Assembly (NCBI GenBank): GCA_013297755.1
Contig: JAAFIH010000040.1
Coordinates: 1 to 34,499, forward strand
Origin: Cytophagales bacterium
Lineage (GTDB): Bacteria; Bacteroidota; Bacteroidia; Cytophagales; UBA9547
DNA length: 34,499 bases
Direction of reading: 5' to 3'
The notes under the pieces are model-generated. The model ran no database searches and was not told where the DNA came from. It saw nothing but the letters and a program-made list of their open reading frames with translations. Both the position numbers and the translations under genes were made by a program. Below, piece after piece: positions 1 through 34,499 of this stretch. Each line of letters opens with the position of its first letter. Position 1 is the stretch's first letter.

Positions 1-1
1 A

Positions 2-112
2 ATGGCACTTAGTATGTTAGATGCCGAAAAAACTAAAAATAAATCCAAGCCCTTAAAAAGACAAACTGCCTCATTATTAGATAGTTATAGAGAGTTGATT
101 TTGGGAGTTTAA
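2..112 (+). CDS. C-terminal end of an unknown reading frame, or a 36-aa ORF
   Basis: An open frame runs from the left edge of the window to a TAA at 110-112. The first ATG visible is at 2, but the frame may continue upstream of the window, so this may be only the C-terminus of a longer protein. The visible residues are lysine-rich in the middle and end in a short helix-like stretch (SLLDSYRELILGV). I do not recognise a family. The next gene starts 245 bp downstream; no terminator hairpin is obvious in between. Confidence 0.35.
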   Translation: MALSMLDAEKTKNKSKPLKRQTASLLDSYRELILGV

Positions 113-345
113 ATTAGAATTCCCTGTTGGATTTAAAGGTCTTTTGTAGCTGATTATTTCTTTTTTGGGTTATTATCTGAAATTATATTGGTTGCTACTT
201 TTTAGTGTAAATGGAATATTAAACATTTATCAAAATAACATTCACTATTTTTAAAATCTTTTAAAAAATTATAAAATTATAACCAACAATAACCTTTATT
301 TAAGCATTAAAAATATAAAACTTTTAAACTAAAAGATTTTATTTG

Positions 346-353
346 TAAATTTG
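346..353 (+). promoter_or_regulatory. -7 promoter element of the five-gene array
   Basis: TAAATTTG matches the Bacteroidota -7 consensus TAnnTTTG. It ends 4 bp before the first ATG of the array (358), so transcription could begin at or almost at the start codon and give a leaderless or nearly leaderless mRNA. No good TTTG lies at the -33 position. It is the only clear promoter for the array, because the gaps between the five genes are only 13-15 bp. Confidence 0.45.
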
Positions 354-357
354 TAAT

Positions 358-765
358 ATGAAGGTAAAAATTATTTCAATTATTCTTTTTTTGAGTTTTA
401 TATCCAAGGCAGAAACCAAAGAAATACCCTATACTTTAGACGATAGAGATAGACTTTTAAGGGTCGAGGAAAGTATTCAAACATTAAATATCAGATTTGA
501 CGATTTGAACTCTAAATTTGATTCAAGATTCGACAGCATCCAAAAACAAATTGATTTTTCTAACAATCTTATGCTTACCTTAATTGCTGGGTTACTAGGC
601 ACTGTTATATATATGTGGTGGGACAGGCGTGCTGCCAATGCCCCTCTCAAAGATGCCATAGAAGACGAATCTAAAAAAACAAAAAACCTTATTAAAGCAC
701 TCAAAGAATACTCTGATTCTCACCCAGAACTTAAAACTATATTTGATAGAGCTGCTATTTTATAA
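358..765 (+). CDS. Array gene 1: small signal-peptide/coiled-coil/one-TM protein
   Basis: 135-residue protein of unknown function, first of five paralogs. It has an N-terminal hydrophobic signal peptide (about 1-18, ending SKA), a conserved IPYTLDDRDR segment (23-32), a short amphipathic coiled coil with RFDDLNSKFDSRFDSIQ (46-62), one transmembrane segment (about 70-88), then MWWDRR and a charged tail of about 45 residues. The positive residues after the membrane segment suggest that the coiled coil lies in the periplasm and the tail in the cytoplasm. The tail is nearly identical in all five copies, while the coiled coil differs in length. Proteins starting with a DRDR-LE coiled coil and a WDRR membrane boundary are, to my memory, found as uncharacterised proteins in Bacteroidota. 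The start is fixed by the signal peptide and the promoter just upstream. Confidence 0.85.
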   Translation: MKVKIISIILFLSFISKAETKEIPYTLDDRDRLLRVEESIQTLNIRFDDLNSKFDSRFDSIQKQIDFSNNLMLTLIAGLLGTVIYMWWDRRAANAPLKDAIEDESKKTKNLIKALKEYSDSHPELKTIFDRAAIL

Positions 766-780
766 AAAAAAATTATTAAA

Positions 781-1155
781 ATGAAAAATAAAATATTAGT
801 TATTGTACTTTTTTTAGGTTTTATTGCTAAAGCAGAAACCAAAGAAATACCTTATACTTTAGACGATAGAGATAGAATGATCAGACTTGAGGTTAAAGTT
901 GATGCTTTAGATTCAAGATTTGAATCAATCCAAAAACAAATTGATTTTTCTAACAATCTTATGCTTACCTTAATTGCTGGGCTACTAGGTACTGTTATAT
1001 ATATGTGGTGGGACAGGCGTGCTGCCAATGCCCCTCTCAAAGATGCTATAGAAGACGAATCTAAGAAAACCAAAAACCTTATCAAAGCACTCAAAGAATA
1101 CTCTGATTCTCACCCAGAACTTAAAACTATATTTGATAGAGCAGCTATTTTGTAA
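781..1155 (+). CDS. Array gene 2: shortest paralog of the coiled-coil membrane family
   Basis: 124-residue paralog and the shortest of the five. The signal peptide (1-18, ending AKA), the IPYTLDDRDR segment, the membrane segment (about 59-77) and the C-terminal tail match its neighbours, but the coiled coil has only about two heptads (LEVKVDALDSRFESIQKQID). It begins 15 bp after array gene 1 with no promoter or terminator between, so the genes are probably co-transcribed. Silent differences such as GATGCTATAG and AAGAAAACC mark its tail-coding part; the second also occurs in array gene 5. Function unknown; the topology is inferred from hydropathy by eye. Confidence 0.85.
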   Translation: MKNKILVIVLFLGFIAKAETKEIPYTLDDRDRMIRLEVKVDALDSRFESIQKQIDFSNNLMLTLIAGLLGTVIYMWWDRRAANAPLKDAIEDESKKTKNLIKALKEYSDSHPELKTIFDRAAIL

Positions 1156-1169
1156 AAACAATTATTAAA

Positions 1170-1631
1170 ATGAAAAATAAAATATTAGTTATTGTACTTT
1201 TTTTAGGTTTTATTGCTAAAGCAGAAACCAAAGCAATACCCTATACTTTAGAAGATAGAGATAGACTTTTAAGGGTAGAAGAAAATATTAAAACACTAAA
1301 TGTAAGGTTTGATGATTTAAACTCTAAAATAGATAAAAGATTCGAGGATATGATTTCAAGGTTTGACTCAAAATTTGATTCTTTAGATTCAAGATTTGAA
1401 TCAATCCAAAAACAAATTGATTTTTCTAACAATCTTATGCTTACCTTAATTGCTGGGTTACTAGGCACTGTTATATATATGTGGTGGGACAGGCGTGCTG
1501 CCAATGCCCCTCTCAAAGATGCCATAGAAGACGAATCTAAAAAAACAAAAAACCTTATTAAAGCACTCAAAGAATACTCTGATTCTCACCCAGAACTTAA
1601 AACTATATTTGATAGAGCAGCTATTTTGTAA
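1170..1631 (+). CDS. Array gene 3: longest coiled coil of the family
   Basis: 153-residue paralog with the longest stalk: between the DRDR segment (about 29-32) and the membrane segment (about 88-106) lie some 55 residues with repeated R/KFDxx units (SKIDKRFEDMISRFDSKFDSLDSRFESIQ, in parts). The signal peptide, membrane segment and tail are those of the family. The first part of the stalk resembles array gene 1 (LNVRFDDLNSK) and the last part resembles array gene 2 (LDSRFESIQ), as if assembled by recombination between copies. It starts 14 bp after gene 2. Function unknown. Confidence 0.85.
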   Translation: MKNKILVIVLFLGFIAKAETKAIPYTLEDRDRLLRVEENIKTLNVRFDDLNSKIDKRFEDMISRFDSKFDSLDSRFESIQKQIDFSNNLMLTLIAGLLGTVIYMWWDRRAANAPLKDAIEDESKKTKNLIKALKEYSDSHPELKTIFDRAAIL

Positions 1632-1644
1632 AAAAATTATTAAA

Positions 1645-2094
1645 ATGAAAAATAAAATAACAGTTATTGTATTTTTTTTAGGTTTTATTGCTCAAGCAGA
1701 AACCAAAGAAATACCCTATACTTTAGATGATAGAGATCGAATGATTAGACTTGAGTCAAAAGTTGAAGAAGGTTTTAAAGCGATTGATGCCAAGTTTGAT
1801 GCCATAAACGCAAAATTTGACGCTCAAAACGCCAAATTTGACGCTCAAAATTCAAGATTCGACAGCATCCAAAAACAAATTGATTTTTCTAACAATCTTA
1901 TGCTTACCTTAATTGCTGGGCTACTAGGCACTGTTATATATATGTGGTGGGACAGGCGTGCTGCCAATGCCCCTCTCAAAGATGCCATAGAAGACGAATC
2001 TAAAAAAACAAAAAACCTTATTAAAGCACTCAAAGAATACTCTGATTCTCACCCAGAACTTAAAACTATATTTGATAGAGCAGCTATTTTGTAA
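1645..2094 (+). CDS. Array gene 4: paralog with perfect 7-residue stalk repeats
   Basis: 149-residue paralog. An in-frame ATG at 1609 lies inside array gene 3; the start at 1645 is preferred because it begins the conserved signal peptide (1-18) and keeps the family's 13-bp gap. The stalk carries exact heptads (AKFDAIN, AKFDAQN, AKFDAQN, then SRFDSIQ; about 49-76) encoded by 21-bp tandem repeats, a form that can gain or lose units by slippage or unequal crossing-over. The membrane segment is at about 84-102, followed by MWWDRR and the common tail. The predicted protein is identical to that of array gene 5. Function unknown. Confidence 0.85.
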   Translation: MKNKITVIVFFLGFIAQAETKEIPYTLDDRDRMIRLESKVEEGFKAIDAKFDAINAKFDAQNAKFDAQNSRFDSIQKQIDFSNNLMLTLIAGLLGTVIYMWWDRRAANAPLKDAIEDESKKTKNLIKALKEYSDSHPELKTIFDRAAIL

Positions 2095-2107
2095 AAAAAT
2101 TATTAAA

Positions 2108-2557
2108 ATGAAAAATAAAATAACAGTTATTGTATTTTTTTTAGGTTTTATTGCTCAAGCAGAAACCAAAGAAATACCCTATACTTTAGATGATAGAGAT
2201 CGAATGATTAGACTTGAGTCAAAAGTTGAAGAAGGTTTTAAAGCGATTGATGCCAAGTTTGATGCCATAAACGCAAAATTTGACGCTCAAAACGCCAAAT
2301 TTGACGCTCAAAATTCAAGATTCGACAGCATCCAAAAACAAATTGATTTTTCTAACAATCTTATGCTTACCTTAATTGCTGGGCTACTAGGCACTGTTAT
2401 ATATATGTGGTGGGACAGGCGTGCTGCCAATGCCCCTCTCAAAGATGCCATAGAAGACGAATCTAAGAAAACCAAAAACCTTATTAAAGCACTCAAAGAA
2501 TACTCTGATTCTCACCCAGAACTTAAAACTATATTTGATAGAGCAGCTATTTTGTAA
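2108..2557 (+). CDS. Array gene 5: near-exact copy of array gene 4
   Basis: 149-residue protein identical in predicted sequence to array gene 4, with the same 21-bp heptad repeats. An in-frame ATG at 2072 lies inside gene 4; 2108 is preferred for the same reasons as for gene 4. At the DNA level it differs from gene 4 in a few silent sites in the tail: AAGAAAACC replaces AAAAAAACA, the variant otherwise seen in gene 2. That fits a recent 463-bp duplication followed by gene conversion from gene 2. It is the last gene of the array; a hairpin at 2636-2658 may end the transcript. Confidence 0.85.
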   Translation: MKNKITVIVFFLGFIAQAETKEIPYTLDDRDRMIRLESKVEEGFKAIDAKFDAINAKFDAQNAKFDAQNSRFDSIQKQIDFSNNLMLTLIAGLLGTVIYMWWDRRAANAPLKDAIEDESKKTKNLIKALKEYSDSHPELKTIFDRAAIL

Positions 2558-2635
2558 ATAGTATATTCTTACTTTTAAAATATTATATTGAACCGAAAAA
2601 CAAATATTACAATTTTATTTTAAACCCCTCTTTTA

Positions 2636-2658
2636 TTTTCTCCCCAAGTGGGAGAAAA
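2636..2658. terminator. Hairpin between convergent genes, possible bidirectional terminator
   Basis: TTTTCTCCC and GGGAGAAAA form a perfect 9-bp stem around a CAAGT loop. It lies 79 bp after the last array gene and 86 bp after the stop of the minus-strand pseudouridine synthase, so it could serve both. The U-tract is short on each side. The sequence also resembles the palindrome inside the element at 27799-27973, so it may be part of an intergenic repeat family. Confidence 0.5.
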
Positions 2659-2743
2659 ATTATAAGAATATTTTTATTTTTGATTTGATATAATTTGTAA
2701 TAAAATACATTATATTTTTGTAAAAAGGCAATAAATCACACAT

Positions 2744-3622
2744 TTATTTCAAATTAAAACAACGCCTAAAACCAGAAGGAATTTCGGTTTCAAAGTACAT
2801 TTCTTTTTCAGAAACTGGGTGTATAAAACACAAAATCCAAGCATGAAGCCCAAGTCGCCCAATGGGATCTTGAGTGGCTCCATATTTTTTGTCGCCAACC
2901 ACAGGGTGTCCTATATCTTGCATGTGTACTCTAATCTGATTTTTTCGTCCAGTTTCTATAGCAAGTTCTAGCAAAGAAAAACCATTGTGTATTTTTTTCA
3001 CTCTATAATTTGAAATCGCCAACTGTCCTCCATTATTTTTTTGAGATGAATAAACTACAAATTGTTTGTTTTCTTTTAAATATGATTTTATTTCGCCTTC
3101 TTGTTGTTTTACTTCGCCTTCTACAAAAGCCAAATAATTGCGTTGAAGCACAATTTCATGCCAATTCTCTTGAAACCAGGCTTTAGTTTGTTCGTCTTTT
3201 GCAAATACCATTACTCCTGAGGTTTCTTTATCTAATCTATGAATAACAAAAATTTTGTTTTCCTCGTCTTGGGCTTTTACATATTCAGAGAGTTGATTAT
3301 AAGCTGTTGTTTCATTATCTTTTCCAGTAGAAATCGACAATAAATTACTGTTTTTTTCTACAACTATTATTAAATCATCTTCAAAAATAATTTTGAGGCC
3401 TTTCATATCTGACTTTGATTTTACAACTTGAGCCACCATACTTACCTCATCTCCTGGCTTTAATAAGTAATTATATTGTGTTTCTATTTTATTTCCAACC
3501 CATATCATACGTTTGCTCAAATAGGTTTTTATAGCAAATCTATTTTTCCCTTTGATATTTTGAATCAAAAAAGTAAGTAAATCTATGGGTTCGGTTACAG
3601 TAAAAGTTTTGGCGTTTCGCAC
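2744..3622 (-). CDS. RluA/RluD-family RNA pseudouridine synthase
   Basis: 292-residue RluA-family enzyme that isomerises uridine to pseudouridine in rRNA or tRNA. The N-terminal 65 residues look like an S4-type RNA-binding domain (FAIKTYLSKRMIWVGNK, then LKPGDEV). The catalytic motif HRLDKETSG is at 128-136, with the nucleophile Asp131; the downstream RKNQIRVHMQDIGHPVVGDKKYG block (in parts, about 226-248) is also typical. The exact target base cannot be read from sequence; 23S rRNA is likely for this class. The start is GTG (3620-3622), 15 bp after a -7 element at 3637-3644, so the leader is very short. The adjacent minus-strand epimerase lies 147 bp upstream and is probably a separate unit. 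Confidence 0.9.
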   Translation of the reverse strand: MRNAKTFTVTEPIDLLTFLIQNIKGKNRFAIKTYLSKRMIWVGNKIETQYNYLLKPGDEVSMVAQVVKSKSDMKGLKIIFEDDLIIVVEKNSNLLSISTGKDNETTAYNQLSEYVKAQDEENKIFVIHRLDKETSGVMVFAKDEQTKAWFQENWHEIVLQRNYLAFVEGEVKQQEGEIKSYLKENKQFVVYSSQKNNGGQLAISNYRVKKIHNGFSLLELAIETGRKNQIRVHMQDIGHPVVGDKKYGATQDPIGRLGLHAWILCFIHPVSEKEMYFETEIPSGFRRCFNLK

Positions 3623-3636
3623 AGTTATTTTTTGTA

Positions 3637-3644
3637 CAAATCTA
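3637..3644 (-). promoter_or_regulatory. -7 promoter element of the pseudouridine synthase gene
   Basis: On the minus strand TAGATTTG fits TAnnTTTG and lies 14 bp upstream of the GTG start at 3622. No clear -33 TTTG is present. The position supports the GTG start and predicts a leader of only about 10 nt. Confidence 0.4.
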
Positions 3645-3769
3645 AAAATAATTGTTTAATTAAATGAAAAAAAATAATAAACACTATAATAAAGGTATAA
3701 AAAACCAAAACTTTATACTGAATCTAATATAAAAAAGTAAGTTATTTTTAAATTAAAAAAAGTGTTGTT

Positions 3770-4681
3770 TTATGACAATAAATCTGCCAGAGCATCTTCT
3801 AAATTTTCAAATTTGTATTTAAAATCTGTTTCTTTTATTCTTGTATTCAATACATTTTTTCCTTTGGTAACCAATACAGCCATTTCGCCCATACCTAATT
3901 GAAGCACAAAAGCTGGTACATTTGGCAGCAAAACTTTACGGTTCATAGCAATAGCCATTTTGTTTGTAAATGTTTGATTATCAACTGGATTGGGAGCCAC
4001 AGCATTGTAAATGCCCTCCATTTGATTATTGATAAGTGCATAATGTATCATAGCACACATATCATATATATGTATCCACGAAAGGTATTGTTTGCCAGAA
4101 GCTACTGCTGCACCAACCCAAAACTGCATAGGAAATTTCATTTTGGGTAATGCCCCCCCTTCATTGGCCAAAACAATACCTATACGCAAAGTAATTAATT
4201 TGATATTTAAAGTGGAAATAGGAAAAACAGACTGCTCCCAAGATTTGGTAACAGAAGCCAAAAAATCATCTCCAAGTGGTGCATTTTCTGAAACCCCAAT
4301 ATCTGAATTATCTACACCATAAATGCCAATGGCTGAGGCACTAATGACTGTTTTTACATTATTTATATTATTTTTGAGTGTATTATAAAGTAAAGCAGAC
4401 GATTGGGTACGACTAAGTAATATTTCTTGTTTTCTTTCGTCAGTCCACTTTTCATCAGCTATACCAGCACCTGCCAAATGTATGATGGCATCGCAATTTT
4501 TGATACATTCCACATCAATTTCTTGTTTAGACACATCCCACAAAAAAGTATCAACACCAACCATAGTACCTTTTTTTCTACTCAAATGACTGACTGTCAA
4601 TCCTTTGGATTGCAAAAAAATGGTTAGAGCCTTGCCAACCAAACCAGAGCCACCAGTGATTAATACATGATTGATTTTCAT
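3770..4681 (-). CDS. TIGR01777-family NAD(P)-dependent epimerase (YfcH/SDR39U1-like)
   Basis: 303-residue extended short-chain dehydrogenase/reductase. It has the Rossmann dinucleotide motif GGSGLVG (10-16), the family-specific HLAGAGIADEKWT (68-80) and SASAIGIYG (114-122), and a C-terminal DUF1731-type segment (about 250-303, containing VLLPNVPAFVLQLGMGE). This combination is diagnostic for the TIGR01777 epimerase-like family, whose physiological substrate is not established. Length is normal for the family (about 300). The ATG at 4681 gives the standard start just before the Rossmann strand. It is divergent from the aromatic biosynthesis unit at 4841-6081. Confidence 0.9.
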   Translation of the reverse strand: MKINHVLITGGSGLVGKALTIFLQSKGLTVSHLSRKKGTMVGVDTFLWDVSKQEIDVECIKNCDAIIHLAGAGIADEKWTDERKQEILLSRTQSSALLYNTLKNNINNVKTVISASAIGIYGVDNSDIGVSENAPLGDDFLASVTKSWEQSVFPISTLNIKLITLRIGIVLANEGGALPKMKFPMQFWVGAAVASGKQYLSWIHIYDMCAMIHYALINNQMEGIYNAVAPNPVDNQTFTNKMAIAMNRKVLLPNVPAFVLQLGMGEMAVLVTKGKNVLNTRIKETDFKYKFENLEDALADLLS

Positions 4682-4816
4682 AAATAATATATATTTAAGG
4701 TTTAACTAAATAAAAATCAAAATGTTTTAATACAAAAATTTGTACATTTTAAAAATAAAATTGCATTTTTTTAAAAAATATAAGTATAAAAATAATTACA
4801 AAAAATAAAAAATTAA

Positions 4817-4824
4817 TATATTTG
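4817..4824 (+). promoter_or_regulatory. -7 promoter element of the aromatic biosynthesis unit
   Basis: TATATTTG fits TAnnTTTG and lies 16 bp upstream of the ATG of the small ORF at 4841, and 168 bp upstream of the DAHP synthase gene. No exact -33 TTTG stands 19 bp away. It suggests that the small ORF is transcribed as the 5' part of the DAHP synthase mRNA. Confidence 0.45.
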
Positions 4825-4840
4825 CGTCCTTTTAATAAAT

Positions 4841-4957
4841 ATGACTTCAATACAAACATATATTCTAATTGTTTTTGAGCGATTTTGGATGGCTTCCAAC
4901 CATAAAATATTACTCGACTATGCTGTATTTTGGGAGAAAAAAGGCATAAACAATTAA
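4841..4957 (+). CDS. 38-aa aromatic-rich ORF, possible leader peptide
   Basis: Short ORF (ATG 4841, TAA 4955-4957) between a good -7 element and the DAHP synthase gene, whose ATG is 35 bp downstream. Seven of 38 residues are aromatic (Tyr7, Phe12, Phe15, Trp16, Tyr27, Phe30, Trp31), with two Phe-Trp-type clusters (ERFW and AVFW). Placed before the first enzyme of aromatic amino acid synthesis, it could act as a leader peptide that senses aromatic aminoacyl-tRNA. However, no classical terminator hairpin lies between it and the next gene, only a weak ATGG/CCAT stem within the ORF. It could equally be a small protein or chance ORF. Confidence 0.45.
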   Translation: MTSIQTYILIVFERFWMASNHKILLDYAVFWEKKGINN

Positions 4958-4992
4958 AATTTAATCAATATACAAAATAAAAAAACAAATCA

Positions 4993-6081
4993 ATGAAAAT
5001 AGAAATGGACTTAATCCCTATGGAAAAATGGGGATATAACCTAAAAGCACCAGTTATTATATCAGGTCCTTGCTCGGCCGAAAGCAGAGAGCAAGTAATG
5101 GAAACTGTCGTAAATATTGCCAAAAACCCAAAAGTATCTATCATAAGAGCTGGTATTTGGAAACCAAGAACCCGTCCTGGCACATTTGAAGGCATAGGCG
5201 AAGAGGGTTTATCTTGGCTTACTGATGCAGGCAAAGCCGTTGGCAAACCTGTAGCTACCGAAATAGCCAATGCCACACACCTAGAGCAAGCGCTCAAAGC
5301 TGGGGTTAATATTTTATGGATAGGTGCTCGAACTACTGTAAACCCTTTTGGGATGCAAGAAATAGCAGATGCACTCAAAGGTGTAGATATTCCCGTTTTT
5401 GTAAAAAATCCTATCAACCCAGATTTAGAACTTTGGATTGGTGGTTTGGAGCGATTAAACAAAGCTGGCATTAAAAAATTGGGAGCCATCCATCGTGGTT
5501 TTTCAACTATGATAAAATCTGAATATCGCAACAAACCTATGTGGGAACTAGCACTAGAATTGCGTAGAAAATTACCAAATTTACCCATGATTTGCGACCC
5601 AAGTCATATTTGTGGCACAAGAGACTACATACAAGAAGTAGCTCAAAAAGCCATGGACTTGGATTACGATGGATTGATGATAGAATCGCACAGAGACCCC
5701 TCAGTAGCACTATCTGATGCCAAACAACAAGTGGTACCTGCTGAGTTAGACAGAATCTTAAACTCACTTGTAATCAGAGATCGCTCTACAAACGACCCAT
5801 TTGTACTAAACAAATTGGAAGAATTGAGGGATATGATAGACAGTATTGATAAAGATTTGCTCAATATTATTGCCAAAAGAATGGAGGTAGCCAAAGAAAT
5901 AGGTCAATACAAAAAAGACAATAATATTACTATTTTACAATCAAGCCGTTGGCAAGATTTAGTAAAAGATAGAATTAAAGAAGGCGAGAAAAAAGGACTT
6001 TCAGAAGAGTTTTTGAGTGTATATCTACAATCTATACATGGCGAATCTATTAGAATCCAAAATCAAATCATGAATAAGTAA
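4993..6081 (+). CDS. Bifunctional DAHP synthase / chorismate mutase
   Basis: 362-residue fusion enzyme. Residues about 1-260 are a type I-beta (KDO8P-synthase-like) 3-deoxy-D-arabino-heptulosonate 7-phosphate synthase, which joins phosphoenolpyruvate and erythrose 4-phosphate as the first shikimate-pathway step. Visible motifs are GPCSAES (25-31), AGIWKPRTRPGTFEG (53-67), KNPINPD (138-144), IHRGF (166-170) and CDPSHICG (201-208). Residues about 272-360 are an AroQ-type chorismate mutase (LEELRDMIDSIDKDLL, then KRMEVAKEIGQYK), which converts chorismate to prephenate for Phe and Tyr. This arrangement is common in Bacteroidota; in such fusions the mutase domain often mediates feedback control. 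A strong terminator follows 22 bp after the stop. The upstream aromatic-rich ORF may regulate it. Confidence 0.95.
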   Translation: MKIEMDLIPMEKWGYNLKAPVIISGPCSAESREQVMETVVNIAKNPKVSIIRAGIWKPRTRPGTFEGIGEEGLSWLTDAGKAVGKPVATEIANATHLEQALKAGVNILWIGARTTVNPFGMQEIADALKGVDIPVFVKNPINPDLELWIGGLERLNKAGIKKLGAIHRGFSTMIKSEYRNKPMWELALELRRKLPNLPMICDPSHICGTRDYIQEVAQKAMDLDYDGLMIESHRDPSVALSDAKQQVVPAELDRILNSLVIRDRSTNDPFVLNKLEELRDMIDSIDKDLLNIIAKRMEVAKEIGQYKKDNNITILQSSRWQDLVKDRIKEGEKKGLSEEFLSVYLQSIHGESIRIQNQIMNK

Positions 6082-6103
6082 CCATTTGATTTATTTCATA
6101 TTG

Positions 6104-6134
6104 AAAAAAACCGATAATGTTATCGGTTTTTTTT
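6104..6134 (+). terminator. Rho-independent terminator of the DAHP synthase gene
   Basis: AAAAAAACCGATAA (6104-6117) pairs with TTATCGGTTTTTTT (6120-6133) around a tiny loop; the real loop is probably four to six bases after fraying. A run of eight T closes it. It is a textbook intrinsic terminator and, with its A-run on the left, could also work on the other strand. Confidence 0.9.
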
Positions 6135-6234
6135 ATGAATAAATAATCTAAAGAATTTAATTTTAGTAATTTAGCATTTCTAAAAGTAATTAATTATACT
6201 TGCTTCATAAATTAGTTATTTAACAAAAATAAAA

Positions 6235-7827
6235 ATGAAAAAAATAATACCTAATATCAAAACTATACATGGTAAAATATCTTTACTCATTTTTATTTTA
6301 GTTATGAATTTTTTTATTTTTTCGGCTTATGTCGTTTACGAAAATTTTAACCTAAAAAGCAACTACAACACACTGTCATCTCATGCAGAGCCTTTAGTAA
6401 CCCTTAGATTTATTGCTCAATTTCAGCATTTATGTGGACAATATTGTATTGCAGTTGCTATTATAAACAAAGACACAACTGGCCAACCTAGTGGGTATTT
6501 GTTTACGAATAAAAATGTAAGCGATTTGCTAAATGCCATGCAAGCTCATGCTGATACTTTAGAAATTGGCAATGAATTCAGGCTTCATAAAGATTCTATA
6601 GATTACTATATACAAAAAAGTAGAGACATAAGCAAAGATTTATTTTCTATTATCAACAAAAGAAATATTTTATTTAAAACTAAAAAATATAAAGAAGCTG
6701 TTGCTATCGATAGTATTTTGCAAATAACTTATAGCAAAAATTTTAAGCCTAATTTTGATAAAGTGTTTGAGAAAATAAATGATGGAGTGGTAAATCATTT
6801 AAGTATAAAAGAAAACTTAATAAAAGTTCTTAAAGAGCAAATCTCAAGAATAGCTTTAGTTTGTGTTATTGTTACTTTGTTTATTCTTATTGTTGCCATC
6901 CTTGTATGGTATAATATTATCTCGTTTATTAAAAATAATATTCAAAGATTAATAAATAAAATTACAGATATTTCTCTTGGAATATTACAAAAAGAAAATG
7001 TAATTCAAAAAAACGAAATAGGCGAAATATTACTATCAACCAATACACTAATAGATAGTATGCAACATGCTGGCGATTTTGCAACACACATTGGCAAAGG
7101 CGATTTTGATTACGATTTTAAACCCATCAGCGAAAACGATACACTAGGTCAAGCTTTATTGACAATGAGAAACGAATTACAGAAATTCAAAATCGAAGAC
7201 CAAAAAAGATTGTGGACCAACGAAGGTTTTTCGAAGTTTGGAGAGCTACTCAGAAACTATAATGCTAACTTAGAAGAGCTAAGCAATGTTATTTTGGCAA
7301 ATTTGATAAAATATATAGATGCCAACCAAGGTGCAATTTTTATTGCAAAAACCGAAAATAATGATTCATTTTTAGAAATGATTTCTTGTTATGCCTACAA
7401 TAAAAAGAAATTTATCAATAATAAAATATTTGTAGGAGAAGGCTTAGTAGGTCAAGTATTTTTAGAAAAAGAACATATTTATTATAATGAAATACCAAAT
7501 AATTACATCAAAATCACTTCTGGGTTAGGAGAATCTCTGCCAAAATCGCTTTTAATTATGCCAATTAAATTAGACAAAGAAGTACTTGGTGTATTAGAAT
7601 TAGCCTCTTTCAAAAATATAGAAGAACACCAAATTGCTTTTGTAAATAAAGTTTGTGAAGATTTTGCTTCTGTAATCAACTCTGTAATAAACAACCAGAA
7701 AACACAGCTATTACTCTCAGAACTCCAACTCAAAACCGAACAAATGAAAGCCCAAGAAGAAGAACTGCTACAAAATATGGAAGAATTGATGGCCACACAA
7801 GAGCAAATGCAAAGAAAAGTAAAGTAA
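6235..7827 (+). CDS. Membrane HAMP-GAF protein with no output domain
   Basis: 530-residue inner-membrane protein built like a sensor. TM1 is at about 14-35, followed by a helical periplasmic region (36-203), TM2 (205-227), HAMP-like helices (228-280), a second HAMP-like segment (about 283-320, GDFDYDFKPISENDTLG), a GAF domain (about 345-487, with FVGEGLVGQVFLEK at 399-412) and a coiled coil rich in Glu and Gln (490-530). No histidine kinase, GGDEF, phosphatase or methyl-accepting domain is present. In related Bacteroidota proteins the segment EELLQNMEELMATQEQMQ normally links to PAS or other domains, so this protein may be a shortened form or may act through a partner. A -7-like TATACTTG is at 6195-6202. 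The ligand is unknown. Confidence 0.85.
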   Translation: MKKIIPNIKTIHGKISLLIFILVMNFFIFSAYVVYENFNLKSNYNTLSSHAEPLVTLRFIAQFQHLCGQYCIAVAIINKDTTGQPSGYLFTNKNVSDLLNAMQAHADTLEIGNEFRLHKDSIDYYIQKSRDISKDLFSIINKRNILFKTKKYKEAVAIDSILQITYSKNFKPNFDKVFEKINDGVVNHLSIKENLIKVLKEQISRIALVCVIVTLFILIVAILVWYNIISFIKNNIQRLINKITDISLGILQKENVIQKNEIGEILLSTNTLIDSMQHAGDFATHIGKGDFDYDFKPISENDTLGQALLTMRNELQKFKIEDQKRLWTNEGFSKFGELLRNYNANLEELSNVILANLIKYIDANQGAIFIAKTENNDSFLEMISCYAYNKKKFINNKIFVGEGLVGQVFLEKEHIYYNEIPNNYIKITSGLGESLPKSLLIMPIKLDKEVLGVLELASFKNIEEHQIAFVNKVCEDFASVINSVINNQKTQLLLSELQLKTEQMKAQEEELLQNMEELMATQEQMQRKVK

Positions 7828-7840
7828 ACTTATAAATTCA

Positions 7841-7927
7841 ATGTCGTTTACTTAAGCATTTTTTAATGCTTCTATCTTAGTCTTTCTCCAAAAGCGAAAG
7901 TAAATAGGATTCTAAAGTAAACAACAT
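7841..7927 (+). repeat. 87-bp element with terminal inverted repeats, copy 1
   Basis: The element is bounded by ATGTCGTTTACTT (7841-7853) and AAGTAAACAACAT (7915-7927), which are inverted copies with one mismatch. A second copy in the opposite orientation lies at 20545-20630; hand alignment gives about 80 percent identity with one gap. Inside copy 1, AAGCATT and AATGCTT form a 7-bp hairpin that is not kept in copy 2, and CTTTC/GAAAG could pair. It codes for nothing. It may be a MITE-like or other small dispersed element; it begins 14 bp after the HAMP-GAF gene. Confidence 0.7.
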
Positions 7928-7959
7928 AGACTTATAACTTCAATTTTTTTAAAATTATT

Positions 7960-7990
7960 ATTGCATTACTAATTTTCTGATATACATTTG
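7960..7990 (+). promoter_or_regulatory. Promoter of the thiamine-regulated TonB receptor
   Basis: ATTG (7960-7963; one mismatch to TTTG) is separated by exactly 19 bp from TACATTTG (7983-7990), which fits the Bacteroidota -33/-7 consensus. Transcription would start near 7995, immediately before the TPP riboswitch aptamer, as expected. Confidence 0.65.
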
Positions 7991-7999
7991 CACAAAATT

Positions 8000-8080
8000 T
8001 TAGGGGTGTCAATACAATTTTGTAACGACTGAGATTATACCCTTTGAACCTGATGAGGATAATGCCTACGAAGGGAAAAA
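8000..8080 (+). promoter_or_regulatory. TPP (thiamine pyrophosphate, THI-box) riboswitch
   Basis: The conserved THI-box cores are present in order: AGGGGTG (8002-8008), CTGAGA (8029-8034), ACCCTTTGAACCTGAT (8039-8054), GGATAATGCC (8057-8066) and GAAGGGA (8070-8076). Such aptamers bind thiamine pyrophosphate and normally reduce expression of thiamine synthesis or uptake genes. The only gene downstream is the TonB-dependent receptor at 8180, about 100 nt away. No clear terminator lies between, so control is probably at translation initiation (inference). Confidence 0.93.
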
Positions 8081-8179
8081 GCCAAAGTTTTGTGGTTGCA
8101 CAGTCGTGTATACGCATACTTTAATTCTCAACTCTCTAAGTTTTAATGTTTGATTTTCAACAATTAAAGCCTAAGAGCC

Positions 8180-10414
8180 ATGTTTATTACCAGTTTACTT
8201 TCTATTATTTTTGGTGCATTTGCACTCAAAGATTCTGTTCAACTCAATGATTCCCTAAAACAGGATATTATCATTTTTGCAACCAGAGCAACCCAACAAA
8301 CCCCAGTTTCTCAATCCAATTTTGATAAAAAAAAGATTGAAAATCTATATTATGGAGCCGATTTGCCCTATATTTTGCACAATTCGCCAAGCATTATTGC
8401 CCAATCAGATGCTGGAAATGGGTTTGGATACAGCTATTTTAGATTGAGAGGTATTGACAATACCAGAATTAATTTTAATATCAACGGAATCCCCATCAAC
8501 GACCCTGAAAATCATGGATTTTTTAGTAATAATTTTGCCGATTTGGCTAGTTCTGCTAGTAGTATTCAAATCCAAAGAGGCATAGGTACTTCGTTTAATG
8601 GAACTGCTCCTATTGCTGGTTCTGTCCAAATTGCTACCCAAGATATAAGAGAACCCAAATTTACAAAACTTACTTTAGGATATGGAAGCTACGATAGCCG
8701 AAGAATCTCAATAGAACACAATACTGGTGTAGATAAAGTAAGTAAAATGGGTATTTATGCACGTATTTCAATGTTATCATCTGACGGATTTAGAAAAAAC
8801 TCTGCTTCCAATATGAAAACTTTTTTTTTAGGTGGCGGCTATTTTGGTTCTCGTTCTACCCTCAAATTTAATATTTTTGGTGGCTCTACGCAAAGCAATT
8901 TGGCCTATTTTGCAGTTTCTAAATCTGCTCTTGAGCTAGATTATCAAACAAATTTTAATTCCCCATCCGAAAAAGATGCATTTCAACAATTTTTTTATCA
9001 ACTTCAATATGAATACAAATTGTCAAATAAATTTAAAATATCTGCGATGGCTTATTTAGTTCAAGGAAATGCCCCCAAATTTAGTTATAATGCTATCAAT
9101 AATTTCCCTGATCCACTTACTTATGATTTTTTTAACCTACCAAACCCAAATCAAAACACCACAAGTAGTAATTTTTTATTAAATTATAAATTAGATCAAA
9201 CTAATGTTGGTGGAATTGGATTATTAAACTACAAATCCAAAAATATGACTGGTTCATTGGGTTTACATGCCAGCAACTTCAAAGCTAATCACTCGCAAGA
9301 AGTACTAGAAGCTGATATTTTCCCTGATGGTTATACCCCAGGACACGAAGTGTATTTTAATACAGGTATAAAACAAGAAATAAGTACATTTTTTAAATTA
9401 AATTACTTAATTGCTCAGAGACTTACTTTATTTACAGACATACAATTAAGAAAAACAAATTTCAACTATTCTTACATAAAACAGCCCATTTTTGTTTACG
9501 AATACAATGCAGAGGCCTTGAATTGGTTATTTTTGAACCCTAAAATAGGAGCACAAATCTCAATTACAGACAAGTTTAGTACTTACACATCGTTTGGTGT
9601 TACCAGCCGAGAGCCAGCAAGATTAGATATGTTTCAAGGAAATGATTATGCCCCATTTGAAATAAATAAATCAAATATTCCTCAGCCAGAAAAAGTTTAT
9701 GACACTGAATTAGGATTAAAATATAGTAATAAATCAATAAATTTTGCTATTAATGGATTTAATATGTCGTTTGAAAATGAAATAGTAGCTACTGGCACAT
9801 TAAACAATTTTGGCTATTATCTCCGACAAAATGTACCCAGTAGCTTTAGAAGAGGCATAGAAATAGAAACTACGTTTGATTTTCTCAAAAAATTTAGTTT
9901 CTCAAATGCTACAACAATATCATATAATAAAATAAAATCTTACTCACAGTCATTTTTAGTAAAAGACAGTATTGGATTTAATAAAATATATGACCAAAAT
10001 GGAAATACAGAAAATATTACTGAAATATTCTCAAATGTAACACCAGTACTCACACCAAATTTTAGTACTTACTCAAGTATTTCTTACAAACCTACCGAAT
10101 TTATGCTAATAGAACTGGCCGCAAGATATGTTGGTAAAATGTACTTAGACAATACCAACAAAGACCAACTTACCACTCCTGATTATATTGTAGTTGATGC
10201 CAAAATAGATGTTAAACTAACCAAATTGACTAAAATAAATTCTTATTTTAGACTATTTTGTAATAATTTATTAAACACAAAATATTACACCTCAGGCACT
10301 CCTTCACATTGGTTTAATCAATCAAACACCAATGGCGTAAATCGCTTTGATAAACCCAACTATTTTGTAGGTGCACTTAGAAATATGATGGTAACTGTTG
10401 GGGTTAATTTTTAA
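8180..10414 (+). CDS. TonB-dependent outer-membrane receptor, probably for thiamine
   Basis: 744-residue outer-membrane receptor that would import a substrate using TonB energy. It has a short N-terminal signal peptide (about 1-15), a plug domain (about 25-150) with YSYFRLRGIDNTRINFNINGIPINDPE (in parts, residues about 82-110) and IQRGIGTSFNG, then a 22-strand-type barrel with alternating aromatic residues, ending NMMVTVGVNF with the terminal Phe typical of outer-membrane barrels. The TPP riboswitch upstream implies that the substrate is thiamine or a thiamine precursor; this rests on context, not on the protein itself. No N-terminal CarboxypepD_reg domain is seen, so it is not a SusC-type protein. 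The start ATG has no visible Shine-Dalgarno, as is usual here. Confidence 0.9.
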   Translation: MFITSLLSIIFGAFALKDSVQLNDSLKQDIIIFATRATQQTPVSQSNFDKKKIENLYYGADLPYILHNSPSIIAQSDAGNGFGYSYFRLRGIDNTRINFNINGIPINDPENHGFFSNNFADLASSASSIQIQRGIGTSFNGTAPIAGSVQIATQDIREPKFTKLTLGYGSYDSRRISIEHNTGVDKVSKMGIYARISMLSSDGFRKNSASNMKTFFLGGGYFGSRSTLKFNIFGGSTQSNLAYFAVSKSALELDYQTNFNSPSEKDAFQQFFYQLQYEYKLSNKFKISAMAYLVQGNAPKFSYNAINNFPDPLTYDFFNLPNPNQNTTSSNFLLNYKLDQTNVGGIGLLNYKSKNMTGSLGLHASNFKANHSQEVLEADIFPDGYTPGHEVYFNTGIKQEISTFFKLNYLIAQRLTLFTDIQLRKTNFNYSYIKQPIFVYEYNAEALNWLFLNPKIGAQISITDKFSTYTSFGVTSREPARLDMFQGNDYAPFEINKSNIPQPEKVYDTELGLKYSNKSINFAINGFNMSFENEIVATGTLNNFGYYLRQNVPSSFRRGIEIETTFDFLKKFSFSNATTISYNKIKSYSQSFLVKDSIGFNKIYDQNGNTENITEIFSNVTPVLTPNFSTYSSISYKPTEFMLIELAARYVGKMYLDNTNKDQLTTPDYIVVDAKIDVKLTKLTKINSYFRLFCNNLLNTKYYTSGTPSHWFNQSNTNGVNRFDKPNYFVGALRNMMVTVGVNF

Positions 10415-10600
10415 TAAAAATATCATTAAAATTATACTAGTTATTATTGACAATTCAAAAACTTTTTACACAACGCTCAAATATTACTATTAGAGTAAAA
10501 GTAATTGATAAAGATAAACATTTCAATTTCAAAAAACCTAGAAAGTCAATATTTATACCAAAGATTTGATCCCTCTAAGCAATAGAATATTCGATGGATA

Positions 10601-10628
10601 AAGTTCCACTTAAAAAAAAGTGGAACTT
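10601..10628. terminator. 11-bp perfect hairpin, possible terminator
   Basis: AAGTTCCACTT (10601-10611) pairs with AAGTGGAACTT (10618-10628) around six A. It lies between the TonB receptor (plus) and the tRNA-Arg gene (minus), so it may end either transcript. There is no strong T-run after the stem on either strand, so the terminator call is tentative. The rest of 10415-10690 shows no gene. Confidence 0.5.
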
Positions 10629-10691
10629 CTATTGATTAAATTTGCCTTTCCAAGTTTAAAAAAATAGTATGGTTTGGCTGAAAACAAATAG

Positions 10692-10763
10692 TGACTCCGG
10701 CAGGAATCGAACCTGCATCTAGAGTTTAGGAAACTCCTATTCTATCCATTGAACTACGGTGCC
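10692..10763 (-). tRNA. tRNA-Arg (anticodon CCU)
   Basis: The minus strand folds as a tRNA: acceptor GGCACCG against CGGAGTC (one A-A mismatch at 4-69), D arm with GTTC, anticodon stem GGAGT/ACTCT around TTCCTAA, so the anticodon is CCU, which reads AGG as arginine. The T arm GCAGG-TTCGATT-CCTGC and discriminator A follow; CCA is not encoded. The ends are accurate to a base or two. Confidence 0.9.
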
Positions 10764-10832
10764 TGTTTTTTTTAAAGAAAAATGACATTTATTTTTTCTT
10801 TAAAATGGATTGCAAATAAAACAAAAAAATAT

Positions 10833-12119
10833 TTATTCTACTACTTTTGAACCTTTTAATGCGTAAAATAAAACATATATATAACAAATAATAGGCAAAA
10901 TAAACGATGTTGTGATATTAGCAGCATCTGAAATCAAACCCATCAAAGGGGGCAATATAGCAGCTCCACAGATACCCATGACCAGATATGTAGAGCCATC
11001 TTTGGTCTGAACACCCAATTTATGAAGTGCCAACGTAAATATAATAGGAAACTGTACAGAATTGAAAAAACCCAAAGCCACAATACAAATAGCAGCCACA
11101 TAGCCACTCGTACACATAGCCAAAACTAGCATAAGAGCTGCAAAACTAGAAAAAAAAGCCAAAATAGTGCTTGCTTGGTATTTGCTAGTGAGGTAAGCAC
11201 CCAAGAATCTACCTAGCATAAATGTGCCCCAAAAAAACGATAAATAGGTTGTAGCCATGTTTTCGGTAAGGGCAGGAATTTGTAAATATTGTAAGAATCT
11301 CATAAAAAAACTAGCTACACCTTCTTGGGCACCTACATACAAAAATATGCCCAAAACACCCAAAACTAAATGTTTATGTTTAAAAACACTTCCTTTATTG
11401 GCATCACTATTTGAGGTATTTTCGTCTTCTTTTACTTCTGGTAAATTTGAAAAATAAATACAAACAGCAACTAAAATTATCAAACAAACCAAACCCAAAT
11501 AAGGCATTTTTACACGATCGGCTTCAGCAATCTGAAATGCCAGATATTCGGGAGCTGTCATGGCTGTTATTTGTTCTGTTGTTTTTTCGTTTCCAGATAA
11601 TATCAACAAACCGCCTAGTTTTGGAGCAATAGTTCCACCCAAACCATTGAAGGCCTGTGCTAAATTAAGACGACTGGAAGCCGTGGCTGGGTTGCCCAAC
11701 ACAGATACATAAGGATTGGCAGCCACTTCTAAAAAACAAGCACCAATGGCCATAATAAAAAGGGCAGCCAGAAAAAATCCATACATTCTAAAATCGGCAG
11801 CAGGATAAAATAAGGCAGCCCCAACCCCACAAATGGCCAAGCCAATTAATATGCCATTTTTATATCCTACTTTTTTCATGACCCAACCAGCAGGAATTGC
11901 TCCTACAAAATAAGCAGTAAAAAATGCACTTTGAACCAATGAAGACTGAAAATCAGTAAGATTAAACGCTTTTTTAAGATGAGGAATTAGTATGTCATTT
12001 AGTTTTCCCATGACTGCCCACATAAAAAATAGTGCTATAATTACAATCAAGGGTTTTGTGTAGTTGGTGGTTTTCCAATCTTCGTTTGTAGAGCCAACAG
12101 TTGTAGGAGCTAAAGCCAT
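10833..12119 (-). CDS. FucP-type sugar transporter (major facilitator superfamily)
   Basis: 428-residue, probably 12-TM, inner-membrane symporter. The loop motif ANPYVSVLG (about 134-142) followed by RLNLAQAFNGLGG (about 149-161) is characteristic of the FHS/FucP family (L-fucose, glucose/galactose, and in some relatives N-acetylglucosamine); AGWVMKKVGYKNG (about 77-89) is the MFS loop 2-3 motif. The exact sugar cannot be told from sequence, and no sugar-catabolic gene is adjacent. Length is normal. It is divergent from rfbF with a 224-bp A/T-rich gap. An ATGCT-AAAA-AGCAT hairpin lies in its upstream region (about 12159-12172). Confidence 0.9.
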   Translation of the reverse strand: MALAPTTVGSTNEDWKTTNYTKPLIVIIALFFMWAVMGKLNDILIPHLKKAFNLTDFQSSLVQSAFFTAYFVGAIPAGWVMKKVGYKNGILIGLAICGVGAALFYPAADFRMYGFFLAALFIMAIGACFLEVAANPYVSVLGNPATASSRLNLAQAFNGLGGTIAPKLGGLLILSGNEKTTEQITAMTAPEYLAFQIAEADRVKMPYLGLVCLIILVAVCIYFSNLPEVKEDENTSNSDANKGSVFKHKHLVLGVLGIFLYVGAQEGVASFFMRFLQYLQIPALTENMATTYLSFFWGTFMLGRFLGAYLTSKYQASTILAFFSSFAALMLVLAMCTSGYVAAICIVALGFFNSVQFPIIFTLALHKLGVQTKDGSTYLVMGICGAAILPPLMGLISDAANITTSFILPIICYIYVLFYALKGSKVVE

Positions 12120-12343
12120 GTATTAATTTTTATTTTTGTTTTTAAAATTATTTTTAAATGCTTTTTAGCATTTTTTTTGCAATTTATACCATTTTCTATA
12201 AATATTTGCATTATTTTGATAAATAATATAATTGCTGCCATAAAACTTTTAAAAAAAAACAAAAAATTAAAATACTTTATCGAAAAATTGCATTTAGGTA
12301 GATGATTTAGATATAATTTATAGATATTTGTAACAAAAAAATC

Positions 12344-13117
12344 ATGCCAAAAGTACTCATACTTGCAGGTGGCCTTGGTACAAGGCTGAGCGAAGAAACA
12401 ACCCTAAAGCCAAAACCAATGGTCGAAATTGGCGGTAAACCCATTTTATGGCACATAATGTCCATGTATAGTGCATTTGGATTCAACGAATTTGTTATTC
12501 TTTGTGGCTATAAAGGTCATGTAATAAAAGAATATTTTTCTAATTATTACTTACATCAAAATGATTTAACCATTGATTTAAAAAATAATACTATAGAATA
12601 TTTTAATAATGTAGCCGAAAACTGGAAAATTACCCTTATAGATACAGGCCAACATACCATGACTGGCGGTAGGATAAAAAAAGCCCTGCCTTACATCAAT
12701 AACGAAACTTTTTTGCTCACTTATGGAGATGGCGTTTCGGATACAAATATTAGAAAAACTTACGAATTTCATCAAAAACATGAAAAAAAAATAACTGTTA
12801 CTGCCATTCAACCTGAGGCCAGATATGGTATTTTAGACATAGAAAATGAAACTGATGTAAAAGGCTTTTTAGAAAAACCCAAAGGCGAAGCTGGATGGAT
12901 AAATGGCGGATTTTTTGTTTGTGAGCCTTCTGTAATTGATTATATTGCAGACGATACTACAATTTTTGAACGAGAACCTATGCAAAAATTGGTTGCCGAT
13001 GGCCAAATGAAAACCTACAAACACGATGGTTTTTGGCAATGTATGGATACCATGAGAGATAAAACAAAACTGCAAGAATTATGGGATTCGGGCGATGCTC
13101 CTTGGATAAAAAAATGA
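12344..13117 (+). CDS. rfbF: Glucose-1-phosphate cytidylyltransferase
   Basis: 257-residue sugar nucleotidyltransferase that makes CDP-glucose from CTP and glucose 1-phosphate, the entry to CDP-dideoxyhexose and related O-antigen sugars. The N-terminus LAGGLGTRLSEETTLKPKPM (residues 6-25) is the nucleotide-binding signature with the RfbF-specific SEET; GDGVSDTNI and FLEKPKGEAGWINGGFFVCEP (in parts) are also typical. Length equals the family norm. Near-consensus GATATTTG stands about 10 bp before the ATG. The usual partner rfbG (CDP-glucose 4,6-dehydratase) is not in this window. Its TGA overlaps the ATG of the following Smr gene (ATGA), which points to translational coupling. Confidence 0.95.
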   Translation: MPKVLILAGGLGTRLSEETTLKPKPMVEIGGKPILWHIMSMYSAFGFNEFVILCGYKGHVIKEYFSNYYLHQNDLTIDLKNNTIEYFNNVAENWKITLIDTGQHTMTGGRIKKALPYINNETFLLTYGDGVSDTNIRKTYEFHQKHEKKITVTAIQPEARYGILDIENETDVKGFLEKPKGEAGWINGGFFVCEPSVIDYIADDTTIFEREPMQKLVADGQMKTYKHDGFWQCMDTMRDKTKLQELWDSGDAPWIKK

Positions 13118-13614
13118 TACAACCAGGCTCAAAATTTAGATTTTTGCACCAAAAAGGGGGTGGTACAGTATATAGTCAGTTGGCCAATGGTAAATATCAT
13201 GTAGAGCTAGAAGAAGGTTTTTTTGTAGATGTGTATGCCAATGAAATTGTAGAAATAAAAATAGATTTTTCTGAAATAAATTCTGTAAAAAATAAAGATA
13301 GCATTATTACTAATTCTAATGTCATAAAAAATAAAAAAAGCAAAAAAAATGAGCCAATTTTAGATTTACATCTAAACCAAAGCCTACAAAACATAAATCA
13401 TCTAGAAATGCAACTATCTTACTTGAAACAATGGCTCTTAGATTGTGTTGCCAATAAATACCCATTTGCTACTATCATTCATGGCGATGGTAATGGGATA
13501 TTAAAAAAAGAAGTTGTTTTGGTATTAAAAAAAAATAAAAACATCAAAGAGATACTTCCTGGGGATGCTTTTAAATATGGAACTGGAGCAACTAAAATTA
13601 TTTTTAAATATTAA
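13114..13614 (+). CDS. Small protein with DUF2027-like N-terminus and Smr domain
   Basis: 166-residue protein. The frame extends upstream to an ATG at 13081 inside rfbF; the start at 13114 is preferred because it gives a 4-bp ATGA overlap with rfbF and the N-terminus MIQPGSKFRFLHQKGGG, which resembles the beginning of Bacteroidota DUF2027/Smr proteins. A low-complexity Lys/Asn linker (about 55-80) precedes a C-terminal Smr domain (about 82-166) with DLH (84-86) and HGDGNGILK (123-131). Smr domains are nucleases or nucleic-acid-binding modules. It is shorter than most DUF2027-Smr proteins. Role unknown; the coupling to rfbF may be only positional. Confidence 0.8.
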   Translation: MIQPGSKFRFLHQKGGGTVYSQLANGKYHVELEEGFFVDVYANEIVEIKIDFSEINSVKNKDSIITNSNVIKNKKSKKNEPILDLHLNQSLQNINHLEMQLSYLKQWLLDCVANKYPFATIIHGDGNGILKKEVVLVLKKNKNIKEILPGDAFKYGTGATKIIFKY

Positions 13615-13690
13615 AAATATTTTTAGTCATTATTAGTAATTTTTTAACATTTTATTCTATTAACTAAAGTAATAAAAATTATAAATAAAT

Positions 13691-15892
13691 TTATTTAGGA
13701 GCAAATTTTTCTTTAACTATTATTTCATAATCATCTTTTATCAATCGCTCCTTTATGGCATTGGCCACATCTACATCGGCTGTTCCAAAAACGATTACAC
13801 GATTAAAAATGTAAGATTGCGATGTTTTGAATCGTGAACTTGTCCCTCCAGATTCTACTGGTTGCATATATACATCATAGCCTTGACTTTTCAATTTATT
13901 CATTATTTGTTTTACATATCCTACATTTTTGAACGAGCCAATCTGAAAACCATACCCTACTATCGTAGATTCATTGCCTTGATTGTCATAAAAAGTATTA
14001 ACTTTTAGGTTGCTATCATTATTGCCATTATACAAAGGTTTGGATGGTTCAGTAGCTGGTTTTGGGTCTGGTGTAGCATCATTTTTTTCAGTCAATTTTT
14101 TCATAAACTCCGATTTGGGTTCATAAACCAATGATTTTACTTCCAGATCCTTTTTTTCTAATTTCTTATCAGATACATTATATATAATTTCGTTATGTTC
14201 TGAAAGCCTATCTATAAACTCAAAAGTACCATCTTTATTAGGGATAGAGTGATCAATAATACGATTAAATTTATCTACAAGTTCTAAATTTACTTTATAG
14301 GCAGAAAAACTAGGGTTTGCTAGTTCTAATTTGCCAGCCATCAATCGAGTGGCTTCTTTTGAACGATCTTTTAATTCATTGTATCCAAAATTTACTTTTT
14401 CTATCAAACTATCTCTGTTAGTTTTGATTTCATAAGCCATTCTTGATTGTATTCGTGGGTTTCCTACATCGTAAACTATTTTATAGTTACCAGGTTTGAG
14501 GTTTGTAAATGCAAAGTTGCCATTAGATTTTGAACTTTGGCGGGCAGCTACTTTTTTGTCTTTTTGGTCTACCAGCATGATTTGAACATTTTCTCTGCTC
14601 AAATTTGGATTTTTAAATTCCACAAAACCTTCTATATTGTAAGCAAGCGAATCTTTGTGTAATTCGTAAGTAGAATTATGCTGTCTTGTAATTTTGGCAT
14701 CGTTTACGGCATAAGCAAATTCGGCTTCTCGGCAGGGTGGCTGTACTTCAAATGCTACATTAAAATTGGCCTGTTCTAGTCCTTTAAAGTTTACTTTTCC
14801 ATTTTTATCTGGTTTTACAGAAGCCACTTTTTGTCCAAATTGGTCGTACAATACAGCTAATATAGGGCATGGATTGGAGGTTGTGTCTTGGTCTATTTCA
14901 ATATTAATTTCGCCATTTTGAGGCACTACTTGCACATTGTGTTTTATTCCTTCTCTGATATTGACTGCAAAACTAGCCTCTCTACTCAACATTTGTGCTG
15001 GTTGAAAATCATCTTCATAAGGACTCAAAGCAATAATTGGGTCTGGTACTCTGACAGCCTCAGAATCTACTTCAAACTTCATTTTCTTAAATAATCTAAT
15101 AGTAACACCAGCCTTGAGAGCTACATAATTTAATGGATTATTACCATTTTGGGTAAAATAATCTTTAAATAATTTGCCATTTCCAAATGTAGTATGGATA
15201 GAACCTTGTAAGAATACCGATATTTTTTTATTTATTTTAACATCAACCCCTACCCCACCCTGTGGGCCAAACATAGGTGCCATAGTGAGGGTAATTTTCT
15301 CAAAATTTTGATCTATTTGCGATACTGACACTCCTTGTCCACCATAAGTTTCGTTCAATTTTGTAGTTTCTGAATCAAATTCTGTCAAAAACTGGGCTTT
15401 TTGTTGGTAATTGAGCATAGTAGCTCCAAGTCCAAGCAAAATAAAGGGCGAAAATCTTGATTTTGAACTATTTAATAGTGTTATTTTGGCTGTTGCTGAT
15501 ATTCCAATGCCATTCATACTACTTATATTGCGGTTTGTAATAAAAAAACTACCATCTAAACCCAACAATAATCTTTGCTTCAACTTGTATTGCAGCATGC
15601 AACCAAACATAGGGGCTGGTGCAAATCCTTGAAAAATATTTTTTTGTAAAGAAATTATATTGTTGTTTAGATTGATATTGGATTGAAAAAATGCAATACC
15701 AATATAGGGAGAAAAAGAAATTTTGCGTTCAATTTTTTCTGAAAAAGTAATCTTACTTTGTCCATGAAGGCTTTGAATATGCAATATTGCAATAGAAAAT
15801 ACCACAATGAAGGTATTAAACCTCTTTGTAAATAAAAAAAAAATAAAAAATCTTAATTTTAATTGATTCAATTCAAATGGATGTTGATACAA
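13691..15892 (-). CDS. Envelope protein: barrel-like N-terminus, three beta-sandwich repeats, SPOR domain
   Basis: 733-residue secreted or outer-membrane protein. A signal-like hydrophobic stretch is at about 25-45 (ending LHGQ). Residues about 55-270 look like a small outer-membrane barrel (alternating hydrophobic strands, AGVTIRLFKK end). Three carboxypeptidase-regulatory-like beta-sandwich modules follow (about 325-390, 415-480, 515-575; each with a DKNGKVNFKGL or SNGNFAFTNLKPGNY type turn). A Pro/Lys linker leads to a C-terminal SPOR-type domain (about 645-730, YGFQIGSFKNVGYVKQIMNKL). SPOR domains bind denuded peptidoglycan glycan strands, so the protein may tie the outer membrane to the wall. 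The long pre-signal segment (1-24) has no internal Met; the true start is uncertain. Confidence 0.75.
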   Translation of the reverse strand: MYQHPFELNQLKLRFFIFFLFTKRFNTFIVVFSIAILHIQSLHGQSKITFSEKIERKISFSPYIGIAFFQSNINLNNNIISLQKNIFQGFAPAPMFGCMLQYKLKQRLLLGLDGSFFITNRNISSMNGIGISATAKITLLNSSKSRFSPFILLGLGATMLNYQQKAQFLTEFDSETTKLNETYGGQGVSVSQIDQNFEKITLTMAPMFGPQGGVGVDVKINKKISVFLQGSIHTTFGNGKLFKDYFTQNGNNPLNYVALKAGVTIRLFKKMKFEVDSEAVRVPDPIIALSPYEDDFQPAQMLSREASFAVNIREGIKHNVQVVPQNGEINIEIDQDTTSNPCPILAVLYDQFGQKVASVKPDKNGKVNFKGLEQANFNVAFEVQPPCREAEFAYAVNDAKITRQHNSTYELHKDSLAYNIEGFVEFKNPNLSRENVQIMLVDQKDKKVAARQSSKSNGNFAFTNLKPGNYKIVYDVGNPRIQSRMAYEIKTNRDSLIEKVNFGYNELKDRSKEATRLMAGKLELANPSFSAYKVNLELVDKFNRIIDHSIPNKDGTFEFIDRLSEHNEIIYNVSDKKLEKKDLEVKSLVYEPKSEFMKKLTEKNDATPDPKPATEPSKPLYNGNNDSNLKVNTFYDNQGNESTIVGYGFQIGSFKNVGYVKQIMNKLKSQGYDVYMQPVESGGTSSRFKTSQSYIFNRVIVFGTADVDVANAIKERLIKDDYEIIVKEKFAPK

Positions 15893-16031
15893 GTTTAAAA
15901 CAATGATTTTTGATTTTTATACATTAATTTGAATTTAACCAATATATCACATTCAAAAGTAAAACAATAAACGAAAATTTACAAAATTTGAGGTGTTATT
16001 TTAACCTATTTTATTACAAAAATACTTTTTC

Positions 16032-16060
16032 AAAAAAAAAGACCTACAAAAGTAGGTCTT
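16032..16060 (-). terminator. Rho-independent terminator of dnaA
   Basis: On the minus strand AAGACCTAC pairs with GTAGGTCTT around a 4-nt loop and runs into a T-tract (complement of the A-run at 16032-16040). It lies 8 bp after the dnaA stop. Confidence 0.9.
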
Positions 16061-16067
16061 ATATTGA

Positions 16068-17495
16068 CTAATGTATTGGATTTTTGAGCTTCATTTTCTT
16101 TTGAAGCTCTGTTAGTTGTAACTTAAATTTTTTGTCGGTTACCAACATATCCTGCACAGATTCTATGGAATGAATGACAGTACTATGATCACGACCGCCA
16201 AAATGCAGCCCAATAGTTTTGAGCGAAAGTGTAGTATGATTTTTGGCTAAATAAATACCAACCTGACGTGGAATCACAAATTCTTTTTTGCGAGACTTGC
16301 TAGTCATGTCATTCATGGTTATTTCAAAAAAATCGCATACAGCTTTTTGAATAAACTCAATATTGATTTCTAACGATATATCTTGTACAATTTTGTTTAC
16401 ACTTTGGCGAGCCAAATCCAAGTCAATTTCTTTTTTATTCAAAGATGATTCTGCAATCAATCTTATAATTACTCCCTCGAGTTCACGTATGTTGGTGTCT
16501 ACGCTAGCAGCTATGTATTCTATCACATCCATGGGCAATTCAACGGCCTCTTGCTCCATTTTTTGTTGGATAATCGCCATTTTAGTTTCAAAATCAGGCT
16601 GTTGCATATCTGCATTGAGCCCCCATTTAAACCTAGACAAAAGTCTTTCTTCCATACCTTTCAAATCTTTGACTGGGCAATCGCTTGTCAAAATGATTTG
16701 ACGATGACTTTGATGTAGTTCATTAAAAATTTTAAAAAACATTTCTTGGGTTTTGTCTTTGCCCGATAGGAATTGAATATCATCAATAATAAGCACATCT
16801 ACACCCAAATAATAAGAAGAGAAATCTTGCATTCCATTGGTACGAATTGACTCCATAAAGTGGTTTACAAATCGCTCAGAAGTTACATAAAGTACTTTTT
16901 TGGTAGGATTTTCCTGCAATATTTTATTACCAATGGCTTGTATTAAGTGGGTTTTGCCAAGGCCAACGCCCCCATAAATAGTCATTGGGTTAAAAGAGGT
17001 AGCGCCAGGTTTATTGGCTATGGCTATACCTGCCGAGCGAGCGAGCCTGTTGCAATCGCCTTCAATAAAATTATCTAAAGTATAATTTGAATTTAGGTTT
17101 GATTTATACCTGGTAACTTCATATTGATTGGCCTCTTGTTGAGATTCCATTCTATTGAGTACCTCATTTTTATAACCTGATATTTTTTTACCAGGGATGT
17201 TCATGGATATAGTACCCGTTTTTTCGTTTCCTTTATCTACTATGATGGAATACTCTAAACGCCCATTAGGGCCAAGTTCTGAGAAAATAGCTTTTTTCAA
17301 TAAATGTACATAATACTCTTCGAGCCACTCATAAAAAAATTGACTTGGAACTTGTATTGTTAGTATATCTGCATCCAAATTGACAGCTTTGACAGGTTTA
17401 AACCAAGTCTCAAAGTTTTTTTCTGAAATGTGTTGCTTAATTATAAGCAGACAATTTTCCCACACTGCACTGCAGTTTTTATCTATCACTACCAT
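16068..17495 (-). CDS. dnaA: Chromosomal replication initiator DnaA
   Basis: 475-residue AAA+ initiator that binds DnaA boxes at oriC and loads the helicase. Domain I is at the N-terminus (SAVWENCLLIIKQHISEKNF), domain III has Walker A GGVGLGKT (175-182) and Walker B LIIDDIQF (235-242), and domain IV has the DnaA signature GGRDHSTV (433-440). The frame extends 20 codons upstream to an ATG at 17555, but 17495 is preferred because it gives the usual family length and begins at the normal domain I. It ends in a strong terminator and is not followed by dnaN or recF, unlike the classical order; dispersal of these genes is common in Bacteroidota. T9SS genes lie upstream on the same strand. Confidence 0.95.
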   Translation of the reverse strand: MVVIDKNCSAVWENCLLIIKQHISEKNFETWFKPVKAVNLDADILTIQVPSQFFYEWLEEYYVHLLKKAIFSELGPNGRLEYSIIVDKGNEKTGTISMNIPGKKISGYKNEVLNRMESQQEANQYEVTRYKSNLNSNYTLDNFIEGDCNRLARSAGIAIANKPGATSFNPMTIYGGVGLGKTHLIQAIGNKILQENPTKKVLYVTSERFVNHFMESIRTNGMQDFSSYYLGVDVLIIDDIQFLSGKDKTQEMFFKIFNELHQSHRQIILTSDCPVKDLKGMEERLLSRFKWGLNADMQQPDFETKMAIIQQKMEQEAVELPMDVIEYIAASVDTNIRELEGVIIRLIAESSLNKKEIDLDLARQSVNKIVQDISLEINIEFIQKAVCDFFEITMNDMTSKSRKKEFVIPRQVGIYLAKNHTTLSLKTIGLHFGGRDHSTVIHSIESVQDMLVTDKKFKLQLTELQKKMKLKNPIH

Positions 17496-17871
17496 TTTTT
17501 CTGTAATTATTTTTTTTCTAAAAGCTTGTCTTGTAGAAGACGCTTCAAAAGTCATAATAAATTTTCATAAAAAAAAATGCACATTTTTTTTGGATATTCC
17601 AATGTGTTGAAAACTTTATAATTTAGGGGTTTATACTTAAAAGTTCTTGGAATATTACAACGAATACTACAAAAAATCAAATCTCTGCCAAAGTCAATTT
17701 TGAAATCTGCCATTTTAGCAAATCCTTGATAATCAGGGTATTACATATATACAAATTTTTATGACTAATTTTTTTAATATTTTTTTTATCACTTTTTAAA
17801 TTTATTAAACCCTAAATAGTGATATTTTAGGGAAAACACTGTATTCTACTTTTATGTATCGGTTTTGCGAT
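17496..17871 (-). other. Gene-free stretch upstream of dnaA
   Basis: 376 bp, very A/T-rich. It holds a hairpin, CCCTAAA (17810-17816) against TTTAGGG (17826-17832), which on the minus strand lies 40 bp after the plug gene stop and is followed by T-rich sequence, so it probably ends the porP-plug transcript. I see no cluster of DnaA boxes (TTATNCACA) and no exact TAnnTTTG on the minus strand, so no origin and no dnaA promoter can be called with confidence. Confidence 0.5.
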
Positions 17872-19155
17872 TTATTGTCCATTATATTTCATATAATTAT
17901 AGCCAATTATCATGTCATATCTGCCTCCAATAGGGCGATTATACACTATTATTTCATATACATTTTCGGTTTGGGCAGAGCTTCCTTCCAATACTTGATA
18001 ATCTATCTCGTTCGATTTTTGATTTTTTACTCCATATACATAGTTGTAATATCCCATTTTCAATTTTGTCTTCAAAGTATAACCAGCTCCATCGTAATTC
18101 ATTTTAAATACTGGGCTAGGTTTATAGTTATTCATCCCACCTAATACATAAACTTCGCCATATTGCATCACAGATTTAAGATTAAAATTGACCCACACAT
18201 AATCTGGGTCTTGAAATGCTGCTCCAACTTCATTATTGGCTATTACATATCGGCCATTGGCATCAAATCCAAAACTATATACTTGAGAATTGCGTTCTTT
18301 TTCTTGCATTAAATACACATTTATTTCTCCTGCATTCATATCTATACGCTCAATATTCATAGATTGAGAGTATACTTTTCGACAATCAAAAAATCGAAAT
18401 TCTTTGCCTCCTGGAAAATTATTCTCTAAATTAAAAAAATTGTAATCCAAAATCCTTTCTGCTTCTTTTACATATAATGGTTTCAAATCAAGCATATTGT
18501 CCCAACGATAATTTTGACGAACCACAGTTTTTATATCTTGTAATGGATTGTAAATAGAGGCATAATTATCATATCGAATAGTAAAATCAATTTGCTGATG
18601 TGTGTATCGCTCTGCAATGCCGGTAGACAGCTTGGGTTCTGATTGAATGATTATTTTTTCTTCATACACCAAAAAACGCATCGAAAAAGCCAAATCTTCA
18701 ATATTTCCATTTTTATAAACTATTAATAAAAAATTGCCTGAAATTTTAATTTTTGGTAATACAAATCTGTAATGCACATATTTTTCTCTTGTATTGAATG
18801 ATAAATTATATTGAGTAATAATTTGATCATTCATAAATTCTTTTAAATACTCGCTATCAATTAAATCATTAGGTGTCCAATCTGAATTACAATTTATAAT
18901 TTTGTAATAATAGGAATAAGACTGAGAACCAATATCATCAAATTCGCACTGTAAACCAAATTTTTGATTCAAAGCCATGATGGGCGGCATCAATGTTTGG
19001 TCTGGCTCGTTTGTGTTTAGATACAACAATGGAGTTCTGATAGAAGACATATATATATGGTCTTCGTATTTGAGATTTGTTTGAGAAAAGGCTTTACTTA
19101 AAAAAAAATATAAACTAAAAATTAGAACTAAATTTTGAAATCTAAACAAAATCAT
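17872..19155 (-). CDS. Type IX secretion system plug protein (DUF5103)
   Basis: 427-residue secreted protein with a signal peptide (about 1-25, ending AFSQ). It matches by eye the DUF5103 family: two beta-rich domains, with ITQYNLSFNTREKYVHYRF (about 134-152) in the first and MNAGEINVYLMQEKER plus FDANGRYVIANNEVGAAFQDPDYVWVNF (in parts) in the second. Members of this family are the Plug protein that closes the lateral channel of the SprA translocon from the periplasmic side. It lies 51 bp downstream of the PorP/SprF gene on the same strand, so the two are probably one transcript; both act in T9SS. Length is normal. Confidence 0.85.
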   Translation of the reverse strand: MILFRFQNLVLIFSLYFFLSKAFSQTNLKYEDHIYMSSIRTPLLYLNTNEPDQTLMPPIMALNQKFGLQCEFDDIGSQSYSYYYKIINCNSDWTPNDLIDSEYLKEFMNDQIITQYNLSFNTREKYVHYRFVLPKIKISGNFLLIVYKNGNIEDLAFSMRFLVYEEKIIIQSEPKLSTGIAERYTHQQIDFTIRYDNYASIYNPLQDIKTVVRQNYRWDNMLDLKPLYVKEAERILDYNFFNLENNFPGGKEFRFFDCRKVYSQSMNIERIDMNAGEINVYLMQEKERNSQVYSFGFDANGRYVIANNEVGAAFQDPDYVWVNFNLKSVMQYGEVYVLGGMNNYKPSPVFKMNYDGAGYTLKTKLKMGYYNYVYGVKNQKSNEIDYQVLEGSSAQTENVYEIIVYNRPIGGRYDMIIGYNYMKYNGQ

Positions 19156-19206
19156 ACTTTAAAGAAAATAATTAGACAATCCAAAAGTAAGATTACAATA
19201 ATAAAT

Positions 19207-20277
19207 TTAGTTAGTACCAGAACTTGCTTTTCTTAAAATATCGTATTCGAAATCAGGACATGGAAGAGATTTTGGCAATTTTTTGCCTCTTGTTCTAAAC
19301 ACATACGAAAGATGCAATTCATGTGAGCCACCAGTGCTGTATTGAGTAGAAACCGTAAAGTCATAAGAATAGCCTAAGCCAAGCCCCATATAGCTTGCTC
19401 CAACCAAGAAAACAATAGATTCATTATTTTGTACATTTTGGATTTGGCCTGAGGCCAGTGTTCGCTGAAATTGTTTGAATGGAATACCTCTATACCAAGC
19501 ACCAGCAATCATCCATTTATAGGCCCAATATAGTCCTACATCTACTTGGTCGTTGGAAAGCTGTTTTCTATAACTTATTGTAGGAGTAAGCGACATCATA
19601 GTAGGATTGCCATTGTGCATACCTGCAGTACCAGTGTTTAATATCAAAGGAATTTTATAACCCAAAGCCACAGTAAATCGTATAGGGAGTTTAGCACCAT
19701 TATCAGAACTAGCAAAACGTCCAAAATTAGGCCTATTCAAATGATGTGTAGTAAAAGAAACATACAATCGTTTGGCATAAAAAAGTATTCCAGCCGAAAT
19801 ATCTGGGACTACTTTGGGTGCAAACACAGGTGATACACTTCCCGCCTTGATACCATCATCACTAAGCTGAGAAGTAACAATTTTAGAAGCCAAAGATTGT
19901 TGAATAAAACCACCCTGTAATCCAAAACGAATGGTATTGTTTCGATTGATTCTTAATTCGTAAGCATAAGCAAAATTAAGCCACACACTTTGCACTGCTC
20001 CATCAGCTTGCCTGTCGTACATGAGAGTGCCACCAAATCCACTTCTATATTTATTAGAATAAGTATCAAATGACAAAAGACTTTGAGGTAGATAATTACC
20101 AGGCTGATTAGACCATTGTATTCTATTATGAAGCATCACTCTGTTGGCGTGCCTACTGCCTGCAAATGCAGGATTGAGATACATAGGCACAGAATAAAAC
20201 ATCGAAAATTGAGGATCTTGAGCCCAAGTTTCTATGCTCATTAAAAATACGCAAAGGAATAGTTTATAACCTTTCAA
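19207..20277 (-). CDS. PorP/SprF-family type IX secretion membrane protein
   Basis: 356-residue outer-membrane barrel protein. A signal peptide (about 1-19, ending WAQ) precedes the diagnostic segment DPQFSMFYSVPMYLNPAFAG (21-40), followed by barrel strands (QWSNQPGNY, SFGGT-type turns, NISAGILFY-like) and a final LHLSYVFR strand. In the T9SS, PorP/SprF proteins anchor the gliding or attachment machinery and some cargo to the outer membrane; many paralogs exist and this one could serve a particular adhesin. The start appears to be TTG (20275-20277); the next Met lies at residue 13, which would destroy the signal peptide. It is the first gene of a probable pair with the plug gene. Confidence 0.92.
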   Translation of the reverse strand: MKGYKLFLCVFLMSIETWAQDPQFSMFYSVPMYLNPAFAGSRHANRVMLHNRIQWSNQPGNYLPQSLLSFDTYSNKYRSGFGGTLMYDRQADGAVQSVWLNFAYAYELRINRNNTIRFGLQGGFIQQSLASKIVTSQLSDDGIKAGSVSPVFAPKVVPDISAGILFYAKRLYVSFTTHHLNRPNFGRFASSDNGAKLPIRFTVALGYKIPLILNTGTAGMHNGNPTMMSLTPTISYRKQLSNDQVDVGLYWAYKWMIAGAWYRGIPFKQFQRTLASGQIQNVQNNESIVFLVGASYMGLGLGYSYDFTVSTQYSTGGSHELHLSYVFRTRGKKLPKSLPCPDFEYDILRKASSGTN

Positions 20278-20544
20278 AGTAAAATTTTTACTAAATTATA
20301 GTGTTTAAAGTTATAAAACAAATATTTAAAAAAAATAAATATGAACATTATCTGAAATTTTAATATCTTAAAGAAAATGAGTAAATCAATGATTTAATCA
20401 TACCCTTATTTTGATTTTTTTGAGTAGCCATCAGTTTAAAAAAAATACATTACATTAAAATAATTTAAAAAATCAATTTTAATACTTAAAACAAAGAAAA
20501 TGTTGCAAATTTTAACCATCCAATAATTTGTAATTTCTGATTGA

Positions 20545-20630
20545 ATGCCGCTTACTTTAGAATCAGATTTTCTTTTTCCTTTGAAGAAAGACTGTGATAG
20601 AGGCAAAAAAAAATCTTAAGTAAACGATAT
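20545..20630 (-). repeat. 86-bp element with terminal inverted repeats, copy 2
   Basis: Ends are ATGCCGCTTACTT (20545-20557) and AAGTAAACGATAT (20618-20630). Its reverse complement aligns over its full length with 7841-7927 at about 80 percent identity by hand, including the shared stretches TCGTTTACTTAAG, AGTCTTTCT and GATTCTAAAGTAA. Conservation at both ends and in the middle marks it as a discrete mobile or structured element, not chance. Confidence 0.7.
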
Positions 20631-20822
20631 TGATTGATGAATATAATAATATAATAAAATTGGTTAATTTATATCATTCAAATTTAAAAAAAAAGAATAA
20701 AAAACCATCAAATCAAAAAATAAAGAATCAATACGCTTAAAAAACAAAATAATTTAATAAATAAATGGCTTCATTTTTTTTTATATCAATAAAATTCGTC
20801 TATTTTGCCAAAGTTGTCTTAA

Positions 20823-20843
20823 TTGAAAGTTTGATACTTTCAA
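20823..20843. promoter_or_regulatory. 8-bp inverted repeat upstream of sucD
   Basis: TTGAAAGT (20823-20830) and ACTTTCAA (20836-20843) form a perfect inverted repeat with a 5-bp spacer, 44 bp before the sucD ATG. It follows a shortened -7-like element near 20805, so it would lie in the 5' leader: either a protein operator or an RNA hairpin. No regulator is identified. Confidence 0.4.
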
Positions 20844-20887
20844 TATTAAGATAAAAAACAGTAAATCAAGCTTTTTAAAAAATACCA

Positions 20888-21766
20888 ATGAGCGTATTAG
20901 TTAATAAAAATTCAAAAGTTATAGTTCAAGGTTTTACAGGTACTGAAGGTTCTTTTCATGCACAACAAATGATAGAATATGGTACAAATGTTGTTGGTGG
21001 TGTTACCCCTGGCAAAGGTGGTAGTATCCATTTAGAACGACCAGTATTCAATACAGTAATAGATGCTGTAGAGAAAGCAAATGCCGACACTTCTATTATA
21101 TTTGTACCTCCTGCATTTGCAGCAGATGCCATCATGGAAGCAGCAGATGCTGGAATAAAAGTAATTATTTGTATTACAGAAGGTATACCTGTAAATGATA
21201 TGATTTACGCTAAATCTTACGTAAAATCTAAACCAGGTGTTACTTTAATTGGTCCCAATTGTCCAGGTGTAATTACTGCAGGCGAGGCCAAAGTAGGTAT
21301 TATGCCAGGCTTTATATTCAAATCTGGACGCATTGGTATAGTATCTAAATCGGGTACTTTGACTTACGAAGCCGCTGATCAAATAGTGAAAGCTGGTCTT
21401 GGTATTTCTACTGCTATTGGTATTGGTGGCGATCCAATTATAGGTACTCCTACTAAAGATGCAGTAGAATTGTTGATGAACGACCCAGAAACTGATGCCA
21501 TCGTAATGATAGGTGAAATTGGTGGTAGCTACGAAGCAGACGCTGCTAGATGGGTAAAACAAACAGGAAATAAAAAACCTGTAGTTGGGTTTATTGCTGG
21601 TCAGACTGCCCCTGCTGGACGAAGAATGGGACATGCTGGTGCTATCATTGGTGGTGCTGACGATACTGCTGCCGCTAAAATCAAAATTTTGAAAGAATGT
21701 GGAATTCACGTATCTATGTCGCCAGCCGAAATTGGCGATACTCTCGTGAAAGCCCTAAAAAAATAG
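20888..21766 (+). CDS. sucD: Succinate-CoA ligase, alpha subunit
   Basis: 292-residue alpha subunit of succinyl-CoA synthetase (TCA cycle; succinyl-CoA to succinate with ATP or GTP formation). The CoA-binding motif [10 protein letters not shown] (15-24) is present; GPNCPGVI (122-129) and the phosphohistidine site GHAGAI with His249 are intact. Length equals the norm. The beta subunit gene sucC is not adjacent, so the complex is encoded at two loci, which is common in Bacteroidota. A strong terminator follows 60 bp after the stop. Confidence 0.96.
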
Positions 21767-21826
21767 ATTTTAAATTTAAAAAAAAGTTTCATTTAAGTTA
21801 TTTTCTTTAAAATTGCTTTTGACAAA

Positions 21827-21855
21827 CCCCTTTCCAAAAGAAAGGGGCTTTTTTA
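21827..21855 (+). terminator. Rho-independent terminator of sucD
   Basis: CCCCTTTC (21827-21834) pairs with GAAAGGGG (21840-21847) around CAAAA, followed by C and six T. Confidence 0.95.
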
Positions 21856-22351
21856 TTCTAATCAATTTAATAAACATTTTTTAATATTCAATTACAAATA
21901 CAACCTTCAATTAATTTATGTTACCACTAAAAAAAATACTTGAGGTAGTTGTAGCATCAAACTTTTGAAAAAAGTATAAAAAGTTTGTATTTTAATTTAA
22001 TCCAGGGATGATTATAAGAGCAAACGAATTTAGTATTTTTTAAAAAAAACTTACTCTAAATCCAATTTCTGCTACAATTTTTTTGAATCTAAAGGAAGGG
22101 ACTTTAGATTTTAATTTACAAAATCGTCCTATTATAGTAATATTTTACTATTTTTGTACTTAATATTTTTGAATACTTTTGCCCGCTTACTATACCTTAG
22201 TTCAAAACTTTCGATTTTTTTAAAGAAAAGGGAATTATCTGAAATGAAGTTTCAATAAAATATATCATATCTTGTAAAATTGATACATCTAAAGCAAAAT
22301 TAAAAATCCTCAAATAGCAAATTTTCAAAGTCCGACTTTTTAAGAATATGC
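21856..22351. other. 496-bp gene-free region between sucD and the infB stop
   Basis: No credible ORF. It holds a perfect 9-bp hairpin, AATCTAAAG (22086-22094) against CTTTAGATT (22102-22110) with loop GAAGGGA, and a plus-strand promoter-like pair at 22154-22182 that points at no gene. No clear infB terminator is seen; the hairpin at 22086-22110 may serve, though it is 240 bp from the infB stop. Confidence 0.5.
22154..22182 (+). promoter_or_regulatory. Promoter-like pair with no gene downstream
   Basis: TTTG (22154-22157), 17-bp spacer, TACTTTTG (22175-22182): a good fit to the Bacteroidota consensus, with a spacer inside the usual 17-23 range. Downstream on plus there are only about 170 bp before the antisense 3' end of infB and no ORF, so if active it would make a small or antisense RNA. 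Confidence 0.35.
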
Positions 22352-25300
22352 CTATAATTTGCGTTTTACTTCACGTTTTTCGAATATTTCTATTAAATCG
22401 CCTACTTCAAACAATTCGTAGTTTTCTACTCCAATACCGCAATCTTGGCCATATTTCACTTCTGATACATCGTCTTTGAATCGTTTTAGGGACGAGAATT
22501 TGCCTGTATGTTGTACTATACCATTTCTTACTACACGTACTTGTGTATTTTGTCGTTTGATATTGCCTTCTATCAACAAGCAACCTGCAATGGTGTATAG
22601 TTTTCCGATTTTGAATATTTCACGTACTTCGGCAGTTCCTTGTATATGTTCTTCAAAAGTGGGTTCGAGCATACCTTCCATGGCATCTTTGATGTCGTTG
22701 ATGGCATCGTAGATGATAGAGTAAAGTCGAATTTCGATTTGTTCGGTATCTGCAATTTTTTTGGCATTAAGCGATGGCCTAACTTGAAAACCGATAATAA
22801 CGGCATCTGAGGCCGAGGCCAACAATACATCTGACTCTGATATGGGGCCAACACCACGATGGATAATACTAATTTGAATTTCTGGGGTTGATAATTTGAG
22901 CAACGAATCAGAGATGGCTTGCACAGAACCATCAAAATCGCCCTTGATGATAACATTGAGCTGTTTGAAATTTCCAATAGCCAATCGTCTGCCGATTTCA
23001 TCCAAAGTGATGTGTTTTTTGGTACGCATACTTTGTTCACGTATGATTTGCTCTCTTTTGTTAGCAATTTCACGTGCTTCAGATTCGGTTTTCATTACAT
23101 TGAATTTGTCGCCAGCTTGTGGAGCCCCTGGTAAACCCAAAATTTGAACAGGTTTGGATGGGCCAGCGGTTTTCATTCGCATAGCTTTATGGTCGGTCAT
23201 GGCTTTTACACGTCCATAATGTTGCCCTGCTAATACAATATCGCCCACTTCGAGCGTGCCTGCTTGAACCAAAATAGTGGTTACGTAGCCACGTCCTTTG
23301 TCCAACTCGGCCTCTATTACAGTACCTACTGCTGATTTATTAGGGTTTGCTTTTAGCTCTAATATATCAGCTTCGAGTAATATTTTTTCTAATAATTCAG
23401 GTATTCCTTTTCCAGATTTAGCTGAAATTCCTTCGCATTGGTATTTGCCACCCCAATCTTCGACAAGTATATTTTCAGTCGATAGTTGTTCTTTTATTTT
23501 ATCAGGATTGGCTCCTGGCTTATCTATTTTGTTGATAGCAATAATGATAGGACAACCAGCCACCAAAGCATGGTTGAGGGCTTCTTTGGTTTGAGGCATC
23601 ACACCATCATCAGCAGCTACCACTATAATTACAATATCAGTAACTTTGGCACCACGTGCACGCATGGCCGTAAAGGCTTCGTGACCAGGGGTATCCAAGA
23701 AAGTAATTTTTCGTCCTTTTTCGGTTATTACATCATAAGCACCAATATGTTGAGTTATACCCCCTGCTTCTTTAGCTGTTACGTTTGTTTTGCGGATATA
23801 ATCCAAAAGTGAGGTTTTACCATGATCGACATGCCCCATGATGGTAACAATAGGTGGACGGTCTTCTAGCTCTTCGGCAGTATCAATAATTTCTTCGGCC
23901 ACAGAAATCTCTTCTTCAGCTGATATAAATTGGGTTTTAAATCCATATTCTTCGGCTATAAGTTGTATAGTTTCTGCATCTAATCTTTGATTGATGGATA
24001 TAAACATACCTAATCCCATGCACATCCCTATAATTTCGTTTACAGATTTGTCCATCATCATGGCTAGGTCGCTTGCCGAAATAAATTCAGTAACCTTGAG
24101 TATACCAGCATCTTCTTTTTCTTGATGTTGTCTTTCTACTTCTGCCTCAGCAAAAGCCGAGCGTTTGTCTTTTCTATATTTGGCACGATTAGCACCAGTT
24201 TTGTTGCCCCCAAGTCTAGCAAGCGTATTTTTGATTTGCTCCTGAATTTGCTTATCAGTGATTTCTGCTCTTGGTGCAGGTTTTGTGTCTTTATTATCTT
24301 TATTGTCTTTATTAAAAGGTGGCCTTGTATTGGCAGGACGTGGACTATTACCTTTTACTGGTTGATAATTTGGGTTTGAACCCCCAGTATTTGAGCCAGA
24401 ACCTGTATTTGGCGTTGTATTTGCACCAGGTCTTGGTGGTGCTTTTTCGATTCGTTTGCGTTTATGTCGATCGTTGTTATTGTTGTTGTTGTTGTTACCT
24501 GGTCCACTAGTACCTGCAGGGCGTGGGGTTGTAGGGTTAGATCCTGGCGTATTTGTAGTAGATGGTTTATTGTTGTATCCACCTCCTTGGGGGTTGTTTC
24601 CACCTCTATATCGAAGGTCTCTAAAATCTCTTTTTACTACTTTTTCATCGTTCAAATCAATTTTGCCAAGTACTTTTAATCCACCCAAAGTTTCACCTTT
24701 GGCTTTGATTAATTCTATTGGATCAATAATTGATTCTGGCGTTTCTCCTACGCTTGATATAGTAATGTTTTCATTAGCAAAAGTTTCTACATTTTCAACA
24801 TTGGTTGTATTATTGTATTCATTATTGCTTTCAGTAATATTTTCTTGATTAATATTTTCATTAATATTACTTAATTGAGAAAACTGATTGGTTTCCACTT
24901 CATTTGTTGGAGTTACTTCCTTTGGTTTTTCATCCAATGGTTTTGTTACTTCAACAGGCACTTTTTTATCATCAAAAAGCGATGGTGTTTCTGCAATTAT
25001 TTTATTTTGTTGTGGTACAGTAGTAGTTGGCTGAGAAACCGTTTTTGGTGGCTCTGGTGCTTTTTTAGGAGCATTCAAATCTATTTTACCTAATATTTTT
25101 GGGCCCTCTACTTTTATTTTTGGCCTTTCAAACAGCTCTGGTTGTTTTAATTCAATTTTAGCAAAAGGAGTGTTTTCCTTGGTAAATTGTGTTGTATCAG
25201 GGGTAGATTTTTTTACAAAAATATCGTCTTCGGTAAGTGCTTTGTTTTGCGAAGCACTGGTATTGGCATCAATCACATAGCTTTGGTTTGATTTCTGACC

Positions 25301-25507
25301 AATAGTTACGTTAGATGCGTCTTTCTTTTGTTTAACATCAAGCCCAAATTCTTTGGCTAGTAATCGATATTGCTCATCTGTTACTTTAGCATTTGGATCT
25401 TTACGAACAATATGTCCTTTAGACTTTAAAAAATCAACAACTCTTTCAATCCCAATATTGAGGTCTCGAGCTACTTTATTTAACCTTTCTGTATGTTCTT
25501 CTGACAT
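22352..25507 (-). CDS. infB: Translation initiation factor IF-2
   Basis: 1051-residue GTPase that places initiator tRNA on the 30S subunit. An IF2 N-terminal helical module is at about 1-55; a long disordered region (60-460) holds Pro/Asn-rich sequence, an Asn run (338-345) and the motif LGKIDL twice (139-144 and 280-285); a second IF2_N module is at about 468-525; the G domain starts at about 553 with GHVDHGKTS (558-566), DTPGHE (605-610) and NKID (659-662); domains II-IV follow to the C-terminus. Length is usual for Bacteroidota, whose IF-2 has a long N-terminus. It is the third gene of the rimP-nusA-infB cluster, 172 bp after nusA; this large gap may hold an extra promoter. Confidence 0.97.
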
Positions 25508-25679
25508 GAATAAACTTTAATCTTTATGTATAATTCTGAAATTCTGCGTATAGCATAACATCTATTCTAATTCAACAGAACTCAGACAAATATAATATAG
25601 GGGCTGCTATGCTTACATATTATATCAACTAAATACTAAAGACTAAAGTCGTCATACTATATACTTTTAAATACTAATG

Positions 25680-26936
25680 CTATTGTTCAAACTCTTTTTT
25701 GAAAATACCAAGGACATCGTCTATGGTTTCTTCTTCAAGCTCTGTACGTCTTAATAAATCTTCTTTTGACACTGCCAGTACGCTTTTTGCAGTATCTAAA
25801 CCTATTTTTTTCAACTCATCTATTACCCAACCCTCTATTTCATCTCCAAATTCGTTTAAGTCTACGTCTTCATCGTCTTGTTCGTCTAATTCTCTGAAAA
25901 CATCTATTTCTAAACCTATCAATTTGCTTGCAAGTTTGATATTTTGCCCACCTTTTCCGATAGCCATCGACACTTGGTCTGGTTTTAAATAAACAGAAAC
26001 TCGACCAGTTTCACGGTTTATTTTCATGCTTATAACTTTAGCTGGGCTCAATGCTCTACTAACCAACAATTCTTGGTTTTCGGTATAATTGATAACATCG
26101 ATATTTTCGTTGTTCAATTCTTTGACAATGCTATTGATACGAGCACCTTTCATACCCACACAAGCACCCACTGGATCGATTCTATCGTCAAATGATTCTA
26201 CGGCCACTTTGGCTCTTTCGCCTGGTTCTCGTACTACTTTTTTGATACTTATTAATCCATCATAAACTTCTGGTACTTCAACTTCAAACAATCGCTCTAA
26301 AAATACAGGCGATGTACGAGATAAAATAATCTTGGGTTGCCCATTAATCATTTCTACTCTATGGATAACAGCACGTACATTTTCGCCTTTTCTAAATCTA
26401 TCTTTTTGGATTTGCTCTTGTTTTGGCAGTATAAGTTCGCTTCCATTGCTATCTACAAGCAATATTTCTTTGCCCAATACTTGATATACCTCGGCAGTTA
26501 CTAATTCGCCAACGATGTCTTTATATTTTTGTAATAAAAGGTCTTTTTCTAGGTCTTTTACTTTGAGTACAAGTGTTTGGCGAGCTGTTGTAACCAAGCG
26601 TCTGCCAAAGTCTTCTATTTTGACTTCATCCGAAAACTCTTCGCCTTCTTGGAACGAGGCATCTACTTTTTGAGCTTCAGTGATGACAATGTGTTTGTTT
26701 TCGTTGTAGTCGAAGCTATCTTCAAAAAAATCTACAGAAACAATTTCTCTCGACCTCCATATTTCTAAGTCGCCTTTATCCACATTGATGATAATGTCGA
26801 AATTCTCGTCAGATTCGAAGCGTTTTTTTATCATTGTACGAAAAACGTCTTCTAATATACGCATCATCGTGGGGCGATCTATGCCTTTGTCTCTAGCAAA
26901 TTGTGCAAACGATTCAACTAAATTGAAACTATCCAT
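25680..26936 (-). CDS. nusA: Transcription termination/antitermination factor NusA
   Basis: 418-residue RNA polymerase-binding elongation factor that promotes pausing and intrinsic termination. It has the N-terminal RNAP-binding domain (1-125), S1 domain (about 135-210), KH1 with GACVGMKGARI (257-267) and KH2 with AIGKGGQNIKLA (325-336), and an acidic C-terminal stretch followed by a helix-hairpin-helix-like segment (about 370-415). It lies 8 bp after rimP, so the two are co-transcribed. Since NusA stimulates intrinsic terminators, the hairpin in the rimP leader is an attractive site for self-regulation (inference). Confidence 0.97.
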   Translation of the reverse strand: MDSFNLVESFAQFARDKGIDRPTMMRILEDVFRTMIKKRFESDENFDIIINVDKGDLEIWRSREIVSVDFFEDSFDYNENKHIVITEAQKVDASFQEGEEFSDEVKIEDFGRRLVTTARQTLVLKVKDLEKDLLLQKYKDIVGELVTAEVYQVLGKEILLVDSNGSELILPKQEQIQKDRFRKGENVRAVIHRVEMINGQPKIILSRTSPVFLERLFEVEVPEVYDGLISIKKVVREPGERAKVAVESFDDRIDPVGACVGMKGARINSIVKELNNENIDVINYTENQELLVSRALSPAKVISMKINRETGRVSVYLKPDQVSMAIGKGGQNIKLASKLIGLEIDVFRELDEQDDEDVDLNEFGDEIEGWVIDELKKIGLDTAKSVLAVSKEDLLRRTELEEETIDDVLGIFKKEFEQ

Positions 26937-26944
26937 GAATTAAA

Positions 26945-27436
26945 TTAATTAAAAGAAATTTCTACTACAGTTTTTTTAATGTCTGTCAATAAAATTTCTA
27001 TTTGTTTAGTATTTATAATTTTACCTTTCTTTTTTTCGTATTCGTCTACTACTATTTTATCGGTAGCAGGGTCGTTATGATGATGTAGGGCAATCAATTT
27101 GCCTTCCAATTCTTTGCCATTGAGTAGATTTACTTTGATGGTTCTGCCTATATTTTTGATGTACTGACGATGTAATTTTAGTACTTCGCCCACACCAGGT
27201 GAGGTTATTTCAAGCTCGTAGGCAATTTCAGCAAATTTGTCTTCCAATTTTTTGTGAACAGCTCTTGAGATTTGGCTACATTCGTCTATTCCTATACCAG
27301 TATCAGAATCAACACTAGCTTTTATCATCCAAGTACCTCTAATTTGGCTTACATGCGTATCTACGATATAAAATTGTTGTCCATCAACGATGGATTCTAA
27401 TATTTCTAAAGCCTCTTTTTTCAATGTTTTGTCCAA
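26945..27436 (-). CDS. rimP: Ribosome maturation factor RimP
   Basis: 163-residue protein needed for 30S subunit maturation. The N-terminal alpha/beta domain contains the family core (IDECSQISRAVHKKLED, about 72-88, then YELEITSPGVGEVLKLHRQYIKNIGR in parts), followed by a C-terminal SH3-like domain (TIKVNLLNGKELEGKL). Length is normal. The start is a TTG at 27434-27436: no ATG is available before residue 37, which lies inside the conserved domain. The TTG sits directly after the T-tract of a terminator-like hairpin (27438-27463). First gene of rimP-nusA-infB. Confidence 0.9.
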   Translation of the reverse strand: MDKTLKKEALEILESIVDGQQFYIVDTHVSQIRGTWMIKASVDSDTGIGIDECSQISRAVHKKLEDKFAEIAYELEITSPGVGEVLKLHRQYIKNIGRTIKVNLLNGKELEGKLIALHHHNDPATDKIVVDEYEKKKGKIINTKQIEILLTDIKKTVVEISFN

Positions 27437-27437
27437 T

Positions 27438-27463
27438 AAAAAAGGGGATTAAAACCCCCTCAC
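27438..27463 (-). terminator. Terminator-like hairpin in the rimP leader (possible attenuator)
   Basis: On the minus strand the leader reads GAGGGGG-TTTTAAT-CCCC followed by six T and A, then the TTG start codon of rimP. GGGG/CCCC plus G-U and A-U pairs give a stem of about 7 bp with a U-tract: the form of an intrinsic terminator. With the promoter at 27478-27507, RNA synthesis would begin near 27473, so the terminator-like hairpin occupies nearly the whole leader of about 36 nt. Confidence 0.65.
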
Positions 27464-27477
27464 TGCAAATCTTGTTG

Positions 27478-27507
27478 CAAAAGTAGTAATTAATTTATTT
27501 AAAACAA
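27478..27507 (-). promoter_or_regulatory. Promoter of the rimP-nusA-infB operon
   Basis: On the minus strand TTG (27505-27507), 19-bp spacer, TACTTTTG (27478-27485): an excellent fit to the Bacteroidota consensus, 41 bp before the rimP start codon. Confidence 0.75.
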
Positions 27508-27713
27508 TGTATTTGCCACAAAATTAATATTAAAATTGATTATTATTTGAAATATTAAATTTTTTATAGGTAAAATGCAATTTTAAAAACTTATTTACTA
27601 TTAAATACTCCCAAAATTTGTTGTAATTTTTATATTTCAGTTCAAAATTCGATTTTTATTTCTTATTAAAATTTTTCTTAATCATAGATTATATTGGATT
27701 CGTACATAAGTTT

Positions 27714-27750
27714 CTGATTAGTACTAATTTAAAATTCGTGCATTTGTGGC
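27714..27750 (+). repeat. Intergenic direct repeat, intact copy A
   Basis: Starts CTGATTAGTAC and contains TAATTTAAAATTCGTGC (27725-27741) followed by ATTTGTGGC. A second copy, split by the element at 27799-27973, is formed by CTGATTAG (27791-27798) plus 27979-28006. The gap between copies holds no gene. Function unknown; it is noncoding. Confidence 0.7.
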
Positions 27751-27798
27751 TTTAATACTATTGATTTTTTTTAAATTTTTGAAATCGTGTCTGATTAG

Positions 27799-27973
27799 AA
27801 CAGGGCAAACGCATTTAAAAATATTATAGTATAAAATAGTAAAATATTACTAAAAAAGAATATTTTTTAAATAGTTGAATGTAAAGTCCCTCCCTTTGGG
27901 GAGGGATTTAGGGTGGGGTTATTAAAATAATAGGTAATTTTATTTAAAATATTTTAAATGCGTTTGCCCTGTA
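27799..27973. mobile_element. MITE-like nonautonomous element with target-site duplication
   Basis: About 175 bp bounded by near-perfect inverted ends: CAGGGCAAACGCATTTAAAA (27801-27820) recurs exactly inverted at 27952-27971, and the next bases outward are AA and TA. ATTAG flanks it on both sides (27794-27798 and 27974-27978), a 5-bp target duplication (7 bp if the following AA is counted). It has no ORF. Its interior is A/T-rich plus a C/G-rich palindrome (CCCTCCC-TTTG-GGGAGGG, about 27888-27905). Such elements are usually moved by a transposase encoded elsewhere; none is present nearby. Confidence 0.75.
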
Positions 27974-27978
27974 ATTAG

Positions 27979-28006
27979 AATTAATTTAAAATTCGTGCTT
28001 TTGTGG
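27979..28006 (+). repeat. Intergenic direct repeat, right part of split copy B
   Basis: Contains the same 17-bp core TAATTTAAAATTCGTGC (27982-27998) and TTTTGTGG. With the inserted element and one duplicated ATTAG removed, it joins CTGATTAG at 27791-27798 to give a copy colinear with copy A. Confidence 0.7.
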
Positions 28007-28118
28007 TTTAATATTACTCTTATTTCGTTTTTAAACCATTATGATAATCTCAATTTTTGCACTTTTATTATTTTAGTGTTTATTTGCATCTATTAAAAAC
28101 AATTATACACATTTCATT

Positions 28119-29393
28119 ATGCTTCAAATTTCGATTCTAAAAGAACAAAAGGAACAATCTATACAGGCTCTGTTGAAGAAAAACTACAAATCGGCTGCCG
28201 CTGACATAGATTTGGTTTTGCATATAGAAGAAGAAAAAAAACGTGTGCAATTAGACATGGACAATGCCTTGGCTGAATCCAACAAAATAGCCAAACAAAT
28301 TGGAGAGTTGATGAAATCTGGCAAAAAAGAAGAAGCTGAAGCCCAAAAAGCTCAAACGGTTTCTCTAAAATCATTAACCAAATCTCTACAAGAATCTTAC
28401 GAATCACTAGAATCGCAACTATACGATGCTTTAGTAAAATTACCCAATTTACCCTATTCAGCAGTGCCAGAAGGCACAACACCCGAAGAAAATGTAGTGG
28501 TTTTAGAACATGGCACACCACCACAACTGTCCGAAAATGCCGTTCCTCACTGGGATTTAATAAAAAAATATGATATTATAGATTTTGAATTAGGCAATAA
28601 AATAGCAGGTGCAGGATTTCCTGTGTACAAAGGCAAAGGGGCTCGATTGCAAAGGGCATTGATTAATTTCTTTTTAGACGAAGCCATAAATGCTGGTTAT
28701 ACCGAAATACAGCCACCTATTTTTATCAACAAAGCCTCTGGGTTTGGTACAGGGAATTTGCCCGACAAAGATGGACAAATGTATTACATGACGGCCGATG
28801 ATTTGTATGCCATACCTACTGCTGAGGTGCCTATCACTAATATATATAGAGATGTAATTTTAAAACGAGAAGATCTGCCCTTAAAAAATGTAGGATACAC
28901 CCCCTGTTTTAGACGTGAAGCAGGTTCGTGGGGTGCGCATGTGCGTGGTCTCAATCGATTGCACCAATTTGACAAGGTCGAAATTGTGCAAATTACAGAA
29001 CCCAAAGATGCAGCTGTTGCTCACCAAAGCATGGTAGAGCATATCAAAATGTTGTTGGAAAAACTAGGGTTGCCTTACAGAATATTGAAACTATGTGGGG
29101 GTGATATGAGTTTTACTTCGGCCTTGTGTTTTGATTTTGAGGTGTATTCGGCCGCACAAAAGCGATGGTTGGAGGTAAGCTCGGCCAGCACATTTGATAC
29201 TTTTCAGGCCAATAGACTCAAATGTAGATACAAAGGCGAGGATGGCAAAAATCATCTGGTACATACCCTCAATGGTAGTGCAATGGCTTTGCCTAGAATT
29301 GTGGCTGCCTTGCTCGAAAACAACCAAACAGACCAGGGAATTAAAATACCTACGGCATTGATACCCTATACTGGATTTGAGTGGATAAATTAA
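28119..29393 (+). CDS. serS: Seryl-tRNA synthetase
   Basis: 424-residue class II aminoacyl-tRNA synthetase that charges tRNA-Ser (and tRNA-Sec where present). The N-terminal antiparallel coiled coil (about 25-105) binds the long variable arm of the tRNA. The catalytic domain shows TAEVPIT (234-240), motif 2 with CFRREAGSWGAHVRGLNRLHQFDKVE (in parts, 263-288) and motif 3 with GSAMALPRIVAALLEN (386-401). Length is normal. The ATG at 28119 has a near-consensus TTTATTTG upstream at about 28078-28085. Stands alone between the repeat region and a tRNA gene. Confidence 0.96.
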   Translation: MLQISILKEQKEQSIQALLKKNYKSAAADIDLVLHIEEEKKRVQLDMDNALAESNKIAKQIGELMKSGKKEEAEAQKAQTVSLKSLTKSLQESYESLESQLYDALVKLPNLPYSAVPEGTTPEENVVVLEHGTPPQLSENAVPHWDLIKKYDIIDFELGNKIAGAGFPVYKGKGARLQRALINFFLDEAINAGYTEIQPPIFINKASGFGTGNLPDKDGQMYYMTADDLYAIPTAEVPITNIYRDVILKREDLPLKNVGYTPCFRREAGSWGAHVRGLNRLHQFDKVEIVQITEPKDAAVAHQSMVEHIKMLLEKLGLPYRILKLCGGDMSFTSALCFDFEVYSAAQKRWLEVSSASTFDTFQANRLKCRYKGEDGKNHLVHTLNGSAMALPRIVAALLENNQTDQGIKIPTALIPYTGFEWIN

Positions 29394-29514
29394 TTTTTAG
29401 ACATCTTTAAAATCTCAATTTTGACTTTTAAAACCTATTGGGGTTCTAAAATCGGGAAATTATTGAGCTGAAAAAAGTTTTTTGGATAGGAACTATAAAA
29501 AAAATAAATATTAT

Positions 29515-29545
29515 TTTGAATATTTGAGGAGAAGTCATACTTTTG
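29515..29545 (+). promoter_or_regulatory. Consensus promoter of the CAU tRNA gene
   Basis: TTTG (29515-29518), 19-bp spacer, TACTTTTG (29538-29545): a perfect match to TTTG-N19-TAnnTTTG, 19 bp before the tRNA 5' end. Confidence 0.85.
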
Positions 29546-29564
29546 CAGTCCTTAATTCAAACAA

Positions 29565-29638
29565 GGGCCTTTAGCTCATTCGGTTAGAGCATCTGACTCA
29601 TAATCAGGGGGTGCTAGGTTCGATTCCTAGAAGGCCCA
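29565..29638 (+). tRNA. tRNA with CAU anticodon (tRNA-Ile2 or elongator tRNA-Met)
   Basis: 74 nt: acceptor GGGCCTT/AAGGCCC, D arm with GCTC/GAGC, anticodon stem TCTGA/TCAGG (closing T-G pair) around CTCATAA, T arm CTAGG-TTCGATT-CCTAG, discriminator A; CCA not encoded. CAU can be Met, or Ile if C34 is converted to lysidine by TilS. The C4-G69 and C5-G68 pairs are the known TilS-type determinants of E. coli tRNA-Ile2 and favour tRNA-Ile2 here, but this is not proof. It is not an initiator tRNA, since 1-72 is paired. Confidence 0.9.
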
Positions 29639-29714
29639 CTCTTAATAGTGTTAATTGATGGGTTTAAGATTAATATGTTAGGATTAAGGGTTTAATTGTT
29701 AAGTGGTGCAAAAG

Positions 29715-29748
29715 CACGAAAATTATGAAAATAGTTTTCGTGTTTTTT
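29715..29748 (+). terminator. Terminator of the tRNA transcript
   Basis: CACGAAAA (29715-29722) pairs with TTTTCGTG (29735-29742) around a 12-nt loop, followed by six T, 77 bp after the tRNA. Confidence 0.85.
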
Positions 29749-29959
29749 GTTTTTAGGGAGTAGCAAAAATATTTAGTCCGATTTGTATCAATTTATTACT
29801 GAATTTGCCAAGAAATATTGGTTTTGTAAAATATAATATCAATAAAATACAATTTAGCATCCAATATTTACTTTTTTAGGGATTTTAACTAAAAATGTTG
29901 ATAAAAGTTTGTGTTTCCCATACTATATCTGCAAATCATTTACTAAACAATCATATAAA

Positions 29960-32846
29960 ATGAAAATTAAATTTTACACATTTGCCCTATCCATTGGATT
30001 ATGGATGACTTCTTTTGCAGAACCAGAACTACCAACGGTAAGCTTAAACAAATTAACAAGCGTAAGCCCTTCAGGTGGTGTGGGAGCTATAGTTGGTAAT
30101 ACAATTTATATAAATATTACAAATTCATAGACAAACATTTCGGCTCTTGGTGTTGGTTTTAATACAGATCCTTACAATAGTCCTATGACACTTTCTGGTG
30201 TTGCTACGTTTTCGGGAGTAAGCTACTCAGCCCAAGACTATACTATTTCTAAAACGCTTACAATCAGTTTTCCTGGTGGCACAATGGCAACTTACTCAAT
30301 TATTGTTACCAAAGATGCAGCCCCAGCTTTGGGTGCAGGCTCGCTGAATAGTGATAATCTAATACAGAGTTATTCTTGGAGTAGTAACTTAGCCTATACA
30401 AGTAGTGGTTTAAGTTTTAATGTAAATGAAGGTAAATTCAATTTTCTAGGCAATAAAATAGTTTATACGTTGCCATTTGGCTATAACAAAGGTAATTTGA
30501 CTATAAACTTATTTACCAATGTTGCTACCACTACCTTGACTAGTAGTACCATAAATTTTACTAAATCAGGCAATTACAATTATTCAACATCGGCAGTAGG
30601 TATCAACACTATACACACCATAACTGCAACTGCTCAAAATGGTGCTACTCGTATCTATACGCTAGAGTTTCAAGTAGCTACAATGCCTATGATTAATGAT
30701 AATCAAATTACTTATATTAGCCAAACTGGTAGTTTTACAAATCCTTATTATCCTGTAGGTAATGATATTATTTTGTCTTATTCTAATTCGAGTTCTTTAA
30801 TAAACACAACTGCATTTGGTTTCCAGTTTAGTATTAGCAATAATGCTACAGTTACTATCACTGGTGCTACTGTTGGTTCAACTAATCTTACATCTACTAA
30901 TTACTATGCTTTGATTACATCTACTTCTAATAACTTTAATATTCAAGTGCAAGTAGCCAATGGTGGTGCAATTAGAACATATAATGTAATTAAAGTACCT
31001 AGTTTTGCAGAAAATAACATCAATAATGTAATTCCAATTGACTTTTTGAGTGGCAAAGTGAATACTGGAATTTGGAGTTATGGTAATTTTACTAAATTTG
31101 GTAATACACTTTGGCACAGAACCAATAGTTTATCAATTATAACCAATACAGGTGCTTCTTTTAATTTAAGCAGAGTAGGCTCTTTTAAAATAGATGGAGC
31201 AACCTACACAGGTCAGAATCTTAATTGGGCCAACGACCATACTTTGACTATATTTGATTTTCAAGGTAATCTAGCCAAAACCTATACTATTAAATCATTT
31301 TTAGAGCCTAATGAAGCTGAAGCGTATAATCCAAACCCTAATGTTGTAAATAATTTGGGTATTAAAACTATGCAGTTTATTACTGATAATTATTCAGGTA
31401 ATGCTACTATTACAAGTGAATTTATTACTATTAATTTACCAAGCGATAAAGCAAAAAATAAACTACAAATTTACACTAATCTAGGAGATGGAAGTGTATT
31501 AAGCTTACCAGGTATGTTGGTATCAAATAATACTTACAAAGATTATAATTTTTCTAACCCAGTACCTGCAGTGGTTTATGCAGCTAATGGCACAAAATTA
31601 TACTATACTATTACAGTAAATAACACTGCACCAATAGTGCCACCAACACCATTGTCGAGTGTGTCTGGAATGAGTTATTTTTACACAAATGGTACTAGTA
31701 ATTATATACAAACAGGTACTATTACTAGCACAAATTACACTTCTACAGGTTCAAATATATCATTGAAATTACCTTATGGTACTATGCAAAATAATGTTTC
31801 TTTGTATTTTCCACAAAATGTATTAGTGAGTGGGTATGGAGCGAAATCTTCGGGAAGTAACAACTATGATTTGACAACACCACTTACAGTAACCTCGTTT
31901 GCAGCTAATGGTATAGACAAAACAGTATATATTAAATGTAGTTGGCATACAAGCAGTAAACACAAATGCAGGAATGTATTTTTATGGATATTATTCTACA
32001 AATATCAAAGATGTTGTTTCAAACGGAAACGCATTTACAATAAATTACAAATATGGCCATGATTTAACCAATAGTGTACCCTATTTTGATTTTTATAATG
32101 GCAGTATTGGTGTATCTATTGCTGGTGTAGCACAATTTAGTGGTAAATCAAAAGTAGATTTGACTACCCCAAAAATATACACTCAATTGGCTCAAGATGG
32201 TATTACTACTGCTACATACACCCTTACTGGTGTAGTACTGCCACAAAATCCTGTATTGAGTACTTTAAGTGGATTAAATAGAGTGTCTATATCGTCATTT
32301 ATGTCAAGTGCTACAGCTTATCACCCAAGCTATAGCACTGGTGGAAATAATGGTACTTGTATTGGCAACGCATTTTCACTTACTGTAACTGGAAATTTTA
32401 ATAACAAAAATTTTGAAACCTACCTTGATCTATCTGATGGAGCAACGGCAATGGTTAATGGAAAACCTTATTTTAACTATACAGCTTACAACTATGATAA
32501 CGTGGCTACAGTTGTTGTAACTGCCGAAGATGGCATTACAACATCTACTTTCACTATTGGTGTAACTACCACAGTAGCTGGTTTGCGTTCATTGAATGTA
32601 GAAGAAGCTACTTTAAGTTTAGAAAATGTAGTTTTGTATCCAAACCCTACTGCCCAATCAGATGTAACAGTAGCTAATGTAGGTACAGCATCTATTGTTG
32701 TATATAATTTATTAGGAAACGTAGTTTACAGCACTTCAGCTACCGAAACTGCAACTTTGCCAACAAGTACATTCAACAAAGGATTATATTTTGTAAAAAT
32801 AACTTCAGGCAAAACTTCTACTACCAAAAAGTTAGTTGTAGAATAA
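29960..32846 (+). pseudogene. Broken T9SS cargo gene (repeat protein with C-terminal sorting domain)
   Basis: One gene now in three pieces: 29960-30130 ends at an in-frame TAG (30128-30130); the same frame stays open from 30131 to about 31933; then an extra A in AAA (31934-31936) shifts the frame, and the rest runs to TAA 32844-32846. The total length of 2887 bp is 962 codons plus one base, as expected for a 1-bp insertion. The restored protein has a signal peptide (1-19), about eight beta-sandwich repeats of about 100 residues, each ending like TVTAxNGxxxTYTIxV, and a type A T9SS sorting domain (from YPNPTAQSDVTV to KKLVVE). It would be a surface or secreted protein of unknown function. Sequencing errors could mimic this, but two separate faults make decay more likely. 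Confidence 0.85.
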
Positions 32847-32852
32847 GTAATT

Positions 32853-32887
32853 TGATTATTGATTATTGATTATTGAGTATTGATTTA
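32853..32887 (+). repeat. 7-bp tandem repeat (TGATTAT)
   Basis: TGATTAT three times exactly, then TGAGTAT and TGATTTA: about five units, starting 6 bp after the cargo gene stop. Simple slippage repeat; no function seen. Confidence 0.8.
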
Positions 32888-32920
32888 TCAAATAATTATT
32901 TAATACTGGTTTTAAAAAAG

Positions 32921-32948
32921 GTGCTAGATAAAGTCTAGCACTTTTTTT
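32921..32948 (+). terminator. Rho-independent terminator after the broken cargo gene
   Basis: GTGCTAGA (32921-32928) pairs with TCTAGCAC (32934-32941) around TAAAG, followed by seven T; A-run on the left also suits the other strand. The stretch 32949-33161 holds no gene. Confidence 0.93.
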
Positions 32949-33161
32949 ATTTTATTTGCATTATTTTTATAAAAATACTAATTCACATATATTTAGTGGG
33001 AACTAAGCCAATAATTTAGTATTCTAAAACACTACTAAAATCATTTGTAAATTCTGATATCAATCTTTTGCATTTGCCTGAAGTTGGTCGTTTTATTTTT
33101 CAGATATAATAATTATGATATTGTTTATTTATATCTTGTAAGAGATTCTTATTAAAAAAAC

Positions 33162-33417
33162 ATGATACATAGTTTAAAATTAATCAACATACGATGTAGT
33201 AAAAAATGGATTAAAGAAATTTGAAATTCGCAAAAATGATAGGCCTTACCAAGTAGGCGATGTGATAGAATTTTATATGCACCCTAACGAGATGCTAAAC
33301 CAAAACACCTCCTTTTATGCACGTATTATTTACATACTGCCAAGTTTTGGAAATATAATCGAAAAAGATTATATAATTATAGGATTAAGTGATATTTATA
33401 ATTCACAAATTTTGTAA
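33162..33417 (+). pseudogene. Frameshifted DUF3850 (ASCH/PUA-like) gene
   Basis: The frame ending at 33417 encodes YDVVKNGLKKFEIRKNDRPY, then QVGDVIEF, FYARIIYI and DYIIIGL, which fits the DUF3850 family (KxFEIRKNDRxYQVGD signature). That frame has no start codon: it meets a TAA about 10 bp upstream of 33190. A fitting start, ATG 33162 encoding MIHSLK, lies in another frame, so bases are missing between about 33179 and 33190 (256 bp is two short of 86 codons). DUF3850 proteins are small RNA-binding-fold proteins, often in phage or mobile DNA; the function is unknown. The gene appears inactivated, and its 3' end now overlaps the promoter of the toxin-antitoxin pair. Confidence 0.7.
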
Positions 33418-33422
33418 ATTTG
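33406..33422 (+). promoter_or_regulatory. -7 element with overlapping operator-like palindrome
   Basis: CAAATTT-TGT-AAATTTG is a perfect 7-bp inverted repeat. Its right half is contained in TAAATTTG (33415-33422), a TAnnTTTG -7 element 16 bp before the ATG of the small gene at 33439. A repressor bound here would block the promoter, as in self-regulated toxin-antitoxin operons (inference). Confidence 0.5.
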
Positions 33423-33438
33423 CAAAAAAAATCATATC

Positions 33439-33585
33439 ATGAAAAAAACAGAAATCCCACAAACGGCTATCAAAAAACCAAGTAGAAAACCTTATGTATC
33501 AGAGGCATGGCTCAAAGAAGACAATATAGGAAAGGTAGGCTACATTTTTAATCCCAAAAATTCTAAAGTGAAGTTTAATGACTAA
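33439..33585 (+). CDS. 48-aa protein, probable antitoxin by position
   Basis: Small basic-to-mixed protein (MKKTEIPQTAIKKPSRKPYV..., ending KVKFND) whose last 8 bp overlap the start of the PIN toxin gene (ATGACTAA). This layout is typical of an antitoxin gene. I do not recognise the sequence: it lacks an obvious RHH, AbrB or DUF2281 pattern. The N-terminus is Lys-rich and disordered-looking; the C-terminal half (EAWLKEDNIGKVGYIFNP) looks folded. It may be a new antitoxin type or a worn remnant. The start is the only ATG and lies 16 bp after a good -7 element. Confidence 0.65.
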   Translation: MKKTEIPQTAIKKPSRKPYVSEAWLKEDNIGKVGYIFNPKNSKVKFND

Positions 33586-33967
33586 ATACTTGATTGATAC
33601 GCATATATTAATTTTTTATTTTACAGATAAATCTAAACTTACAAAAATTCAGTTAGATATAATTAATTCGACCTCTAGCGAAATTTATGTAAGTACTATT
33701 ACCTATTTTGAGATGGCTACATTAGTAAGGCTCAAAAAAATTGATTTAGGCATTTCTATATCAGAATTTTATTTTAAAGCACAACAACATGGATTCAAAG
33801 AATTAGACTATGGTATTGTAGAAATAGAAATGGTTTCAAAAATAGTGCCAGTACCTAAACATAAAGATCCAGTTGATTTTATGCTAATTTGTCAATCATT
33901 AAATCATAATATTCCTATTATAACAAATGATGGGAATATACATTTGTACGATACAGTAAGTTATTAA
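33578..33967 (+). CDS. PIN-domain toxin, VapC family
   Basis: 129-residue PIN-domain ribonuclease of the VapC type, which cleaves tRNA or rRNA when freed from its antitoxin. The four acidic residues expected at the metal site are visible: Asp7 in YLIDTHIL, Glu45 in YFEMA, Asp97 in HKDPVDFMLI and Asp118 in TNDG. Length is normal. Its ATG overlaps the upstream 48-aa gene by 8 bp, so the two are translationally coupled. The specific RNA target cannot be told. The gene seems intact. Confidence 0.9.
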   Translation: MTKYLIDTHILIFYFTDKSKLTKIQLDIINSTSSEIYVSTITYFEMATLVRLKKIDLGISISEFYFKAQQHGFKELDYGIVEIEMVSKIVPVPKHKDPVDFMLICQSLNHNIPIITNDGNIHLYDTVSY

Positions 33968-33970
33968 TTT

Positions 33971-34159
33971 ATGCTACCCAAACTATTCATTTATCCTAAA
34001 GACTTAATGACTATTGAACAAATAGGACGTTCAACTGCTTACAAAAGATTTAATGAATTAATTTTTTTGCTTAATAAACCTCCCAAAGGTAAAATAACTA
34101 TACAAGAATATTGTCAATTTAACTGCTTAATAATACAAGATTTAACCAAAATCTTGTAA
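33971..34159 (+). CDS. Small helix-turn-helix-like protein
   Basis: 62-residue protein that begins 3 bp after the toxin gene stop, so it may be in the same transcript. The segment TIEQIGRSTAYKRFNELIFLL (about 14-34, in parts) looks like a helix-turn-helix, followed by KITIQEYCQF, an arrangement seen in small uncharacterised Bacteroidota DNA-binding or excisionase-like proteins. I cannot assign a family with confidence. It could repress the toxin operon or belong to the neighbouring mobile DNA. Confidence 0.55.
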   Translation: MLPKLFIYPKDLMTIEQIGRSTAYKRFNELIFLLNKPPKGKITIQEYCQFNCLIIQDLTKIL

Positions 34160-34223
34160 AAAAAGTACTAGAAAGTATTAGATTGTAACAGCCCCATTTT
34201 TTCAGTCCCTTATGTTTGCATAT

Positions 34224-34307
34224 TACCTGCTTGGTTAAATGGCTTTTGCTTTGCTCAATAATTTGGGCAAGGTCTGTAAATAATATTTTTTCAATTTTAT
34301 TTTCCAT
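34224..34307 (-). pseudogene. 5' stub of a DUF1016 (YhcG-like PDDEXK nuclease) gene
   Basis: From ATG 34305-34307 the frame encodes about 28 residues that match by memory the N-terminus of DUF1016 proteins (LAQIIEQSKSHLTKQV, where intact relatives continue with N-S-x-x-x-L-L-Y/F-W-x-I-G-x-R-I). After Val the resemblance stops abruptly at about 34223 and the frame runs on in unrelated sequence. The rest of the gene is absent, so this is a truncated remnant; an insertion sequence begins 10 bp upstream of its ATG. Confidence 0.5.
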
Positions 34308-34316
34308 ACCTAAATA

Positions 34317-34499
34317 GGGTCTGCTGAAAAACTAAAAAAGCCTTATTGTAGATAACTGACCAATATTTTAGCCCACTTTTACTTTCCTAAGTGCAAGGAT
34401 ATATGACCTTACCCCAAAAAAAGCGTGCACCAGCACCCAAATATGTGAGCCCTAGCCAGGCGATTTTACCTGGATTTGAGTCTCCATTTACTCAGAAAT
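34317..34499 (+). mobile_element. Left end of an insertion sequence (continues past the window)
   Basis: GGGTCTGCTGAAAAACT at 34317-34333 is a plausible left terminal inverted repeat; it is followed 69 bp later by the start of a transposase-like frame. The right end is outside the window, so the inverted repeat and target duplication cannot be confirmed. Confidence 0.5.
34403..34499 (+). CDS. N-terminus of a probable IS transposase (partial)
   Basis: An open frame from ATG 34403 runs off the window after 32 residues. The segment YVSPSQAILPGFESPFTQK resembles the N-terminal part of DDE transposases of the IS5/IS1182 (DUF772) type in Bacteroidota, which often read S-x-x-Q-L-x-L-x-G-F-x-x-P-F before a N-R-W-V motif. 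G+C is higher than in neighbouring DNA, which fits imported DNA. Family assignment is tentative because the catalytic part is missing. Confidence 0.5.
   Translation, partial: MTLPQKKRAPAPKYVSPSQAILPGFESPFTQK

Follow-up and report, generated by a model that had tools for sequence, protein, structure and literature searches.

Anatomy of the tandem array

The five adjacent genes at positions 358 to 2,557 of the window (the whole stretch of 34,499 nucleotides that was analysed) encode proteins that we tentatively read as members of a family of small inner-membrane proteins, specific to the lineage, with a coiled coil and one transmembrane (TM) segment. The family would multiply by tandem duplication, with its TM segment and tail constrained and its coil a tolerant oligomerisation rod; we give this reading a probability of roughly 0.47. 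A signal peptide would export each protein and the one TM segment would hold it, leaving the coil on the periplasmic and the tail on the cytoplasmic side. The coils would associate into parallel bundles, the TM segment and the cytoplasmic tail would be the constant working part, and the exact length of the rod would be tolerated within limits.

The five tandem open reading frames (ORFs) lie on one strand with gaps of 13–15 nt. Each protein has a hydrophobic N-terminus that ends in the signal-peptidase-like residues A-E-T-K and is followed by IPYTL(D/E)DRDR, the stalk, one TM segment, WDRR and a charged tail ending in AAIL. The sequence-only reading of five adjacent genes with a single architecture (signal-peptide-like start, DDRDR segment, coil, TM segment and tail) was hereby confirmed. 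The features are as follows.

346 to 353, + strand: match to the -7 promoter box, TAAATTTG; the ATG of copy 1 begins 4 nt later, predicted leaderless transcript
358 to 765, + strand: copy 1 (W1), 135 aa from the ATG, stalk of 30 aa
781 to 1155, + strand: copy 2 (W2), 124 aa from the ATG, stalk of 19 aa
1170 to 1631, + strand: copy 3 (W3), 153 aa from the ATG, stalk of 48 aa
1645 to 2094, + strand: copy 4 (W4), 149 aa from the ATG, stalk of 44 aa
1806 to 1850, + strand: 21-bp (one heptad) tandem repeat in the stalk of copy 4
1888 to 2094, + strand: constant block of TM segment, WDRR and tail in copy 4; each window copy has an equivalent block
2108 to 2557, + strand: copy 5 (W5), 149 aa, same protein as copy 4, stalk of 44 aa
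2269 to 2313, + strand: 21-bp tandem repeat in the stalk of copy 5, the same as that of copy 4

For copy 4 the ATG at 1645, backed by the family alignment, was taken as the start (the ORF list had TTG at 1609), and for copy 5 the ATG at 2108 was used (TTG at 2072 in the list).

KD hydropathy marked the TM segment in all four distinct window copies; the N-terminal stretch was marked for copies 1–3 but not for copy 4. A hydrophobic period of 3.4–3.64 over head and stalk was reached by 1, 1 and 0 of 2000 residue shuffles for copies 3, 4 and 5, respectively; it was weaker in the short copies 1 and 2, where 39 and 85 of 2000 shuffles reached it. For copies a, b, c, e and f of a further array, on contig C52 of the same genome, the coil period was not clearly above that of the shuffles (108–254 of 2000). 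An AlphaFold2 model of copy 4 (mean pLDDT 74.2, pTM 0.29, alignment of 5 sequences) contains helices at residues 2–18, 27–135 (continuous, through the TM segment) and 137–146. Hydropathy and coil period fit a single-TM coiled-coil protein for most copies, and from the A-E-T-K ending we infer that the signal peptide is cleaved.

The rise of a helix is 0.15 nm per residue, so that head and stalk of the window copies (31–60 residues) would extend for ~5–9 nm. The periplasm is ~20 nm wide or more and the window stalks are, therefore, probably too short to cross it. The earlier proposal that they span the periplasm found no support; the five window proteins also contain no cysteine that could carry a lipid anchor.

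Comparison with known families and systems

None of the five window proteins reached the cut-off of a Pfam model, nor did the three of them that were compared with NCBIfam, where slr1601_fam gave E 3e-4 and 20.8 bits against a cut-off of 70. Six relatives, one of them a CCDC90-like protein, were likewise not above any curated cut-off in Pfam and NCBIfam. In PHROGs, which has no curated cut-off, three of the five were compared, and the best hits were phrog_6701 (E 3.4e-6 and 4.5e-6) and phrog_12015 (E 9.3e-6), both of function unknown, with alignments confined to the coil. Among solved structures, most of the top profile matches were to influenza haemagglutinin HA2 (E 4.9e-5 and up); these align over the coil and were read as coil similarity, not homology. 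A Foldseek comparison of the model with the PDB gave no match. The window proteins are thus outside Pfam and NCBIfam at their cut-offs and have neither a convincing defence model nor a solved structure beyond coil-only similarity, and a literature search aimed at the family listed no paper on it.

Several candidate roles were discarded. A polysaccharide chain-length regulator of the Wzz type was rejected, since Pfam Wzz is absent among the matches listed at E<=10 for the window proteins and a PHROGs match to a chain-length family (E 0.028) is confined to the coil. By eye, polysaccharide genes lie near some distant homologs, a link that we did not keep. PADLOC, run on five family proteins including three from the window, returned matches in coil regions with a best E of 0.0024, too weak for an anti-phage defence protein. 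Window copy 3 had no match in the phage and plasmid collections, nor had the alignment of close family members any in viral contigs, so that a mobile-element origin was dropped. Joint transposition by common flanks was also rejected, the only strong common flank (window right and C52 left) being a high-copy dispersed repeat. Ten neighbour proteins at loci in the source genome (G000) and in genome G001 point to no common function and hence to no pathway link: TonB, threonine synthase, nitrite/sulfite reductase, DnaJ, an MgsA-type AAA+ ATPase, pseudouridine synthase, a release factor, a glycosyltransferase, lycopene cyclase and isocitrate/isopropylmalate dehydrogenase.

Three known kinds of protein share parts of the architecture. 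In Lpp-type periplasmic spacers the length of the coil sets the envelope gap, and the family resembles them in having a periplasmic coil whose length could matter. It differs in its shorter coil and in its inner-membrane TM segment and tail in place of an outer-membrane anchor; a lipoprotein spacer was rejected, as the lipobox cysteine has no match in the five window proteins. XhlA-type proteins (PF10779) share a short coil followed by one TM segment, but window copy 3 scored 11.5 and a homolog in genome G011 17.6 bits against a cut-off of 34.7; the XhlA-type family is not known to have a signal peptide or a conserved tail, unlike the window family. The CCDC90-like/DUF1640 proteins (PF07798; MCUR1, CCDC90B) also combine a coiled-coil rod with one TM segment, and G000 itself has a tandem array of them with stepped stalk lengths: three copies of 185/167/174 aa, with steps of 7, 11 and 18. 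By eye, these copies have their TM segment near the C-terminus and are without the WDRR tail or the signal-peptide-like start of our family, to which no sequence relation was detected. PF07798 did not occur among the matches listed for the five window proteins at E<=10, and the CCDC90-like array itself falls under the cut-off (22.5–31.1 versus 33.5 bits).

Family copies in the source genome and elsewhere

The source genome (4.24 Mb, 70 contigs) holds 23 family genes, a count that excludes a 34-residue match on contig C4 (E 1e-6). They comprise four arrays, with 5 copies in the window, 4 on contig C1, 4 on C12 and 8 on C52, and two single genes on C19 and C34; copy C52a has lost the family tail. 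A search with one window protein gave a match at 1e-5 in 7 of 98 genomes, G000 included, and a profile search at 1e-8 matched 6 of 59, with 26 matches in G000, 9 in G011, 6 in G001 and 1–2 in three others. Tandem copies occur in three of the seven genomes with homologs (G000; G001, two copies; G087, three), i.e., in two of the six besides G000. The three copies of G087, which belongs to a different bacterial family, are 154/161/168 aa long; the MAG of RDZG01000026.1, which we take to be G001, carries two tandem copies. The homologs are, therefore, not always single-copy with a fixed stalk length, which upholds the earlier description of a multi-copy family with graded stalks. Tandem duplication and unequal recombination would multiply the copies, probably raising dosage.

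In a draw of 395 genomes from the phylum, matches to the full profile at 1e-5 were obtained in 15 and to a profile of TM segment and tail at 1e-4 in 7, G000 included; these counts are lower bounds, with at most 9 (full) and 15 (TM and tail) candidates scored per genome, and several of the 15 full-profile matches are coil-only and need not be family members. Two distant genomes encode 67-aa proteins (L057 and L118) that consist of the TM segment and tail without coil or signal peptide; the tail may thus be an independent module.

It is very improbable that the array was created by the assembly. The start of the window at a contig end, the near-identity of copies 4 and 5 and the 12-kb size of the C52 contig would suit an artefact, but copies 1–4 differ in sequence, arrays are present on four contigs and the RDZG01000026.1 MAG has two copies. 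The array is thus not a lone artefact of the kind that the sequence-only reading had named as a risk.

Constraint, probable exchange and a chimeric gene

Over the TM segment and tail, the window copies show no nonsynonymous difference in any of the 10 pairs against 1–8 silent ones, an outcome not expected of chance ORFs; this part is under very strong constraint in the window array. Copies 4 and 5 have two silent differences here and identical proteins. The C12 array equally has no nonsynonymous difference in its 6 pairs, and C1 has 0–1 in the three pairs tested, its dS reaching 0.34; C52 is less strict, with 0–11 nonsynonymous differences. The membrane and tail parts are, then, as invariant at the protein level as was claimed from the sequence, but the stalk is not the sole variable, since the DNA of signal peptide and head differs by up to 26% among the window copies.

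Within the window, C1 and C12 arrays dS over the TM segment and tail does not exceed 0.34, whereas four comparisons between arrays, two of them with G001, gave dS values of 1.16, 2.05, 2.74 or saturation and dN of 0.17–0.36. Silent sites are, therefore, more alike within than between arrays, as in concerted tandem families, although duplication after the arrays had split would also give this likeness, and exchange is hinted at only by a chimera and by the contrast between 5' and 3' halves described below. Both selection and a recent common origin or exchange keep the copies of an array alike. Concertedly evolving tandem gene families are a recognised kind; the present family is like them in its common silent sites within arrays and its inter-array chimera, and unlike them in that the length of the rod is altered as well, through a coding repeat within each copy.

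The chimera is the second copy of C12, which joins two array types. Its signal peptide and head are 83% identical to window copy 2 (73–83% to the window copies, 57–59% to its own array) and its TM segment and tail are 97–98% identical to its own array but 62–63% to the window copies. Homologous exchange could make such chimeras and re-homogenise parts of copies. In the window the fraction of silent differences is 0.333 for signal peptide and head versus 0.084 for TM segment and tail (0.170 versus 0.074 without copy 1), and in the G001 pair 0.396 versus 0.188; the 3' half thus appears to have been exchanged or copied more recently in these two. The order is reversed in C1 (0.099 versus 0.231, three copies, C1a being excluded for its longer start) and in C52 (0.094 versus 0.168, seven copies, without C52a), and in C12 it depends on the chimera (0.398 versus 0.158 with it, 0.152 versus 0.177 without). 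Homogenisation of the 3' half is no general rule across the arrays. Judged by eye, the signal peptide accounts for much of the divergence at the 5' end.

This contrast between halves could also be expected of a receptor or interaction family in which the exported half would diversify in response to a partner that changes (another cell, phage or toxin) and the TM segment and tail would form a fixed output. Signal peptide and head are strongly different and TM segment and tail fixed in the window, C12 (owing to its one chimera) and G001 arrays, one gene joins the halves of two array types, and match numbers vary greatly among genomes (26, 9, 6 and 1–2). However, the exported part consists almost wholly of coil, without a separate binding domain, the 5' divergence lies largely in the signal peptide as judged by eye, the head is almost constant across the C52 copies, and the PADLOC matches of the five proteins (best E 0.0024, coil regions) are weak. 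We consider a receptor family unlikely.

Stalk lengths and their steps

The stalks measure 30/19/48/44/44 residues in the window, 41/23/34/55 in C1, 44/30/51/37 in C12, 43/25/25/39/18/18/32/39 in C52 and 44/34 in the G001 pair, a range of 19–48 in the window and 18–55 across all arrays. The graded lengths claimed for the window are thus real, except that copies 4 and 5 are one and the same protein. All four lengths are distinct in C1 and in C12 (30/37/44/51, in one-heptad steps), four of five in the window and five of eight in C52. Two equal-length pairs, W4/W5 and C52b/c, are very recent duplicates, and two, C52e/f and C52d/h, are more diverged with lengths still equal. In C52 the flanks of the stalk are alike on both sides and the stalks are not, a pattern that selection for length would also yield. 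Single-copy homologs elsewhere differ in stalk length as well.

After sorting, the successive steps are 11, 14 and 4 in the window, 11, 7 and 14 in C1, 7, 7 and 7 in C12, 7, 7, 7 and 4 in C52 and 10 in G001. All 14 steps, with the tail-less C52a included, deviate by no more than 0.5 residue from a multiple of 3.5, a property that 15 of the 36 integers up to 36 share. Nine are multiples of a heptad, for which slippage of 21 bp alone would suffice; copies 4 and 5 carry repeats of this size. The remaining five (4, 4, 10, 11 and 11) are 3 or 4 residues off such a multiple. Among the discontinuities that leave coiled-coil helices intact, insertions of 3 or 4 residues, the sizes of stammers and stutters, are described as the best understood (PMC4786415). 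The codon words for KFDA/RFD recur 7 or 4 residues apart in the stalk and recombination between them would, consequently, keep the register by itself, which suggests the codon pattern as a reason for the register-keeping steps. Such recombination would add or remove units of 4, 7 or 11 residues, and only the length changes that keep the helix in register would survive, suggesting that coiled-coil register limits which recombination products persist. Mutation bias and selection behind the length steps are inseparable in these data. The arrays nevertheless offer a natural series in which rod length is stepped and the rest of a membrane protein is nearly fixed, which makes the role of coil length testable.

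A selected length ladder, in which each array would be a set of graded membrane-anchored spacers that, jointly or in separate assemblies, place the head at set distances from the inner membrane, seems rather unlikely to us. It would account for the many differing lengths within arrays (4/4 in C1 and C12, 4/5 in the window, 5/8 in C52), for the 154/161/168-aa copies of G087 in another bacterial family, for the fact that two of the four equal-length pairs (W4/W5 and C52b/c) are very recent duplicates, and for the like flanks and unlike stalks of C52. On the other hand, the single-copy homologs vary in stalk length too, the stalk DNA is repetitive, so that slippage alone could give ladders, and against the width of the envelope the stalks are probably too short for the periplasm. 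The CCDC90-like tandem array has steps of 7, 11 and 18 as well, and since such steps recur in this second coil family of the genome, we favour birth and death of a coil family over rulers. The earlier suggestion that stalk length is the selected variable loses ground through the variable single-copy homologs and this CCDC90-like array. It is less probable still that the cell keeps a deliberate graded set of ~20 anchored rods, with TM segment and tail almost unchanged inside each array, heptad or stutter steps, recombination in the coding repeats and promoters predicted to be leaderless at several loci; if true, this would be a gene system that diversifies length and not sequence.

Promoter box and predicted leaderless start

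The Bacteroidota -7 box TAnnTTTG has been placed at -12 to -5 in F. johnsoniae (PMC6847099) and also in F. psychrophilum (PMC9723704). In the window array, exactly 4 nt separate the box from the ATG of copy 1, whose A would, therefore, be +1. The same spacing was found at C52, C19, G001:C41, G001:C22 and G005:C55; at C52 it is present in five of the eight copies, and the other three have C as the first T at that position. Counted by hand and with internal array copies excluded, the box stands at leaderless spacing at 6 of 12 loci in the bacterial family of the window, being not found there at C1, C12, C34, G001:C63, G001:C7 and G005:C522, and at none of 11 loci in more distant genomes, i.e., at 6 of all 23 loci assessed. 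G002, G001:C156, G011:C36, C54 and C62 were left out of the count, with their start unplaceable or their ORF unlisted.

In a sample of 360 non-family ORFs of >=100 aa, one has the leaderless spacing and 65 have the box anywhere in 60 nt, giving Fisher p values of 1.8e-9 (6/12) and 1.6e-7 (6/23); these values are post hoc, as the test was prompted by the data and the bacterial family of the window was picked as a group after the result had been seen. One further ORF of 65 aa, below the 100-aa limit, also has the box at leaderless spacing. Leaderless mRNAs are predicted at these loci. This would be a family-linked arrangement of a type described as uncommon for the phylum, with short or missing leaders at a few per cent: 5' UTRs under 10 nt make up 3.7% in B. 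thetaiotaomicron (PMC7366714), and 5.5% are given as leaderless in F. psychrophilum (PMC9723704).

Duplication in the same genome

Nearly neutral duplication, in which a genome prone to duplication would generate the arrays as a side effect and additional copies would have no role, is in our view quite improbable. Other tandem paralog clusters in the genome sample and the loss of the family tail in C52a speak for it. In the window, C1 and C12, however, the TM segment and tail show zero or near-zero nonsynonymous differences alongside several silent ones, and the position of the promoter box is kept at six loci, both of which argue against it.

In 400 kb of G000 (20 stretches, 341 ORFs), we counted 11 clusters of same-strand neighbouring paralogs, 4 of them at >=60% identity, or 10 and 3 without stretch L112. 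This control is non-random, L112 having been chosen for its CCDC90-like array and L113 for a weak match, and it covers G000 only. Stretch L110 contains five repeated two-gene units resembling toxin-antitoxin modules, and L107 an exact duplicate.

Elements Beside and Within the Arrays

The five-copy array of the window is adjoined by an intergenic repeat, a copy of which also adjoins the eight-copy array on contig C52 of the same genome (G000); the latter array also encloses a toxin gene.

Window 2575-2700: intergenic repeat of ~115 bp, containing a 9-bp hairpin
L033:8846-9429 (G000:C52), strand opposite to the array: ParE-type toxin gene with an upstream 101-aa ORF

At least 41 matches to the repeat, its own copy included, occur in G000 at 88-100% identity, a count for which 40 of the 255 first-look candidates were scored. 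The predicted folding of the region is not unusual (z -1.5), and a comparison with Rfam gave no family over its threshold. The toxin gene (PF05016, E 1e-9) and its companion ORF lie between the tail-less copy of the C52 array and the next copy.

Other Tandem Genes and Two-Gene Units

L057:1337-1719 (distant genome): two-gene unit
L118:1304-1686 (second distant genome): two-gene unit
L110:2013-4661 (G000:C3): five tandem two-gene units
L107:4024-5905 (G000:C34): 174-aa ORF in two exact copies (100% identical)
L112:9685-11303 (G000:C69): three tandem CCDC90-like coil and TM proteins
L111:5108-5929 (G000:C19): further tandem pair of short coil and TM-like proteins

In both distant genomes a gene for a 60-aa hydrophobic protein is followed by one for a 67-aa TM and tail protein, which resembles the tail of the array family but lacks both coil and signal peptide. 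Inspected by eye, the five units on C3 resemble toxin-antitoxin modules: one gene encodes a 66-aa protein with a nearly constant first half and a sub-threshold match to DUF2683, and its partner combines a variable N-terminal half with a constant C-terminal half. Further related ORFs lie between and after both 174-aa copies on C34.

The CCDC90-like proteins (185, 167, and 174 aa) are 88-94% identical and differ in coil length, and the pair on C19 (124 and 108 aa) is 49% identical. By eye, the C-terminal ends of this pair are similar.

Riboswitch in the Window

Window 7992-8093: TPP riboswitch (67.4 bits)

Downstream lies a 744-aa ORF which, judged by eye from its sequence, reads like a TonB-dependent receptor.
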